From the NCBI GenBank assembly GCA_022565395.1, contig JAIUMV010000001.1:203586-267585 (forward strand): a stretch of 64,000 bases of DNA. The letters are read 5' to 3'. This document shows positions 1 to 64,000 of this stretch, in pieces (position 1 is the first letter of the stretch; each line of letters starts with the position of its first letter). The notes under the pieces are model-generated. The model made no database searches. It was not told the origin of the DNA and saw nothing but the letters and a program-made list of their open reading frames with translations. The stretch is from Marinobacter sp. (GTDB lineage Bacteria > Pseudomonadota > Gammaproteobacteria > Pseudomonadales > Oleiphilaceae). The position numbers were made by a program, and so were the translations under genes.

Positions 1-467
1 CCAACTTCAAGATCTTTGTGTTTTGCGTCGGTGCCTCCTTCGCTGCCATCGGCGGTGCCATGTTCACCCTGCAGGAAGGCTTCATGTCTCCCTCATTCGT
101 GGGCATCGTGCCCTCCATTGAGATGGTGATCTTCTGCGCCGTAGGTGGCCGACTGTCCCTGGTGGGCGCAGTCTACGGTGCCCTGCTGGTGAACTTTGCC
201 AAAACCGTACTGGGGGAAACCTTCCCGGAACTGTGGCTGTTTGCCATGGGGCTGCTGTTCATCGGCGTGGTCATGGCTTTCCCCAACGGTCTGGCTGGGC
301 TCTACAACAGTTACGTGGCGCGGTATGTGGATCGTCTGCTGGATAAAGTGTTTGGTCCGCAACGCAGTAGCGACGCCTACCGCCCGGCAAGCAGTGACAC
401 GGTGCCGCCGGCAGCCCCAGGCTTACGTCAAAACAGCACCTCCCCGACTGAAGGAGCCATCTCATGA
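1..467 (+). CDS. urtC: Urea/short-chain amide ABC transporter permease UrtC, C-terminal part
   Basis: This is the 3' end of a gene that starts before the window; its frame is open from base 3. The protein is strongly hydrophobic with several membrane segments and carries FPNGLAGL near the end, as LivM/UrtC-type inner-membrane permeases do. A hydrophilic tail of about 50 residues follows. The stop overlaps the ATG of the next ATPase gene (ATGA), so the two are probably translationally coupled. The family carries branched-chain amino acids, urea or amides. The amidase genes downstream make urea or short-chain amides the likely substrate here. Confidence 0.85.
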   Translation, partial: NFKIFVFCVGASFAAIGGAMFTLQEGFMSPSFVGIVPSIEMVIFCAVGGRLSLVGAVYGALLVNFAKTVLGETFPELWLFAMGLLFIGVVMAFPNGLAGLYNSYVARYVDRLLDKVFGPQRSSDAYRPASSDTVPPAAPGLRQNSTSPTEGAIS

Positions 468-1216
468 CCGCTGGCAGCAACACTGACTTTGTCCTGGCCG
501 TTGAGGGTTTAACGGTGTCCTTCGATGGCTTCAAGGCCGTTAACGACCTCAGTTTCTATGTGGACGAGAACGAAATCCGCGTGATTATCGGCCCCAACGG
601 GGCCGGCAAGACCACGGTGCTGGATCTGATCTGTGGTCGCACCCGTGCCACGGCAGGATCCATCAAATTCCGCAATCAGGAGCTTACCAAGCTGAAGGAG
701 CACGACATCGTCAAGGCCGGGGTTGGACGCAAGTTTCAGAACCCCTCCATCTACGGTGACCTGACGGTATTCGAGAACCTGGAAATCTCCTATCCCACCG
801 GCCGCTCGGTATTCGGCGCCCTCACCTTCAAACGCACTGACGCGGTTGTGCAGCGCATTGAGGAGATCGCCGACATGATTTTCCTCAAGGACCAGTTACA
901 TACCGAGGCGGAGCTTCTCAGCCATGGTCAGAAACAATGGCTGGAGATCGGCATGCTGCTGATTCAGGACCCCACCCTGCTGATGCTGGATGAGCCGGTG
1001 GCAGGCATGTCGGTGACGGAACGGCAACAGACCGCCAAGCTGCTGCGCACCATCACCAAGGACCGCTCGGTCATTGTGATTGAGCACGACATGCAGTTTG
1101 TGGCCGAGATTGCCGACCGGGTGACCGTGCTGCACCAGGGCCGTATTCTGGCAGAGGGCACAGCAGAGAAGGTCAAGGCCGACCCGAAAGTCGTTGAAGT
1201 CTATCTGGGCCACTAA
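464..1216 (+). CDS. urtD: ABC transporter ATPase UrtD
   Basis: A 250-residue ATPase of the LivG/UrtD type that would energise the permease encoded just upstream. It has Walker A GPNGAGKT near residues 43-50, the signature LSHGQKQW, Walker B LLMLDEP and a switch histidine in IEHDM. LSHGQ in place of LSGGQ is usual in the UrtD branch. The start is supported by AAGGAG at 451-456 and by the ATGA overlap with the permease gene. It lies in an operon with the second ATPase and the amidase genes, so transport of urea or short amides fits. Urea itself is not proven as substrate. Confidence 0.88.
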   Translation: MTAGSNTDFVLAVEGLTVSFDGFKAVNDLSFYVDENEIRVIIGPNGAGKTTVLDLICGRTRATAGSIKFRNQELTKLKEHDIVKAGVGRKFQNPSIYGDLTVFENLEISYPTGRSVFGALTFKRTDAVVQRIEEIADMIFLKDQLHTEAELLSHGQKQWLEIGMLLIQDPTLLMLDEPVAGMSVTERQQTAKLLRTITKDRSVIVIEHDMQFVAEIADRVTVLHQGRILAEGTAEKVKADPKVVEVYLGH

Positions 1217-1240
1217 CCCCTGAGCGAAGAGGATTGCACG

Positions 1241-1930
1241 ATGCTGAATGTATCCGACTACCGCGTGAGTTATGGCCAGAGCGAGGTACTGCATGGCCTG
1301 AATTTTGAGATTAAACCCAACGAAATCGTAGCCATTCTCGGCCGCAACGGCATGGGTAAAACCACTCTGATGAAGTCGCTGATGGGCGTCATCCCCAGCA
1401 GCAAGGGCAGCGTGAAACTGAACGGCGAGGATGTCGCCAGCCTGCAGAGTTACCAGCGGGTGTCAAAAGGGTTCGGTTTTGTACCCCAGGGCCGGATGAT
1501 TTTCTCCACCATGACCGTCAAGGAGAACATCGAGACCGGCCTTACCTCCACTGGCAAACGGTCCGTGCCCAAGGATCTGTATGACCTGTTCCCGGTGCTG
1601 CTGGAAATGCGCAATCGACGGGGCGGCAACCTCTCCGGCGGCCAGCAGCAACAGCTGGCCATCGCCCGCGCCCTGGCCAGTGACCCCAAACTGCTGTTGC
1701 TGGATGAGCCAACCGAGGGTATCCAACCTTCCATCATCCGGGACATGGCGCGCACCCTGAAACAAATCAGGGACCAGCGTGGTCTGTCCATTCTGGTCTC
1801 CGAACAGGTGCTCAGCTTCGCCCTGGATATTGCCGACCGCATTCTGGTGATCGAGAAAGGCGAGATAGTCCACGAAGCCAGCGGCAGTGACGTGGACCAG
1901 GCCAAGATCGCCAGTTACCTGGCAGTGTGA
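1241..1930 (+). CDS. urtE: ABC transporter ATPase UrtE
   Basis: A 229-residue LivF/UrtE-type ATPase, the second nucleotide-binding subunit of the heteromeric importer. Visible motifs are Walker A GRNGMGKT, signature LSGGQQQQ, Walker B LLLLDEPTEG and the family stretch QPSIIRDM. The gene starts 24 bases after urtD behind an AGAGGA ribosome site. Its end is about 50 bases before the amidase gene on the same strand, so the transporter and the catabolic enzymes are probably cotranscribed. The binding-protein and first permease genes (urtA, urtB) would lie to the left of the window. Confidence 0.88.
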   Translation: MLNVSDYRVSYGQSEVLHGLNFEIKPNEIVAILGRNGMGKTTLMKSLMGVIPSSKGSVKLNGEDVASLQSYQRVSKGFGFVPQGRMIFSTMTVKENIETGLTSTGKRSVPKDLYDLFPVLLEMRNRRGGNLSGGQQQQLAIARALASDPKLLLLDEPTEGIQPSIIRDMARTLKQIRDQRGLSILVSEQVLSFALDIADRILVIEKGEIVHEASGSDVDQAKIASYLAV

Positions 1931-1982
1931 GCAACGGTTTCCCTGAACAGATCCTCATCAACTGAAGCAAGAGGTACACACC

Positions 1983-3032
1983 ATGCGTCATGGCGATATT
2001 TCCAGCAGCAACGACACCGTCGGTGTCGCTGTTGTTAACTACAAGATGCCGCGCCTGCATACCCGTGAACAGGTGCTGGAGAACGCACACCGCATCGCTG
2101 ACATGATCCGCGGCATGAAACAGGGCCTGCCAGGCATGGATCTGGTGGTGTTTCCCGAATACAGCACCATGGGCATCATGTATGACCCGGACGAAATGAT
2201 GGCAACCGCAGCCACCGTGCCGGGCGATGAAACGGCCATCTTCGCCCAGGCCTGCCGGGACGCCAACACCTGGGGCGTATTCTCCCTCACCGGTGAACAG
2301 CATGAGGAACACCCCCACAAAGCCCCCTACAACACTCTGGTGCTGATCAACAACGAAGGGCAAGTGGTGCAGAAATACCGTAAGTGCATCCCCTGGTGCC
2401 CCATTGAGGGCTGGTACCCCGGCGACACCACCTATGTCACTGAAGGCCCCAAAGGCCTGAAAATCAGCCTGATCATCTGCGATGACGGCAATTACCCGGA
2501 GATCTGGCGGGACTGTGCCATGAAAGGCGCCGAACTGATCGTGCGTTGCCAGGGCTATATGTACCCCGCCAAGGAACAACAGATCATGATGGCCAAGAGC
2601 ATGGCCTGGGCCAACAACTGCTATGTGGCCGTAGCCAATGCCACCGGATTTGATGGGGTTTATTCCTACTTTGGCCATTCTGCCATTATCGGTTTTGATG
2701 GCCGCACACTGGGCGAATGCGGCGAGGAGGACATGGGGGTGCAGTATGCCCAGCTCTCCGTCAGCCAGATTCGGGATGCCCGCGCCAATGACCAGTCACA
2801 GAACCACCTGTTCAAGCTGCTGCACCGCGGCTATACCGGCATTCACAAATCCGGCGATGGTGACAAGGGCATAGCCGACTGCCCCTTCGACTTTTACCGC
2901 ACCTGGGTTATGGACGCAGAAAAGGCTCGCGAGCAGGTAGAGGCCCTGACCCGCTCAACGGTAGGTGTGGCGGAATGCCCGGTGGGGGATCTGCCAATCC
3001 CCGAGCAGGAAAAGCAGGCGGGCAAACCCTGA
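1983..3032 (+). CDS. amiE: Aliphatic amidase AmiE
   Basis: Hydrolyses short aliphatic amides such as acetamide to the acid and ammonia in the cytoplasm. The 349-residue protein matches the nitrilase-superfamily aliphatic amidase family in length. Its catalytic triad falls at the family positions: Glu59 in FPEYST, Lys134 in KYRKC and Cys166 in LIICDDG. Alignment is close to residue-for-residue with Pseudomonas AmiE, so the call is firm. It sits between the transporter genes and an amiB-like gene. In Pseudomonas, amiE is likewise followed by amiB. Confidence 0.96.
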
Positions 3033-3087
3033 CACCGCTGAATCGCTATACTGGCAATGTCTCGGCACGCAAGTACGAGGAGAACCT

Positions 3088-4131
3088 ATGCCGTTCATCA
3101 ATGACCGACTTGCAGCCAACCGGACACTGATCGCAGAGCAACCCACCCGGGGCAAGGCCCGTCAGAGTCGCTTCCGGTTTGAACCCGCGCAGGTGATGGA
3201 TCACCTGCGTCAACGTATCGTGGGGCAGGTGCCCGCCCTGCAGGCCATCAGTGATGTGTTACAGGTGATCAAGGCCGAACTTGCACCGGAAGAGCGACCT
3301 CTGGGTGTTTGTCTGCTGATGGGGCCAACCGGGGTGGGTAAAACAGAAACTGTGCGCCAACTGGCCATCGCCATTCACGGCAACGCTGACGCCCTGTGCC
3401 GGATTGACATGAACACCCTGAGCCAGGCCCACTACGCCTCTGCCCTCACCGGCGCACCACCTGGCTACGTAGGCAGCAAGGAAGGCCATACCCTGTATGA
3501 CGCCGAGCGTATTCGCGGCAGCTACAGCAAACCCGGTATCGTGCTGTTTGACGAGCTGGAAAAGGCCAGTCCCGAGGTGATTCGCAGTTTGCTGAACGTG
3601 CTGGACTCCGGCTGGCTTACATTGCCTGCCGGCAACCAGCAGATCGACTTCCGCAATGCATTGATATTTATGACCAGCAATCTGGGGGCACGGGAACTTG
3701 CCCGCTACCAGAGCCGTTTCATGCGCGGCTGGCGGCGCCTGCTCCGGCCCAGCCCGGAACGACAGCAGCAACTGCTGGATCAGGCGCTGCAACAGCATTT
3801 TGATCCGGAATTTATCAATCGCATTGACCGTATCCTGCACTATCAGCCCCTGCCAGACAGCCACATCAGTGATCTCTGGCAACTGGAACTGGCGAACCTC
3901 AACCGGCGACTGGCGCGCCAACAGGTTCAGTTGAGCGTCAGCCCCAATGCAGCCCAGTGGCTGCAACGCAGTTACGACCACCGCTATGGCGCCCGCGATC
4001 TGGCCCGTCTCGTCAAAAGCCAGCTGATGCCGGCGGTAGCCGAAGCCTTGCTGGCGGCTGCCGATGCCACCCACTTTCACGCTGACCTATACCACGGCCA
4101 CTTGGTGGTGAACCCTGTCTACGTCAAATGA
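3088..4131 (+). CDS. amiB: AmiB-like AAA+ ATPase/chaperone of the amidase operon
   Basis: A 347-residue single-module AAA+ protein resembling the second ATPase domain of ClpA/ClpB. It shows Walker A GPTGVGKT at residues 79-86, Walker B VLFDELEK, sensor NLGAREL, and a C-terminal small domain with YGARDLAR. The ATG at 3088 is preferred over an upstream one because GAGGAG at 3077-3082 precedes it. It lies directly after amiE, as amiB does in the Pseudomonas ami operon. The Pseudomonas gene is thought to be a chaperone but its role is poorly defined; here it may help fold or assemble the amidase or transporter. The long N-terminal Clp domains are absent. Confidence 0.85.
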   Translation: MPFINDRLAANRTLIAEQPTRGKARQSRFRFEPAQVMDHLRQRIVGQVPALQAISDVLQVIKAELAPEERPLGVCLLMGPTGVGKTETVRQLAIAIHGNADALCRIDMNTLSQAHYASALTGAPPGYVGSKEGHTLYDAERIRGSYSKPGIVLFDELEKASPEVIRSLLNVLDSGWLTLPAGNQQIDFRNALIFMTSNLGARELARYQSRFMRGWRRLLRPSPERQQQLLDQALQQHFDPEFINRIDRILHYQPLPDSHISDLWQLELANLNRRLARQQVQLSVSPNAAQWLQRSYDHRYGARDLARLVKSQLMPAVAEALLAAADATHFHADLYHGHLVVNPVYVK

Positions 4132-4235
4132 CGTAGGTGGGGGTGTTATTTCACGAATGGCCCATCAACACCCCATGCCAGATAGTAGAGCCGTTGTTTG
4201 GAACACTGACCAACCGCAGCTCAGGAGACCTGGCC

Positions 4236-5468
4236 ATGGCCGAAACCATAATCAAGATTGACCTGGACAAATCGCCGTACGAAAACGACATGATTCACAA
4301 CCGCTGGCACCCGGACATCCCCATGGTGGCCACCGTCAAACCGGGTGACGATTTCATTATCGAGTGCTACGACTGGACCGGCGGCCAGATCCAGAACAAC
4401 GACTGTGCCGATGACGTACGGGATGTTGACCTGACCCAGGTTCATTTCCTGTCCGGCCCGGTAGGTGTGGAAGGCGCAGAGCCCGGTGACCTGCTGGAAG
4501 TGGACATTCTGGACATAGGCGCCTTCGAAAAAAGCCAGTGGGGCTTTAACGGCTTTTTTTCCAAGCAGAACGGCGGCGGCTTTCTGACTGAGCACTTCCC
4601 GGAAGCACAGAAGTCCATCTGGGACTTCAACGGCATGTTCACCAAGTCCCGCCATATTCCCAATGTGGAGTTCGCTGGCTTGATTCACCCGGGTCTGATC
4701 GGCTGCCTGCCATCAAAAGACATGCTGGATGAATGGAACAAGCGGGAGAAGGCCCTGTTCGATACGGACCCGGAGCGGGTTCCGCAACTGGCGGCCCTGC
4801 CCTATGCTGACACCGCACATATGGGCCGGATGCCCGAAGATGCTGCCAAGGATGCTGCTGCCGAGGGCGCGCGGACCGTACCGCCGCGGGAGCACGGCGG
4901 TAACTGTGATATCAAGGACCTCTCCCGCGGCTCAAAAATCTACTTCCCGGTGTATGTTAAAGGCGGCGGTCTGTCTGTCGGTGACCTGCACTTCAGTCAG
5001 GGCGACGGCGAAATCACCTTCTGTGGCGCCATTGAAATGGCGGGCTGGATTCATCTTCGGGTCAATGTCATCAAAGACGGTATGGCGAAGTACGGCATCA
5101 AGAACCCTATCTTCAAACCCAGCCCCATCAAGCCCCGTTACGATGACTATGTGATTTTTGAAGGCATCTCCGTGGACGAGCAGGGCGAGCAGCACTACCT
5201 GGACGTTCATGTGGCCTACCGCCAGGCCTGCCTGAATGCCATTGAGTACCTCACCAAGTTCGGCTACAGCCGTGCCCAAGCCTACGCCATCCTCGGCTGT
5301 GCACCGGTTGAAGGGCATATCAGCGGCGTGGTTGATATCCCCAATGCCTGTGCCACCCTCTGGTTGCCAACGGGTATCTTTGACTTCGACATCAACCCCA
5401 GTGCGGATGGACCGCAAGCCAAAGCCAGTGGCGCCATGGACATCCCCCTGTCCCCTGACAAGGAGTAA
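4236..5468 (+). CDS. fmdA: Formamidase/acetamidase FmdA
   Basis: Cytosolic enzyme of the FmdA/AmdA family, which converts formamide or acetamide to the acid plus ammonia and is unrelated to AmiE. The 410-residue length matches characterised formamidases (about 405-410). The sequence opens with IIKIDLDKSP and a His/Pro-rich N-terminus, and includes REHGGNCDIKDL and GDLHFSQGDGE, all typical of the family. An in-frame start 33 codons upstream is possible, but AGGAG at 4223-4227 points to the ATG at 4236. The operon thus encodes two non-homologous amidases. fmdB follows after 5 bases. Confidence 0.93.
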   Translation: MAETIIKIDLDKSPYENDMIHNRWHPDIPMVATVKPGDDFIIECYDWTGGQIQNNDCADDVRDVDLTQVHFLSGPVGVEGAEPGDLLEVDILDIGAFEKSQWGFNGFFSKQNGGGFLTEHFPEAQKSIWDFNGMFTKSRHIPNVEFAGLIHPGLIGCLPSKDMLDEWNKREKALFDTDPERVPQLAALPYADTAHMGRMPEDAAKDAAAEGARTVPPREHGGNCDIKDLSRGSKIYFPVYVKGGGLSVGDLHFSQGDGEITFCGAIEMAGWIHLRVNVIKDGMAKYGIKNPIFKPSPIKPRYDDYVIFEGISVDEQGEQHYLDVHVAYRQACLNAIEYLTKFGYSRAQAYAILGCAPVEGHISGVVDIPNACATLWLPTGIFDFDINPSADGPQAKASGAMDIPLSPDKE

Positions 5469-5473
5469 ATGCC

Positions 5474-5842
5474 ATGCCTTTGTATGACTATAAATGCCGG
5501 GACCACGGCCTGTTTCAGGAACTGGCGGCCATGGCAGAGAGCGCAACCCCCAAGCCCTGCCCGCACTGCGGGGCACTCTCTGCCAGAGTCATCGTAATAC
5601 CGCCTGAGATACTGGCCATGGACCCGGCCCGCCGCGAGGCCGCTACGCGCAATGAGCGCAGTCGCCATGAGCCACGCTTCTCCACGCCGGAGCACCGGGC
5701 CGAGGAGCAGGCCCGGCATGAGCACCGTCATGGCAAAGGCTGCGGCTGCAACCACAAACCCATCAACAAACCCCAGCTGTTCTATACCGCCGACGGCAAA
5801 AAGATGTTCCCCTCTGCCCGACCGTGGATGATCAGCCACTAA
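5474..5842 (+). CDS. fmdB: FmdB-family zinc-ribbon regulatory protein
   Basis: A 122-residue protein with the short N-terminal zinc-ribbon of the FmdB family (MPLYDYKC, then CPHCG). FmdB was first described beside formamidase and proposed to regulate it. The first knuckle reads C-x2-H rather than the usual C-x2-C, while the second pair is intact. The C-terminal half is Arg/His-rich and contains HRHGKGCGCNHK, which could bind metal. The ribosome site AAGGAG (5461-5466) overlaps the fmdA stop, so it is translated with fmdA. It ends the operon, just before a GC-rich hairpin. Confidence 0.88.
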   Translation: MPLYDYKCRDHGLFQELAAMAESATPKPCPHCGALSARVIVIPPEILAMDPARREAATRNERSRHEPRFSTPEHRAEEQARHEHRHGKGCGCNHKPINKPQLFYTADGKKMFPSARPWMISH

Positions 5843-5848
5843 CCTCGT

Positions 5849-5876
5849 ACCGGGCCTGTGAAACCGCGGGCCCGGT
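5849..5876. terminator. GC-rich hairpin after the amide operon
   Basis: Perfect 8-base inverted repeat (ACCGGGCC/GGCCCGGT) with a 12-base loop, starting 7 bases after the fmdB stop. No T-run follows, so it may be a weak or factor-dependent terminator or an mRNA 3'-end stabiliser. Confidence 0.5.
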
Positions 5877-6342
5877 GCGCTGATCCGTTGAATGTAATAC
5901 TTAATTTACATTTGTCAGAGACATCAATCCGCCCACCTTTGGTAATATGCCCGCCGCCCGTCTAGCGGGCAGGTTTCACCCCCTTCCCGGTAAAACGGCG
6001 ACAGGGTCTCGAAGGTGACCCAGCCATGAAGTTCCGAACTGGCGAGACGGCCGCTCGCCCAGTGATGCCCGCGCCATATACCATCTGAGCCGGCAAAGTT
6101 ATCCCGTACCCGAGACTCTGCATTGCGCAAACCAAAAAACACACCGCCATCACGGCATTGCCAAAACCCAGTGAGGCCTCCGTGGACCAGAGCTCCTGCT
6201 GCGGGATAGTCACCACAGGCAAAGGCTCAGGCCATGGCCTAAAGCTGACACCAATACTCATCTCGCCGGAAACAGACCTCATGTAACCCTGCAACGGATT
6301 TTTACGTATACTGCGGGCTCTCAACCCCATCCGGAGACCACC
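5877..6342. other. Intergenic region without a confident gene
   Basis: About 470 bases between fmdB and the UPF0178 gene. It contains an AT-rich inverted repeat, AATGTAA (5891-5897) and TTACATT (5906-5912), with an 8-base spacer, which looks like a regulator site. On the minus strand a frame of about 95 codons is open down to a stop at 5924, with phrases such as GSDGIWRGHHW. It has no ATG with a ribosome site and I recognise no family. It could be a decayed gene or chance. Confidence 0.4.
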
Positions 6343-6801
6343 ATGGCCATTTGGGTCGATGCAGACGCCTGCCCCGTTGTGATCAAAGAGATCCTCTGCC
6401 GCGCGGCAGACCGCTGGAAGATCAACGTGACCTTTGTCGCCAATCAGCCCATCAAAGTGCCGCCGTCCCCCTTCATCAAAACCCGTCAGGTGTTGCAGGG
6501 GTTTGATGTGGCAGACAATGAAATTGCCGCTGCGGTCAGCGCTGGCGATCTGGTGATTACTCAGGATATTCCCCTGGCAGCGGAAGTGGTGGAAAAGGGT
6601 GCCGATGCCCTCAGCCCGCGGGGCCAGCCCTTCACCCCTGAAAACATCCGCCAACGTCTGGCCATGCGGAACTTCATGGAGGAGATGCGCAGTGCTGGCC
6701 AGGTCACCGGCGGCCCACCCGCGCTGGGGCAAGCAGACCGCAAACAGTTTGCTGACCAGCTGGACCGCTGGTTGCAGAAACAGGCCAGGCGCCAATCCTG
6801 A
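6343..6801 (+). CDS. UPF0178 (YaiI/YqxD) family protein
   Basis: A 152-residue cytosolic protein of the UPF0178 family. It begins [12 protein letters not shown], the family's acidic signature, which resembles a PIN/NYN-like metal-binding nuclease core. Later it has [11 protein letters not shown] and SPRGQPF. Length is normal. GGAG lies just before the ATG. It is monocistronic here, convergent with the zinc-sparing cluster. The biochemical role of the family is not established; a nuclease activity is only suggested by the fold. Confidence 0.9.
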
Positions 6802-6821
6802 ACGCCGGCATGACTAACCTA

Positions 6822-7289
6822 TCAAAGCTGGGTAGGGTTCGGTGCATCACCATAAACAGCGGCAGGATCAAACACCTTCTGCTGCTCTTCAAAAGCCAGC
6901 ACAGGTTCCCCAGCTTTTAACGAGACACTGCGATAGAAACATGAGCGATACCCGACATGGCAGCTCGCCCCGCCGCCAGACACTTCGACTCTGAGCCAAA
7001 TGGCATCCTGATCATCATCTATACGGATTTCCTTCACTTTTTGCCTAAGCCCGCTTTTTGCCCCCTTGTGCCACAAGAGCCTTCTGGCCCGGCTCCAGTA
7101 GTGCGCCTCGTTTTTTTCTAGTGTGGCGACAAGTGCGTCTTTGTTCATATAGCCGATCATTAACACCTCGCCGGTAGACCAGTCTGTTGTGACGCACGGA
7201 AGAAGCCCCTCCGCATCAAAACGTGGGGCCAACAGGCAGCCGTCTTCAACCTCCTCAACGGAAAGGCGTGGCGCAAACCCAATAGTCAT
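6822..7289 (-). CDS. hisI: Phosphoribosyl-AMP cyclohydrolase paralogue (HisI2)
   Basis: HisI opens the ring of phosphoribosyl-AMP, the third step of histidine synthesis, and is normally a zinc enzyme. The 155-residue protein has SRARRLLWHKG, then DDDQD (residues 91-95), and CHVGYRSCF with Cys110 and Cys117. Other family members have DCDxD; that cysteine is one of three zinc ligands in the studied archaeal enzyme and is Asp92 here. It is the last gene of a three-gene minus-strand operon with pyrC and folE2, 5 bases after pyrC. It is therefore probably a zinc-sparing backup, not the main his-operon gene. Whether it is active is unproven. Confidence 0.9.
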   Translation of the reverse strand: MTIGFAPRLSVEEVEDGCLLAPRFDAEGLLPCVTTDWSTGEVLMIGYMNKDALVATLEKNEAHYWSRARRLLWHKGAKSGLRQKVKEIRIDDDQDAIWLRVEVSGGGASCHVGYRSCFYRSVSLKAGEPVLAFEEQQKVFDPAAVYGDAPNPTQL

Positions 7290-7294
7290 ATCAT

Positions 7295-8680
7295 TTACCT
7301 CTCTGGTTGTGGACGCAGAGTCTCTGCAAACTGAACCGGGCGACCGCCCGGCGTACCCAGCACTTCATCGTCACGCATCACCACCTGCCCGCGGATAACG
7401 GTCATCATCGGCCAGCCACAGACTTCCATGCCTTCGTAAGGGGACCAACCCGACACGCTGGCAATCCAGCGTCGCTCTATCTCGCGGCGTTGTTTCAGAT
7501 CGACCAGCGTGAAGTCTGCGTCGTAACCCTTTGCAACGCGCCCTTTGCGTGCAATCCCAAACACGCGGGCGGGACCAGCGCTGGTTAGATCCACCAGCCT
7601 TTCAAGGCTCAGTCTGCCTGCATTGACATGATCGAGCATGACCGGCAGCAGTGTTTGTGTGCCGGGCATGCCGCTCGGCGAATCAGGGTAAGGCGCTGCC
7701 TTTTCCTCCAGGGTATGCGGTGCGTGATCGCTGCCCAGCACATCGACAAGTCCATTACGGACCGCCCGCCAGAGGGCATCCTGGTGTCGCCGACCTCTGA
7801 CCGGTGGATTCATTTGCGCTAACGTCCCGAGACGCTCGTAACACTCAGGCGCGGTCAATGTCAGATGATGAGGAAGCACTTCAACACTGACCCGGTGGCG
7901 ATGGGCCGCGAGCAGTTCAAGCTCTTCAGCAGTAGAAATATGTAGTAGATGCAAGCGTCGCTGGACCGTCTCAGACACAGCCAATATGCGTTTGGTAGCA
8001 TTCAATGCCGTTTCCACATCCCGCCAGTGCGGGTGATCTGTTACCGCGCGACTTCGCTCAACCAGTTCCCTACGGGCTCTTAACCGCGCCTCATCTTCAG
8101 CATGTATTGCCATTCGTCTGTGGCCACAGGCGACTATTTCTCGCAGCACATCATCCTGATCTGCCAGCAGGTCGCCAAAAGAGCTACCCATGAAAACCTT
8201 GATACCCACGCAGCCGGGCAATAACTCAAGCTCAGCAAGCTCAGGAATATTTGCGCGGCAACCACCGATATAGAATCCGTAGTCACACCAGGCATAACGG
8301 GCGGCGATCTCAAGTTTTGATGCCAGAGCCTCCCGGGTGATGGTCAGCGGAGATGTATTGGGCATCTCAAAAATCGTCGTCACACCACCGAGCACGGCGC
8401 CACGGGTGCCTGCCTCCAAAGTCTCCTTATGGGTCAGCCCGGGCTCCCTGAAGTGCACCTGTGTATCCATGACACCCGGCAGTACCGTCAGCCCCCTGGC
8501 ATCTATTTCCTGCCGACCGCGCCAACCCGTCTCACCAACAGCAACCACAGCACCCTCATGGCATGCGATGTCACCTTGTTGACGTCCGGACGGGGTCAAT
8601 ATCTCGCCATTTCTGATGACGAGATCCACAACCTTCTGATCAGTCTTACTTGTCTCAAACATGTTGTTATTCGATGTCAT
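7295..8680 (-). CDS. pyrC: Dihydroorotase-like amidohydrolase (PyrC2)
   Basis: A 461-residue amidohydrolase of the class I dihydroorotase family, which closes the ring of carbamoyl-aspartate in pyrimidine synthesis. Most metal-site residues are visible: Lys161 (GIKVFMG), His193 (AIHAEDE), His247 (LLHISTA) and Asp318 (GSDHAPH). The first HxH motif reads Gln74-Val-His76 (TQVHFREPG), so one ligand of the usual binuclear site is replaced. I recall the same QxH in alphaproteobacterial dihydroorotase-like proteins, so it is probably a subfamily trait. Its start overlaps the folE2 stop by 4 bases (ATGA). Allantoinase or hydantoinase activity is an alternative, but the operon favours a low-zinc dihydroorotase. 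Confidence 0.88.
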   Translation of the reverse strand: MTSNNNMFETSKTDQKVVDLVIRNGEILTPSGRQQGDIACHEGAVVAVGETGWRGRQEIDARGLTVLPGVMDTQVHFREPGLTHKETLEAGTRGAVLGGVTTIFEMPNTSPLTITREALASKLEIAARYAWCDYGFYIGGCRANIPELAELELLPGCVGIKVFMGSSFGDLLADQDDVLREIVACGHRRMAIHAEDEARLRARRELVERSRAVTDHPHWRDVETALNATKRILAVSETVQRRLHLLHISTAEELELLAAHRHRVSVEVLPHHLTLTAPECYERLGTLAQMNPPVRGRRHQDALWRAVRNGLVDVLGSDHAPHTLEEKAAPYPDSPSGMPGTQTLLPVMLDHVNAGRLSLERLVDLTSAGPARVFGIARKGRVAKGYDADFTLVDLKQRREIERRWIASVSGWSPYEGMEVCGWPMMTVIRGQVVMRDDEVLGTPGGRPVQFAETLRPQPER

Positions 8681-9621
8681 TCTTTTTCTTCCCCCTGGGT
8701 CGGCGGTCGCATTTCACTGCTTTTGTTCCACGATTTACGTGCCACGGCGTCATGAGCGTGCAGGCTTTCAAGATGACGAACGTCAATACTTGCTTGTTCA
8801 TAGAGGGGGTAAAGGGTATCGCTGAGTTTGCGAACGACATCCTCCACGAATTGCAGATGCATTCCATTTAACAAAGCAAAGGCCTGCTCATCCTGCCGTT
8901 TCACAGCAGTCTGCACCGGCGTGCCTATCGCCGTCTCAACCCTGTCGATCAGAGGTTCAAGCTCAAACAAGCGGGCGCTCTCCGCCAGCTGAACTTCAAT
9001 CCGGGCCACACTCCGCTGGCTATGCGGCGTGGCTGATGTGCCGTGGATCGAAAGCCACTGCTTTGCCTGATCAAGCCCTATGGATGTTTGCCCTTGGAAG
9101 TGACGATCAAAAATCTCTGTGATTGATTGCCGTGCCAGCGCAGCAGAACAGGGGCAGGTAGACGAATACGTCACCTCAACTTGCAAGCTGCATGAGAACA
9201 CGCCCTCCTTCAGGTGCCCCGTAATACTCACGGGATAGCGATTCCAGCCGCCAGCCTCTTTTGTTACCAGGGCAGACCGGTAAGCGAGGTGCACAAACTG
9301 CAACGTCACCTGCGCCGTTGTGGACAAACAATCACCGTGAGAGCCCAGCACGCTGCTCAGCAGTTGTCTGAGAAGCACCGGTGTAACCGCCTGCTGTTGC
9401 AAATGCTCAAGAAGGTGCCTGTACAAACGGGACATATGAATGCCCCGGCCACCCGACTGCCCCAAATCAACGCCAATATCGGCCAGACCGCAGAGCGGCA
9501 AGCCAGCAGTGTCATCAATGTGAAAAGGCAGGCTGATGCCCCCCATACCCACCCAGTCAATGGACACAGCCGGTCGTATCAGCGTCTTTGACTGAGCAAC
9601 ATCAGGAAGAAATGCGCTCAT
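8677..9621 (-). CDS. folE2: GTP cyclohydrolase FolE2 (type IB)
   Basis: Makes dihydroneopterin triphosphate from GTP, the first step of folate and queuosine synthesis. Type IB does not require zinc, unlike FolE. The 314-residue protein has GMGGISLP, GIHMSR, the catalytic Cys region STCPCSAA (Cys156/Cys158) and TPHSQRS, all hallmarks of the family. It is the first gene of the minus-strand operon, 116 bases from the divergent zur gene. FolE2 genes are known members of Zur regulons, which fits this arrangement. Confidence 0.95.
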   Translation of the reverse strand: MSAFLPDVAQSKTLIRPAVSIDWVGMGGISLPFHIDDTAGLPLCGLADIGVDLGQSGGRGIHMSRLYRHLLEHLQQQAVTPVLLRQLLSSVLGSHGDCLSTTAQVTLQFVHLAYRSALVTKEAGGWNRYPVSITGHLKEGVFSCSLQVEVTYSSTCPCSAALARQSITEIFDRHFQGQTSIGLDQAKQWLSIHGTSATPHSQRSVARIEVQLAESARLFELEPLIDRVETAIGTPVQTAVKRQDEQAFALLNGMHLQFVEDVVRKLSDTLYPLYEQASIDVRHLESLHAHDAVARKSWNKSSEMRPPTQGEEKE

Positions 9622-9650
9622 AGTTGCGGAATCTTTGATCGTGGATGATT

Positions 9651-9720
9651 AATGCTACAATAATGCAACGGCGCTGCAATATTGCCAGAACAACATCACT
9701 ATCGCAACACCGTTGCATTA
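9651..9720. promoter_or_regulatory. Candidate Zur operator region between folE2 and zur
   Basis: The divergent intergenic region holds an 11-base perfect inverted repeat, TAATGCAACGG (9661-9671) and CCGTTGCATTA (9710-9720). A related direct copy TAATGCTACAA starts at 9650, and a perfect palindrome GCAATATTGC lies at 9676-9685. A repressor here could control both the zinc-sparing operon and zur. The motif does not match the Escherichia coli Zur box, so the assignment rests on position and symmetry. Confidence 0.55.
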
Positions 9721-9737
9721 GTAGAAGGAGGGGCAAA

Positions 9738-10175
9738 ATGGAATGGCAAACGATTCTGCATGAAAAGAACCTGCGCGCTACCCGGACCACCCTGGCCATA
9801 CTGGAGATTCTCCAGCAGGCCAGAGGCCCCGTTAGTCAGACAGTGCTGACGGAGCAGCTGCGTGCAAGCAGCAGTGATCACTCTACAGATCGTGTAACGA
9901 TCTACCGGACGCTGGAACGACTCCAGAATGCTGACATGGTGCTTTGCACCACATCATCCGGCCAGAGTCGGTGTTATGTGCTAAAAGCCTTCGCCAGTGC
10001 GGGCCAGTTCGAGTGCCAGCGCTGCAAAAAGGTCAGCCTGCTGCACACTGATACCCGTATGGATAGCGCTATTCGCAGGCTTCACCAGCAGCTTGCAGCG
10101 CAAGGCATAAAAGTCAGTGAAAACGGTCTGTCCCTGCGCGGGCTTTGCCAAACCTGCAACACAGCTCAGGACTGA
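9738..10175 (+). CDS. zur: Fur-family zinc uptake regulator (Zur-like)
   Basis: A 145-residue Fur-family repressor with an N-terminal winged helix (VTIYRTLERLQ, the recognition-helix region) and a C-terminal metal-binding domain. Two CxxC pairs (ECQRC and LCQTC) form the structural zinc site. Longer frames exist upstream, but AAGGAG at 9725-9730 selects the ATG at 9738. It is transcribed divergently from folE2-pyrC-hisI, whose products replace zinc enzymes; that context makes Zur more likely than Fur or PerR. Its 3' end overlaps convergent corA by 10 bases. Confidence 0.88.
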   Translation: MEWQTILHEKNLRATRTTLAILEILQQARGPVSQTVLTEQLRASSSDHSTDRVTIYRTLERLQNADMVLCTTSSGQSRCYVLKAFASAGQFECQRCKKVSLLHTDTRMDSAIRRLHQQLAAQGIKVSENGLSLRGLCQTCNTAQD

Positions 10176-11239
10176 CGCAACCACCCCTTGCGCCAGAACC
10201 AGCGCATCAGCCCACCACCGATGCCGGCCATGGCCACCAACACCACCGGGTAGGCCCAGGTCCAGCCCAGCTCCGGCATAACCTCAAAGTTCATGCCATA
10301 GACGCCAGCAATAAACGTCAGCGGCATGAACACCGTGGCGATAATGGTGAGCACTTTCATGATTTCATTCATGCGGTTGCTGATACTGGACAGGTACAGG
10401 TCCAGCATGCCCACCAGCAACTCCCGCAATGTGTCCACAATATCCAGCACATGGATGGTGTGGTCGTAGACATCCCGCAGGAACACCTGGGTTTCCCGAC
10501 GTACCAGGTCGTTCTCGTCTCGTGCCAGGCGACTGATCACCTCCCGTAGCGGCCAGATGGACTTCCGCAGTAGCAGCATTTCCCGCTTGAAGTGATGGAT
10601 GCGCGCCAGGGTAGCCGGCGTCGGGTGGGCGATCAGCTCCTCTTCCAGGGACTCGATCTGCTCGCCCAGTTGCTCAAGCACCACAAAATAGTTATCCACC
10701 ACCGCATCCACCAGAGCGTAGGCCAGGTAGTCCGACTGCAGAAAACGCATGCGTTTGCCCGCACGCAAGCGCGTCTCAATCTGATCGAATAGCGTGTCAG
10801 GATGCTCCTGCAGTGATATCAGCAGTTGCTCACCCAGAATCAGGCTGAGCTGCTGGGAGCGCACCTGATGCGTATCAGGGTCCAGATGAAGCATGCGCAT
10901 CACCAGATAGACATAGTGATCGTAGTCCTCAATCTTGGCGCGCTGATCCGTATTGAGGATGTCTTCCATCACCAAGGGATGCAGGTTGATACCGTTACCC
11001 AGGGTTTCTATCAAGGCGGGGTCATGCACCCCCTCCACCCGTAACCAGCGGGTCAGCTTCCCTGCAGGCAATGTTGCGCAGGCCGCCATATCCACGCCAT
11101 CTGCTGCCGTCAGGGTTTCATCGTTGTAGTCCACGACCCGCAACCGGATCGGATGATCGGTCTTCTTGCCGGTATGAATCAAGGTGCCAGGCGCTGTGCC
11201 CGGTTTCTTCCCTCGCTTGGTGACCAACCCTCTACTCAT
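10166..11239 (-). CDS. corA: Magnesium/divalent cation transporter CorA
   Basis: A CorA-family inner-membrane channel for Mg2+ (also Co2+ or Ni2+). It has a long cytoplasmic helical domain and two C-terminal membrane segments, the first ending in the diagnostic YGMNF. The final RWFWRKGWL is a basic tail, as usual. The ATG at 11239 follows GGAG on the minus strand and gives 357 residues; an earlier in-frame ATG adds 22 residues without family similarity. It converges on zur. The related zinc exporter ZntB is a minor alternative. Confidence 0.92.
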   Translation of the reverse strand: MSRGLVTKRGKKPGTAPGTLIHTGKKTDHPIRLRVVDYNDETLTAADGVDMAACATLPAGKLTRWLRVEGVHDPALIETLGNGINLHPLVMEDILNTDQRAKIEDYDHYVYLVMRMLHLDPDTHQVRSQQLSLILGEQLLISLQEHPDTLFDQIETRLRAGKRMRFLQSDYLAYALVDAVVDNYFVVLEQLGEQIESLEEELIAHPTPATLARIHHFKREMLLLRKSIWPLREVISRLARDENDLVRRETQVFLRDVYDHTIHVLDIVDTLRELLVGMLDLYLSSISNRMNEIMKVLTIIATVFMPLTFIAGVYGMNFEVMPELGWTWAYPVVLVAMAGIGGGLMRWFWRKGWLRQS

Positions 11240-11373
11240 GCAACACTCCGTCTTTGATTTCGAGCAAGCATAGCTCAGCCCGCTGCAGGGTGAGTCATCT
11301 ATCACGACGTGCTAACGTAACCTACTGGGTAAACACACCGTGTGAGGAATTGAACACAACCGGAGCCAAGGCC

Positions 11374-12489
11374 ATGACACCCACGCTGAAAACACTCACC
11401 TATGCCGGGCTGCTCACCCTTGGGCTAAACGCCCACGCCAATACTGAGCAGGCTTCAGACCATACCAGCTTCCAGCTACAAACCGTAGTATCCGGATTGG
11501 AGCACCCTTGGGGGCTGGCGTTTCTGCCAAACGGTGACAAGCTGGTTACCGAGCGGCCCGGGCGGCTGCGTATCGTGCGTGACGGTGAACTGCTTGAGCA
11601 ACCCGTCACAGGGCTGCCGGAGTTGGCCGCCCGCGGTCAGGGTGGTCTGCTGGATGTGGTGTTACACCCCGCTTTTAACGATAACCAGCAGCTGTTCCTG
11701 AGCTATGCCCACCGCAACCGGCGCGGTTATACCACCCGGGTGGCCAGAGCCACCTACACGGAAGGAGCCCTCTCCAATGTCCGGGTCATCTTCGAGGCGG
11801 AACCCCGCTCCAACAATGGCCGCCACTTTGGCAGCCGACTTGCCTTCGATGAAGCGGGGCTGCTGTACATCTCAGTGGGTGATCGGGGCGAGATGGAACG
11901 GGCCCAGAAGATGGACGACGACGCCGGTGCTGTACACCGCATCACCATTGACGGCGAAGTGCCGCCGGATAATCCGTTTGTCGGCCGGCGCGGTCACCGG
12001 GATACGGTGTTCAGCAAGGGTAACCGCAACATTCAGGGCATGACCCGTCACCCGGAGACGGGCGACATCTGGAGTCATGAGCATGGCCCCCGGGGTGGTG
12101 ACGAGATCAATATCATCCGTAAGGGACTGAACTACGGCTGGCCCACCATCACCCATGGCGTGAATTACTCGGGCCTGCCCATCACCAACCTGACGAAAAA
12201 AGAGGGCATGGAGCAACCCCTGCATTACTGGACGCCTTCGCCCGCGCCCTCTGGCATGGCCTTTTACACCGGCGAGTTGCTGCCCGCGTGGCAGGGGGAC
12301 CTGTTCATCGGTGCACTGGCCGGGCGCAAGCTGATCCGTCTGCGCCTTGACGGCGAGACGGTAGTAGAAGAGGAAGACCTGCTGACCGGGTTTGGCCAGC
12401 GTATCCGCGATGTCCGCAATGGGCCGGATGGCGCACTCTGGCTGCTGACGGATGATCGTAACGGCCGACTGGTGCGCCTCAGCCGCTAG
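11374..12489 (+). CDS. Periplasmic PQQ-dependent aldose sugar dehydrogenase (YliI/Asd-like)
   Basis: A six-bladed beta-propeller dehydrogenase of the glucose/sorbosone dehydrogenase family that oxidises sugars with PQQ. The 371-residue product begins with a signal peptide cut near AHA-NT. It contains GLEHPWGLAFLPNG, FSKGNRNIQG and SHEHGPRGGDEIN, the conserved propeller motifs. CGGAG just upstream supports the start at 11374 over longer frames. It stands alone, divergent from corA. PQQ synthesis genes are not in the window, so the cofactor may be made elsewhere or taken up. Substrate cannot be told from sequence. Confidence 0.9.
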   Translation: MTPTLKTLTYAGLLTLGLNAHANTEQASDHTSFQLQTVVSGLEHPWGLAFLPNGDKLVTERPGRLRIVRDGELLEQPVTGLPELAARGQGGLLDVVLHPAFNDNQQLFLSYAHRNRRGYTTRVARATYTEGALSNVRVIFEAEPRSNNGRHFGSRLAFDEAGLLYISVGDRGEMERAQKMDDDAGAVHRITIDGEVPPDNPFVGRRGHRDTVFSKGNRNIQGMTRHPETGDIWSHEHGPRGGDEINIIRKGLNYGWPTITHGVNYSGLPITNLTKKEGMEQPLHYWTPSPAPSGMAFYTGELLPAWQGDLFIGALAGRKLIRLRLDGETVVEEEDLLTGFGQRIRDVRNGPDGALWLLTDDRNGRLVRLSR

Positions 12490-12651
12490 TACGCTGCTGA
12501 CACCCTGCCGCCTGTAGCACCGGCCTGTTGCGGCGGGTGCTGCAGGTGCCCCCTATCATTTCTGCCAACCACCCTGAGCGTTTCGGCCAATAAAGCCGAC
12601 AAATGTCATGTTAGACTAGCGCTTATTACCCATCTGCTCCGGAGCCCCGCC

Positions 12652-14133
12652 ATGTCTGACACCCCCATCAACGCCGAGCCCCTGCACCAGCGCGTGATCA
12701 TCATTGGCTCTGGCTTCGGCGGTATAGGCATGGGCGTCGCGCTAAAGAAACAGGGCATTGAAAACTTCCTGATGCTGGAAAAAGCCGCTGATGTGGGGGG
12801 CGTGTGGCGCGACAACAGTTACCCGGGCGCCGCCTGTGATGTGCCTTCCCATCTCTACTCGTTCTCCTTCGAACCCAACCCGGCCTGGAGCCACGTGTTC
12901 GCGCCACAGCACGAGATCTATCAGTATCTCCGCCACTGTGCCGCCAAATACGGCCTGCGCCCCCACCTGCGTTTTGGCACGGAGGTGGCCGAAGCCAACT
13001 ACGAAGAATCAGCCCGACGCTGGGTACTCAAGCTGACAGACGGGCGTCAGTTGACCACCGACATTCTTATCACAGCAACGGGCCAGCTCAGCCGTCCTGC
13101 ACTGCCCAAAATTGAGGGCATGGACACCTTCAAAGGCCACAGTTTCCACTCCGCCCACTGGGATCATAACTACCCGCTGGAAGGCAAGCGGGTGGCCGTT
13201 ATCGGTACCGGCGCCTCAGCCATTCAGTTTGTGCCCGCCATTGCCGACAAAGTTCGGCATATGACCGTATTCCAGCGTTCGCCAGCCTATATACTGCCGC
13301 GCCCTGACCGGCCCTACAGCGCAGTTGAGCGTGGCTTGTTCAAAAGGCTTCCCGCCGTCGGCAAGCTCTACCGCGCCGGTATCTATCTGCAATACGAGTC
13401 CCGGGCCATCGCTTTTACCCGCTTCCACAGCCTGATGAAGCCCATGGGCGTACTTCCCTTCCGCCGCTTGCTCAAACGCCAGGTGCCCGACGCTGGACTG
13501 CAGGAAAAACTGGTGCCGGACTATCCCATCGGCTGCAAGCGGATTCTGCTCTCCAGCGAATACCTGGCCACCCTGGCACGTCCGCAGGTGGAACTGGTCA
13601 CCGATCCGATTACGCGTATCACTGAGCAGGGCGTGCAAACCGCAGATGGCACCTGCCATGAGGTTGATACCCTGATCTACGGCACCGGTTTTGCAGCGAC
13701 CGAATTCCTCGCGCCCATGACCATTCGAGGCCGGGATGGCCAGTCCCTGAACGAGGCGTGGCAGCAAGGCGCGAAAGCCTTCCTCGGCCTCAGTGTGCCG
13801 GGGTTCCCCAACTTCTTCATGCTGTATGGCCCCAACACCAATCTGGGTCATAATTCCATCGTTTATATGCTGGAAAGCCAGATTACCCACGTCATCAAGT
13901 GTCTGAAACTACTGGACCAACAGGGCGCCAGTGTCATCGAAGTGGACGCGCAACAGCACACAGACTTCAACCAGGGTATCCAGGCTCGTCTGAGTGACAG
14001 CGTGTGGTCCGGCTGCCAAAGCTGGTATGTGGATGCCAATGGCCACAACAGCACCAACTGGCCTGGCTTTACCCTGAGCTACCGCTGGCTGGTCAACCGT
14101 CGCCTGCAGGATGCCTATCATCTGGCGAGCTGA
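12652..14133 (+). CDS. Flavin-containing (Baeyer-Villiger type) monooxygenase
   Basis: A 493-residue FAD/NADPH monooxygenase. It has an N-terminal FAD-binding GSGFGGIGMG, the Baeyer-Villiger fingerprint FKGHSFHSAHW at about residues 159-169, a second Rossmann motif GTGASA for NADPH, and ATGxL-type stretches. Such enzymes insert oxygen next to ketones, giving esters or lactones, and often serve alkane, terpenoid or cyclic ketone breakdown. GGAG precedes the ATG. It stands alone between a sugar dehydrogenase and an HD-GYP gene. The substrate is unknown; an N- or S-hydroxylating flavoenzyme is less likely given the exact fingerprint. Confidence 0.92.
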   Translation: MSDTPINAEPLHQRVIIIGSGFGGIGMGVALKKQGIENFLMLEKAADVGGVWRDNSYPGAACDVPSHLYSFSFEPNPAWSHVFAPQHEIYQYLRHCAAKYGLRPHLRFGTEVAEANYEESARRWVLKLTDGRQLTTDILITATGQLSRPALPKIEGMDTFKGHSFHSAHWDHNYPLEGKRVAVIGTGASAIQFVPAIADKVRHMTVFQRSPAYILPRPDRPYSAVERGLFKRLPAVGKLYRAGIYLQYESRAIAFTRFHSLMKPMGVLPFRRLLKRQVPDAGLQEKLVPDYPIGCKRILLSSEYLATLARPQVELVTDPITRITEQGVQTADGTCHEVDTLIYGTGFAATEFLAPMTIRGRDGQSLNEAWQQGAKAFLGLSVPGFPNFFMLYGPNTNLGHNSIVYMLESQITHVIKCLKLLDQQGASVIEVDAQQHTDFNQGIQARLSDSVWSGCQSWYVDANGHNSTNWPGFTLSYRWLVNRRLQDAYHLAS

Positions 14134-14239
14134 GCAGAAGGCGGCAGAATGCATCGCACGCCAGCGCAATCTGAACAGCCTCTGCCTATACTCATCCGTA
14201 TTACCGGGCTCTAGTCCCAAATTTGTACGGATAGGCAGC

Positions 14240-15448
14240 ATGAAAAAACGTGTCCCGATCAGTGACGTGCGCGTCGGCATGTACGTCACTGACGAGAATA
14301 ATGACTGGATCCCCCACAATGCCCGTAACAGGCGCGGGCTGATTCGCAAGGAAGAAACCATTGAGAGAATGCGTCAACTGGGGGTGACGGCGATCTATAT
14401 CGACACCAGTAAGGGGCTGGATGCGCCTCATGGCGAACCTGAACCGCTGGTAGATCAGCACAATGAAACCCTGCTGCAGGGTGCCGCCGAAGCTCCGCCA
14501 GTCACACGCAATGCGGTTGGCGTGGCAGAGGAAATGGAAAAAGCCACCCGCATCCATGAGGAAGCGCAGGGGCTGGTGGGGCAACTGCTAGGCAGTGTAA
14601 AACTCGGCGAACCCCTCACCCTGAGCCCGGTCAATGATCTTGCCGATGAGCTGCTGGATTCCGTCTTTCGCAATCACAATGCCCTGGCCTGCCTGGGCAA
14701 AATCCGGGAAAAAGACAACTACCTGCTGGAACATTCGGTCAACCTCAGCGTGCTGATGTCCATTTTCGGCAAGTCCGTGAAGCTAAGCAGGCAGGCCATG
14801 CACGATACGGTTGTCGGCGCCCTGCTCCACGATCTGGGCAAGATTCTCACCCCGGATGAAGTCCTGCATAAACCCGGACGACTGACACCGGAGGAGTTCG
14901 AGGTGATGAAACTCCACGCCAGCCATACCCGGGACATTCTGCTCAGCACCCCTGATATCGGCCAGATTGCCCTGCTCACCGCCTCTCAGCACCATGAAAA
15001 AATGAATGGTAGCGGCTACCCGGATGGCCTCAAGGGTGAGGCGATTTCCATCTACGGTCGCATGGTGGCCATTACCGATGTCTACGACGCCATCACCTCT
15101 GACCGGGTTTACCACAAGGGCATGACCCCGACCCAGGGCCTGAAAAAACTGCTGGAATGGAGCGGCGACCACCTGGACCCGAAACTGGTGCGCTACTTCA
15201 TTCGCTGTATCGGTCTGTACCCGGTAGGGTCCATGGTCTTAATGGAAAGTGGCCGGCTGGCAGTGGTGATTGAAACCAATGAGCACGACCAGCGGCTGCC
15301 GGTGGTGCGGGTGATGTATCACACCAAATTCCGCCAGCCCATTCCCATCAAAACCATCGATCTCGCCCAGCCCGGGGTGCAGGACCGCATCCTGCGCGCA
15401 GTTGACCCGGATGACTACGGCCTGGATGTCAGGCCACTGCTGGCCTGA
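14240..15448 (+). CDS. HD-GYP domain protein with DUF3391 N-terminus
   Basis: A 402-residue predicted cyclic-di-GMP phosphodiesterase. The N-terminus (VGMYV, then YIDTSKG) matches DUF3391, the usual partner of this domain. The C-terminal HD-GYP domain has LLHDLGK, HASHTRDIL, SQHHEKMNGSGYPDGL and ITDVYDAITSDRVYH, so the metal ligands and GYP motif are intact. The ATG at 14240 begins the conserved domain; an upstream frame would add 43 unconserved residues. It is one of three c-di-GMP genes in the window, but far from the others. Confidence 0.93.
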   Translation: MKKRVPISDVRVGMYVTDENNDWIPHNARNRRGLIRKEETIERMRQLGVTAIYIDTSKGLDAPHGEPEPLVDQHNETLLQGAAEAPPVTRNAVGVAEEMEKATRIHEEAQGLVGQLLGSVKLGEPLTLSPVNDLADELLDSVFRNHNALACLGKIREKDNYLLEHSVNLSVLMSIFGKSVKLSRQAMHDTVVGALLHDLGKILTPDEVLHKPGRLTPEEFEVMKLHASHTRDILLSTPDIGQIALLTASQHHEKMNGSGYPDGLKGEAISIYGRMVAITDVYDAITSDRVYHKGMTPTQGLKKLLEWSGDHLDPKLVRYFIRCIGLYPVGSMVLMESGRLAVVIETNEHDQRLPVVRVMYHTKFRQPIPIKTIDLAQPGVQDRILRAVDPDDYGLDVRPLLA

Positions 15449-15500
15449 CGAGCAGGATCAACACAAGCCGCCGGCTTGCTGAGCTGCTGCGAACCACCCA

Positions 15501-16271
15501 TCAGAGGCGGTATTGCTCATCCAGGTAACGCAGGATGCGAGAGGACTCAAACAGCGCTTCGCCGGTATTCGGGTCTTCCAGGTACGGCACCTGCACCCGC
15601 TGATGCTGCTGGAAGAAGGCATCCCGTTTGCCACCTGCAGCGGGCGTATAGGGGCCAGGCTTGACACGCCGAACCGCAGGGCCGATTTCCTGCCAGTGCT
15701 CCTTGCCCAGGTTATGCAGCGTGTAGGGAATCTCCATCTCACACAGCTTCTCCCGCACCAGACGGGAATAGGGGCTGCCTTCAAAGCTCCACAGGTGCAA
15801 AGGCTGCGCGGGAATACGGGCTGGTGTCACACGCAGGCCCCGCAGGCCACTGGCCCCTGACCCCACGGCGCTCAGTGTTGGCTGATAGAACTTCCACTGA
15901 TAGTAACGGGGTACCGGGCGCTTGGCGTAGGTGCTGAACAGGTACTCCACGATATCCTCAGATTCGTACAGGACGGTGCCCGTGTTCTCATCCACAAGCA
16001 ACGGGAACTGCTGCTTGTCCCCCTTGGCCTCAGCTTCCTGACGAAAGCGGCTGCCACCTTTCGGGCAGGGCCTGATCTCCACATCAAGGTGCAACGCACT
16101 GAAGACCTCCCGTACGCGACGGCAGTAAGGGCAGGCCTCCATATCATAGAGAATCAGTGGTTTCTCAGGCTGGGGCACGGGCTTGACTACCATGCAACCC
16201 CGCCAGCCAGTGAAGGTTGACGTGAGCACCGAGCCCAGTACATTGAGGTTGTGGGAAATCACGTTGGGCAT
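15501..16271 (-). CDS. Tandem thioredoxin-fold (GST N-terminal/glutaredoxin) protein
   Basis: A 256-residue protein with two consecutive GST-N/glutaredoxin-like folds. The first (residues about 40-115) has the redox motif CPYC and ends VLYESEDIVEYL. The second (about 150-250) has SPYS in the same place and ends ALFESSRILRYL. The first copy could be a dithiol active site and the second is probably only glutathione-binding or structural. AGGAGG precedes the ATG. It converges on the HD-GYP gene. The physiological partner is unknown. Confidence 0.88.
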   Translation of the reverse strand: MPNVISHNLNVLGSVLTSTFTGWRGCMVVKPVPQPEKPLILYDMEACPYCRRVREVFSALHLDVEIRPCPKGGSRFRQEAEAKGDKQQFPLLVDENTGTVLYESEDIVEYLFSTYAKRPVPRYYQWKFYQPTLSAVGSGASGLRGLRVTPARIPAQPLHLWSFEGSPYSRLVREKLCEMEIPYTLHNLGKEHWQEIGPAVRRVKPGPYTPAAGGKRDAFFQQHQRVQVPYLEDPNTGEALFESSRILRYLDEQYRL

Positions 16272-16467
16272 CGGAGCCTCCTGTTGAGCATCGCTGAACC
16301 GATTGGGGTCAATGGGTTACACATGCAGAAAAACTGTAACCAAAAGATGAAACTGTAAACACATTCTAATATTAAACTTCAAATACAAGCATAGGCATTG
16401 TGGGCTATTCTGAGCTATCTTTAGTTTCTCAGTCCAACTGCCACTCTGACATGCCGGTTTAGCCACC

Positions 16468-17967
16468 ATGACAACAGCGAAGCGCTTCTCTCGGTCCCTT
16501 GCCGTTAGCCTGGCAGCCATCGCCCTGAGCCTGCCCGCCGCGCAGGTTTCAGCGGATGCCTACAAATGGCGATCAAACATCCTCAGCCATGCTGACCGCA
16601 CCATTCCCGGCCACGAACAGGGCCTTAGCCTGGCGGCCATCCCGCTGGACGGCCCGGGGCTTGAGCAATTCATCAATGCCGATGTGCAGATGAACCCAGG
16701 GTCCGCCATGAAGGTCATCACCACCTTCGCCGCTCTGGAACTGCTTGGGCCTGCCTTCCAATGGGAAACCCGCGTTTACACCGATGGCAAGCTGGTGGGT
16801 GATATCCTGTACGGCAATCTGTACGTGAAGTTTGGGGGCGATCCGAAACTGACCGAAGAACGCCTGTGGTCCATGATGCGCGAGTTGCGCTACATGGGTA
16901 TACGCACGGTCAGCGGTGACCTGGTGCTTGACGGCGGTTACTTCCACTTGCCGAACGACCTGCCCTCTTTTGAAGACAATGGCGACAATCCCTTCGCCCC
17001 TTTCCTGGTGGAGCCGTCCGCTTACCTGACCAACTTCAACCTGATGCACTTTCAGGTGCGGGCCGATGAGCGGGGCACACAGGCCTGGGTAACACCACAG
17101 CTGGATGGGGTTGTTATCGACAACCAGGTAACCGCAACCGAGGAAGGCCCCTGCCCCGCCAGGCGCGCGTTTGAGTGGAAGCCCGAGTTCCGGCAGGACG
17201 GACTGATTCGCGTCAACATCAATGGCACCCTGCCGCGGGGCTGCCGCACCACCACCTACCTGTCACTGTTACCACAGGCTGATTACAGCGCCTCACTGAT
17301 TCGCGCCCTGTGGAGTGACATGGGGGGTGCCATTGCCGGCCACAACACCAGCGGCGAAACCCCGGAAGACGCCCGCCTGCTGACCCGCAGCAGCTCCCAG
17401 GATCTGGTAACTGCAGTGCGTGACATCAACAAGTGGAGCAGCAATGTCATGGCCCGGCAGTTGTTGCTGACCATCGGCGCAGAACACCGTACCGAGGATG
17501 ATGCAGACGACCGGCAGGCAGGCATTCGCGCCATTACCGCCTGGCTGGAGACCAAGGGCGTCAATACCGCAGGCATGGTGATCGAAAACGGCGCTGGCCT
17601 GTCGCGGGACGAGCGCCTGACTGCGAAACAGACCGCACAAATTCTGTTACTGGCCTGGAACAGTCAGTTCCGTTCCGACCTGATGTCCTCCCTGCCGGTC
17701 ATTGCAATGGATGGCACCATGCACCGCCGCCTGCTGAACACTGCGCTGGTTGGTGAAGGCCGTATCAAGACCGGTTATCTGGAAGGGGTCCGCTCCATCG
17801 CCGGTTTTGCCCGCGACAAGGACAAAACCACTTGGGCCGTAGTGGGTTACGTCAACCACACCCCGGCCTGGAACGGCCAGGCCCTGCTGGACCGGGTGCT
17901 CTATTCCCTCTACTACACACCGCCGGTAGGCACGACCCTGTCCCGGGCAGATACAGACAGGGATTAA
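16468..17967 (+). CDS. dacB: D-alanyl-D-alanine carboxypeptidase/endopeptidase (PBP4, DacB-like)
   Basis: A periplasmic penicillin-binding protein of the S13 family that trims or cleaves peptidoglycan cross-links. The 499-residue protein starts with a clear signal peptide (cut near VSA-DA). It has all three active-site motifs: SAMK (in GSAMKVIT), SSN (in KWSSNVMAR) and KTG (in RIKTGYLEG). Length agrees with PBP4. No strong ribosome site is seen before the ATG. It is monocistronic and convergent with the formaldehyde genes. Confidence 0.93.
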   Translation: MTTAKRFSRSLAVSLAAIALSLPAAQVSADAYKWRSNILSHADRTIPGHEQGLSLAAIPLDGPGLEQFINADVQMNPGSAMKVITTFAALELLGPAFQWETRVYTDGKLVGDILYGNLYVKFGGDPKLTEERLWSMMRELRYMGIRTVSGDLVLDGGYFHLPNDLPSFEDNGDNPFAPFLVEPSAYLTNFNLMHFQVRADERGTQAWVTPQLDGVVIDNQVTATEEGPCPARRAFEWKPEFRQDGLIRVNINGTLPRGCRTTTYLSLLPQADYSASLIRALWSDMGGAIAGHNTSGETPEDARLLTRSSSQDLVTAVRDINKWSSNVMARQLLLTIGAEHRTEDDADDRQAGIRAITAWLETKGVNTAGMVIENGAGLSRDERLTAKQTAQILLLAWNSQFRSDLMSSLPVIAMDGTMHRRLLNTALVGEGRIKTGYLEGVRSIAGFARDKDKTTWAVVGYVNHTPAWNGQALLDRVLYSLYYTPPVGTTLSRADTDRD

Positions 17968-18007
17968 ACCCTGCCGGTACCTGCCTGCATCTCACCGCAA
18001 CACGCAA

Positions 18008-18853
18008 TCACGGGCACAGAAAACTGGCGTGATAGCGCAGATGATCTTCAATAAATGAAGCAATAAAGAAGTAGGAATGGTCATAGCCCGGCTGCATCCG
18101 CAGCGTCAGCGGGATACCCTGGGCCTCGCACACCGCAGCCAGGGCCTCGGGGCGTAGCTGCCCGTCATGCAGAAAATTGTCTGCATCACCCTGATCCACC
18201 AGTATCCCCGCCACTTTCGCGCCACCACGAATCAGCTCGCAACTGTCCCAGGCGTTCCAGCTGCCCGGGTCATCCCCCAGATAACCCGCCAGCGCCTTCT
18301 GCCCCCAGGCACACTGGGTTGGGTTGGTGATAGGGGCGAATGCCGAGACAGAGGTATAGTGCTCGGGAGCGCGCAGGGCACATACCAACGCCCCATGCCC
18401 GCCCATGGAGTGACCACTGATAGACTGGCACTGACTGACCGGCAGATGCTCAGCCACCAGAGCCGGCAGCTCCTGGGTGACATAGTCATACATGCGATAG
18501 CTTGCCGACCAGGGCGCTGCCGTGGCATTCACATAGAAGCCAGCCCCGGAGCCAAAGTCATAGCTGTCATGCTCCCCCGGATAGTCACTGCCCCGCGGGC
18601 TGGTATCGGGACAGATAATGGCTATACCCAGTTCAGCAGCGACCCTGTGGGCACCGGCTTTCTGCATGAAATTCTCGTCCGTACAGGTCAGGCCCGACAG
18701 CCACCAGAGCACCGGCACAGGCCCCCGTTCTGCTGCGGGCGGCAGATAAACCGCAAATACCATCTCACAACCCAACACCGCCGACTGATGACGGAAGCGC
18801 TTATGCCAGCCGCCAAAACTGCGGTTGGCGGCAATCTCAGTGAGTGTCGTCAT
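18008..18853 (-). CDS. fghA: S-formylglutathione hydrolase
   Basis: Hydrolyses S-formylglutathione to formate and glutathione, the last step of glutathione-dependent formaldehyde oxidation. The 281-residue alpha/beta hydrolase has the nucleophile elbow GHSMGGHGA, oxyanion-hole region WLSGLTCTDENF, and C-terminal catalytic Asp (DQGDADNFL) and His (GYDHSYFF). The gene begins 14 bases after frmA on the same strand, so the two pathway enzymes are made together. Confidence 0.96.
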   Translation of the reverse strand: MTTLTEIAANRSFGGWHKRFRHQSAVLGCEMVFAVYLPPAAERGPVPVLWWLSGLTCTDENFMQKAGAHRVAAELGIAIICPDTSPRGSDYPGEHDSYDFGSGAGFYVNATAAPWSASYRMYDYVTQELPALVAEHLPVSQCQSISGHSMGGHGALVCALRAPEHYTSVSAFAPITNPTQCAWGQKALAGYLGDDPGSWNAWDSCELIRGGAKVAGILVDQGDADNFLHDGQLRPEALAAVCEAQGIPLTLRMQPGYDHSYFFIASFIEDHLRYHASFLCP

Positions 18854-18867
18854 GGCGTTTTCCCCGC

Positions 18868-20034
<1,167 letters not shown>

Positions 20035-20051
20035 CTATAAGGCATCATTCA

Positions 20052-20066
20052 GCAATAGATTATTGC
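20052..20066. promoter_or_regulatory. Candidate LysR-type operator upstream of frmA and lysR
   Basis: A 15-base palindrome, GCAATA-GAT-TATTGC, lies 12 bases before the LysR start in the 101-base gap to divergent frmA. Size and symmetry suit a LysR-type site with autoregulation. Nothing else in the gap is as symmetric. Confidence 0.45.
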
Positions 20067-20078
20067 CAGGGAACAACA

Positions 20079-21017
20079 ATGCAGCACTGGGATCGGATTG
20101 AAGCCTTTGTCGAAGTCGTACGGCAAGGATCCTTTGCCTCAGCAGCGCGGACATTGCGGGTATCTGTATCCCATGTCAGCCGCCTGGTGGCCCGGCTGGA
20201 AACCCAGCTGAACACCCAGCTGTTGTACCGCACCACCCGCCAACTCAAACTCACCGATGCCGGTGAGATCTATTACGACCATTGCAGTCATCTATACGAT
20301 GGCTTTCAGGAAGCCCTGAATGCCATCGGCGACTACCAGCACCGGCCCTCCGGCGAGCTGCGGATCACCTGCGCCACCACCTTCGGGGAAAAATACATCG
20401 CGCCCCTGGTGAACGATTTTCTTTGCCTGCACCCGCAACTGGGGGTTCAGCTCAAGCTCACCAACCGCCCGGTGGATATCATCCGGGAGGGGTTTGATGT
20501 TGCCATCCGTACCGGCGCCCTGCCGGACTCCTCTCTTATCGCCCGCAAGCTCTGCCCCCGGCGGGAGTACGTGGTTGGTTCCGCCGACTATTTCCAGCGC
20601 CACCCCGCCCCCAGCCAGCCAGAGGAGCTGAGCCAGCACAACTGCCTGGCCGGCTCCGCGGACCACTGGACCTTTGATGTTAACGGCCAGCACCGGCATC
20701 TGCGGGTACAGGGCAACTGGCGTGGTAACTCCGGGTTGGCCCTGCTGGATGCTGTCAGCAAGGGGCTTGGCCTGGCTCAGCTACCGGATTACTACGTGGA
20801 GGAAAGGCTGGCAACGGGTGCACTGGTCTCGGTACTGGACAGCTATGCCTGCCAGCATACGGCGGTGTGGGTCATCTATCCCCGTCACCGGCACCTGTCC
20901 CCCAAGGTGCGGCAGTTTGTGGACTTTCTGACCACCCACTTTGCCAGGCCGAACGTAACGCTGCCCGCCGATAGCGACCCGGCGACAAGCCTGTCCAGCG
21001 CCGATAGGCCCGGGTAA
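20079..21017 (+). CDS. LysR-family transcriptional regulator
   Basis: A 312-residue LysR regulator. Its N-terminal winged helix-turn-helix has FVEVVRQGSFASAARTL and VSHVSRLVARLE, followed by the periplasmic-binding-like effector domain (RITCATTFGEKYIAPLV and later). It is divergent from frmA-fghA, so it is the obvious candidate to regulate formaldehyde detoxification, although many LysR regulators act elsewhere. The last 146 bases overlap the 3' end of the convergent AraC gene, an unusually long antisense overlap. Confidence 0.9.
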   Translation: MQHWDRIEAFVEVVRQGSFASAARTLRVSVSHVSRLVARLETQLNTQLLYRTTRQLKLTDAGEIYYDHCSHLYDGFQEALNAIGDYQHRPSGELRITCATTFGEKYIAPLVNDFLCLHPQLGVQLKLTNRPVDIIREGFDVAIRTGALPDSSLIARKLCPRREYVVGSADYFQRHPAPSQPEELSQHNCLAGSADHWTFDVNGQHRHLRVQGNWRGNSGLALLDAVSKGLGLAQLPDYYVEERLATGALVSVLDSYACQHTAVWVIYPRHRHLSPKVRQFVDFLTTHFARPNVTLPADSDPATSLSSADRPG

Positions 21018-21954
21018 AGGCACTCTGTTCGGAGAACCCCAGCAGCAGGGCGATGTCACTGAGGGTGAGGCCCGGGTCCTCCAGATAATCATTGGCCAAC
21101 TGTTCGCGGCTGCGATCCAGCCACTGTTGCCAGCTCAAGCCATGCAGTGACAGCCGGCGCTGCAACGTGCGCGGCGACATGTGCATGGCTCTGGCGGCGC
21201 GGTCCAGGGTGGGCTCCCCTTCGGCCAGCAAGCGCAGCAGCACCTGTTGCAGCAGGCGCTCCATCTCTGAGCCTCCCGGCAGAGCCCGTAACAGCGCCTG
21301 GGCCTGACGGTCCAGCAGCATCAACAGATTGGGATCACGACGGGGCATGGGAATCTGCAGATAAGCCAGAGGGAAGCGTATCCGCACATAGTGATCGGCA
21401 AACTGCACCGGGCAGCCGAAAAATGCCTCATAGGCGGCCGCCCGGGCCGGCGATACCGGGTCCAGAAACCCTACCAGACTGGGCGGTGGTGGATCATCCA
21501 GCTGACGGCGCAGAAAGGTGATCAAGGCGGCAATGGCCACACCGTCCGCTAATTGCCCCAGCTCCTGCTCACCCCGGGGCCAGCGGATTTCCGCATCCTG
21601 GCCGAGCAGTTCCATCTCCACCAGATTGATGCCGTAAAACAGTTTTTCGTAGCGCTGGTAAGCCAGCATCGCTTCACCAAGGGTATCGGATGCCAGTATC
21701 AGGTAGCCCAACACGCCCACATGTGCGGGCTGTACGCAGGCCCCCACCTCCAACTCCGGCGCCACTTCCCCTGGCACCAGGGCCAGCCCCTCCGCCAGCA
21801 GCTCCCGCCACACCGGGATAGGGACATTTTCGTCTCCGGCCCTGCGCGCCAGGGCAGCCCGCAAGACTGGGGCCTCCAGCCCCCTCATCTGTAACCAGTC
21901 AGACAACAGACCGGTCCAGGCGCCGGTCACCCGCATCACATGGGCCATAGCCAC
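20872..21954 (-). CDS. AraC-family regulator with arabinose-binding-like domain
   Basis: A 360-residue regulator. The N-terminal effector domain is of the type seen in lipid and ornithine regulators (AraC_binding variety), with VPIPVWRELLAEGLALVPG. The C-terminal double helix-turn-helix has MHMSPRTLQRRLSLHGLS and IALLLGFSEQSAFTRAYRRWTGLSP. It is divergent from a fatty acid hydroxylase/sterol desaturase gene and probably controls it. About 30 residues extend past the usual end of the domain and lie within the overlap with the LysR gene. The exact start among three early Met codons is uncertain. Confidence 0.88.
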   Translation of the reverse strand: MAMAHVMRVTGAWTGLLSDWLQMRGLEAPVLRAALARRAGDENVPIPVWRELLAEGLALVPGEVAPELEVGACVQPAHVGVLGYLILASDTLGEAMLAYQRYEKLFYGINLVEMELLGQDAEIRWPRGEQELGQLADGVAIAALITFLRRQLDDPPPPSLVGFLDPVSPARAAAYEAFFGCPVQFADHYVRIRFPLAYLQIPMPRRDPNLLMLLDRQAQALLRALPGGSEMERLLQQVLLRLLAEGEPTLDRAARAMHMSPRTLQRRLSLHGLSWQQWLDRSREQLANDYLEDPGLTLSDIALLLGFSEQSAFTRAYRRWTGLSPGRYRRAALRSAWQSGWSESPQTAAPWGTGAGDGDR

Positions 21955-22069
21955 AACCTCTTATCAGCTTGGCGTAGATCATCAAAATGATGTCATTAAT
22001 TGTCAATTCTGAAATGAACAGTTTATAGACAATAGACAAAGAACAACAACACCACAACGGAGCCACCTC

Positions 22070-23017
22070 ATGTTGTTTGAAATGATCTCCACCATGCTGG
22101 ACAACAGCGGCCTCCTGCCTGTATGGCAGATGGTAAGCCAGTGGCTGGCCCTGGATGCCCGGCAACTGATCTTCGTGGTCGCAACCCCAGTATTTATTGG
22201 TGTCACCGTCTGGGAATATCTGCGGATACGCCATAACCCGGCGCTGATGAATACCCGCGAAGCCATTAAAAACTTCATGCTGGGTGCTGGCTATCAAATC
22301 ACTGAACTGCTGTTCGCCGGTTTACTGGCCTTCCCCGTCTATGCCCTGGCCTACCATTACCGGCTACTGGATCTGGAGTTGAGCCTCGCCACCGCCGTGC
22401 TGACCTTTATCGGTGTGGATTTCTGTTTCTACTGGATGCACCGGGCCAGTCATCGCATGCGCTGGTTCTGGGCTGCACATGTGGTGCATCACTCGTCAGA
22501 GCGGTTCAACTTTTCCACCGCCATGCGCCAGAACGCCACCAATATTTTCAACGGCAACTGGCTGTTCTATGTGCCACTGGCACTGATTGGCTTCAATCCG
22601 GTGTGGATCGGTATCGCCTTTGCGCTGTCACTGGTGTACCAGTTCTTTATCCACACGACCCTGGTCAATCGTCTGCACCCCTGGGTCGAGTTCCTGTTCA
22701 ACACCCCCGGCCATCACCGGTTTCACCATGGCCGAAATCCAGGTTATATAGACCGCAACTACGGTGGCATCCTGATCCTGTGGGACCGCCTGTTCGGCAC
22801 CTTCGTGGACGAGGAGGCCCAGGACCCGCCGGAGTACGGCATCACCACGCCGATCCCCGGTGACGACCTGATTACCCTGTGGACTCACGAATACGTGGAC
22901 ATGTTCAGGGACATGGGCAAACCCGGCCCGGTCAGCCACCGCCTCAAACACCTGGTGATGCCGCCGGACTGGCAGCGGCCCCCTCTGCAACTGCCACCGC
23001 GAGGCCTACCGGAGTAA
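22070..23017 (+). CDS. Sterol desaturase/fatty acid hydroxylase family membrane protein
   Basis: A 315-residue di-iron membrane oxygenase. It has several hydrophobic segments and the family's histidine clusters: WMHRASHRM, HVVHHSSERFN and HHRFHHGRNPGYIDRNYGG. GGAG precedes the ATG. The divergent AraC gene is 115 bases away. In that gap ATTGTC and GACAAT occur as an inverted pair near 22000-22040, a possible operator. The family hydroxylates or desaturates sterols, fatty acids or ether lipids; the substrate here is unknown. Confidence 0.9.
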   Translation: MLFEMISTMLDNSGLLPVWQMVSQWLALDARQLIFVVATPVFIGVTVWEYLRIRHNPALMNTREAIKNFMLGAGYQITELLFAGLLAFPVYALAYHYRLLDLELSLATAVLTFIGVDFCFYWMHRASHRMRWFWAAHVVHHSSERFNFSTAMRQNATNIFNGNWLFYVPLALIGFNPVWIGIAFALSLVYQFFIHTTLVNRLHPWVEFLFNTPGHHRFHHGRNPGYIDRNYGGILILWDRLFGTFVDEEAQDPPEYGITTPIPGDDLITLWTHEYVDMFRDMGKPGPVSHRLKHLVMPPDWQRPPLQLPPRGLPE

Positions 23018-23043
23018 AGGGCGTCACGACATGGTATCCTTGC

Positions 23044-23064
23044 AGCCCCGTCTGTCGCGGGGCT
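23044..23064 (+). terminator. Hairpin after the desaturase gene
   Basis: Perfect 7-base stem AGCCCCG/CGGGGCT with a 7-base loop, 26 bases after the stop. The following bases (TAATGACT) are not a T-run, so termination would be weak. Confidence 0.4.
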
Positions 23065-23092
23065 TAATGACTTCTGACATCACAGGGTTACC

Positions 23093-23494
23093 ATGCGTAT
23101 TGTTATCCGTACCTTCTTTCGACTGCTCCGCCTGATTCTCACCCCCATCATGCTGGTCATGGAAAAACTGACCACGCCGAAAAGCATCTCGCGCTCCCCG
23201 GATCAGCAAGCCGCTGTGGACGCCGCCACACGTCAGCTGGCGCTTTACCAGTTCCGCGCCTGCCCGTTTTGCATCAAGGTTCGCAAGGAAGCGGCCCGGC
23301 TTGGCCTGAACATTGAACTGCGTGACGCCCAGCACGACACAGCGCACCGGGAAACCCTGCTGGCCGGTGGCGGCAAAGTGGCTGTACCCTGCCTGCGGAT
23401 CAAGGATGAGCAGGGCGAAGACCGCTGGATGTATGAATCCGGTGACATTGTCGCCTGGCTGAATCAGCAATTTGGTCAAGCTACGTCTCACTGA
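23093..23494 (+). CDS. Membrane-anchored glutaredoxin-like protein
   Basis: A 133-residue protein with an N-terminal hydrophobic, Arg-flanked segment (about residues 5-25) and a glutaredoxin fold. The fold has active-site CPFC at about residues 57-60, the cis-Pro motif VAVPCLRI and the closing ESGDIVAWL. It probably sits at the inner membrane with the redox domain in the cytoplasm. It is followed after 8 bases by a membrane protein gene. Its second Cys-containing motif (VPCL, right after cis-Pro) is unusual for glutaredoxins. Confidence 0.85.
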   Translation: MRIVIRTFFRLLRLILTPIMLVMEKLTTPKSISRSPDQQAAVDAATRQLALYQFRACPFCIKVRKEAARLGLNIELRDAQHDTAHRETLLAGGGKVAVPCLRIKDEQGEDRWMYESGDIVAWLNQQFGQATSH

Positions 23495-23502
23495 GCCAAT
23501 TC

Positions 23503-23937
23503 ATGCCGACTACCATGACACGGATCGTCAGCCAGGCCGCGACAGTCACCGGCCAGACCGCCCTCGCACTGATCGCAGCCCACTTCTGGGCATTGCTCTA
23601 CCAGCAGCGGGGCAATGCCGCCGACACCTTCATGCTGTTGCTGTTTGTCGGTCTTGTGTTGCTTCGCTTCAGCGGCCCCGCACGCTGGCGGGCAGGCATG
23701 CGCCGTTTCCTGGCCCATTCGGTTGTCGCCGGGGTGGCGGCGGCCATGTGGCTGGGTTTGGGAGAAGAGGGCTACCTGTGGTTACCCCCGGTGCCCGAGA
23801 CTGCAAGTGAGGACACACTAACGTCGCCGAGAGAGATGCAGATGGCACTGCTTTTTGTCGGGTGCTGGCTGCTACTAACGCTGGCAACGGCACTAGCGCA
23901 GCCCTTACAGGCCAGATTCAGCCAGCGCCGGTCGTAA
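23503..23937 (+). CDS. Uncharacterised inner-membrane protein
   Basis: A 144-residue protein with about four hydrophobic stretches (residues roughly 15-32, 43-58, 68-88 and 112-132) and no family that I recognise. It begins 8 bases after the membrane-anchored glutaredoxin gene, so the two are probably cotranscribed. It may be a partner of that redox protein, which is inference only. The start could be the ATG at 23503 or the one four codons later. Confidence 0.65.
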   Translation: MPTTMTRIVSQAATVTGQTALALIAAHFWALLYQQRGNAADTFMLLLFVGLVLLRFSGPARWRAGMRRFLAHSVVAGVAAAMWLGLGEEGYLWLPPVPETASEDTLTSPREMQMALLFVGCWLLLTLATALAQPLQARFSQRRS

Positions 23938-23952
23938 CGCCCGGGGCGCCTG

Positions 23953-24825
23953 TCACGCCCCGCCTTTAAGCCATTTCCGTTTGGCTTTCTCAACCAGGTC
24001 CCGGGCGTCATTGTTCCAGGGATGAAAGCGCGGGCTGTAAAACTTCAGATAAGATGGAAGCAGTTTGCGAAACACCCCTGGCTTGCCCCACATGTAGTTC
24101 AGTGCCTTACCCCAGGATCGGAAATTGCCGAGCTGGCCGTCTGCCTTCATCAGCTGCACCAGGTGCACCGTGGTGAACACAGGAAACACCACGCTGACAA
24201 ACAGCATCTCCGTCGCCCGCACAAATTCGCTACCGCCGACAGTCTTGTAAACGTCGAAGGCCACGGCCTTGTGTTCTGACTCCTCAATAGCATGCCACGC
24301 CCAAATGGGCGCCATATGGGGGTCCATCTCATCCAGGGCGTCATATTTGAGTAGAAACTCCTCCGCCATCAGAGCCGTAAAATGCTCCACCGCAACAGTA
24401 TGAGCAAGCTGGCGTTCAGGGCTAAGGTTGTTCCGCATCCAATCCATGAAGACCTGAATTTCCCGCTCCAGCCGACCGAGGTTAATACCCCGGTCTTCGA
24501 GAAAACCGTTCAGCGCCTTGTGCTCCCGGGAATGGTGCGCTTCCTGACCAATGAAGCCACGGATAGCCTGCTGCAGCTCCGGGTCTGTGATGCGGTCCTG
24601 GTAGTAACGAACGGAGTCTATGAAAAACCGCTCCCCTGGCGGAAAGCCCGACGACAAGGCCGCCAATAGCAGGGTTTTGGCGGGGTCATTGTCCCACCAG
24701 TATCGAGGCATATCGGCAGGCAACTCAAAGTTTGGCCGACGCACTTCCGGAATCATACCCGGTGGCGTGGCAAGCTTTCTGTGGCGTTTGGCATTGGGCT
24801 TTACGGTAGCGGGTGCGTTCATCAT
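23953..24825 (-). CDS. Predicted metal-dependent hydrolase (PF10118 type)
   Basis: A 290-residue protein of the PF10118 metal-dependent hydrolase family, which has a ferritin-like di-metal helical bundle. Likely metal ligands are in GQEAHHSREH, AVEHFTALMAEE and HAIEESEHKAVAFD. The C-terminal third has a hydrophobic stretch typical of the family. GGAG precedes the ATG pair at the start. It is divergent from an AraC regulator 69 bases away. In hydrocarbon-using bacteria this pairing is common, but the reaction is not known. Confidence 0.88.
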   Translation of the reverse strand: MMNAPATVKPNAKRHRKLATPPGMIPEVRRPNFELPADMPRYWWDNDPAKTLLLAALSSGFPPGERFFIDSVRYYQDRITDPELQQAIRGFIGQEAHHSREHKALNGFLEDRGINLGRLEREIQVFMDWMRNNLSPERQLAHTVAVEHFTALMAEEFLLKYDALDEMDPHMAPIWAWHAIEESEHKAVAFDVYKTVGGSEFVRATEMLFVSVVFPVFTTVHLVQLMKADGQLGNFRSWGKALNYMWGKPGVFRKLLPSYLKFYSPRFHPWNNDARDLVEKAKRKWLKGGA

Positions 24826-24894
24826 GATCTCCGGGTAAACGATATTATTGTGCTATGGCCTCCAGAGTACTGGCAGACCGCCACAAGGCGTGAG

Positions 24895-26010
24895 ATGCTG
24901 CACGGACAAAGCACTTGTCATTGGTGGCCAACAGTGAATCCCGCATCTAACCAGACCCAGCAGCCTGCGTGGCTCCGGCAACCTAACCAGCCGGTGACTT
25001 ACGCGCGCATGTTTGCTGAGGTTGCGCGGGCGCGCGGCATTGCATCCGAACCGATACTGGCAGAGGTTGGCCTCCCTGCAACGGCACTGGACGACCCTGC
25101 CGGACGCCTGTCGCTGGCGGATATATTCCAGCTTATTCATGCCTTGTCTGAGCATGCCGGCACCACCGTGCTCGGTTTCGAAACTGGCCTCCGTTTACCG
25201 CTGACCGCCCACGGCAGCCTGGGCTATGCCCTGATGTGTGCCGCCACGGCCGGTGAAGCCATCAGCATTCTGGAGCGCTTCTGGCATCTTCGTGGTCGGG
25301 GGGTATTACTGAGCCGGCGCCAGACCGAGGGGCGGCTGTTCTTCGAGATCACCCCTGAAACCCCCATGGCCGCCGCCCTCAAGGACATGATGTTTGCCTC
25401 TATCCTTACCAGCATGTACCGGGGAATGGAGTTTGTTTTACCCATGCTACCCATAACCCGTGAGCTCTGGCTGACCGGCAGGCAGCCGGATGACTTTGAG
25501 CAGGTCCGTGACCTGCTGCCTCGGGTGAGATTCCAGATGCCGATGGCAGGCGTGGCCCTGCTGGGGGATATCCGCTGGCTGAGCCAACCGCTCCCGACGG
25601 CCAACCCGGAGGCTCTGAGCCAGGCCCTGGCCCAGTGTGAACGGGAGAGCAGCCTGCTTGACCCGGTTGACAGCCTGGCACCACAGATTCGCGCCGCACT
25701 GATTGCAGGCCCTCAGGGTTACCCATCGCCCGAGGCCCTGGCACAGTCGTTACACCTCACCACGCGCACCCTGCGCCGCCGGCTCCAGGAGCAAGGCAGC
25801 GGCTACAAACAGCTGCTGGAGGAGGCCCGGCAACGGGACAGCTGCCACTTGCTCAGCGACAGCGATATGAGCATTCAGCGCATAGCCGACCTGCTCGGCT
25901 ACACCGACCCGGCCAATTTCACCCGAGCGTTCAAAGGATGGACCGGGATGACGCCAAGCCAATGGCGCGCTGCCGCCCAAACGGAAACAAGCACGCAAAC
26001 GACCACTTGA
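24895..26010 (+). CDS. AraC-family regulator with arabinose-binding-like domain
   Basis: A 371-residue regulator of the same architecture as the one at 20872-21954. The N-terminal effector domain includes TYARMFAEVARARGI and LPLTAHGSLGYALMCAAT. The C-terminal helix-turn-helix pair has LHLTTRTLRRRLQEQGS and IADLLGYTDPANFTRAFKGWTGMTP. A longer frame from 24781 would overlap the divergent hydrolase gene, so the ATG at 24895 is preferred, although its ribosome site is weak. It most likely activates the divergent PF10118 gene. Confidence 0.86.
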   Translation: MLHGQSTCHWWPTVNPASNQTQQPAWLRQPNQPVTYARMFAEVARARGIASEPILAEVGLPATALDDPAGRLSLADIFQLIHALSEHAGTTVLGFETGLRLPLTAHGSLGYALMCAATAGEAISILERFWHLRGRGVLLSRRQTEGRLFFEITPETPMAAALKDMMFASILTSMYRGMEFVLPMLPITRELWLTGRQPDDFEQVRDLLPRVRFQMPMAGVALLGDIRWLSQPLPTANPEALSQALAQCERESSLLDPVDSLAPQIRAALIAGPQGYPSPEALAQSLHLTTRTLRRRLQEQGSGYKQLLEEARQRDSCHLLSDSDMSIQRIADLLGYTDPANFTRAFKGWTGMTPSQWRAAAQTETSTQTTT

Positions 26011-26043
26011 TCACAGCCTCGCTTAACCCGATGATAGCGGGCT

Positions 26044-26430
26044 ATGACAAACCTCATTCCGACCCACAAATGTGATGACGCCGCCTGCGCAGCATTGGCT
26101 GCGGCCAGTAACCAGGAGGTCATTCCATATATTGGAGCCCTGCTGCAATGCCTGCAGGACCTTAACTGGCCGATCGCGGGTCCGGTTGCCGAGCGGCTCG
26201 CCGTCATGGGCATAGAGCTGGCGGAGCCGATCAAGGAGGTGCTGTCAGGTAACGATGAAATCTGGAAATACTGGCTGGTGTCTCATCTGCTGCACATGGT
26301 CAGGCCTGAGGTGTATCAGGCCCTGCTGTTCAAACTGAATCATATGCGGCGCAACCCTACCGCAGCAGAACGGACTGAAGAAGTGCATGACGCCGTATGC
26401 TGCCTGTTGGCCGCCCGCGGTATGGGCTAA
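26044..26430 (+). CDS. DUF5071 domain protein
   Basis: A 128-residue protein matching DUF5071: LIPTHKCDDAA at the start, then LLQCLQDLNWPIAGPVAERL and IWKYWLVSHLL. The family is small, soluble and mostly helical, with no known function. No clear ribosome site is seen. A GNAT acetyltransferase gene follows after 9 bases, so they probably share a transcript. Confidence 0.82.
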   Translation: MTNLIPTHKCDDAACAALAAASNQEVIPYIGALLQCLQDLNWPIAGPVAERLAVMGIELAEPIKEVLSGNDEIWKYWLVSHLLHMVRPEVYQALLFKLNHMRRNPTAAERTEEVHDAVCCLLAARGMG

Positions 26431-26439
26431 GGAAACGTT

Positions 26440-26934
26440 ATGGAACTTCGCGCAGCCGCTGAGCAGGATTACCCCGCTATTGTCCGCTTGCTGTCCAACA
26501 AGTCAGACCTGTTTCGGGTCTACCCCAAAGGTCAGCACCCTTTCACCACTGACCAGCTACGCGCCCTGGCCCAATGCCGGGAGGCCCTTACGGTCGTTGC
26601 CCACCAAGGTGAGATTATCGGCTTTGCCAACCTGTATAACGTCATACCTGACGCCTCCGCCTTTATCGGCAACGTCATAGTGGCACCCCAGGCAAGGGGT
26701 CAGGGTGTTGGCCGATTGCTGGTCAGCTACATGGCGCAGCAGGCCATTTGCCGGTTCCAGGTCAGGGAAATCCGTATTTCCGTGTTCAATGACAACACTG
26801 CAGCCATCCTGCTCTATAGCTCTCTGGGCTTTGTGCCCCATGGGGTAGAGGTTCGCCACAACCCCGAGGGACAGACGATGGCATTGATTCATATGCGCCA
26901 GTGCGTCACAGAAAGCCCAAATCAAACTCCCTAA
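26440..26934 (+). CDS. GNAT-family N-acetyltransferase
   Basis: A 164-residue acetyltransferase. The acetyl-CoA binding motif is VIVAPQARGQGVGRLLVSYM (about residues 78-97), followed by the usual IRISVFNDNTAAILLYSSLGF. Typical of enzymes acetylating small amines or peptides. It has an N-terminal AAEQDYPAIVRLL, common in the family. It lies 9 bases after the DUF5071 gene. Substrate is unknown. Confidence 0.88.
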   Translation: MELRAAAEQDYPAIVRLLSNKSDLFRVYPKGQHPFTTDQLRALAQCREALTVVAHQGEIIGFANLYNVIPDASAFIGNVIVAPQARGQGVGRLLVSYMAQQAICRFQVREIRISVFNDNTAAILLYSSLGFVPHGVEVRHNPEGQTMALIHMRQCVTESPNQTP

Positions 26935-27031
26935 CAGACAAAACTTTATCTATACTGCAAGTATGTCTGGCTCGGAACCTTGCCAGGCATCTCCCGGCAA
27001 AAACTCAAGGATCAGAGGAGTTTATTCCACG

Positions 27032-27490
27032 ATGGAAACCACGGCCGCTACCGCAAAATCCCCAGTTATCAGCATCTCGGCAATCATCATTGGCGGCCTG
27101 GCACTGGTGCTGGCCCTGGCCCATTTCTGGTCGGCGCCACAGACGCCCAAACCCGCCCCGCAATCCAACCTGGCCAGTCTGTCCAGCAGTGTGCACCAAT
27201 CAGTGTTGAGCCTGCTGCAGGGCAAATCCGCGGAGACAAACAGCCAGCCCAACCCGTTGCACCCTGATCGTGTGGCGGTCATGATCACCACCCTGCTCGG
27301 CACATTTGCACTGATCCTCGCCGCGCTGGCCACTGTCCGCCGCGAACCTGCAACAGCTACCGGCTGTGCCGCCCTGCTCGGCCTTGCCGCCATCGCCCTG
27401 CCCTACTTCACTCTCTATATAATGGTGGCTCTGGTGATCATATTTATCGTGGCTGTGATCATAGCACTGGGCGATGCCCTGCAAGGCTGA
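27032..27490 (+). CDS. Uncharacterised membrane protein
   Basis: A 152-residue protein with an N-terminal hydrophobic segment (residues about 13-32), a polar, Ser/Gln-rich stretch of about 50 residues, then three hydrophobic segments to the end. No known domain is recognised. GAGGAG (27015-27020) selects this ATG over an upstream frame. It lies 33 bases before the MreB-like/LprI fusion gene and may belong with it. Confidence 0.65.
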   Translation: METTAATAKSPVISISAIIIGGLALVLALAHFWSAPQTPKPAPQSNLASLSSSVHQSVLSLLQGKSAETNSQPNPLHPDRVAVMITTLLGTFALILAALATVRREPATATGCAALLGLAAIALPYFTLYIMVALVIIFIVAVIIALGDALQG

Positions 27491-27523
27491 CCGTTCCTCA
27501 ATTAACCGGAGTCACCTACCCCC

Positions 27524-28483
27524 ATGGTGTTTAAAAAGCTACAGGCTGCTATTTCTCCCACCCTCTACATACAAATCTGGGAACATCGCCTCAAGGTCAC
27601 CAACCTGAAAACCGGACAGGTCTATGAGGACGCGCCGCTGGTGGCCATTGAAACATCGCCCAGAGGCGACAAGAAGGTCGCCGCTATAGGCGCAGCGGCG
27701 GGGCAGCTACCTCTGCGTAGCAACATTGAGTTGGTGAACCCCTTCTCCCACGCCCGCACCTTGCTGAATGATTTTGTAATAGCGGAGACGTTGATAATGC
27801 ACGGGGTCAGAAACGTCTGCGGGAAAGACCTTGTGCCCGCCGCGCCGGCTGTGATCATGCACCCTATGGAAAAACTCGACGGTGGTCTGACTCATATCGA
27901 GCGTAAGGCCTTACGCGAACTGGCACTCGGCGCAGGCGCGCGTGCCGTTACGGTGTATCAGGGTGAAGAACTCAGCACACGAACACTGGATTTTGATGCA
28001 CTGGCAAAGCGTGACCCGGATACTCGCCTGTCCAGCAAAAGGCAGGGGCAATCACCGGCACTTGTGGTGATCATGGTGGTGATAGGTATTGCCTTGTTTA
28101 TACTGAGCCTTCTGGCTGACGCCAAGGATGAGCTCAATTGCGAACAGGCCATCTCAACTCTGGAAATCAATCACTGCGCAGCCCTGGAACTTCAGGCCAT
28201 AGAGGAAACTCTCGCCCACTACCTCGACGTCAGTCGCGATCGCCTTGATTATGACCCCGTCGCCGTTGCCAGCCTCGATGCTGCCCAGGAAGCCTGGGTT
28301 GATTACCGAAGCGCGCATTGCGATGCAGTCTATGATCTGTGGCGGGACGGTACTATCCGTACCGTTATGGCCATCGAGTGCGCCAAGGCGCTAACTCAGG
28401 ACCGTACGCAGATCCTGTGGCAGGCTTACCTCACCTATATGGACAGCACACCACCGGTGTTGCCGGAGCCGTACCCCAAGTAG
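27524..28483 (+). CDS. MreB-like domain fused through a membrane segment to an LprI/DUF1311 domain
   Basis: A 319-residue protein with three parts. Residues 1-170 resemble the short MreB-like (rod shape-determining) family of gammaproteobacteria: VNPFSHARTLLNDFVIAE, AVIMHPMEKLDGG, IERKALRELALGAGARAV. Residues about 185-205 are a membrane segment (VVIMVVIGIALFILSLL). The rest has LNCEQA, INHC, LDAAQEAWVDYRSAHCDAVYDL and IECAKALT, the cysteine pattern of the LprI/DUF1311 domain, which is usually periplasmic and includes lysozyme inhibitors. The MreB part lacks the second actin lobe, so filament formation is doubtful. The topology suggests cytoplasmic N-terminus and periplasmic C-terminus. Function is unknown. 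Confidence 0.8.
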   Translation: MVFKKLQAAISPTLYIQIWEHRLKVTNLKTGQVYEDAPLVAIETSPRGDKKVAAIGAAAGQLPLRSNIELVNPFSHARTLLNDFVIAETLIMHGVRNVCGKDLVPAAPAVIMHPMEKLDGGLTHIERKALRELALGAGARAVTVYQGEELSTRTLDFDALAKRDPDTRLSSKRQGQSPALVVIMVVIGIALFILSLLADAKDELNCEQAISTLEINHCAALELQAIEETLAHYLDVSRDRLDYDPVAVASLDAAQEAWVDYRSAHCDAVYDLWRDGTIRTVMAIECAKALTQDRTQILWQAYLTYMDSTPPVLPEPYPK

Positions 28484-28498
28484 CCCGCCGCAGAAATC

Positions 28499-28581
28499 CG
28501 TTCACCCTGAGCCTGTCGGAGATTACAGGCACCCAGGCCCCACATTTGAGACCTCACCCCTCGACAGGCCCAGGGTGAACG
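28499..28581. repeat. REP-like inverted pair
   Basis: The 20-mer CGTTCACCCTGAGCCTGTCG (28499-28518) is repeated in inverted orientation at 28562-28581 with one mismatch and a 43-base spacer. Another copy lies at 45588-45607. Palindromic units of this kind are common extragenic repeats. Here the pair fills the gap between the fusion gene and the DUF2513 gene and may also fold as a terminator. Confidence 0.75.
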
Positions 28582-28740
28582 GGAGGCGTCCCAACCCAGT
28601 CGAAGCGTATTCATGCGGATAACAACAGACTCTGTTTGTTCCAGCAGCCCCCTCAGCAGCAACAAACTGCACTATACTGATTCTTCCTCACACTGCTTTC
28701 TTCCCCACAGCGATAGCCAACAACGGCAAGGAGATAAGGG

Positions 28741-29193
28741 ATGAAACGGGACTTTGAACTTGTCCGGGGCATTCTCAAAGCGGTTGCTGACAAAGACATT
28801 ACCGATAGTGATGAACTTGCAGACGAACTCGGCGAAACACCGGCCCGATTGAACTACCACCTCCACCTGATGGCCGACGACGCCAGGCTGCTTACCGCTG
28901 CATCGCAGGGTATGTCCCTTGGTGGCGAGAAGCGTCCACCCGACTATACGGGCATCGCCATCACCTGGCAGGGCAATGATTTTCTGGATGCCGTGGATGA
29001 CGAAAAAGCCTGGAAAAAGATTCGGGCCGCCCTCAAAACAGGTGCCCGTACTGCCACCCTTGAAGCCCTGAAAACCGTCGCCAAAGGCGCCGGTGCCGCT
29101 GGGCTGGCGGTAATCTTCGCCAAATCAGATGCCGACCTTAAGGCTTGCGACCCGGGCCAGTTGATGGCGGAGGTAACTAAGCAAACCCTTTGA
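28741..29193 (+). CDS. DUF2513 domain protein
   Basis: A 150-residue protein whose first 90 residues match DUF2513: MKRDFELVRGILKAV, YHLHLMADDARLL, ITWQGNDFLDAVDDEKAW. This is a winged-helix-like fold often found in phage and accessory regions. The C-terminal part (LEALKTVAKGAGAAGLAVI) is a hydrophobic or amphipathic helix. AAGGAG lies upstream of the ATG. Role unknown; DNA binding is possible. Confidence 0.82.
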   Translation: MKRDFELVRGILKAVADKDITDSDELADELGETPARLNYHLHLMADDARLLTAASQGMSLGGEKRPPDYTGIAITWQGNDFLDAVDDEKAWKKIRAALKTGARTATLEALKTVAKGAGAAGLAVIFAKSDADLKACDPGQLMAEVTKQTL

Positions 29194-29265
29194 TACCCGC
29201 TGGCAATAGTGACATACCACTGCGGTAGATATGACGCCAAGCAGGTGAGGCACCATGTCTGTTAA

Positions 29266-29397
29266 CTAGCGTGGGCAAGGGCTCTGGCTCACCACGCAGG
29301 TGATTGGGTTCAACTGCCCGGCGACGCTTTCCTTCATATCGGCAAACAACAACGCACCACCGCCCAACACAAACATCAACGTAACAAGACTGCGCAT
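29266..29397 (-). CDS. Small secreted-type peptide, 43 residues
   Basis: A short frame on the minus strand with GGGGAG five bases before its ATG. The product begins MRSLVTLMFVLGGGALLFA, a plausible signal peptide or membrane helix, and ends with a polar tail holding two cysteines (ITCVVSQSPC). No family is recognised. It lies just beyond the strong terminator of the SDR operon, so it would need its own promoter in 29398-29480. Coding status rests on the ribosome site and the signal-like start. Confidence 0.5.
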   Translation of the reverse strand: MRSLVTLMFVLGGGALLFADMKESVAGQLNPITCVVSQSPCPR

Positions 29398-29483
29398 ACC
29401 GACTCCCCGTAGGTGTGACTACAGAGTTAAACGCTGGAACCACAAAGATAGATCGATACGGTTTGTGATGTATTGTGAGGGGC

Positions 29484-29542
29484 TGTAAAGAAGAAAGGCC
29501 TGCATGCAGCCAGAAACCAACAATCTGGCTGCATGCAGGCCT
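29484..29542 (-). terminator. Strong Rho-independent terminator of the minus-strand fatty-acid operon
   Basis: Perfect 19-base stem (29496-29514 with 29524-29542; core CCTGCATGCAGCC) and a 9-base loop, followed on the minus strand by the T-rich tract TTTCTTCTTTAC (29484-29495). It lies 18 bases beyond the SDR stop, so it ends the 34394-29561 transcripts. Confidence 0.9.
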
Positions 29543-29560
29543 GGGTACCAGCAAGAGTGT

Positions 29561-30331
29561 TTAAACCGTCAGATAGCCGCCGTCGACATTCAGGCACGCA
29601 CCCGTGGTGTAACTGGAGGCGTTGGATGCCAGGTAGAGCACGGTGCCGGCCATTTCGTCCGGGTCGGCGACGCGGTTCATGGGGATGTGCATCAGCGCCT
29701 GTTTCTTGATAGCGTCGTTGGTGGTCAGGGCGCTCGCAAATTTGGTGTCAGTGAGACCCGGCAGCAAGGCATTCACCCGGATGTTCTGCTGGCCCAGCTC
29801 CTTGGCGAAGGCTTTGGTCATGGAGATAACCGCGGCCTTGGTGATGGAGTAGATACCCTGGAAGTGGCCCGGCACCACGCCGTTGATGGAAGCCACATTG
29901 ATGATGGAGCCACCGCCGCTCTTCTTCATCAGGTGAACGGCCTTGGTACACATGAAGAAGTAACCCCGGATGTTGACGTCCACGGTTTTCTGGAAGGCAC
30001 CGATATCGGTGGTTTCAATGGGGCCAAAATGGGGGTTGGTGGCGGCGTTGTTCACCAGGATATCCAGCTTGCCGTGGCTGGCTTCAATGTGGCTCCACAC
30101 GGCATCAATCTGCTCCATTTCACCGATATGACAGGCGTAGGCTTCGGCCTTGCCACCGGCTTGGCGGATACTCTCTGCAACCGCTTCACAGCCGTCGATT
30201 TTACGGCTGCTGACAATAACGTGCGCGCCATAGGCTGCGAGGGTACGGGCGATGCTTTCACCGATGCCACGGCTTGCGCCGGTTACCAGGGCGACTTTAC
30301 CAGTCAGGTCGAATAGGTCTTGTTTGCTCAT
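29561..30331 (-). CDS. SDR-family oxidoreductase (3-oxoacyl-ACP reductase-like)
   Basis: A 256-residue classical short-chain dehydrogenase. It has TGASRGIG for NAD(P), NNAATNP, active-site Ser (NVASINGVV) and YSITKAAV with the catalytic Tyr/Lys, then PGLTDT. An upstream frame exists, but AAAGGA selects the ATG at 30331. It is separated from the next operon gene by a 254-base gap holding a structured repeat. It ends before a strong terminator. It probably oxidises a hydroxyacyl or alcohol intermediate in lipid breakdown. Confidence 0.9.
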   Translation of the reverse strand: MSKQDLFDLTGKVALVTGASRGIGESIARTLAAYGAHVIVSSRKIDGCEAVAESIRQAGGKAEAYACHIGEMEQIDAVWSHIEASHGKLDILVNNAATNPHFGPIETTDIGAFQKTVDVNIRGYFFMCTKAVHLMKKSGGGSIINVASINGVVPGHFQGIYSITKAAVISMTKAFAKELGQQNIRVNALLPGLTDTKFASALTTNDAIKKQALMHIPMNRVADPDEMAGTVLYLASNASSYTTGACLNVDGGYLTV

Positions 30332-30383
30332 ATCGTTTTCCTTTAGATGCTTACTTAAGCGTTCAGCACGGTGCGAGTGAACG

Positions 30384-30564
30384 AGCGGGGGGCTGCTTGC
30401 CGGGACCGTCAAAAACCAGGGATGGTTTTTGCCGAGCGTACATGGGTTCGATCAAGCGATCGTGAAGCTCTGCTTCATGCGCAGATCGAACGACCGCAAT
30501 CTGTGATTGCGGGCCGGACCCCAGCGGGGGATTTACAGCGTGTCCCGGCAAGCAGCCCCCCGCT
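30384..30564. repeat. Structured repeat with 22-base terminal inverted repeats (copy 1)
   Basis: Bounded by a perfect 22-base inverted repeat (30384-30405 and 30543-30564; core GGCTGCTTGCCGGGA). Inside are hairpins: AAAAACCA/TGGTTTTT near 30411-30430 and CCGCAATC/GATTGCGG near 30494-30512. It shares CCGGGACCGTC, GAGCGTACATGG and ATTTACAGCGTGTCCCGG with a second copy at 43431-43508. It sits in the gap between the SDR and histidine phosphatase genes, so it would be transcribed within the operon. Confidence 0.8.
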
Positions 30565-30585
30565 TGTTTACGAATACCAAACTGA

Positions 30586-31275
30586 TTATCTAAACGTCAC
30601 CAGAGACAGGTCTTCTGCCTCCAGATGGCTATAGTTGTTGAATACTGACAGGCTGCGCTTGCGACCGCTGTAAAGCACTCGGGTCACACTGGTGTTGGCG
30701 ATCACCTCATTGAGCCGGAGTGCGCGGCTATCGCTCAGACTCAGCAATGACTGGGCGATGACCGCAATAGGACCGCCAGAGGTGGACACCAGGGCATCCC
30801 GCCCCTCTGCCATGGCCAGTACGTCATCAAAGGCTTGCAGCACCCGCTGCTGGAAGGCCGGCCAGGTTTCCTCATAGTCACTGTCATGTAGCCCACTGGC
30901 CCAGCGCTCTACCGCCTGCACAAAGGCCTCCTGAAAGGCTTTTGCCGGTTTCGGGTGGCTGGCCAACTCCCGGGCCATAACGGCTCGGTCAGCCCAGGCG
31001 GGTCTGAAGGCGTTCACCACGGCTTCATGATCGAACTCATTCAGGCCTGCCAGCGCCTGCATGTCCGGCAACTGGGTACCATAGCCACTGGTGATGGCCT
31101 CAGCGGTTTCCCGGTGCCGCAACAGCAGGCCACCGAACACAAAGGCAGGCTCCACCTTACCTTGCAACCAGCGGCCCAAAACCCGGCCCTGCTCCCAGCC
31201 CCGCGGCGACAACTGATCATAGTTTTCCTTACCAAAGCTGGCCTGACCGTGGCGGATAAGATAGACCGTCGCCAT
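30586..31275 (-). CDS. Histidine phosphatase family protein
   Basis: A 229-residue phosphatase of the phosphoglycerate-mutase-like fold. It has the phospho-His motif LIRHGQASFG at residues 6-15, a second Arg/His region RHRETAEAI and the late STSGGPI, where the usual HGG-type histidine region is altered to SGG. Its ATG overlaps the TAA of the APH-type kinase gene (TAATG), so translation is coupled. In this operon it may hydrolyse a phosphorylated intermediate; the substrate is unknown. Confidence 0.88.
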   Translation of the reverse strand: MATVYLIRHGQASFGKENYDQLSPRGWEQGRVLGRWLQGKVEPAFVFGGLLLRHRETAEAITSGYGTQLPDMQALAGLNEFDHEAVVNAFRPAWADRAVMARELASHPKPAKAFQEAFVQAVERWASGLHDSDYEETWPAFQQRVLQAFDDVLAMAEGRDALVSTSGGPIAVIAQSLLSLSDSRALRLNEVIANTSVTRVLYSGRKRSLSVFNNYSHLEAEDLSLVTFR

Positions 31276-32339
31276 TACAGACTGCTGGCGTCGATAAGAC
31301 GATTGCAGCGCTTTTCCAGATAATTGGCCGCGTGGCCAAACATGGCAAAGCGCTTGTCCTTGGTCTGGCCGTGGTAGTAGCGGTAGTAGATCTGCTGAAT
31401 AATCACCGCCAAACGGAACAGGCCGTAGATTTCGTAGAAATCAAAACTCTTGATCTGCAGGCCGGATTTCTCCAGGTAGTAATCCACCACCTCGGCCCGG
31501 GTCAGCATGCCGGGGCGATGGGTGGGCTGGCGACGCAGAATCTGGAAGGGCTGCTCATCATCCGCCTGAATCCAGTAGGCCAGGCTATTGCCCAGATCCA
31601 TCAGCGGATCGCCGATGGTGGCCATTTCCCAGTCCAGCACACCGATTACCTCAAAGGGGTTGTCGGGGTTCAGCACCACGTTGTCAAAACGGTAATCGTT
31701 ATGGATAACCACCTGCCCCACATCTGCGGGCATCTTGTCCTTTAGCCAGGTCATAACGGTCTCAAAATCACCCACATCATCCGTGCGCGCCTTGCGGAAA
31801 CGGTCACTCCAGCCGAGGATCTGCCGCTCTACATAACCCGGCCCCTTGCCCAGTTTGTCCAGGCCAGCGGCAACCGCATCCACCTGATGCAGATCTACCA
31901 GCTTGTCGATGACATTCAGGCACAGGCGGCGGATATCCGCCTCACTGAGGGTAAGGTCTTCGGGAAAGTCCTGCCGCAGGATGACGCCCTTGAGGCGCTC
32001 CATGACGTAGAAATCACACCCCAGCACACTGTGATCATCACAGATGGCGATGATCTCCGGCACGTAGGGATACACGGGTTTAAGGGCCTGCATAACGCGG
32101 GCTTCCCGCAGCATGTCATGGGCCGACTTGGCGATCTTGCCGAAGGGCGGACGCCGTAGTACGAAGGAGCGCTCACCGTAATCCACCTGATAGGTCAGGT
32201 TGGACGCGCCACCGGGATACTGGCTCACCTGCGGCTGGCCCTCCAACCCGGGTAATGCCTGCTTCATAAAGCGGTCTACGACCGCCAGGTCCAGCTCCTC
32301 GCCCTCGCGGATAGCCGCCGCCTGATCGATCTGCGTCAT
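31275..32339 (-). CDS. APH-type phosphotransferase (ACAD10/11-like kinase domain)
   Basis: A 354-residue aminoglycoside-phosphotransferase-fold kinase. It has the catalytic loop VIHNDYRFDNVVL and the metal-binding VLDWEMATIGDPLMDLG. This branch matches the kinase domain found beside acyl-CoA dehydrogenases in ACAD10/ACAD11 and in LvaA of levulinate catabolism, where it phosphorylates 4-hydroxyacyl-CoA. It overlaps the SDR gene start by 4 bases and the phosphatase gene by 1, so it is tightly coupled. A hydroxyacyl-CoA kinase is the best guess, not an antibiotic-resistance enzyme. Confidence 0.88.
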   Translation of the reverse strand: MTQIDQAAAIREGEELDLAVVDRFMKQALPGLEGQPQVSQYPGGASNLTYQVDYGERSFVLRRPPFGKIAKSAHDMLREARVMQALKPVYPYVPEIIAICDDHSVLGCDFYVMERLKGVILRQDFPEDLTLSEADIRRLCLNVIDKLVDLHQVDAVAAGLDKLGKGPGYVERQILGWSDRFRKARTDDVGDFETVMTWLKDKMPADVGQVVIHNDYRFDNVVLNPDNPFEVIGVLDWEMATIGDPLMDLGNSLAYWIQADDEQPFQILRRQPTHRPGMLTRAEVVDYYLEKSGLQIKSFDFYEIYGLFRLAVIIQQIYYRYYHGQTKDKRFAMFGHAANYLEKRCNRLIDASSL

Positions 32340-33151
32340 GCCGCGCCTCCCATTTTCTTCATCCAGCGCTTGCTCTCCTGATGCATCAACCAGTCAAAGG
32401 CCCAGGGGACGTGACGTTTGACCACCCACATGCGGCGCTCCTTGGCATGGGGCAGCACCCAGAAATCCTTTTTCTCCACCGCCCGGGCAATATCCTGGGC
32501 CACATCATCGGCGGTGATCTCGGAGCGCTTCATCAGTTTATTGACGTTGCCCTGAATGCCGGGAATGTCGGAACGCATGCTGTTAGTGAGGTTGGTCTGG
32601 AAGAATGCCGGGCAGACACAGGCCACATGAATGCCAAAGTCCCGCAGTTCCTGACTGAGGGTCTCTGACAGGGCAATCACACCGGCTTTGGATACGTTGT
32701 AGCTGCTCATCAACGGCGCCAGCATCAGCCCCGCCATAGAGGCAATGTTCACAAAACTGCCGGACTTCTGCTGCTTGAATACCGGGGTAAACGCCTTACA
32801 ACCCCGCACCACGCCCATCACGTTGATATCCAGTATCCACTCCCAGTCGGTCATGGTGGTGTCTTCGATGCTACCCGCCGAGGCTACGCCAGCATTGTTC
32901 ACCACCACATCCACACCGCCCCAGTCTGCCAGCAGGCGGTCGCGGATGGCCTCCAGATCGCCCAGCCGGCGCACATCGCAGGACAGAAACAAACCCGTGC
33001 CGCCAGCCGCATTGATTTCCTGCTCAACCTGGGCGCCCTGTTCGGGGTTGATGTCACCAATACACACCTTGGCACCCTGTTTGGCATAACAGAGGGCCAG
33101 AGCCCGTCCCAGGCCGCTGGCACCGCCGGTAATAAATACTCGCTGCGTCAT
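32336..33151 (-). CDS. SDR-family oxidoreductase
   Basis: A 271-residue classical short-chain dehydrogenase with TGGASGLGRA (nucleotide binding), NNAGVAS, NIASMAGLM (Ser) and YNVSKAGV (Tyr-x3-Lys). The C-terminus VKRHVPWAFDWLMHQE is longer than in core SDRs. Its stop overlaps the kinase start by 4 bases. It is 22 bases from the acyl-CoA dehydrogenase gene. It probably acts on a hydroxyacyl or ketone intermediate in the same lipid pathway. Confidence 0.9.
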   Translation of the reverse strand: MTQRVFITGGASGLGRALALCYAKQGAKVCIGDINPEQGAQVEQEINAAGGTGLFLSCDVRRLGDLEAIRDRLLADWGGVDVVVNNAGVASAGSIEDTTMTDWEWILDINVMGVVRGCKAFTPVFKQQKSGSFVNIASMAGLMLAPLMSSYNVSKAGVIALSETLSQELRDFGIHVACVCPAFFQTNLTNSMRSDIPGIQGNVNKLMKRSEITADDVAQDIARAVEKKDFWVLPHAKERRMWVVKRHVPWAFDWLMHQESKRWMKKMGGAA

Positions 33152-33173
33152 TTTGCTGCTCCGTCCTGTCCGC

Positions 33174-34394
33174 TTACTTCATGAATTTCTTGTATTTCTT
33201 GAGCTCCAGCCGAGCCACCATACCACGATGCACCTCGTCCGGACCGTCTGCCAGGCGCAATACCCGGGCATAGCCGTACAGTGCCGTCAGCGGGAAATCA
33301 TCGTCACTAACCCCAGCGCCGCCGTGGATCTGAATCGCCTGATCCACAATGGTCTGCAGCATCTGTGGCACCACCGCCTTGATCTGGGACACTTCGCTCA
33401 GCGCCCCCAGAATCCCCTTGGTATCCAGCAACCAGGCACACTTGAGGGTCAGCAGTCGGGCCTGCTCAATGGCCATACGGGCATTGGCAATAATGTCCGG
33501 ATTACCCCCCAGCTTAGCCAGTGGCCGACCGAAAGCCTCACGGCTGATGGCCCGCATGATGAGCAGTTCCAGCGCCCGTTCTGCGGCACCGATAGCGCGC
33601 ATACAGTGGTGTACACGACCTGGCCCCAAACGCCCCTGGGCGATCTCAAAGCCACGGCCCGGGCCGGCAATAATGGCGCTCTTGGGCAGGCGCACATTCT
33701 CGAAATTCACCACGCCGTGGCCGTAAGGCTCATCGTAGTGGCCAAAAACCGGCAGCATGCGCTCAACGGTAATACCGGGGGTATTTTTCGGCACCAGCAC
33801 CATGGAATGCTGGCGATGACGGTGGGCATCCGGATCGGTCTTGCCCATAAAAATGATCACCTCACAGTTGGGATGACCAATACCCGTGCTCCACCACTTG
33901 CGACCATTCAGTACCACCTCGTCGCCTTCAACAATGGCGGTGGCTTCCATATTGGTGGCGTCGGAGGAGGCAACAGCCGGCTCTGTCATACAGAAGGCAG
34001 AACGTACCTCGCCCGCCAGCAGTTTCGGCAACCACTCGGCTTTCTGTTCCTCAGAACCATAGTGGATCAGCACTTCCATATTGCCGGTGTCCGGCGCATT
34101 GCAGTTGAAGATCTCCGGCGCGATAAAACTCTTGCCGGTCTCCTCTGCGATCATGGCGTAGTCCGAGTTGAGCAGGCCACAGCCGTGTTTTTCGTCCGGA
34201 AAGAACATATTCCACAGGCCCTGAGCGCGGGCCTTGGCTTTCAGTTCGGTGATGATCGGAAGCTCGACCCAGCGGTTCTCCAGGGACTGCAATTCCCGGT
34301 AGTAGGCGTCCTCAATCGGGAAAATCTCATCCCGCATAAATGCCTGGACGCGCTTCAGGTAGTCCTGGCCTTTTTCTGACAGATTGAAATCCAT
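33174..34394 (-). CDS. Acyl-CoA dehydrogenase family protein
   Basis: A 406-residue FAD enzyme. It has CMTEPAVASSDATNM and GRKWWSTGIGH, the FAD-binding middle domain, and the C-terminal helices IHGGAGVSDDDFPL and LADGPDEVHRGMVARLEL. The form matches the ACAD10/11-like group that works with an APH-type kinase. It is the first gene of the minus-strand operon and is divergent from a LysR regulator. In that pathway the dehydrogenase acts on 4-phospho-acyl-CoA to give a product ready for beta-oxidation. Plain acyl-CoA desaturation is the alternative. Confidence 0.92.
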   Translation of the reverse strand: MDFNLSEKGQDYLKRVQAFMRDEIFPIEDAYYRELQSLENRWVELPIITELKAKARAQGLWNMFFPDEKHGCGLLNSDYAMIAEETGKSFIAPEIFNCNAPDTGNMEVLIHYGSEEQKAEWLPKLLAGEVRSAFCMTEPAVASSDATNMEATAIVEGDEVVLNGRKWWSTGIGHPNCEVIIFMGKTDPDAHRHRQHSMVLVPKNTPGITVERMLPVFGHYDEPYGHGVVNFENVRLPKSAIIAGPGRGFEIAQGRLGPGRVHHCMRAIGAAERALELLIMRAISREAFGRPLAKLGGNPDIIANARMAIEQARLLTLKCAWLLDTKGILGALSEVSQIKAVVPQMLQTIVDQAIQIHGGAGVSDDDFPLTALYGYARVLRLADGPDEVHRGMVARLELKKYKKFMK

Positions 34395-34463
34395 ACCCTT
34401 GTCCCCTTGTTCGTCAGCCGTTCAGTATAGTCACGATATAAGCGAGTGTAGGGACACCCAAAC

Positions 34464-34497
34464 TATTACACGACTGAATTTTTCTTATCGTGTACTA
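34464..34497. promoter_or_regulatory. Candidate LysR-type operator between the ACAD and lysR genes
   Basis: Inverted half-sites TATTACACGA (34464-34473) and TCGTGTACTA (34488-34497) match at 9 of 10 positions with a 14-base spacer. They lie in the divergent promoter region, 40-74 bases before the LysR start. Confidence 0.5.
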
Positions 34498-34537
34498 TTA
34501 GTTTTAATTATTATGAACCCGACGGAAGGACCGCCGC

Positions 34538-35434
34538 ATGAGCCTGGGACGCCTGGACCTTAATCTGTTGCACGTGTTTGACACCATCTATAGAGAAGGC
34601 AGCCTGACTCGGGCAGCTCGTGCGCTGCACCTGACCCAGCCTGCCGTCAGCCACTCCCTCGCCCGGCTGCGGGATCATTTTGAAGACCCCCTGTTTACCC
34701 GACAGGGCAACCAGATGGTCCCCACCCCCCTGGCCCGGCGCTTCGCCGAATCCATGCGGCCAGGGCTGACCCAGATCCAGAATGCGGTCAACCAGTTCCA
34801 CGCCTTTGACCCCGCCCGCCATCGCAAAACCTTCTCCCTGGGCCTGCGGGATGTACTGGAATCCACCTTCCTGCCACCGCTGATGGCGACACTGGCTGAT
34901 TACCCGGACCTGGACATCGTCAGCCAGCGAGTGCCCCGCCGGGAAATGGAAACCCGACTGGCCTCCGGCAAACTGGATTTTGCTGTGGATGTTCTGCTAC
35001 CCATCAGCGAGCAAACCTGTCATGAGTTACTACGTCGGGATCAGCTGGTGGTCGTGGTCCGGCAGGACCACCCCCTGCTGCAAACCGGGCTGACTATGGA
35101 CACCTACCTGGCTGCGCGCCACGTACTGGTATCCTCCCGTGCTGAAGGCCCCGGCGTGGAGGACTTTGCCCTCTCCCGCTTCAGCGCCCACCGCCGTATC
35201 GCCCTGCGCTGCCAACACTATTTTGCCGCCTGTCGGGTGGTCGCCCAGACTGACCTGCTGGTCACCATGCCGGAAGCCTACGCTCGAATCATCGCTGAGC
35301 AGTCCAACCTGATCATCCTGCCACCCCCGGCAGAGCTGCCATCACTGGATGTGCATCTATACTGGCATAGAGCCTATGAACAGGAGCCTGCGCTGGTGTG
35401 GTTTAGGGAGCGGCTGGCGGGTGTTGAAGGTTGA
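34538..35434 (+). CDS. LysR-family transcriptional regulator
   Basis: A 298-residue LysR protein with the helix-turn-helix LTRAARALHLTQPAVSHSLARLRDHF and an effector domain containing FSLGLRDVLES. The sequence is of the NodD/PcaQ-like group. AAGGA precedes the ATG. It is divergent from the acyl-CoA dehydrogenase operon and probably regulates it in response to an acyl or aromatic ligand. Confidence 0.92.
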   Translation: MSLGRLDLNLLHVFDTIYREGSLTRAARALHLTQPAVSHSLARLRDHFEDPLFTRQGNQMVPTPLARRFAESMRPGLTQIQNAVNQFHAFDPARHRKTFSLGLRDVLESTFLPPLMATLADYPDLDIVSQRVPRREMETRLASGKLDFAVDVLLPISEQTCHELLRRDQLVVVVRQDHPLLQTGLTMDTYLAARHVLVSSRAEGPGVEDFALSRFSAHRRIALRCQHYFAACRVVAQTDLLVTMPEAYARIIAEQSNLIILPPPAELPSLDVHLYWHRAYEQEPALVWFRERLAGVEG

Positions 35435-35447
35435 TGATTAAAGACAG

Positions 35448-35978
35448 ATGAAAACAGTCAAAAAGAGTCGCCACACCCCGCCTGAACAGCCGATGCCCGA
35501 GTATCAGGTGTTCCCCGTCGGCATGTGGCATATGATTGGCGCTGTCATGTTGATGATTGGCTGCGTGTCCATTACTATAATGCTTCTCTCCATACTCAAA
35601 ATCAGCCATGCAACCGCCGACGAAGCCGCCAGCCGCGGTTACGACCAACTCATGCCCATGGCACATACCTACGTGACCCTCATGCTTTGTGCAGACACGG
35701 CCATGGAGTTTGAGGAAGATGAGGATGCGTCGCATCGCTTTGGTAACAAAGCACACCGGCTGATAGAGCAGTCTATTTCGCTAGGCTGGAACATGTATCA
35801 AATCTCAGCCGCTACTCTTGAAGCCACCGAAAATCCACAAGGTGTTGAGCTTCGTGATGATGACACGCCTGAGACCTTCAGCGTGAGGCATTACTCCGGA
35901 CAACCCTGCACAAATGCCCTCTCGCGAGCAGCCGCTATGCTCAAAGATGAGGAGCTCCCCCGCCCTATTGATTCATGA
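35448..35978 (+). CDS. Uncharacterised membrane-anchored protein
   Basis: A 176-residue protein with a short basic cytoplasmic N-terminus, one strong membrane segment (residues about 26-50) and a largely polar C-terminal domain of about 120 residues, probably periplasmic. No family recognised. It starts 14 bases after the LysR stop with no obvious ribosome site. It is the first of four unrecognised genes in an AT-richer block. Confidence 0.6.
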   Translation: MKTVKKSRHTPPEQPMPEYQVFPVGMWHMIGAVMLMIGCVSITIMLLSILKISHATADEAASRGYDQLMPMAHTYVTLMLCADTAMEFEEDEDASHRFGNKAHRLIEQSISLGWNMYQISAATLEATENPQGVELRDDDTPETFSVRHYSGQPCTNALSRAAAMLKDEELPRPIDS

Positions 35979-36027
35979 TGCAGGCATACTGAAAAAGTTC
36001 ATCTGACGATGGTTTGCAAGGGACCCT

Positions 36028-36396
36028 ATGAATTTACGCTGCTGCAATAGAATTCGGCACCCAAAAGTCTCTTTCAGGGCGAGTGTTGGCGACATCATTG
36101 GCATTTTTTTCCTAGGGGGATTTTTCGGGGGAATCTTGTTTCTTGTCGGCTGGGTGGTTTTTTACGCCCTCTGGTCTTCTATCGACACTGGCGAGTATGG
36201 GAGCAGAGCCTGGTATGGTATCAGGCACGGCGTTGGCTATCTGGTTTTGCTTATTGCAATTATCAAGATCGCCCCCACTTTCATGAAAATTCTAAGTTTT
36301 TTTGTAAACTACCGATTGAAGATCAGCAGCAACTGCCAGATCTGCAACGATGAACAAGTGCACGTTGATCTTCCTACAAAGGCAGATCCGTTTTAA
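36028..36396 (+). CDS. Uncharacterised small membrane protein
   Basis: A 122-residue protein with two hydrophobic segments (about residues 20-48 and 68-90), a basic Cys-containing N-terminus and a C-terminal NCQIC pair. No family recognised. Base composition is visibly richer in A and T than the flanking metabolic genes. GGGA lies just before the ATG. Confidence 0.55.
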   Translation: MNLRCCNRIRHPKVSFRASVGDIIGIFFLGGFFGGILFLVGWVVFYALWSSIDTGEYGSRAWYGIRHGVGYLVLLIAIIKIAPTFMKILSFFVNYRLKISSNCQICNDEQVHVDLPTKADPF

Positions 36397-36450
36397 CAAG
36401 TGCCGCAGCAAGTTCGAATGGCTAGCGTTAACCAAGATAAGGATTCATCC

Positions 36451-37035
36451 ATGGACGAAAAACCCGGCGCACTTGGCGTGTCAGCTACGGAATGGAGGCA
36501 TATGTACTTCGCTGGCGTAACCAGGCTGCCTGTCAATGAAATTAACCTTACCGACGCTCAGATGGGCGGGCTGCTTTCCATGGTCGGCCTTAATGCCGTT
36601 GTAGCCAGCGGTGCAGCAATTGAGCCACAGTATCTTATTAACCAAAAAGGTACGACGCCGTGGTTGGCAATGCATGTACTGCTTCACGTAAAAAACCCTG
36701 ACGCTCTTGACCACGTTGCCAGCGGCAGATTACGTGCTCATATCCCCCCAGATTCCATTCGTGGTGCCTTTGGTACGCATATCAACTGGCCGGCAGAACT
36801 TCTTGATAAATACGATCTTGGCCTGGGCGAATACCGTCTGTTTTCGATCCCCTTTCTAGTCCACAGCAGCGTCCCCCAAATAGGCAGCCTCACGGAGTCC
36901 ATGAAAGCGCCCGATGGCAGCCTGGAAGTGTTCGGCCTGTATGAATTTGATGCCGGCGATCCTGAAGGTTTACTCAAGGATCTCTCCGAGCTTGCAAATT
37001 TCATAAAAACAAACCGGGCTGATGCTATTCACTAG
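36451..37035 (+). CDS. Uncharacterised soluble protein
   Basis: A 194-residue protein without membrane segments or signal peptide. AAGGA (36439-36443) seven bases before the ATG at 36451 favours this start over one 17 codons earlier. It contains INLTDAQMGGLLSMVGLNAVV and repeated aromatic/Asp-rich stretches, but I recognise no domain. It lies in the block of unrecognised genes. A contribution to contact or defence functions cannot be judged from sequence. Confidence 0.55.
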   Translation: MDEKPGALGVSATEWRHMYFAGVTRLPVNEINLTDAQMGGLLSMVGLNAVVASGAAIEPQYLINQKGTTPWLAMHVLLHVKNPDALDHVASGRLRAHIPPDSIRGAFGTHINWPAELLDKYDLGLGEYRLFSIPFLVHSSVPQIGSLTESMKAPDGSLEVFGLYEFDAGDPEGLLKDLSELANFIKTNRADAIH

Positions 37036-37097
37036 CTCAAGATGCTATACCAAGGGCACCAGAATGCAGTGTGGAGCATGTGTTAGGAGGCATGAGC

Positions 37098-37478
37098 ATG
37101 TTGTTACCTCTGAAAGGGAAGCCTGAACTCAACGTGTGCCGCGATGGTGGTAGCATCACGGCAAGTTACACGGATTTTTGGGGCAATGACTACCGGCTCA
37201 CCTTGCCCATTCGGTGGGCCAGGACGCCAACAGATGACGTGAAGGTGGCCGGATATCGCGCGCCTGTGCTTGAGAAAATCGTCAGATCTAAAAGAAAGCC
37301 CAAAGGTAACGGGATGATTAACACGGTAAGTTCAACCGTCGAGGTTGCCGTGGATAACGAGCGAGCCCTAAAAATAGCGCGTAAAATTCAGCGGTCAGTG
37401 ACAGGTCAAGAATGCTCAGATCTAGCCGCTGACCTCGTTCTCGGAATTGAGGCCGGCGTTCCGTCAAGAATCTCGTAA
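37098..37478 (+). CDS. Uncharacterised small protein
   Basis: A 126-residue soluble protein with a strand-rich N-terminal half (SITASYTDFWGNDYRLTLPI) and a charged C-terminal half. AGGAGG at 37085-37090 is seven bases before this ATG, which decides the start over two earlier in-frame candidates. No family recognised. It closes the AT-richer block. Confidence 0.6.
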   Translation: MLLPLKGKPELNVCRDGGSITASYTDFWGNDYRLTLPIRWARTPTDDVKVAGYRAPVLEKIVRSKRKPKGNGMINTVSSTVEVAVDNERALKIARKIQRSVTGQECSDLAADLVLGIEAGVPSRIS

Positions 37479-37525
37479 CAAATCATCCTGGATGCGCTTT
37501 CAGTATAGCCGGGGAGAAATGGAAG

Positions 37526-37577
37526 GGCCTCGGAAGCTGCACTCCGACGAGAACGTACAATGGACAGCTTCGCGGCC
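37526..37577. repeat. Imperfect inverted repeat
   Basis: GGCCTCGGAAGCTG (37526-37539) pairs with CAGCTTCGCGGCC (37565-37577) apart from one mismatch and one bulge. It lies between two converging genes, so it may act as a terminator for either or mark the edge of the unusual block. Confidence 0.5.
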
Positions 37578-37583
37578 TTACAC

Positions 37584-37940
37584 CTAAAACGCCCCCACCA
37601 ACGCCAATAGCGTCAGAAACACACCGCTGGCCATCACCAGGCTGGCAGCGACAATGCCGAAGCCCCACCAGATGGCAGCGCCGTCAGAAACCTCTACATT
37701 GTGGGAGCGCACGGTACGGTAGAAGGCGAGAGGGCCAAGCACAAAAGCCCCTACCACCGCAAAAACCAGCCCAACCGCCACACCGGCAAAGGTCCAGGTG
37801 GACAGTACCATGGCCCGGTCAGAGAGATTTTCCGTTACGCCGTGACGGGCCAAAAACCAGCGGCATAAGGCCCATAACAGACCAAACAGCACGGCCACCA
37901 GCAGGATGCCGGCTACGACAGTAATCACGCGATAAATCAT
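37584..37940 (-). CDS. Uncharacterised inner-membrane protein
   Basis: A 118-residue protein that is mostly three hydrophobic segments (about residues 5-27, 48-72 and 89-115) with short polar loops. No family recognised. AAGGA lies upstream of the ATG. It follows the EAL gene by 28 bases on the same strand and may be cotranscribed with it. Confidence 0.65.
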   Translation of the reverse strand: MIYRVITVVAGILLVAVLFGLLWALCRWFLARHGVTENLSDRAMVLSTWTFAGVAVGLVFAVVGAFVLGPLAFYRTVRSHNVEVSDGAAIWWGFGIVAASLVMASGVFLTLLALVGAF

Positions 37941-37968
37941 TTAATTCATGTCCTTGTGTTGGGTCCTT

Positions 37969-38760
37969 TCAATCAGGAAAGACGGGCTCTGGCAGGCACT
38001 CAAAACCAGGCCTGGCAAAAAGGTAGCCCTGGTAGAGGTGGATACCCTGCCCGCTGAGCCAGCGATACTCCTCCACGGTTTCCACCCCTTCGGCGACAAT
38101 ACGGCCGCCCAGCCGGTTCATCATTTCAACGATACCAATGACCACCGCTTGCTTGTTGGGTTCCTGGTGAATGTCACGAATCAACGCCATATCCAGTTTT
38201 AGTACGTCCGGCGGACTGGCGATCAGGATGTTGTAGCGGGCGTAACCGGCGCCAAAATCATCGATGGAGGTCTTGAAGCCCATTTCCTGATAGGCCTTGA
38301 TAATAGAGACAAGGTGATCCGTCGAGGTCAGATCTTCTCCCTCAGTAAGCTCAAAAATGATGTTTCGAGTATCGAACGCATAGGTTTTGGCAGCAGCCAG
38401 GGTGGTACGGATACAGTATTCAGCCTGATAGACAGCATTGGGCATGAAGTTAATGCTGAGCTTGGCCTTCATGCCAAGTTTGGCGGCCAGTTTGACGGCC
38501 TTGACCCGACAGATCTGGTCAAAGGCATAACGATTCTGCTGGTTGACCTGATCCAGCACCCAAAACGCGCCTTGCTGCTCAGGCCCCCGAACTAGGGCTT
38601 CATAGGCGTAGACCTCCCTGGTGTCGGTGTCCACTATCGGTTGAAATGCAAAGGTGAAAGCAAAATCCAATCCGTTCCCACACGCGCACTGCTCGCAGTG
38701 AGACTCATCAAAGAGCACCGGTGGTTTGGTAACTGTTTGTACGCTTGGAGATTTATTCAT
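37969..38760 (-). CDS. EAL-domain cyclic-di-GMP phosphodiesterase
   Basis: A 263-residue stand-alone EAL protein. The catalytic set looks complete: EALVR (residues 50-54 region), NFMPN, FELTEG, DDFGAGY, a Lys in LKLD and VAEGVE. It therefore probably hydrolyses c-di-GMP. A short N-terminus (about 35 residues) has HCEQCACGNG, three closely spaced cysteines and a histidine that could bind metal or a cluster. The loop motif is DDFGAGYA rather than the more common DDFGTGYS. There is no membrane segment. Confidence 0.9.
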   Translation of the reverse strand: MNKSPSVQTVTKPPVLFDESHCEQCACGNGLDFAFTFAFQPIVDTDTREVYAYEALVRGPEQQGAFWVLDQVNQQNRYAFDQICRVKAVKLAAKLGMKAKLSINFMPNAVYQAEYCIRTTLAAAKTYAFDTRNIIFELTEGEDLTSTDHLVSIIKAYQEMGFKTSIDDFGAGYARYNILIASPPDVLKLDMALIRDIHQEPNKQAVVIGIVEMMNRLGGRIVAEGVETVEEYRWLSGQGIHLYQGYLFARPGFECLPEPVFPD

Positions 38761-38834
38761 TTGGACTCTTTCCTGGCGCTGTCAGTTTACACGTCTACAC
38801 TGGGGTAAACGCCGCAATCTCATAGGAGCTTAGC

Positions 38835-39998
38835 ATGTCCGAGACAAAGCGTGTCGCGATAACGCCCGGCGACGGCATTGGCCCAGAGGTCATTGAGGAG
38901 GCCGTGCACTGCCTGGCGCTGTTGCGCGAAAAGCACGATCTTGCTCTGGAGTGGACCCTCTTTCCTTGGCCTTCTCACCGCTGGTATCAGCAATACGGTG
39001 AAATGATGCCCACAGATGCCATGCGCACCCTGCAAGGCTACGATGCCATATTGCTGGGGGCGCTGGGTGACCCCGGCCCGCTGAACGATCCCCACCGCTT
39101 TCTGCTGCCGGATAGCGTTTCCCTCGCGCCCTTGCTGACGATGCGCAAGGGCTTTGACCAGTGGGCCTGTGAGCGCCCTGCCCGTTTACTGCCTGGCGCC
39201 ACCCAATACCTGGCGGATCCTCGGGCCCGTGACGTGGACATGCTGGTGATTCGGGAAAACAGTGAAGGTGAGTATGTCAGCCAGGGCGGCCGGTTAAGAC
39301 AGGGGCGAGGGGATGAAGTCGCCACCCAACTGGAGGTGTTTACCCGTAAGGCCACCGACCGGATTATCCGCTACGCCTTTGACAAGGCACGCATTCGGGC
39401 GGCTGAGCGCGAAGCCCGGGGGGCGGCCCGCAGCTTCAGCATCCTGACAGGCGAGAGCAGAGCCAGCCAGGTATGCCTGATTACCAAACGCAATGCCCTG
39501 CGTCATTGGGGGGATATGTATACCGAGGCATTTGAGGCCATCGCCCATGACTATCCCGATGTAGCCATTCACCATGAGCTGGTGGATGCCGCCTGCATGA
39601 AATTTGTGCAATGCCCCTGGGCGTTTGATGTGGTTGTGGCCAGCAATCTGCAGGGGGATATTCTGACGGATCTGGCGGCGGTGCTGTCGGGCGGCATGGG
39701 GGTGGCGCCGTCCTGCAACCTCAATCCGGATGACCGCAGCCAACCGTCCATGTTCGAGCCCACCCATGGCAGCGCGCCGGATATCGCAGGCCAGGGCAAG
39801 GCCAACCCTACCGCCATGTTGTTTACCACCGCCACCATGCTGGACTGGCTGGGCGAGTCCAGCCCCGCCCTGCGAGCTGCCGGCGCCCTGCTCCACCAGG
39901 CGGTGGCCGATGACCTTGCAGAGCATGGCAACACCCACCGACCAACCCGGACGGTAGGTGAGGCCGTCAGAAAACGCATTGTAAATGCAGGTCAATAA
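38835..39998 (+). CDS. Isopropylmalate/tartrate dehydrogenase family protein (TtuC-like)
   Basis: A 387-residue NAD-dependent beta-decarboxylating dehydrogenase. It has AITPGDGIGPEV at the start, VIRENSEGEY, TRKATDRIIRYAF, ITKRNALRHWGDMY, SNLQGDILTDL and EPTHGSAPDIAG. These place it nearer the tartrate/D-malate dehydrogenase branch than LeuB or Icd. AGGAG precedes the ATG. It stands alone before a class III aminotransferase. Substrate is not certain. Confidence 0.88.
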   Translation: MSETKRVAITPGDGIGPEVIEEAVHCLALLREKHDLALEWTLFPWPSHRWYQQYGEMMPTDAMRTLQGYDAILLGALGDPGPLNDPHRFLLPDSVSLAPLLTMRKGFDQWACERPARLLPGATQYLADPRARDVDMLVIRENSEGEYVSQGGRLRQGRGDEVATQLEVFTRKATDRIIRYAFDKARIRAAEREARGAARSFSILTGESRASQVCLITKRNALRHWGDMYTEAFEAIAHDYPDVAIHHELVDAACMKFVQCPWAFDVVVASNLQGDILTDLAAVLSGGMGVAPSCNLNPDDRSQPSMFEPTHGSAPDIAGQGKANPTAMLFTTATMLDWLGESSPALRAAGALLHQAVADDLAEHGNTHRPTRTVGEAVRKRIVNAGQ

Positions 39999-40091
39999 CC
40001 ACTAGGCTGTATATACGTGTTTCGGAACCGTCAGGCATCTCAGGTTTTGTAACGTCCACTTTCGCAGGAGAACAAACGAACGGGAGGCACC

Positions 40092-41357
40092 GTGACCGAC
40101 CATCATCGCAAAGGCAAGTTATCCCCTATCCTCAAACAGGCGACGGGCATCACTGCCGTCAAGGGCGAAGGCGCCTATATCCAGGATAAGGATGGTAGCC
40201 GCTACCTGGACTTCACCTCCGGTATCGGTGTTACCAGCACCGGCCACTGTCACCCCAAAGTGGTGGCGGCGGCACAACAGCAGGTGGCCACCATGATTCA
40301 TGCCCAGGCCACCACCGTCATGAATCCCCGGCTGATTGAATTAAGCGAGAAGCTAGGGGAATTTACCCCGGATCACATCGACGCTTTCTTCTTTTCAAAT
40401 GCCGGTACTGAGGTGGCGGAAGCCGCCCTGCGGCTGGCACGCCATGCCACCGGCCGCCCTAACATGATCGTGTTCCACGGCGGCTTCCATGGCCGCACCA
40501 TGGGTTCCCTGTCCATGACCACCTCCAGTGTCGGCCTACGGGCAGGCCTGCAACCCATGATGGGTGGTGTGGTGGTAGCGCCCTTCCCCCATGCCCACCA
40601 TTACGGCTGGAGCCTGGATGAAGCCACTGATTTCTGCCTGCGGGAACTGGACCGAATTTTTGTCACCTACTCCGCACCCAAGGAAACCGCAGGCATGCTT
40701 ATTGAGCCGGTGCAGGGTGAAGGGGGCTATGTGCCCGCCAACACCCGCTTCCTTCAAGGGTTACGGGAGCGCTGTGACAAGCACGGCATGCTGCTGATCA
40801 TGGATGAGGTGCAGGCCGGCTTTGGCCGCACGGGTAAATTCTGGGCCCATGAACATTTTGCCGTTAAACCGGACCTGATGATGATGGCCAAAGGCCTCGC
40901 CAGCGGCTTTCCCATCTCCGCCCTGGGCGGCGCAGAGTCGCTGATGGGGCAAGGCTGGCCTGGGTCACAAGGGGGCACTTATGGCGGTAACGCCGTTGCC
41001 GCGGCAGCCGCCATTGCCACCATTGAGGTGATTCAGGATGAGGGTCTGGTGGATAACGCCGCCCGCATGGGTAAACGCCTGTGGGACGGGCTGCATGCCC
41101 TGCAGAAAGACTACCCGGAGATGGACAACATCCGCGGCATGGGCCTGATGCTGGGGGTGGAAATGCGCCGCGACGGCCAGCCCGACGGTGACCGCGCCGG
41201 CCGCATCCTGAAAGCCTGTGAAAAGCGCAAGCTGCTGATGTTGCGTTGCGGCCCCTATCAGGAAATTGTCCGCTGGCTGCCGCCGCTGATCGTCACTCAG
41301 GCGCAGATCGATGAAGCGCTGAGCATCTTCGAGGAAGCATTGAAAGAGACGGCTTGA
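40092..41357 (+). CDS. Class III aminotransferase (GabT/acetylornithine type)
   Basis: A 421-residue PLP-dependent aminotransferase of the omega-amino acid class. It has FFSNAGTEVAEAALRLAR, FHGGFHGRT, the DEVQAGFGRTG metal/PLP motif, and the PLP lysine in MMAKGLASGFP. It starts with GTG after GGGAGG. Family members use 4-aminobutyrate, ornithine or aspartate analogues; the substrate cannot be told. No partner semialdehyde dehydrogenase gene is adjacent. Confidence 0.9.
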   Translation: MTDHHRKGKLSPILKQATGITAVKGEGAYIQDKDGSRYLDFTSGIGVTSTGHCHPKVVAAAQQQVATMIHAQATTVMNPRLIELSEKLGEFTPDHIDAFFFSNAGTEVAEAALRLARHATGRPNMIVFHGGFHGRTMGSLSMTTSSVGLRAGLQPMMGGVVVAPFPHAHHYGWSLDEATDFCLRELDRIFVTYSAPKETAGMLIEPVQGEGGYVPANTRFLQGLRERCDKHGMLLIMDEVQAGFGRTGKFWAHEHFAVKPDLMMMAKGLASGFPISALGGAESLMGQGWPGSQGGTYGGNAVAAAAAIATIEVIQDEGLVDNAARMGKRLWDGLHALQKDYPEMDNIRGMGLMLGVEMRRDGQPDGDRAGRILKACEKRKLLMLRCGPYQEIVRWLPPLIVTQAQIDEALSIFEEALKETA

Positions 41358-41427
41358 GAGGAATTCACCTAGAGATGTATGACAAATACGGATCACTGGC
41401 CACGGACGGTTCACCTACGGTGGTCCG

Positions 41428-41727
41428 ATGACGTCACGGCATTGGTTTTTTGTTTCCGCCTACTTTCTGGTGTTTCTGGGAGGCGCCCGACTACTGGCAC
41501 TGCTCCCCATGCCCGAGACGCTTTCGTTCTGGCTGGCATTTGCTGCTGCGGCGATGTTATCCATGCACTTCTGCCGCACGGTGCATAGTCTCTGGATTAT
41601 TCCGCTGCTCTATCTGATGGTCTTTGCGCTGGACTTTACCCTTAGCCTGCACTGGATCACAACAGCAAAAACCGAGTCGCTCACCTTCGGCATTCCAGCT
41701 GCACTGATCTTTGTGCTCCCGCTGTAA
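41428..41727 (+). CDS. Uncharacterised small membrane protein
   Basis: A 99-residue protein with three or four hydrophobic segments and very few charged residues. No family recognised. No strong ribosome site. It lies between the aminotransferase and the HIT gene and has no obvious partner. Confidence 0.55.
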   Translation: MTSRHWFFVSAYFLVFLGGARLLALLPMPETLSFWLAFAAAAMLSMHFCRTVHSLWIIPLLYLMVFALDFTLSLHWITTAKTESLTFGIPAALIFVLPL

Positions 41728-41852
41728 TTGGGCTGGGGTGTTCAGCGATTACGAGTAGGCGCACATGCCCACTAGCAAACCCATTATGCCTCTGTTTCCA
41801 AATGATTGGTGTACACTCTGGCCCTTAACCATTTCAAGGTGAGACAGGGACC

Positions 41853-42305
41853 ATGAGCTGCATTTTTTGCCAGATCATTGCGGGCGAGTTGCCGGCATCG
41901 GTGGTGCACGAGGATGAACACTGCCTCGCGTTTATGGATATTCACCCTCTGGGGCGTGGTCATGTGCTGGTAGTGCCCAAGGTGCACGCGGTGCAAGTGA
42001 CCGAACTGCCTGCGGCCACCACGGATCACCTGTTCCACATGGCCAATCGCATCCTGCATGCCCAGCGCGCCCTGGGCTGGGGTCTTGGCGGCAGCCATAT
42101 CCTTCTGAATGATGGCAAAACCGCCAATCAGACGGTGCCCCACGTGCATGTTCATATCATCCCGCGAGAGCGCGGGGAAACCATCAAAACTCTGGGCCGG
42201 CTCGCCCTGCATGTGACCGGCCTGTTCGGCCCTGCCGTTGCCCGGCAAACCCTGGACGAGCAGGCACAGGCCTTGCGCCGAGCACTGGCACAGCTGGCCG
42301 ATTAA
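41853..42305 (+). CDS. HIT-family protein
   Basis: A 150-residue histidine-triad nucleotide hydrolase or transferase. It has CIFCQIIAGELP, a GRGHVLVVPK strand and the triad HVHVHIIPR. Such proteins cleave adenosine phosphoramidates or dinucleotides. AGGGA precedes the ATG. Its stop overlaps the convergent hydroxyacid dehydrogenase stop by 4 bases. Confidence 0.93.
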   Translation: MSCIFCQIIAGELPASVVHEDEHCLAFMDIHPLGRGHVLVVPKVHAVQVTELPAATTDHLFHMANRILHAQRALGWGLGGSHILLNDGKTANQTVPHVHVHIIPRERGETIKTLGRLALHVTGLFGPAVARQTLDEQAQALRRALAQLAD

Positions 42306-43285
42306 CCGACGCCGTAGCCCAGCCCCTTGTCCACCGGATTCTGCAGGGGCTCACCCGCCAGCCAGCGGTCGAGATTGGCCACGAACTGATCCGTGAGGGC
42401 CTGCTGCCAGCCGATAAAATCACCCGCCATATGGGCAGTGATCAATACATTATCCATGCTCCATAGCGGGTGCTCTGGCGGTAGCGGCTCTTCCTCAAAC
42501 ACGTCCAGGGCCGCCCCGGCAATCTCACCGGCGCGCAAGGCAGCGACCAGGTCATCTGTCACCACAATGGGGCCGCGCCCGATATTCACCAGCCGGGCGG
42601 ACTTTTTCATGGCCTTGAAGACGCGCTTATCGAACAGCCCTTCGGTTGCCGCGGTCAGTGGCGCGGCGATCACTACAAAGTCCGCCTCGGACAACTGCTG
42701 CTGCAAATCCGCCTGGCTGTGCACCTGGATAAAGTCCGGGTCATCACTGCGCTCACGGCGGGCAATGCCGTGCACTTGCATTCCTACTGCGGTTGTCAGG
42801 CGTGCAATCTGTCGGCCAATGGAGCCAGCCCCCACCACCAGCACCCGTTGTCCTTCCGCCCGCTCCGTATCGCGGTGCTGCCAGCGGTGCTTCATCTGCA
42901 GGCGGATGGAGTTTGAGAAGTCCTTGCAGAACATCAGCAAGGTACACAACACGTATTCCGCGATGGTGCGGTCAAAGACCCCCCGGGCATTGGTCAGGCG
43001 TACCTCACTGTCCACCAGCGCCGGGAACATCAGGGCATCCACGCCGGCGCTGGTGGCATGTACCCAGGCCAGCTGGTCGGCACTGGGCCAGGCGGCAGCC
43101 AGGGCCTCTGTACGAAAATCCGTAACCATCAGCACCTGGGAGCCCGGCAGGCTCTTGCGCAGGCTGGCTTCGTCACAGGCCAGGCGCACCTCTGCCCGGG
43201 CGCGCACAGCCTGCAGTCCCGGCGGCTCGGCCTCATCCGGTGCAGTCAACACCGTCACAACCGGTTGCTGCTGTGGCTTGCTCAT
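42302..43285 (-). CDS. D-2-hydroxyacid dehydrogenase family protein
   Basis: A 327-residue NAD(P)-dependent dehydrogenase. The Rossmann motif is VVGAGSIGRQIA. The catalytic Arg is in NIGRGPIVV, Glu in DVFEEEPLP and His in ITAHMAG. It reduces 2-keto acids such as glyoxylate or hydroxypyruvate, or oxidises the reverse. A GGGGGA stretch precedes the ATG. It converges on the HIT gene. Confidence 0.9.
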   Translation of the reverse strand: MSKPQQQPVVTVLTAPDEAEPPGLQAVRARAEVRLACDEASLRKSLPGSQVLMVTDFRTEALAAAWPSADQLAWVHATSAGVDALMFPALVDSEVRLTNARGVFDRTIAEYVLCTLLMFCKDFSNSIRLQMKHRWQHRDTERAEGQRVLVVGAGSIGRQIARLTTAVGMQVHGIARRERSDDPDFIQVHSQADLQQQLSEADFVVIAAPLTAATEGLFDKRVFKAMKKSARLVNIGRGPIVVTDDLVAALRAGEIAGAALDVFEEEPLPPEHPLWSMDNVLITAHMAGDFIGWQQALTDQFVANLDRWLAGEPLQNPVDKGLGYGVG

Positions 43286-43430
43286 AACATCCCCCGTTTA
43301 GCCTTGAGTCGATCATTACAGTCTGGTGATTTGTGGCGGCGGGGTCAAACAAGTCACCCAGGCAACCTTGCACCCCCGGGTCATAACCTCTAGGCTGAAC
43401 TTACAACCATGTACAAAGGTAAGCGAACAT
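43286..43430. other. Divergent intergenic region
   Basis: About 145 bases of the 306-base gap between the hydroxyacid dehydrogenase and the class I aminotransferase genes, to the left of the structured repeat. It should hold the promoter of the minus-strand gene. No ORF or clear operator was found. Confidence 0.4.
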
Positions 43431-43508
43431 GGCTTACCGGGACCGTCCGCAGCAAGGACAATGAGGTCGAGCCTACAGGGAGGTATTCACGGCGCGTCTC
43501 GGGCAGCC
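43431..43508. repeat. Structured repeat (copy 2)
   Basis: A 78-base element bounded by imperfect inverted repeats GGCTTACCGGGAC (43431-43443) and GTCTCGGGCAGCC (43496-43508). It carries CCGGGACCGTC, GAGCCTACAGGG and ATTCACGGCGCGTCTCGG, matching copy 1 at 30384-30564 almost base for base. Copy 1 has about 80 extra bases between the second and third blocks. It lies upstream of the class I aminotransferase and could be part of its 5' leader. Confidence 0.75.
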
Positions 43509-43591
43509 ATATTCGCTGACCGATGCAAGGATGAGCATGTTCGTTCTGCGAGCAGCCGTCTTTCAGCAGAGCTCTGCCACCAGGAGGTTTC

Positions 43592-44815
43592 ATGCCTGAC
43601 AGCGCCAAGCCCGACCCCGCTGCCACCCAGAAGGTGAAATACCGCAAGACCAAAGCCCGCTGGCATCCTGCCATGCAAGCCATTCCGGTGCCCGGCATCC
43701 GGCGCATGGTGAACTTGGCCGCCACCATGAAGGATGTGATTCATCTGTCCATCGGCCAGCCTGACCTACCGACACCACAGCACATCATTGATGCCTATAT
43801 TGATGCCCTTAACGCCGGCCAAACCGGCTACACCATGGATGCAGGCCTGCCTGAACTGCTGGTGGCCCTGAGGGATTACTACAACAAGCGCTATGACCGT
43901 AAGCTAACCCGGGACAACATTCTCATTACCAGCGGCGCCACTGAGGCCATGTATCTGGCACTCTCCGCAACCTCGGCACCGGGCCGGCAATTTATCGTGA
44001 CTGACCCGTCCTTTTTGCTCTATGCCCCGCTGATCCGGATGAATGGCGGCGAGGTCAAATATGTACCCACCCATCTGGAGAACAACCACCAGCTGGACCC
44101 TGACGAAGTCATCGCTGCCATGGGGCCACGCACCTTTGCGGTGGTACTGAACTCACCCAATAACCCCACCGGAGCGGTCTACCCCAGGGAGACTATTGAA
44201 GCCATTCTGGAAGAGTGCGCCTACCGGGGCATTCAGGTCTACAGCGATGAGGTCTATGACCACCTGGTTCTGGACGAGGATGAGGAGTACGCCAGCGTAC
44301 TGCGTTGCAGCGTGGATCTGGACAACATCATGTGTATCAGCAGTTTCTCCAAAACCTTCAGCATGGCGGGGCTGCGGGTGGGCTGGGTCATCTCCAGCCA
44401 GGCCACCATCAAGTCCTTGCGCCGCTACCATATGTTCACCACCTCCGTCGCCAACACGCCTGCCCAGTATGCCGGTGTGGCGGCCCTTACCGGCGACCAG
44501 CAGTGTGTGCGGGATATGGTCAAGATCTACCGGGAGCGGCGGGACCGCGTGGTGGAGCTGGTGGAACAGACGCCCCACCTGACGGGTTACAAGCCGGGCG
44601 GGGCTTTCTTTATATTCCCCAACCTGCCGCGGCATGTGAACGGTTCTGATCTGGCACTGCGGATGCTGAAGGAAACCGGCGTCTGCACCGTACCCGGTGA
44701 TGCCTTCTGCGAACACAATGCAGCCACGCTACGACTGAGCTTTTCCGCCCCCATGGAATCCCTGGAAGAGGCCTTCAGCCGCATCATTCCCTGGATGAAG
44801 AAGCAACCGTTCTGA
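43592..44815 (+). CDS. Class I/II aminotransferase (aspartate/aromatic type)
   Basis: A 407-residue PLP aminotransferase. It has HLSIGQPDLPTP, NSPNNPTGAVYPRE (PLP region), SDEVYDHL and the PLP lysine in SFSKTFSMAGLRVGW. AGGAGG precedes the ATG. The family transfers amino groups among aspartate, alanine and aromatic amino acids; substrate is unclear. It has a structured repeat upstream and no operon partner. Confidence 0.92.
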   Translation: MPDSAKPDPAATQKVKYRKTKARWHPAMQAIPVPGIRRMVNLAATMKDVIHLSIGQPDLPTPQHIIDAYIDALNAGQTGYTMDAGLPELLVALRDYYNKRYDRKLTRDNILITSGATEAMYLALSATSAPGRQFIVTDPSFLLYAPLIRMNGGEVKYVPTHLENNHQLDPDEVIAAMGPRTFAVVLNSPNNPTGAVYPRETIEAILEECAYRGIQVYSDEVYDHLVLDEDEEYASVLRCSVDLDNIMCISSFSKTFSMAGLRVGWVISSQATIKSLRRYHMFTTSVANTPAQYAGVAALTGDQQCVRDMVKIYRERRDRVVELVEQTPHLTGYKPGGAFFIFPNLPRHVNGSDLALRMLKETGVCTVPGDAFCEHNAATLRLSFSAPMESLEEAFSRIIPWMKKQPF

Positions 44816-44933
44816 CTGCAGATGAGGGGCACCAGACAGGGTGCCCCCGGGAAAGCCTCTGATTAACGCTTGTCCTATCCGCGCCCATGGCGCAGGATAA
44901 CGGCTATCAACAATCTCAAGAGGTTTATATCGG

Positions 44934-45485
44934 ATGAAACGCCTGCTGGCCCTCCCCCTTGCCGCCCTGTTCCTGCTGAGTGCTTGCGCGAACTTCACCA
45001 CGCATACCGTCAGTGAAGGTACCATTGAACGCTACCTGATGAATGCAGTGGCTGGTTTTGATCCCGCCGAGGCTACCGGCCTGCCGTTGAATGTCGCCCT
45101 CAAGACCGCCAAGGTGACCCTGGGCCCTGATGGCCGTCAGGTAGCCGTGCTGGATGTGAGAGGCCAGGTTGCGGTAGACGCGCTCTTTGCCCGCCTGCCA
45201 GTGGACGTGGCGCTGAAGCTGGAAGGCTCCCCGGTTTACGACAGTACCGAGAAAGCGGTGTTTATCCGCCAGCTGAAGATGCTGGAAGGCAGTATCGACA
45301 CCCCCCTGTACAGAGGTGACCTGGCGCCGGTAACCAACAGCGTGCTGGAGGTTGTATCTTACCTGCTGGACAACACCCCGGTTTATCGTCTGGATGAAAC
45401 CGATGCCCGCCAGCGTATGCTGGGCATGATACCGATGGATGTGCGGGTTGCACCGGGACGTCTGGAGTTTGTACCCAGGGATTGA
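44934..45485 (+). CDS. DUF1439 (YceB-like) lipoprotein
   Basis: A 183-residue lipoprotein. The N-terminus is a signal with the lipobox LLSAC and Cys at about residue 19, so it is lipidated and anchored to the outer or inner membrane. The body matches the DUF1439 family (TVSEGTIERYL, then VRGQVAVDALF). The function of the family is unknown. AAGAGG precedes the ATG. Confidence 0.85.
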   Translation: MKRLLALPLAALFLLSACANFTTHTVSEGTIERYLMNAVAGFDPAEATGLPLNVALKTAKVTLGPDGRQVAVLDVRGQVAVDALFARLPVDVALKLEGSPVYDSTEKAVFIRQLKMLEGSIDTPLYRGDLAPVTNSVLEVVSYLLDNTPVYRLDETDARQRMLGMIPMDVRVAPGRLEFVPRD

Positions 45486-45514
45486 TCGATCCTGATTGCA
45501 ACTCAGGACAAGCA

Positions 45515-45554
45515 GCGAGGGATGACTGCAGCCCTTTTGGAGGTCATCCCTCGC
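45515..45554 (+). terminator. Hairpin after the lipoprotein gene
   Basis: Perfect 12-base stem GCGAGGGATGAC/GTCATCCCTCGC with a 16-base loop, 30 bases past the stop. No T-run follows. Confidence 0.5.
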
Positions 45555-45587
45555 CACCCCGCCGATTCACCAAGAACACGTACTGCC

Positions 45588-45613
45588 CGTTCACCCTGAG
45601 CCTGTCGAAGGGT
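45588..45613. repeat. REP-like unit (third copy)
   Basis: CGTTCACCCTGAGCCTGTCG followed by AAGGGTGA, which makes a 7-base hairpin TCACCCT/AGGGTGA. It matches the 20-mer at 28499-28518 exactly, as a single unit rather than the inverted pair. Confidence 0.75.
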
Positions 45614-45692
45614 GATTGCACTAGGTCTCGCCCTTAGGCAGCTTCTGGACGAACGGAAGACGCCGCTTTGTGAAACAACCATAACAGTCTTA

Positions 45693-46796
45693 CTAAGCCA
45701 CTTGCCTCGCGTTGCGGGCAGCGGTGCTCATCTCATACTGCAGCGGCAGCAGGTCAAACGTACGCTCCGGGCGATTGGGATCAACCAGCAGCGTTGGGGT
45801 CTTGTAGACACGGGGCGTGCTGTACAGAAGCTTGACCGCCTGCCAGTGACTCGGCGCCACGTAACGCTCAGGGAAGTTGCTCTCCAGCCACGCTTTTACC
45901 ACCGGCGCCTTGTTATGGGCCATTTTCGGAAAAAAGTGGTGCTCAATATGGTGGCTGAAGCGGAAGTGCAGCCGATCCAGAATCGGATGGGTGCGCACGC
46001 TCATGGAGTTATCCAGCGGGTTGTTGGTAGCCGTCTGCGGGCGCAGGAAGTGGTTGGTCAGGATGTAACACTGCCCCAACGCATTGGCCACCATTAACGG
46101 AATCACCACCGTGTAGAGCGCCAGCGGACCCGAGAAATAGGCCAGCACACCCCAGGCTGCCACACACAACAGGCTTTGACGAATCGCCTTGTTACGATCC
46201 ATGCCCCGGAATGCCTTGCGACGTTTGGCCTGCAGCCACAGCACCAGCTGCGCATGGAAGGTAAATGAGTAGAAGAAGAACAGATAGCTGTACCAGGTGC
46301 CTGAGCCCGGGGCCAGCTTGGTGAATTTCTTCTGCTTGGGATCGACCTCATAGCGACGCGCGGTACCCAGGCTGTCCGGGTCAGTGTCTCCCATGTTGGT
46401 ATTGCCGTGGTGAACCACGTTGTGCCACTTGCGCCAGAACTCCGGGGGCACGATCAGCGGCCCAAAACCAAGCCAGCCAAAAAAGTTCTGCCAGCGTTTG
46501 CTCATGCCCAGTGCACCGTGCAAAACCTCATGCGCGAGTAACGCCTGTGCGCCGATCGTATGCCCCACCACCACAGCCAGGCCGAGGTTGGCATACCAGG
46601 GCAAGCCCGCCAGAAGAATGGCAGCGATACCACCCCAGATGATCAGTTGCAGCGGCAAAAACCAGATAATACGCCAAGTTTGAGGCTTAAAAGTATCAGC
46701 AGGCAACTCTGCCCGCATACGGTCGCGCAGTTCACGCTCGTCCGCAAATCCGTAGTTTTCGTTGCCAGACAGGCCTGGCTTCACAGCAGCATTCAT
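45693..46796 (-). CDS. Membrane fatty acid desaturase
   Basis: A 367-residue integral-membrane di-iron desaturase. All three histidine boxes are present: HEVLH, HNVVHH and HHIEHH. Several hydrophobic segments surround them. It introduces a double bond into acyl chains, perhaps acyl-lipids, and may adjust membrane fluidity. AAAGGTGA precedes the ATG. It lies before the acsA regulator but on its own transcript. Confidence 0.92.
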   Translation of the reverse strand: MNAAVKPGLSGNENYGFADERELRDRMRAELPADTFKPQTWRIIWFLPLQLIIWGGIAAILLAGLPWYANLGLAVVVGHTIGAQALLAHEVLHGALGMSKRWQNFFGWLGFGPLIVPPEFWRKWHNVVHHGNTNMGDTDPDSLGTARRYEVDPKQKKFTKLAPGSGTWYSYLFFFYSFTFHAQLVLWLQAKRRKAFRGMDRNKAIRQSLLCVAAWGVLAYFSGPLALYTVVIPLMVANALGQCYILTNHFLRPQTATNNPLDNSMSVRTHPILDRLHFRFSHHIEHHFFPKMAHNKAPVVKAWLESNFPERYVAPSHWQAVKLLYSTPRVYKTPTLLVDPNRPERTFDLLPLQYEMSTAARNARQVA

Positions 46797-46901
46797 AGGT
46801 CACCTTTAACTTTGGGCGTACACTTGTGCGCTGAATTTACACAAACAATGAAGGCAGTTCAATGACAGCGAGGTGATTTTTTTGTGAAATGACAAGCGCC
46901 A

Positions 46902-46919
46902 GCAGCCGGAAAAGGCTGC
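46902..46919 (-). terminator. Small hairpin beyond the response regulator gene
   Basis: GCAGCC/GGCTGC stem with a GGAAAA loop between the response-regulator stop and the desaturase start. No T-run on either side, so the call is weak. Confidence 0.3.
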
Positions 46920-46997
46920 CGGAATAAAGATAGCGAGCTGAATTAATTGAGAAAAACCACAACACCGGGGCCTTGGTGGTGCAGTCAGAACATTGGC

Positions 46998-47660
46998 CTA
47001 GCCGGACAGGCTGGTCTGGGAGGTATCTATTTCAAGCTGCTGGATGGCGATAACCGCCTGAGTGCGGTTGCGTACCCCCAGCTTCCGGAACACCGCCGTG
47101 ATATGTGCCTTGACGGTGGCTTCCGAAACCTCAAGATCATAGGCAATCTGCTTGTTGAGCAAACCTTCCGCCAGCATACCCAGCACCCTGAACTGCTGAG
47201 GTGTCAGGGACGCCAGGCGGTCGGAAATGTCTGTGACATCGGATTGCACGCGCTCCAGGCGTTCGGCAACACCCTCGGGCAACCACACATCACCCTGAAG
47301 CACATCGCGAATGGCCTGGGTAATGGTGGGCAGGGGGGCCGATTTGGGGATAAAGCCTGAAGCGCCGTAATCAATGGCACGGCGCATCACTTGCAGCTCC
47401 TCGGCACCGGACACCACCACCACCGGCAGACCGGGGTATTGGCCACGCATGAAGACAAGCCCGGAAAACCCGTGCGCACCTGGCATATTGAGATCAAGCA
47501 ACACCAGGTCCGCACCGGGGTGCAGATCCACCGCAGCCTGCAAGGCCTTGATGCTGTCCACTTCCACCACGTCGGCTTCCGGTACCGCCTGGCTAACCGC
47601 CTGCCGCAGGGCAGCCCGGAACAGGGGATGGTCGTCAGCGATAATGATTTGGTGGGACAT
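46998..47660 (-). CDS. LuxR-type response regulator (acs regulator)
   Basis: A 220-residue NarL/LuxR-type response regulator. The receiver has the acidic pocket IIADDHPL, phospho-acceptor Asp in LLDLNMPG and Lys in IPKSAPL. The C-terminal helix-turn-helix has LTPQQFRVLGMLAEGLLNKQIA and SEATVKAHITAVFRKLGV. It is similar to ErdR/CrbR-type regulators that activate acetyl-CoA synthetase. It lies 39 bases downstream of acsA on the same strand, so control of acsA is likely. Its sensor kinase is not in the window. Confidence 0.9.
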   Translation of the reverse strand: MSHQIIIADDHPLFRAALRQAVSQAVPEADVVEVDSIKALQAAVDLHPGADLVLLDLNMPGAHGFSGLVFMRGQYPGLPVVVVSGAEELQVMRRAIDYGASGFIPKSAPLPTITQAIRDVLQGDVWLPEGVAERLERVQSDVTDISDRLASLTPQQFRVLGMLAEGLLNKQIAYDLEVSEATVKAHITAVFRKLGVRNRTQAVIAIQQLEIDTSQTSLSG

Positions 47661-47699
47661 CAGGTTACCTTACTGTTGCGGGCTTCGCGCCGGGCCCGT

Positions 47700-49646
47700 T
47701 TATTGGAATGCGCGATGAGCGATCAATTCATCCACCACGGCCGGATCAGCAAGCGTGGACGTGTCACCCAACTGGTCATGCTCGTTGGCGGCGATCTTCC
47801 GCAGGATACGGCGCATGATCTTGCCAGAACGGGTCTTGGGCAGGCCCGGCGCCCACTGGATCACATCCGGCGTGGCAATCGGTCCGATTTCTTTGCGAAC
47901 CCACTGCAACAGCTCCTTACGCAGCTCCTCCGTGGGTTCCTCGCCCTGCACCAGGGTCACATAGACATAGATGCCCTGCCCCTTGATATCATGAGGATAG
48001 CCCACCACGGCAGCCTCGGCGACTTTGGCATGGGCCACCAGTGCGCTTTCCACCTCGGCCGTGCCAAGACGATGGCCGGATACGTTCAGCACATCATCCA
48101 CCCGCCCGGTGATCCAGTAGTAGCCGTCGTCATCGCGACGGGCACCGTCACCCGTAAAGTAACGGCCAGGATAGGCGCTGAAGTAGGTTTGCTTGAAGCG
48201 TTCGTGATCACCAAAAATGGTACGCATCTGGCCAGGCCAGCTATCAAGAATAACCAGATTGCCTTCGGCGGCGTCTTCCAGCACATTGCCATCCGCATCC
48301 AGCAGCGCCGGTTTCACCCCGAAGAAGGGCAAGGTTGCGGAGCCGGGCTTGAGATCCGTGGCACCCGGTAGCGGGGAGATCAGAATGCCGCCCGTCTCTG
48401 TCTGCCACCAGGTATCCACAATCGGGCACGCGCTGTTGCCGATCACCCGGTGATACCAGGTCCAGGCTTCCGGGTTGATGGGCTCGCCCACCGAGCCAAG
48501 CAGACGCAGGCTGTCACGCCGGGTTCCCGCCATGCAGTCGTCTCCCTCCGCCATCAGCGCACGGATTGCGGTGGGTGCCGTGTACAGGATATTGACCTTG
48601 TGCTTGTCCACCACCTGGCCAATACGGGCATTACTGGGGTAGTTGGGTACGCCCTCGAACAGCAGCGTAATAGCCCCGTTGGCCAAAGGCCCGTAGAGAA
48701 TATAGCTGTGGCCGGTGATCCAGCCAAAGTCGGCGGTACACCAGTAAACATCACCATCATGGTAATCAAACACATATTGGTGGGTCATGGCGGCATACAC
48801 CAGATAGCCACCGGTGGTGTGCAGCACACCTTTCGGCGCCCCCGTTGAGCCGGAGGTATAAAGCATGAACAGCGGATCTTCCGCATTCATGGGCTCAGGC
48901 TCACACTCGGGTTTGGCGGTTGCCATCAGCTCTTCGTACCAGACATCACGCCCGGCCTGCCAGCCGATATCACCCCCGGTACGCTTGACCGTAATGACAT
49001 GATCCACTGCCGGCACCTTGTCACTGCTCAGGGCAAGATCGACGTTTTTCTTCAGCGGGATCTTGCGGCCACCCCGCAATCCTTCATCCGCAGTGATGAC
49101 ATAGCGGGACTTGCCGTTGGCAATTCTGGCGCCCAGAGCCTCCGGCGAGAAACCACCGAACACCACCGAGTGGATAGCGCCAATGCGGGCACAGGCAAGC
49201 ATGGCCACCGCGGTCTCAACAATCATCGGCATATAGATTGTGACCACGTCACCCTTGCGCACGCCCAGCGCCTTGAGGGCATTGGCAAACTTGCAGACGT
49301 CGGTGTGCAGTTCCCGATAGGTCACGTGCCGTGACACATTGGGGTCATCCCCCTCAAATATAATGGCGGTCTGATCACCCCGTTTGGCCAGGTGGCGGTC
49401 CAGACAGTTGGCCGAAACGTTCAGCACCCCATCTTCAAACCACTTGATGGACAGGTTGTCGTAGTCAAAGGTGGTGTTTTTGACGCGGGAGTACGGCTTA
49501 ACCCAGTCAATACGCTTGCCATGCTCACCCCAGAAGCCCTCCGGATCCTCCACGGAGGCCTGGTACATTTGCTGGTAGCCTGAGCGGTCAACCCAGGCCC
49601 GACCCTGCATTTCTGGCGTGACCGGGTATACCTTGCTGTCAGTCAT
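47700..49646 (-). CDS. acsA: Acetyl-CoA synthetase
   Basis: Activates acetate to acetyl-CoA through an acetyl-AMP intermediate in the cytoplasm. The 648-residue protein has the AMP-binding loop [45 protein letters not shown] and the C-terminal acetylation site [11 protein letters not shown]. The last motif is where Pat acetylation silences the enzyme in other bacteria. GGGGAG precedes the ATG. It is followed by a LuxR regulator. Confidence 0.97.
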
Positions 49647-49814
49647 CGTGCTCCCCTTTCAGTCTGTCAGTTCGTTGTAGGCATTGTTGCAACAGATCAG
49701 TGTGGGCGTTGTGTGTCTTTCGGCCCGTATGGGTCATAGTTCACCACGGTGGGCACCCAAGGTTGAATTAGACCAATGTCCTAAGACGCTCTCACACCGC
49801 GCGCGCCGCCGGTT
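49647..49814. promoter_or_regulatory. Promoter region of acsA
   Basis: A 168-base gap between the acsA start and the acyl-CoA reductase stop. It holds the perfect palindrome TGTTGCAACA at 49685-49694, a possible regulator site. No gene is seen. Confidence 0.35.
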
Positions 49815-51329
49815 TTACTTTTGTGAGCGTCGCGTTGTCAGAGAATAACGGTCCAGACCGGCAAGATGAATACGCTGCAGGTAGTTGGCCCAATCAATCG
49901 CTGAGGGGTCAACGGGAAACAGTGCACGATCCACCGGCGACATCCGCTGTGCCAGTGCCATCAGTCGGTCATTGTGAAAAACATAGTCGGCGGCGGTGTA
50001 GAAACCAAACAAGGCTGCCAGTTGCTGGGTGGTCGCCAGACTCTCCAGCAACTTCAGTTTCGCCTCGGGCTCCCTGATGCGCAGTAGCCGTTGAATGACC
50101 TGCAATGGCAGCTGCGAGCCCTTTAACAGGAGGCCAAACAGCGTTGCGTCCACGGCAACAAACGGCAGCCTTGGCGGACGTTTGAACAGTCGCGGGTAGG
50201 ACTGGTGATTTCGGCGGGACTCCTCAATCACCAGATCTATAAACTGCCCCAGAGTTATGGGGTTGCTGGCGCCGCTACAGGACTGATAGATACGCTGCTC
50301 GCCCGGGTCCTGGAGGGCCTCGGCAAGCGCCATCAGAATGCTGTTAGCCACCAAATCCACCGGGATCACGTCAAGCACGCAGCCGCGTTGGCCGGGAAAC
50401 ACCACGACCTTGCCACGGGCATACCCCATGATCACCGCATCAGCCACCTTCACGCCCTCTATCCAGCCCGGCAGGGGCTCTTCAAGGGCACTCTCGATAA
50501 TAGCCGGGCGCACGATGGTGAGGGTGCGTCCCTGCATGGACTCCAGCAGGCACTGCTCACCCAGCCATTTGGTGAAGGTGTAGGTGTCAGTCCAGCCCAG
50601 TTCATTAGCCTCCGCCTGACCAAGGGCTATCAGCGCCTGCTCCCGTGCATCAGGGTCCTGATGGGCCGCAGACAACTCCCGGATCTCCGCCTGCAAGCGA
50701 GCGATCAGCGGGCGTACCTCGTAGTAACCCTGAGCATGCCGCGCCAGGCGACCAGAGGCGGGCGCCACGACAGCCTCCCGGGCATCGCCGGGGTTCTTGC
50801 CGTTGACATAGCATGTGGACACCTGCAGCAACGGGATGCCGCCCGCCACCTCGGTAAGGGTGACCAGATTGTCCAGGCAGAGGGTGTTGATCTCCAGCGC
50901 CCGTTCCAGTGATTCGCGGAAATTGACGCTGGCTGCGGAATTGATGATGGCATCCAGTGAGCCCGCCAGGGCCTGGTAGGCATCATCCGTCAGACCCAAC
51001 TGCGACGCTGTGATGGTAGCCGGCAGACAACGAATACGGGCCGCAACCCGCGCTTCAAACGCATCGCCCAGGTCCCGCCTCAGTCGGTCAAATACACTGG
51101 AGCCCAGCACTTCGGCACGAAAGCGGTCTTCGGCATTGGGAAATTTACGATTGGCACGCATGGGAAGATAGATCAGACCGATATCCGGCACCGTGCGCAA
51201 CAGCTTCTCAAGCACCACCTTGCCGAGAAAACCGCTGGCACCGGTCAGCAAAATCCGCTTGCCCGTTAAAGTGGCAATAATACGGGATGAGACCACGGGT
51301 TTAACCTGTGTATCCATAGCATGTCCCAT
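49815..51329 (-). CDS. Fatty acyl-CoA reductase (alcohol-forming, wax-ester type)
   Basis: Reduces fatty acyl-CoA (or acyl-ACP) to a fatty alcohol for wax ester synthesis. The 504-residue protein has NADPH-binding TGASGFLGKVVLEKLLRTVPDIG, the catalytic YTFTKWLGEQ, LQVSTCYVNGKNPGD and AINSAASVNFRE-like INSAASVNFRESLE. The order and many phrases match the Marinobacter reductase from N- to C-terminus. The ATG at 51329 follows GGAGG by 5 bases; earlier in-frame Met codons exist. It lies 56 bases after the MinD-like gene on the same strand. No wax synthase gene is in the window. Confidence 0.9.
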   Translation of the reverse strand: MGHAMDTQVKPVVSSRIIATLTGKRILLTGASGFLGKVVLEKLLRTVPDIGLIYLPMRANRKFPNAEDRFRAEVLGSSVFDRLRRDLGDAFEARVAARIRCLPATITASQLGLTDDAYQALAGSLDAIINSAASVNFRESLERALEINTLCLDNLVTLTEVAGGIPLLQVSTCYVNGKNPGDAREAVVAPASGRLARHAQGYYEVRPLIARLQAEIRELSAAHQDPDAREQALIALGQAEANELGWTDTYTFTKWLGEQCLLESMQGRTLTIVRPAIIESALEEPLPGWIEGVKVADAVIMGYARGKVVVFPGQRGCVLDVIPVDLVANSILMALAEALQDPGEQRIYQSCSGASNPITLGQFIDLVIEESRRNHQSYPRLFKRPPRLPFVAVDATLFGLLLKGSQLPLQVIQRLLRIREPEAKLKLLESLATTQQLAALFGFYTAADYVFHNDRLMALAQRMSPVDRALFPVDPSAIDWANYLQRIHLAGLDRYSLTTRRSQK

Positions 51330-51385
51330 ACTGTCCTCCATGATGTGTGAGGAGCATCCATGCAACCACTGCCGCGGTGGCGCTG

Positions 51386-52702
51386 TCAGTCCCCTGAGGT
51401 TTTTTCCAGCACTGAGCGCAGAAAGCGTTCCACTGATACATCCCGTGGCTGCTCTTTGAGTGCCGCCAACAATTTGCTCTGATCGCCAAAGCGTACCCGA
51501 TCATAGCGAGGTTCATCCGCTGCGGGTAGCACCCCCTGCGAAGTTCCTGATACCGGCATCACAGCGGGAGACGAAACATCGGATCGGGGTTGCACCTGCT
51601 CGGCCAAATGGCGTAAATGTTCGGCAAACTGCCCCCGCACGGCTTCCGGCCAGGACTCCCAGCCCAGGTTGGCCAACCCGGTTTGCAAAGTTTCCACCAC
51701 ATCATCATCCGCAGCCCTGCCGAGGCTCGCCATACAGGCAATGATGGCGTCATGGATCTGCGTGGAAGTGGTATCGGAGGCCGCCAGCAACGCTTCAAAT
51801 TCGCTCACCCAAGCCTGCCAGCGCGCGGCTATGGGTGTGGTCAGACTGGCGCTGTCCTGCGTTGGCTGGCTTGCGGCTCGCCGTTGCGCCACACCCTGCC
51901 AATAACCCGCAAACCCTCTCGGCCGCGGCTCGGCCTGAGTCAGTTTGACGCTCACCATATCGGCAAGAACACGGAACTGGCGGGCGGAGGGGTCTGATGC
52001 AGGCAACAAGGCCACAGGTCTCTGTTGCCGGGCAGCCTGAACCAGAGTTTCATCCCGCCAGATGGCCCCGAGATAATGCGGTGTGATGCCCAGATAGCGC
52101 TGCACCGCCGCAGCAAAACGCTGAAACAAGGAGCGCGCCTGACTGGCGCCACGCGCCATGTTGATCAGTACGCTGGGCTGCCGCCGATAGCCCCGGCGGT
52201 GCAGCACCTTGAGCAGTGAAAAGGCATCCGTGAGTGAGGCTGGGTCTGGCGTCACCACCACGCACGCCTGATCAGCCGCAGCGATCATATGCAGCACCAC
52301 CGGCTGCAGGCCTGCGGCTGTGTCTATGAGAATCGTATCGTAGTTGGACTCAAGGGCAGCCAACGCCTCCAGCAGGCGAGTACGGTCAGCTGCACTAACC
52401 GCCATGCAGCGCTCCATACCCGATGCGCCGGGTATCACGTGCAACCCGTGGGGGGCCTCAAGAATCACCTCTTCCAGACTGCAGCTGCCGTTAAGGGCCT
52501 GCTCGAGGGTGCGGTTGGGATACTGGCCCAGCATAATGCTGACATTGGCAAGGTCGGTGTCACCATCCAGCAGCAGCACACGCTGACCGTCTCGCGCCAG
52601 AGTCAGGGCGAGGTTAACGGCAATGGAGGTCTTGCCAACACCACCTTTACCTCCGGTGATAGCCAGCATTCTTGAGCGGCGGGTGGCCTGTTCCTGTGCC
52701 AT
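51386..52702 (-). CDS. MinD/FlhG-like ATPase with C-terminal extension
   Basis: A 438-residue ParA/MinD-family ATPase. It has the deviant Walker A GGKGGVGKTS at residues 17-26, the DTDLANVSIMLG, IDTAAGLQP and VINMARGASQA segments of FlhG/FleN-like proteins, and a catalytic domain of about 260 residues. The C-terminal 170 residues are Gln/Ala-rich and unlike FlhG. No flagellar gene is nearby. It is divergent from the HDOD-histidine kinase gene 203 bases away and may belong to that system. It probably localises a partner at the membrane or pole. Confidence 0.85.
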   Translation of the reverse strand: MAQEQATRRSRMLAITGGKGGVGKTSIAVNLALTLARDGQRVLLLDGDTDLANVSIMLGQYPNRTLEQALNGSCSLEEVILEAPHGLHVIPGASGMERCMAVSAADRTRLLEALAALESNYDTILIDTAAGLQPVVLHMIAAADQACVVVTPDPASLTDAFSLLKVLHRRGYRRQPSVLINMARGASQARSLFQRFAAAVQRYLGITPHYLGAIWRDETLVQAARQQRPVALLPASDPSARQFRVLADMVSVKLTQAEPRPRGFAGYWQGVAQRRAASQPTQDSASLTTPIAARWQAWVSEFEALLAASDTTSTQIHDAIIACMASLGRAADDDVVETLQTGLANLGWESWPEAVRGQFAEHLRHLAEQVQPRSDVSSPAVMPVSGTSQGVLPAADEPRYDRVRFGDQSKLLAALKEQPRDVSVERFLRSVLEKTSGD

Positions 52703-52905
52703 GGCGAACCTTTATTATATCTATTTTACATCCGGCTTTAGTGCCAGCAGATTGCCCGAGCAATGAAACTGTTCAGTAATTGTACAATCAGAAACCAGTG
52801 TAAAGTAGACTCAGTTCTGTTTTTTTATTAAAAACAGCTTGCTACTGAGACAAGTTTGGTTAAGATCTGAACAGACTAAAATCATGAACTGGGCGTCATT
52901 TTCCT

Positions 52906-54906
52906 GTGACTGTATCGCAGATTCCAGATGTCAGCCAGCTTCCAAGCCTGCCTCAGGTGGTTGTCAGTGCCCTTGAGGCCTGCCGGAGGGATGCCGGCTA
53001 CCGGGAGATCAGCCGGCTGCTTGCCAGCGATACCGCGTTGACTGCGCGGGTATTGGCGCTGGCCAGCTCCCCCCTGCTGGGGGCGGCAGGCGATGTCAGC
53101 TCCATGGAGCAGGCCCTGTTGCGCCTGGGCACCCGGCGTATCCAGGCGCTGATTCTGACGGCTGGCTTACGTCAGTTGCTGAACGACCTGTCCGACGACC
53201 AGTGGCAACAGCTCCGGGATTTCTGGCGACACGCCCTGACCACCGCCCTCACTGCCAAAACCCTCGCAACCCTGACCCGCTACCCGGCCGAAGACGAAGC
53301 CTTTACGCTGGGCATGCTGCACAATATCGGCGAACTGCTGGCCCTGAACGCACATCACGACTCTCAGGTGTTACTGGATCAACAGGCCGAAATTGCCGCC
53401 GCGCTGGTGGCCCATTGGGGGCTTGGCCCCATGGCCGCCGACGCCATGCGCTACCAGCAGCTGCCGCCGGACCGCCTGCAGGATGCCAGCCACTTGGTGA
53501 AGATCATCAACCTGTCAGTCCGTCTGGCGCTGACGGACCGGCGCGGCATTGATGCCGCCTACACCCTGTTCGGCCTGAGTGAAGCCCTGACCCTGGAGCT
53601 GATAGAGCGCATCAACCACGATGTCGCCACCCTGGCAGAGTCCCTGGGCGTACCCCTGGACGCCACGTACCCCGCCGACGCGGCCCGGCAACATCTGCTG
53701 GAGGCAACCCTGAGCAATGCGCTGGTGATGGGGGCCAGCCAACCGCTGCAGGATGTGGTGCCCACACCCGCTGCTCTTATCAAGGAGGCCGCTCTGTGCC
53801 TGATGCAGCTGACAGCCAGGCCGGTGCTGGCGTTCCACTGTCAGCAGAATGAGCTGACCCTGTTCGCCCATACTGCCGGCCCATGCCCACATCTTGATCT
53901 GCCCCTGTCACCCGCCCTCAGCCTGCTGACAATGGCCTGTAAAGAGAAGGCAATACAACAACTTGATACTAGGCTGATTACCGTACTGGACCAGCAATTG
54001 TTAGGGCTTTTGCAGATGGCATCCATGACGGCAGTACCTTTGATTGTTGGCGATCAGCTGCAGGGCGCCCTGGTGGTTGGCACCTTGGCCGATGAGCAAC
54101 CGTTTCAGCTTCGCCTGATTCAGTTGTTCGCCGCCAACCTGGAGCACCAACTGGCGCAGCTGACAGCCCTTCGCCACTCCCACACCGCAGGGTCGGACAG
54201 CGAACTGAGTGCTCAACTGGAATACCAGCGTATTCGCCAGATTGTTCATGAAGTCAGCAACCCGCTGACCATCGTCCGGCAGTATGTACATCAACTGCAC
54301 AGTCAGCTGACGGTAAAAGCAGATGAACCACAGTTACACCAGGATCTGATGGTCATTCGTGAAGAGCTGGAGCGGGCTACCGAGTTGCTGCTGCGCCTGA
54401 CGGACGAGCCCCCTGCCTCTGACAACTCTCCGGCCGGGCTAGATCTGAACCGGGAAGTGCAGCTACTGACAGGCCTGTTTGAACACACCTTACTCAATGC
54501 GGTAACGGGCCTGTCCTGCCGGCTCAAACTGAGCGACACCCCCACCCTGGCATCGATACCCCAGGCGGGCTTCCGGCAGGTGTATATCAACCTGCTGCGG
54601 AACGCCATTGAGGCCATGCCCGAGGGCGGGCAGATTATCGTCTCCACCACCGCCGGTATCTGGCAGCAAGGGCGCAACTGGATTGAACTCATTGTTGAAG
54701 ATAACGGGCCAGGGATACCCCCTGAAATGCAGGCCCAACTGTTCAGCCCAGTGCAGTCCAGCAAGGGCTCTGGCCATAGCGGACTGGGATTAAGCATCGT
54801 AAAACAGTTAATGGATGACATGGAGGGCATCATAGGCTGCCGTACGGACCAGACCGGAACCAGCTTCCGGCTTCTGTTGCCGACCATTCAGAATCGTCCA
54901 ACCTGA
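52906..54906 (+). CDS. HDOD-GAF-histidine kinase hybrid sensor
   Basis: A 666-residue cytoplasmic sensor kinase with no membrane segment. The N-terminal HDOD domain (residues about 15-250) has MLHNIGELLALNAHH. A GAF-like domain follows (about 290-415). The kinase core has the phospho-acceptor His448 in RQIVHEVSNPLT, N-box LLRNAIEAMPEGG, G1 VEDNGPGIP and G2 GHSGLGLSIVKQL. It begins with GTG and a weak ribosome site. The next gene is a response regulator 15 bases downstream, so they form a two-component pair. HDOD fused to a kinase suggests a protein-protein or nucleotide signal input. Confidence 0.88.
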   Translation: MTVSQIPDVSQLPSLPQVVVSALEACRRDAGYREISRLLASDTALTARVLALASSPLLGAAGDVSSMEQALLRLGTRRIQALILTAGLRQLLNDLSDDQWQQLRDFWRHALTTALTAKTLATLTRYPAEDEAFTLGMLHNIGELLALNAHHDSQVLLDQQAEIAAALVAHWGLGPMAADAMRYQQLPPDRLQDASHLVKIINLSVRLALTDRRGIDAAYTLFGLSEALTLELIERINHDVATLAESLGVPLDATYPADAARQHLLEATLSNALVMGASQPLQDVVPTPAALIKEAALCLMQLTARPVLAFHCQQNELTLFAHTAGPCPHLDLPLSPALSLLTMACKEKAIQQLDTRLITVLDQQLLGLLQMASMTAVPLIVGDQLQGALVVGTLADEQPFQLRLIQLFAANLEHQLAQLTALRHSHTAGSDSELSAQLEYQRIRQIVHEVSNPLTIVRQYVHQLHSQLTVKADEPQLHQDLMVIREELERATELLLRLTDEPPASDNSPAGLDLNREVQLLTGLFEHTLLNAVTGLSCRLKLSDTPTLASIPQAGFRQVYINLLRNAIEAMPEGGQIIVSTTAGIWQQGRNWIELIVEDNGPGIPPEMQAQLFSPVQSSKGSGHSGLGLSIVKQLMDDMEGIIGCRTDQTGTSFRLLLPTIQNRPT

Positions 54907-54921
54907 CAGCGCAGGTAAACC

Positions 54922-57081
54922 ATGACATCCGACTATAGCGATAACCATAACACCAGGATTCTGGTAGCGGATGATGACCCCAGGCTCATGGACGCACTGG
55001 TCAGGCTGCTCCGGAATGCCGGCTTTGATGTCACCGGCGCCAACGGCGGGCGGGCCGCGCTGCACCTGCTTGAAGTCCGGCGCTTTGACTTGGTCATGCT
55101 GGACCTGCGAATGCCTGAAGTGTCCGGGTTCGATGTCATGGACACCCTGGCCAGCGGAGACCATGACAGCGCGGTGATTGTGGTCAGTGGCGAAGCATCA
55201 TTCGGCACCGTCAGCCGCGCCTTGCGACGGGGTGCCCAGGACTATATCAAAAAGCCTTTTGATCCTGACGAGCTGCTGACCACCGTCCACAACGTACTCA
55301 ACAAGCGTTTCCTGGAAAAGTCCCATGCAGACGTCCAGTACCGCCTGCAGAAGTCTGAGGAGCTGCATCGCTATATCGTCAACAGCTCCCCGGATATCGT
55401 GTTCATGCTGGATGAAGACGGCCACCTGTGCTTCGTCAATAGCAAGGTTGAAAGCATGCTGGGCTACCGGGCAGACGAGGTTATCGGCCGCCACTTTCGC
55501 GACATTGTTGACGAGCAGGACGCCAACCGCAGCTCCTATGTACTGAAAGACCCCGGCATCAGCGCCGATAACCCCAGAACCTTCGAGGTACGGCTGAAAA
55601 CCCGGGGCAGCCGCCGCGCCAACCGGCACTTTGAAATCACAGCCTTTCCCATCGATCACGATAACTGGAGCTTCCTGCCGGGTGGCAGCCGTCACAGCAG
55701 CTATTCACGGGCACGTTTTTACGGGACCGCCCGTGATGTGACTGAACGCAAAGAGGCCGAGGCTTTTATCAACTTCCAGGCCTATCATGATTTGTTGACC
55801 CGGCTGCCCAACCGCTCCCTGTTCCGGGACCGCCTCAACCTTGCCATCGCCCAGGCTCGCCGCAACAAACAGCAGTTGGCCGTGATGTTTCTGGACCTGG
55901 ACCGCTTCAAGCTGGTCAATGACACCCTTGGCCACGCCATGGGCGACCAGCTGCTGCAGGCGGTCACTCAGCGCCTGGAGAGCTGCCTGCGCCGTGGCGA
56001 CACCCTGTCTCGCTTTGGCGGCGATGAGTTTACCCTGTTACTCCCCGCCATCAACGGCAGCGACGATGCCAAGCTGATTGCCAAGAAGCTGATCAAAGCC
56101 CTCAAGCCCCCCTTCCAGTTGGGCGAACACGAAGTGTTTGTCGGCGTCAGCATCGGTATCGCACTGTATCCCGGTGGCGGGCAAAGCCTGGATCAACTGA
56201 TCCAGAATGCCGATATTGCCATGTACCATGTTAAAGCCAGGGGCAAGGACGGCTACAGTTTCTTCACCGACAGCATGAGTACGGACACCGCCAATCGGCT
56301 GAGCCTGGAACGGGATCTGCGCCAGGCGCTGGAGCGGGATGAGCTGGTGGTTCACTACCAGCCCCAGGTATCCGCCCTTACCGGCGAGGTGGTGGGTCTT
56401 GAGGCACTGGTCCGCTGGCAACACCCTGAGCGCGGCCTGCTGTTCCCGGGCGAGTTCCTGCAAGTGGCAGAGGAAACCCGGCTGATCGCCGAGTTGAGTG
56501 AAAAAGTGCTGGCCATTGCCTGCAAGCAGATGAACGTCTGGCTGGCAGAAGGCCATGGCAATCTGCGCCTGGCGGTGAACCTCTCGCCCATGCAAGTGGA
56601 ACACCCACGCTTTGTGCAGGATCTGATGCGCCAGCTGGAACGACACCGCTTCCCGGCGAAGCACCTGGAAATCGAAATCACCGAAAACGTGATCATGAGT
56701 GATCTGGAGCAGATCAGCCGCAAACTGCTCGAGCTATCAGCCCACGGGGTCAGAATTGCCATCGATGACTTCGGCACCGGCTATTCGTCCCTCAACTACC
56801 TGCACCGCCTGCCTATTCACACGCTGAAAGTGGACCAGTCCTTCGTAAGAGGCATTCGCCAGGGTGATGACGGCGCCTGTATCGTCAACGCCATCATTGC
56901 CATGGCCCACGGCCTGAAGCTGGACATCGTGGCGGAAGGTGTGGAAACCGACGCTCAACTGGCCTACCTGCGGCAACTGGGGTGCCACCAGGTGCAAGGC
57001 TTTTTCTACGGCCGCCCCCTGCCGGCAGACATCATCAGCCAGCAACTGCTGGATCGTCGCCGGATGACGGCAGCAGTCTAA
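54922..57081 (+). CDS. Response regulator with PAS, GGDEF and EAL domains
   Basis: A 719-residue c-di-GMP signalling protein. The receiver domain (1-120) has acidic ADDD, phospho-acceptor Asp61 in MLDLRMPE and Lys in YIKKPF. A PAS domain follows (about 140-280). The GGDEF domain has RFGGDEF with an intact I-site RRGD five residues upstream, so product inhibition is possible. The EAL domain has [29 protein letters not shown] and VAEGVET, so hydrolysis looks possible too. It is the likely target of the upstream HDOD kinase. Which activity dominates cannot be told. Confidence 0.93.
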
Positions 57082-57093
57082 CGGGGCCATACA

Positions 57094-57108
57094 GATTGTA
57101 AAACAATC
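57094..57108 (+). terminator. AT-rich hairpin after the response regulator gene
   Basis: GATTGT-AAA-ACAATC, 12 bases past the stop, followed by CTATTAAACTTT. A short stem and weak T-tract; termination is possible but not certain. Confidence 0.35.
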
Positions 57109-57291
57109 CTATTAAACTTTATGACAGGGTTAGCAAAGCGTTTCAGCAAGTAACGTTATGTATCCAGAAATGCGGTCCACTGCACATTTTTTACCCTACA
57201 GGTTTCCTAAGCTGTCCGAAAATGACAAGAACAACCGGGCAGCGCCTCGCCATCAACAGGCTACTGTCCCCCCTGGCACAGGCAGTGAATT

Positions 57292-57945
57292 ATGAGCGAC
57301 AAGTACCGTATCGTTGGTCCTGTATACGACTTCCTCAGCAATCTCTACAGCGGCAAGAGTATCCATCACTGCAAAACCGCCATGCTGGATGTAGAAACCA
57401 TTCAGCCCGGCACCCGCATCCTGTTTGCCGGCGTGGGCCATGGTCGCGATGCCATACGCGCCGCGGAGCTTGGCGCTGAGGTGACCGTAGTGGACCTGTC
57501 TGAAACCATGCTGCGCAAGTTCTCCGAAGCCCAGCAGCGGGAAGCGCCCCAGCTCAGCATACGCCAGCTGCATAGCGACATCATGAAGGTGGATGAGTTT
57601 GAGCAGTACGATATGGTGGTGGCCAATTTTTTCCTCAACGTGTTTGACGAGGACACCATGGTTAAGGTGCTTGAGCACCTGATCAAGCTCGGCAAACCCG
57701 CAGGCCGGATTGTGGTGGGTGATTTCTGTTACCCCACAGGCAATATTCTCGCCCGCACCTTCAAGAAGACCTACTGGTATCTGGCCGTCTTTTTCTTCTG
57801 GCTGCTCGCCAATAATTCATTCCACAAAATCTACAACTATCCCGAGCACATGCAGCGCCTGGGGCTTCAGGTTCGCGCCAAAAAACACTTCAAGCTGCTG
57901 AACATGAACTGCTACTGGTCCATCCTCGGCCAGAAGCCATCCTGA
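57292..57945 (+). CDS. Class I SAM-dependent methyltransferase
   Basis: A 217-residue methyltransferase. The SAM-binding glycine-rich loop is ILFAGVGHGRDAI and the acidic end of strand 2 is TVVDLSETM. A hydrophobic patch, TYWYLAVFFFWLLANN, near residues 160-175 could contact membrane. The start YRIVGPVYDFLSNLYSG resembles UbiE-like and phospholipid N-methyltransferases. A DUF2156 gene follows after 95 bases. A lipid substrate is likely but not shown. Confidence 0.88.
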   Translation: MSDKYRIVGPVYDFLSNLYSGKSIHHCKTAMLDVETIQPGTRILFAGVGHGRDAIRAAELGAEVTVVDLSETMLRKFSEAQQREAPQLSIRQLHSDIMKVDEFEQYDMVVANFFLNVFDEDTMVKVLEHLIKLGKPAGRIVVGDFCYPTGNILARTFKKTYWYLAVFFFWLLANNSFHKIYNYPEHMQRLGLQVRAKKHFKLLNMNCYWSILGQKPS

Positions 57946-58040
57946 CCTTCTCCTGGCCCTGACCAAACAGCAGGGCCCAAAAGCCCAACAACAATAACAA
58001 GGCCCATTAAGGGCCTGGACGAACAAGCAAGGGAGCTATC

Positions 58041-59048
58041 ATGAACCAGTCCATTCTTACCCTGGATACCGCGGGTAGGCTGGGCGAGGGCCGCCTGACC
58101 TTCGCCGAGCGCGTCAATTACCTGAAGCAATATGGCAGCCACTCCCAGTCGTTCTCCAGTCTGCAACCCGACATGGAGTACTTTGACCTGCCGGGAGTGG
58201 GCTACATGGGGTATATGCGCAAGTGGGGCATCAACTTTGTGCTGGCGGATCCGATAACCGCACCCGATTATTTTGAACACATCCTGACCGCCTACCATCA
58301 GCGCTTTCCCAATACCTGCTATATCCAGGTATCCCGTCCGGTGGTGGATATCCTGCATCGCAAGTTCGGCTTTTTCGGTACAGAGGTGGGCAAAGAGTGC
58401 CGGGTGGATCTGGCCAGCTGGAATCTGACCGGCAAGAAAAAACAGATCCTGCGCACAGCCATCAATCAGGCCGAAAAGCGGGGCATCACCGTCAAGGAGC
58501 GCTTCAGCGATGACCATACCCGGGACATTTCTGAAGCCTGGATAAAAACCCGCAAATGCAAGCGCCAGGAAATCCGCTTCATGATTCGCCCGATGGACAT
58601 GTCCTATCGGGAGAACGAGCGGCACTTCTATGCGTATCAGGATGGCAGGGCCGTTGGCTTTATCTACTTCGACCCCATTTACGCCAATAATCAGATCATC
58701 AGTTATGTGCCCAATATTTCCCGCGCCAACGCGGATTTCAAACAGGGTATCTTCTACACGCTGATGACCCACGCCATGGACGTGTTCAAAGCCGAAGGCG
58801 TGCCCGCACTGGACCTGGGTTTCATTCCCCTGTCACTGGATCCGGCCCCTGAAGCCCAGGAGGCCCGACTGCTGAAACGCAGCCTGCAGCTGGTCTATGA
58901 ACGGGGCACTTTCCTTTACAATTTCAAAGGGCTGGAGTTCACCAAATCGCGCTTCCGGGGTGAGACAACCAAAACCTACTGCTGCCACCGCGGCGCGCTG
59001 CCCTGGTTGGAGTTCCTGGCCATGCTAAAGCTGACCCGGGTGGCCTGA
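58041..59048 (+). CDS. DUF2156 (phosphatidylglycerol lysyltransferase C-terminal-like) protein
   Basis: A 335-residue soluble protein of the DUF2156 family, related to the catalytic half of MprF, which attaches amino acids to lipids. Features are the GNAT-like fold with AVGFIYFDPIYANNQIISYVPNISRA and LDLGFIPLSL. The MprF flippase half is absent. AGGGAG precedes the ATG. It is in tandem with a methyltransferase that has a hydrophobic patch, so a joint lipid modification is plausible. The substrate is not known. Confidence 0.85.
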   Translation: MNQSILTLDTAGRLGEGRLTFAERVNYLKQYGSHSQSFSSLQPDMEYFDLPGVGYMGYMRKWGINFVLADPITAPDYFEHILTAYHQRFPNTCYIQVSRPVVDILHRKFGFFGTEVGKECRVDLASWNLTGKKKQILRTAINQAEKRGITVKERFSDDHTRDISEAWIKTRKCKRQEIRFMIRPMDMSYRENERHFYAYQDGRAVGFIYFDPIYANNQIISYVPNISRANADFKQGIFYTLMTHAMDVFKAEGVPALDLGFIPLSLDPAPEAQEARLLKRSLQLVYERGTFLYNFKGLEFTKSRFRGETTKTYCCHRGALPWLEFLAMLKLTRVA

Positions 59049-59062
59049 GCCAGCAAGAACCC

Positions 59063-59863
59063 TCAGCAGGCCTCGGGGGTATCACTGGACAAAGCCACCG
59101 GCGGCAGCCCGATGCGGGCCATAAACGCCCCCAGGGCGGCTGGCAACGGCCCGGTGAAATGGGCCTGCACCGAAGCCGGGGCCACAGGTGCTGACGCCGC
59201 CGGGCCCAGCAGGTCGGCCGTACGACGGGCGATGGCTTCGCCCGAGTCCACCCAGTCACTGACACTGGGGCAGGCCCGCTGCAGCGCTTCTGTAATGAGC
59301 GGATAATGGGTACAGCCCAGCACCACCGTATCAACATCCGCTGCCCCAAAGGGCCGCAACAGTAATGCCAGCTCTTGCTCCGGCAGCGACTTGCCTGCCA
59401 CCCACTCTTCAATCCAGCGCACCAGCACAGGCTCACCCACCCGGGTGATCTCACAATCACTGGCAAAGTCCCCAATCAGTTGCTCAAGATAGGGGCGCCT
59501 GACGGTCGCCGGGGTGGCCAACAGGCCAATCCTGCGGTTACGACTGAGGGCAGCAGCCGGTTTGATGGCAGGCACCACCCCCACCACCGGTTGGCTAATG
59601 GCGGCCCGGAGATGCGGCAGCACAACGGTGCTGGCGGTGTTGCAGGCAATAACCACCAAGTCAATGGTGTGGCGCTGCAGATACTTTTGAATCAGCCTGA
59701 CACAGCGTTCAATAAGCAGGTCTTCCGGCTGCTCACCATAGGGAAAGAAGGCGTTGTCCGCCAGGTAATGCAGGGCACAGGCCGGCAGGCGCTGATGCAC
59801 GCACTGGGCTACACTCAGCCCGCCAACGCCGGAATCAAAAATCAACACCTGTGGTTGTTGCAA
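59063..59863 (-). CDS. murI: Glutamate racemase MurI
   Basis: Makes D-glutamate for peptidoglycan. It has FDSGVGGLS with the first catalytic region, a Cys in VIACNTAST and a second Cys in VLGCTHYPL, so both catalytic cysteines are present. No in-frame ATG exists near the start; the TTG at 59863 follows AGGGGG by 5 bases and gives 266 residues, the usual length. It converges on the DUF2156 gene with 14 bases between stops. A GTG five codons later is the alternative start. Confidence 0.94.
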   Translation of the reverse strand: MQQPQVLIFDSGVGGLSVAQCVHQRLPACALHYLADNAFFPYGEQPEDLLIERCVRLIQKYLQRHTIDLVVIACNTASTVVLPHLRAAISQPVVGVVPAIKPAAALSRNRRIGLLATPATVRRPYLEQLIGDFASDCEITRVGEPVLVRWIEEWVAGKSLPEQELALLLRPFGAADVDTVVLGCTHYPLITEALQRACPSVSDWVDSGEAIARRTADLLGPAASAPVAPASVQAHFTGPLPAALGAFMARIGLPPVALSSDTPEAC

Positions 59864-60123
59864 ACCCTTCCCCCTGGCCAGACCCGAAGGCGTGAATTTT
59901 ACCCTATGGATGCCATCTGCACGCAAGCCGGGTGGAGAAAAACACCCACAAGGATCTGTCCCCTCTACACCTGTATCTCTGCGCCCGGACAGCTACACTA
60001 GCAGGCTATCGACCTGTGGCCACTGAATGCGGCCCGGCTTGGCAGTTTTTTAGCGCTCGCCTTTGCTGGCTGGCGGCGAACAAGTAAACTTAGCGCCACT
60101 CTATGATTAGGAGATTGAAGGGC

Positions 60124-62589
60124 ATGCGTTTCATTCCAGGCCTTAGTGACCTGCTGTTCACCCTGCTGCGCAAGCTGCTGTTCCTGTGGGTAAGGACTGA
60201 TGTACTGGGTGCCAGCAAGGAGCAACTGGAGCTGGACCCGGATAAACCCGTATGTTACGTGCTGCAATACAGTTCCCTGTCCAGCCGCCTGGTACTGGAA
60301 CAAGAGGTACTGCGGGCAGGCCTGCCCTCCGCGCAAGCCACCATGCCTGCCGACCGGGGCCTGAGGCGTTCATTTTTCTTTCTGTACGAGCGCGCGGGCG
60401 GTCTCTTTCGACGTCGCCATACCCCGGCGCTGACGCCGAGACTCCGGCAACTGGTTGAGCTTGGCCTGGCAGACCCCGAACTGGACGTACAGATTGTACC
60501 CGTATCGATTTTCTGGGGGCGCGCGCCTGACAAAGAAAAATCCCTGCTGAAACTCATGCTGGCGGATACCTGGTCAGTGGCTGGGCGCCTGCTCAAATTC
60601 TTCCGGATCGTCGTGCATGGCCGCAGCACGTTCGTGCAGTTCAGCAAGCCGGTGTCCCTGAAGCAGGTAATCGACGAGTACCGGGACAACGATGAAAAGG
60701 CCACCCGCAAGCTGGCCCGCATCCTGCGAACCCATTTCCGCCGGGTCCGCCAGGCGGTGCTTGGACCTGACCTTTCACACCGCCGGACGCTGGTTGACAG
60801 CCTGGTAAGAACCACCGCGGTGCGTCAGGCCATCAAAGAGACCGTTGAACGGGAAAACCTGCCGGAAGCCAAAGTCAGAGACAAAGCCTGGAAGTACGCT
60901 GACGAGATCGCCGCCAGCATGTCCATGGTCACCATCCGTTTTCTCGATGTACTGCTGACCTGGCTGTGGAACCGCATCTACAACGGCGTCGCCGTTAACA
61001 ATATTGAAATCCCCCAGGACATCGCCAGTAAAAACGCCGTGGTCTATGTCCCCTGCCACCGTTCCCATATCGATTATCTGCTGCTGTCCTACGTCCTCTA
61101 CAAGAACGGCATCATGCCGCCCCACATTGCCGCTGGCATCAATCTCAACATGCCTGTGGTGGGGCCTATCCTGCGGCGCGGTGGCGCTTTCTTCATGCGC
61201 CGCAGCTTCCGTGACAACCCGCTGTACGCCACCGTATTCAACGAGTACATGCATGTGATGTTTTCCCGAGGTTACTCGGTGGAGTATTTTGTGGAAGGGG
61301 GCCGCAGCCGCACCGGGCGGATGTTGCAACCGCGCCCCGGCATGCTGTCCATGACCGTGCGCAGCTACCTGCGTGATCACCGCAAACCCATTGTGTTCGT
61401 GCCTGTGTATGTTGGGTATGAGAAGGTCATCGAAGCTCGCTCTTACCTGGGGGAGCTGCGGGGCAAGAAAAAACAGAAAGAAAACATCTTCTCCCTTGCC
61501 AAGTCTTTGAAAAACCTTCGCAATTCCTTTGGCAGGGTATCGGTTAACTTCGGCAGCCCCATTACCCTCAACGATGTGCTGGATGACACCCGGCCCGGTT
61601 GGCGCGAAGAAAACTATAACGAGGAATACCGTCCAGAGTGGCTGCCCGCGACCGTTGAGGAGCTCTCCAACCGGGTGGCCACAGCAATCAACTCGGCCGT
61701 TGCCGTCAACCCCATCAACATGGTGGCCACCATTCTGCTTTCCACCGAGCGTCTGGCAATGGATGAACGCGTTCTGGTGCGCTTCACGGATGAGTTTATG
61801 GCGCTGTTGCGGGCTTACCCCTACACCAACAACGTGACCTTTCCCGAGGGCAGTGGCAAAGACTGGGTCGCCTATTGTGAACAGATGGGCTTCACCTCCC
61901 GCTATCACCAGAAGCTGGGGGATATCATCACCCTGGAAGGCAACAATGCCACCCTGATGACCTACTACCGCAACAATATCCAGCACCTGTTTGCGCTGCC
62001 AGCCATCATTGCCTGCCTGTTCGAGAACAATGAAAGCCTTGCGCGGGAAAAGGTAACCAGTCTGACCGCGGTCATTTACCCCTATATTCGTTCAGAGCTG
62101 TTCCTGCAGTATGAGGAGGATGAGCTGGGGGGCGTCATCGATCACTGGATCGACATACTGATTGAGCGTGGCCTGCTGCGGGCTACCGATGGCCGCATCT
62201 GCCGCCCGGAAGACGGTACCGAGGTGGCGTTGCAACTGCGCACCCTTTCCCACTGTGTGATACAGATGCTGGAGCGTTACTACATCGTGATCGCCACCCT
62301 GCGCAAGAATGGCAGTGGCAGCGTTACCGCCCAGGAGCTGGAAGAACAGAGCACGTTAATGGCCGAACGCATGTCCATTCTGTTTGGCCTGAATGCGCCG
62401 GAATTCTTTGACAAATCCCTGTTCCGCAACTTCATTTCCAACCTGCGCGCCAATCAGATTCTGATACCGGATGACGCCGATCGCCTCTGCTACACCGAGA
62501 GCCTGGAAGAGGTTGCGGAAGACGCCCGGCTGGTGCTGAGCCCGGCCCTGCGCCAGGCTATCCGCCAGGTAACCATGCTGGAGTCATGA
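60124..62589 (+). CDS. plsB: Glycerol-3-phosphate acyltransferase PlsB
   Basis: Transfers an acyl chain to position 1 of glycerol-3-phosphate, the first step of phospholipid synthesis, at the inner membrane. The 821-residue length is near the E. coli enzyme. The acyltransferase block I is CHRSHIDYLLLSYVL, block III EYFVEGGRSRTGRMLQPRPG and block IV IVFVPVYVGYEKV. AGGAG at 60109-60113 lies after a first ATG at 60103 and before the ATG at 60124, so the second is preferred. It converges on rsmJ. Confidence 0.96.
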   Translation: MRFIPGLSDLLFTLLRKLLFLWVRTDVLGASKEQLELDPDKPVCYVLQYSSLSSRLVLEQEVLRAGLPSAQATMPADRGLRRSFFFLYERAGGLFRRRHTPALTPRLRQLVELGLADPELDVQIVPVSIFWGRAPDKEKSLLKLMLADTWSVAGRLLKFFRIVVHGRSTFVQFSKPVSLKQVIDEYRDNDEKATRKLARILRTHFRRVRQAVLGPDLSHRRTLVDSLVRTTAVRQAIKETVERENLPEAKVRDKAWKYADEIAASMSMVTIRFLDVLLTWLWNRIYNGVAVNNIEIPQDIASKNAVVYVPCHRSHIDYLLLSYVLYKNGIMPPHIAAGINLNMPVVGPILRRGGAFFMRRSFRDNPLYATVFNEYMHVMFSRGYSVEYFVEGGRSRTGRMLQPRPGMLSMTVRSYLRDHRKPIVFVPVYVGYEKVIEARSYLGELRGKKKQKENIFSLAKSLKNLRNSFGRVSVNFGSPITLNDVLDDTRPGWREENYNEEYRPEWLPATVEELSNRVATAINSAVAVNPINMVATILLSTERLAMDERVLVRFTDEFMALLRAYPYTNNVTFPEGSGKDWVAYCEQMGFTSRYHQKLGDIITLEGNNATLMTYYRNNIQHLFALPAIIACLFENNESLAREKVTSLTAVIYPYIRSELFLQYEEDELGGVIDHWIDILIERGLLRATDGRICRPEDGTEVALQLRTLSHCVIQMLERYYIVIATLRKNGSGSVTAQELEEQSTLMAERMSILFGLNAPEFFDKSLFRNFISNLRANQILIPDDADRLCYTESLEEVAEDARLVLSPALRQAIRQVTMLES

Positions 62590-62608
62590 GGCGACGCCGC
62601 TGTAAGGC

Positions 62609-62642
62609 CTCTGCCTGAGGGTCTTTTACCCGGCAGGCAGAG
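62609..62642. terminator. Bidirectional hairpin between plsB and rsmJ
   Basis: Perfect 9-base stem CTCTGCCTG/CAGGCAGAG with an inner GGGT/ACCC stem, 20 bases after plsB and overlapping the rsmJ stop. No T-run on either side, so it may be a weak bidirectional terminator. Confidence 0.55.
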
Positions 62643-63498
62643 CGTGCAGCGCATAGACATCATAGCGGCTGCTCTTGCCCTCTATGGCCATGGTGGGCGC
62701 CATGCCCTCCACGACCGGGGCCTTGCGTGGCCGCTTCACCACCACCCGGAAGCGGGCGCAGCGCAGGGCCGCGGCCAGCAATGCAGGCGCGTCAAGGTCT
62801 TCGCCTACCAGATCCCGAAATACCCGCATTTCCTTTTTCACCAGCGCCGATTTGTCCCGATGAGGGAACATGGGGTCGAGGTGAATAACATCCGCTACCG
62901 GCCCCTCAGCGGCATTCAGATAGGCAATAGCGTCGGCAGGTGGCAGCAGGGTCATACGGTTCAACAAGGGTGCCAGCTCGGTCACCAGGGCGGCGCGCTG
63001 CAAACCATCCTGTAACAGCGCATGGATGACCGGGGCACGTTCCACCAACGTGACAACACAGCCCAGACCCGCCAACACAAACGCATCCTGCCCCAGACCT
63101 GCGGTGGCATCCAGCAGAGTCAACTGGCGCCGGGTTTTCTGCAGCCCAACCGCCTTGGCCACCAACTGCCCAGTACCCCCACCGTGCTCACGCCGGTAAC
63201 CTGCCTTGCCGTGAACAAACTCCGCCCGTACCGGTCCCGGCGCGCCTTTTCCTGTCATCTGCAAAGCCAGACCATCAAGACTCAGATACAACAACACATC
63301 AGCCAGGCTGGCGGCTTGCCGGACGTCCGTTAGCTGACCCACCAGGGGCAACTCGAGACTTGCTGCCAACTGGCTGGCACGGGCTTGTAACAGGCTGTCG
63401 CTATAGGCGACCGCCAGGGCTAGAGGTTTTGAATCAGGCATAGTGGTGTGATGCGTCAGAGTAGACGCTGGGTGCGCCTGGATAAAAGGGGCAGGCAT
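62626..63498 (-). CDS. rsmJ: 16S rRNA (guanine1516-N2)-methyltransferase RsmJ
   Basis: Methylates G1516 of 16S rRNA. The family motifs are [17 protein letters not shown] (SAM loop), [20 protein letters not shown], and RKAPVVEG in place of the usual PDYAPP loop. The ATG at 63498 overlaps the TGA of the upstream gene (TGATG), which argues for coupling and gives 290 residues. An internal Met 19 codons later would give about 271 residues, closer to the family length. The C-terminus matches well. Confidence 0.92.
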
Positions 63499-63818
63499 CA
63501 AACGCGAATGGAGATACCGGCGAGTTCAGCGTCGTCGTCATTACGCTGGCCTGCCACGGCAGTGAAGGCTTGCAGGGCGCGGCTATTCTGCAGCGGGAGT
63601 TCGTCGGCGCGAAACTGCTCCAGCCGTGCATCCTCAGCCGCCCGCCGCGCCTCAACCCGACGTTCAAACGCTGCCGGGTCCTGGATGGTATCGCGACGTC
63701 CGCCAACATCCTCTCGCTGCTGCGGCTGCTCTTGCTGTGCAGCAGCACCCCGTTGCGGCGAGCGGGTCTGCTCGTTGCGGAGCTGGAGTTCATTGTTGGT
63801 AGGTAGTCCGCCAATCAT
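63498..63818 (-). CDS. Uncharacterised small acidic protein upstream of rsmJ
   Basis: A 106-residue polar protein, rich in Gln, Arg, Glu and Ala in the middle (residues about 25-70), suggesting a helical or disordered segment. It ends [14 protein letters not shown] then ELAGISIRV, which I recall from similar small proteins in related gammaproteobacteria. No function is known. Its TGA overlaps the rsmJ ATG, so the two are translated together. Confidence 0.75.
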
Positions 63819-63908
63819 GGGCTGATCTCTGGGTTAACGACTTTCAGCTGACAGTATGGCCCCTGTCATGCCAGTTGAAAAGTGGTACGCGATCATTTAG
63901 TGATCAGC

Positions 63909-64000
63909 TCAACGCCCAGGCAGTTTTTTCCAGGCCACTTCATCCCTCAGGTACACAGGCTGTGCCTCTGCCGCGGGGACCGTCTCACCAGCCTGATAGG
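63909..64000 (-). CDS. tsaB: tRNA threonylcarbamoyladenosine protein TsaB, C-terminal end
   Basis: The last 29 codons of a minus-strand gene that starts beyond the window. The readable end is QPVYLRDEVAWKKLPGR, which matches the TsaB C-terminus (VYLRN-VAWKKLPG in E. coli). TsaB helps TsaD and TsaE make the t6A base on tRNA. Its stop is 91 bases from the next minus-strand gene. The call rests on a short match but a characteristic one. Confidence 0.8.
   Translation of the reverse strand, partial: YQAGETVPAAEAQPVYLRDEVAWKKLPGR

Follow-up and report, generated by a model that had tools for sequence, protein, structure and literature searches.

Organization of the locus

The window, a stretch of 64,000 nucleotides from a Marinobacter sp. 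contig, carries two genes in the span 27032-28483. The second gene encodes a half-MreB domain joined through a predicted membrane helix to an LprI domain. The features are as follows.

27032..27490, + strand: upstream gene, 152 aa, several predicted transmembrane segments (open frame, hydropathy)
27524..28483, + strand: fusion gene, 319 aa, a single open frame (ATG at 27524, stop at 28481-28483)
27524..28003, + strand: half-MreB domain, residues 1-160, assigned to MreB domain I (IA+IB) only and YjaA-related (PF06723, NF041448, hhalign, AF2 model)
28058..28123, + strand: predicted transmembrane helix, residues ~179-200 (hydropathy peak, flanking charges)
28133..28480, + strand: LprI/DUF1311 domain, residues ~204-319 (PF07007, alignment with 11 free-standing relatives)

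The small membrane protein that the original prediction placed before the fusion is encoded by a separate gene; the 152-aa ORF shares its frame with the fusion ORF and ends at its own stop codon. The two genes are separated by 33 bases and are possibly carried on one transcript. The upstream protein is nearly unique, and the only relative that we found is 39% identical (L046:204-683). This relative lies at a contig end, directly after the genes of a YkuD L,D-transpeptidase and an M74 murein endopeptidase.

Just 3' of the fusion gene (window 28498-28582) lies the 21-base inverted repeat GTTCACCCTGAGCCTGTCG, which has a further copy at 45589-45607. Three matches to it arose in 0 of 100 shuffles, and it looks like a dispersed repeat.

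The fusion gene is intact

The original prediction named a sequence error joining two genes as a possible source of the fusion, and we found no trace of one. The 319-aa frame is unbroken, without a frameshift, and the locus lies in the middle of its contig. Codon usage is coding-like across the N-terminal half, the helix-bearing linker and the C-terminal half, while the other two frames are not coding-like. In a search of the source genome for sequences that could have given rise to a chimera, the LprI domain was matched once in total and no second half-MreB was detected. A sequencing or assembly join was thus rejected as an explanation. The half-MreB, membrane segment and DUF1311/LprI architecture is borne out by the Pfam matches of both halves and by hydropathy, and is well supported, far beyond chance.

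The N-terminal half corresponds to MreB domain I

The Pfam MreB_Mbl family (PF06723) matches residues 29-145 with an E-value of 1.1e-9 and 38 bits, above its cut-off of 27 bits, and the match covers positions 19-127 of the 327 in the profile, i.e. the first lobe only. When the N-terminal family profile was compared by hhalign with an MreB alignment that included the genome's own full-length MreB, residues 1-147 were matched at 99.2% probability (1.6e-19). The homology stops at about residue 147 and is followed by the linker, the membrane helix and the LprI domain. Domain II of MreB is missing, and the protein therefore does not comprise both domains of the actin fold. The genome encodes a separate, normal MreB, to which the N-terminal half is ~31% identical over 143 residues, and the N-terminal stretch MVFKKLQAAIS aligns with the membrane helix of MreB.

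The structure of the N-terminal half was modelled by AlphaFold without templates from two sequences, the window protein and one relative (pLDDT 65, pTM 0.61). In Foldseek searches with this model, the first 20 rows were all MreB or models containing MreB/Mbl, with a best E-value of 3e-6 and query TM-scores of 0.50 to 0.65. VIA likewise returned MreB as the best match (Z 12.8, 136 residues, rmsd 2.9). Since the Pfam, profile-profile and structure-model searches all end on MreB, the N-terminal half is, as judged by sequence comparison and modelling, MreB domain I and nothing more. This agrees with the original description of an MreB-like domain lacking the second actin lobe. A model of the full 319-aa protein, predicted from one sequence, had a mean pLDDT of 41.

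The nucleotide site is replaced and the pairing helix retained

We inspected the nucleotide-site motifs of MreB, namely phosphate-1 (DLGTANT), the catalytic EEP and phosphate-2 (DIGGGTT), and the fusion protein does not carry this set. None of the 20 aligned half-MreBs retains any of the phosphate-1 residues D16, G18, T19, N21 and T22 (numbered as in the genome's own MreB), the EEP segment is replaced as well, and the homology ends before phosphate-2, which is absent. Because the phosphate-1 residues are replaced and the EEP, phosphate-2 and domain II are missing, nucleotide-driven filament formation by the half-MreB appears very unlikely. The label "cytoskeletal-type module", given to this half in the original prediction, is thus not supported.

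On the other hand, the fusion protein shares with MreB the domain I fold, the aligned N-terminal stretch and the pairing helix, and it adds the predicted membrane helix and a putatively periplasmic domain. The column of E. coli MreB V121 and CcMreB V118, which we assigned by our own count against E. coli MreB, is occupied by I125 in the fusion protein and by I, V or M in 20/20 half-MreBs, and the next residue is Glu in every one of them. The MreB mutation V121E/V118E disrupts the protofilament pair, V118E yielding single protofilaments, and V121E does not restore rod shape, the cells staying round (PMC4051119). Judging from this pattern in the pairing helix, sideways pairing of the half-MreB is possible. 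The helix also packs in the core of the actin fold, which is an alternative reason for its conservation.

A YjaA-like family of half-MreBs

The original prediction treated the N-terminal half as MreB-like without assigning it to a family, and did not recognize that a family of YjaA-like half-MreBs exists. This family, which includes E. coli YjaA, is patchily distributed within the Gammaproteobacteria, and some of its copies contain stops; both features suggest a dispensable function. The proteins nearest to the N-terminal half of the fusion are long half-MreBs of ~160-210 aa, which reach 50% identity. Among these, L003, L047 and L048 have a hydrophobic membrane tail at the end and no LprI domain, and others stop before the tail. 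Short half-MreBs of ~127-160 aa score against the YjaA model, but stay under its cut-off.

The fusion protein itself scores 48.6 bits (E 7.6e-13) against the YjaA model NF041448, below the cut-off of 125 bits, whereas E. coli YjaA scores 177 bits. By these scores its N-terminal half is a relative of YjaA, not a member by the NCBI definition. Pfam reports no MreB match in E. coli K-12 YjaA (b4011, L107:2735-3115). In hhalign comparisons, the long-form half-MreB profile matches E. coli YjaA at 1.6e-12 and the short YjaA-like proteins of relatives at 2.6e-29. Because the long forms match both YjaA and MreB, long intermediates (L048, L060 and L064) form a bridge between YjaA and MreB domain I. The half-MreB core of the fusion protein and YjaA could be placed in one alignment, and the motifs F..R.L...F..AE and E...GGL..[VI]E are common to both. 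YjaA differs from the fusion in its length (~127 aa) and in lacking the IB-like segment, the membrane helix and the LprI domain. The papers that we searched contained no link between YjaA and MreB or between DUF1311 and MreB.

The C-terminal LprI domain

The HMM search also upheld the DUF1311/LprI assignment of the C-terminal half. Pfam LprI (PF07007) matches residues 208-296 with an E-value of 1.2e-13 and 51.8 bits (cut-off, 22 bits), and the profile of this half matches the DUF1311 structure PDB 3gi7 (E 2e-4). The nearest LprI relatives are small separate proteins, up to 54-56% identical. In the alignment of the window protein with the 11 free-standing relatives, four cysteines are invariant (12/12 sequences); the domain also has a C-terminal VLPEP motif. 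The 11 relatives carry N-terminal hydrophobic, signal-peptide-like segments, which, together with the invariant cysteines, fit a periplasmic placement of the domain. PDB 3gi7 and the free-standing proteins have the same domain as the fusion, but are secreted and unfused.

The name LprI derives from a mycobacterial lysozyme inhibitor, the LprI of M. tuberculosis having been reported as such in work cited in PMC7933661. The Salmonella LprI-domain protein ScwA has no role in lysozyme resistance and instead controls the lytic transglycosylase MltD (PMC7933661), so that "lysozyme-inhibitor-like", as this half was originally described, is a weak guide to its function. LprI proteins are diverse, and ScwA is a distant member of the family. 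Like the fusion's domain, predicted to be periplasmic, ScwA combines an LprI domain having conserved cysteines with a periplasmic location. ScwA, however, has 275 aa and no cytosolic part, and only the LprI domains are comparable, likened here by description rather than by alignment.

Other LprI proteins show further architectures. In two (L031:757-1917 and L033:1474-2640), the LprI domain is fused to a further, C-terminal domain of ~240 aa; both copies of this domain contain the stretch GIGHFIWYP, and its matches in Pfam, NCBIfam and PDB did not exceed chance. In a 405-aa protein (L040:1483-2700), the C-terminal part matches the LprI domain of the window and is preceded by a long N-terminal extension. 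An LprI-family gene also resides on the 5.6-kb mobilizable Klebsiella plasmid NZ_CP077817.1 (L106:2486-2977).

Membrane topology

The fusion protein has a single strongly hydrophobic segment, with a Kyte-Doolittle peak of 3.2 at ~179-198, as compared to 0.9 for the next best segment. It is flanked by SKRQG (KR) on the predicted cytosolic side and by the acidic DAKDE on the predicted periplasmic side. Taken together, hydropathy, flanking charges and the periplasmic character of related LprI proteins strongly indicate a bitopic inner-membrane protein with a predicted N-in/C-out orientation, in agreement with the original placement of the MreB part inside the cell and the LprI part outside.

RodZ, a partner of MreB, binds it through a cytosolic helix-turn-helix domain. 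The fusion resembles RodZ in its predicted topology and in the idea behind it, with a cytosolic part that contacts MreB (putatively, in the fusion), one membrane helix and a periplasmic domain. Unlike RodZ, the cytosolic part of the fusion derives from MreB itself, and its periplasmic domain is unrelated to that of RodZ.

Distribution of the fusion

No second half-MreB-LprI fusion was present among ~930 distinct genomes (relatives, the family, the order, the class and two further families), a set with no other genome of the fusion's own genus. A peptide-pattern scan of genome contigs, of limited sensitivity, gave no further fusion; nor did phages or viral contigs, and plasmids yielded the LprI part only. 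A PADLOC search for defence systems gave no match, and no system of this kind was described in the papers searched, as the original prediction had supposed. Relatives carry both halves as separate genes; the half-MreB may or may not have a membrane tail, and the LprI protein bears a signal peptide. Neither adjacency nor a shared operon of the two genes was observed in these relatives, and no conserved neighbours were found.

In a tree of the N-terminal half, the true MreBs form one group and the short half-MreBs another, and the fusion falls among the long forms. The LprI tree places it with free-standing relatives. A phylogeny, proposed along with the original prediction, thus groups each half with free-standing relatives without fixing the exact position of the fusion. 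The gene is a new combination of domains from two known families, and most likely arose recently, by fusion of two genes that stand apart in relatives.

Functional interpretation

We tentatively favour a regulator of wall hydrolases in which the LprI domain is tethered to the membrane in the vicinity of MreB. On the cytosolic side, a degenerate, YjaA-related MreB domain I would neither bind nucleotide nor form filaments lengthwise. It would keep the protofilament-pairing helix of MreB and an N-terminal stretch like the MreB membrane helix, and could thereby dock sideways on MreB filaments, or dimerize in the same way. Docking would position the LprI domain, outside, wherever new wall is inserted, and there it may stabilize or restrain peptidoglycan hydrolases in the way that ScwA acts on MltD. 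Both the docking on MreB and the hydrolase control, and with them the mechanism as a whole, are what we infer. The peptidoglycan-enzyme genes beside the relative of the upstream gene also point, weakly, to the wall.

The main rival, which we consider somewhat doubtful, is a chance fusion without joint function, in which a lost stop and a lost signal-peptide start joined a membrane-tailed half-MreB to a secreted LprI. The half-MreB would then be a mere anchor, and each part would keep its old job or one would drift. The occurrence of the fusion in one genome only, the existence of both halves alone with no operon of the two in relatives, and the decay of half-MreB genes in some genomes all favour such an accident. 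Moreover, as neither a second fusion nor a shared operon was found, nothing independent says that the halves cooperate. However, the fusion keeps the residues conserved in the free-standing relatives of each half, as well as coding-like codon usage, and neither half therefore looks abandoned.

It is quite improbable that the protein is a membrane-held inhibitor of an external peptidoglycan-cutting enzyme, be it a lysozyme of the host or a T6SS effector of a competitor, with the N-terminal half as its anchor. The report on M. tuberculosis LprI is in line with this role, and LprI proteins adjoining T6SS effectors are putative immunity proteins (PMC12135965, PMC8867033), but ScwA does not protect from lysozyme, no T6SS-effector-like gene occurs among the flanking genes examined, and a conserved half-MreB would be superfluous in an immunity protein. 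We give even less credence to a membrane-spanning stress sensor, in which disulfides of the LprI domain would sense the state of the wall or the redox state and the half-MreB would signal to MreB or another partner inside, in a YjaA-like stress function. Although the four invariant cysteines would suit a sensor, there is neither an output domain nor a recognizable partner regulator adjoining. E. coli YjaA, a remote member of the family, is familiar chiefly as a typing marker and a stress gene. Its link to stress by peroxide, cadmium and acid (PMC3050900) speaks for a sensor, but this evidence is indirect.

A wider form of the tethered-regulator proposal is that a half-actin without nucleotide binding pairs with MreB and carries a hydrolase-controlling LprI domain across the membrane, and that the YjaA-like family, E. 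coli YjaA included, consists of natural modulators of MreB filament pairing; in this full extent we regard it as unlikely. The intermediates indicate that E. coli YjaA is what is left of an MreB domain I; a gene whose mechanism is unknown thereby gains a concrete hypothesis. It is an open question how cells coordinate wall cutting with the wall synthesis guided by MreB. If the proposal is true, the fusion would be a direct link from MreB to wall cutting within one chain, and it points to a link that can be tested.
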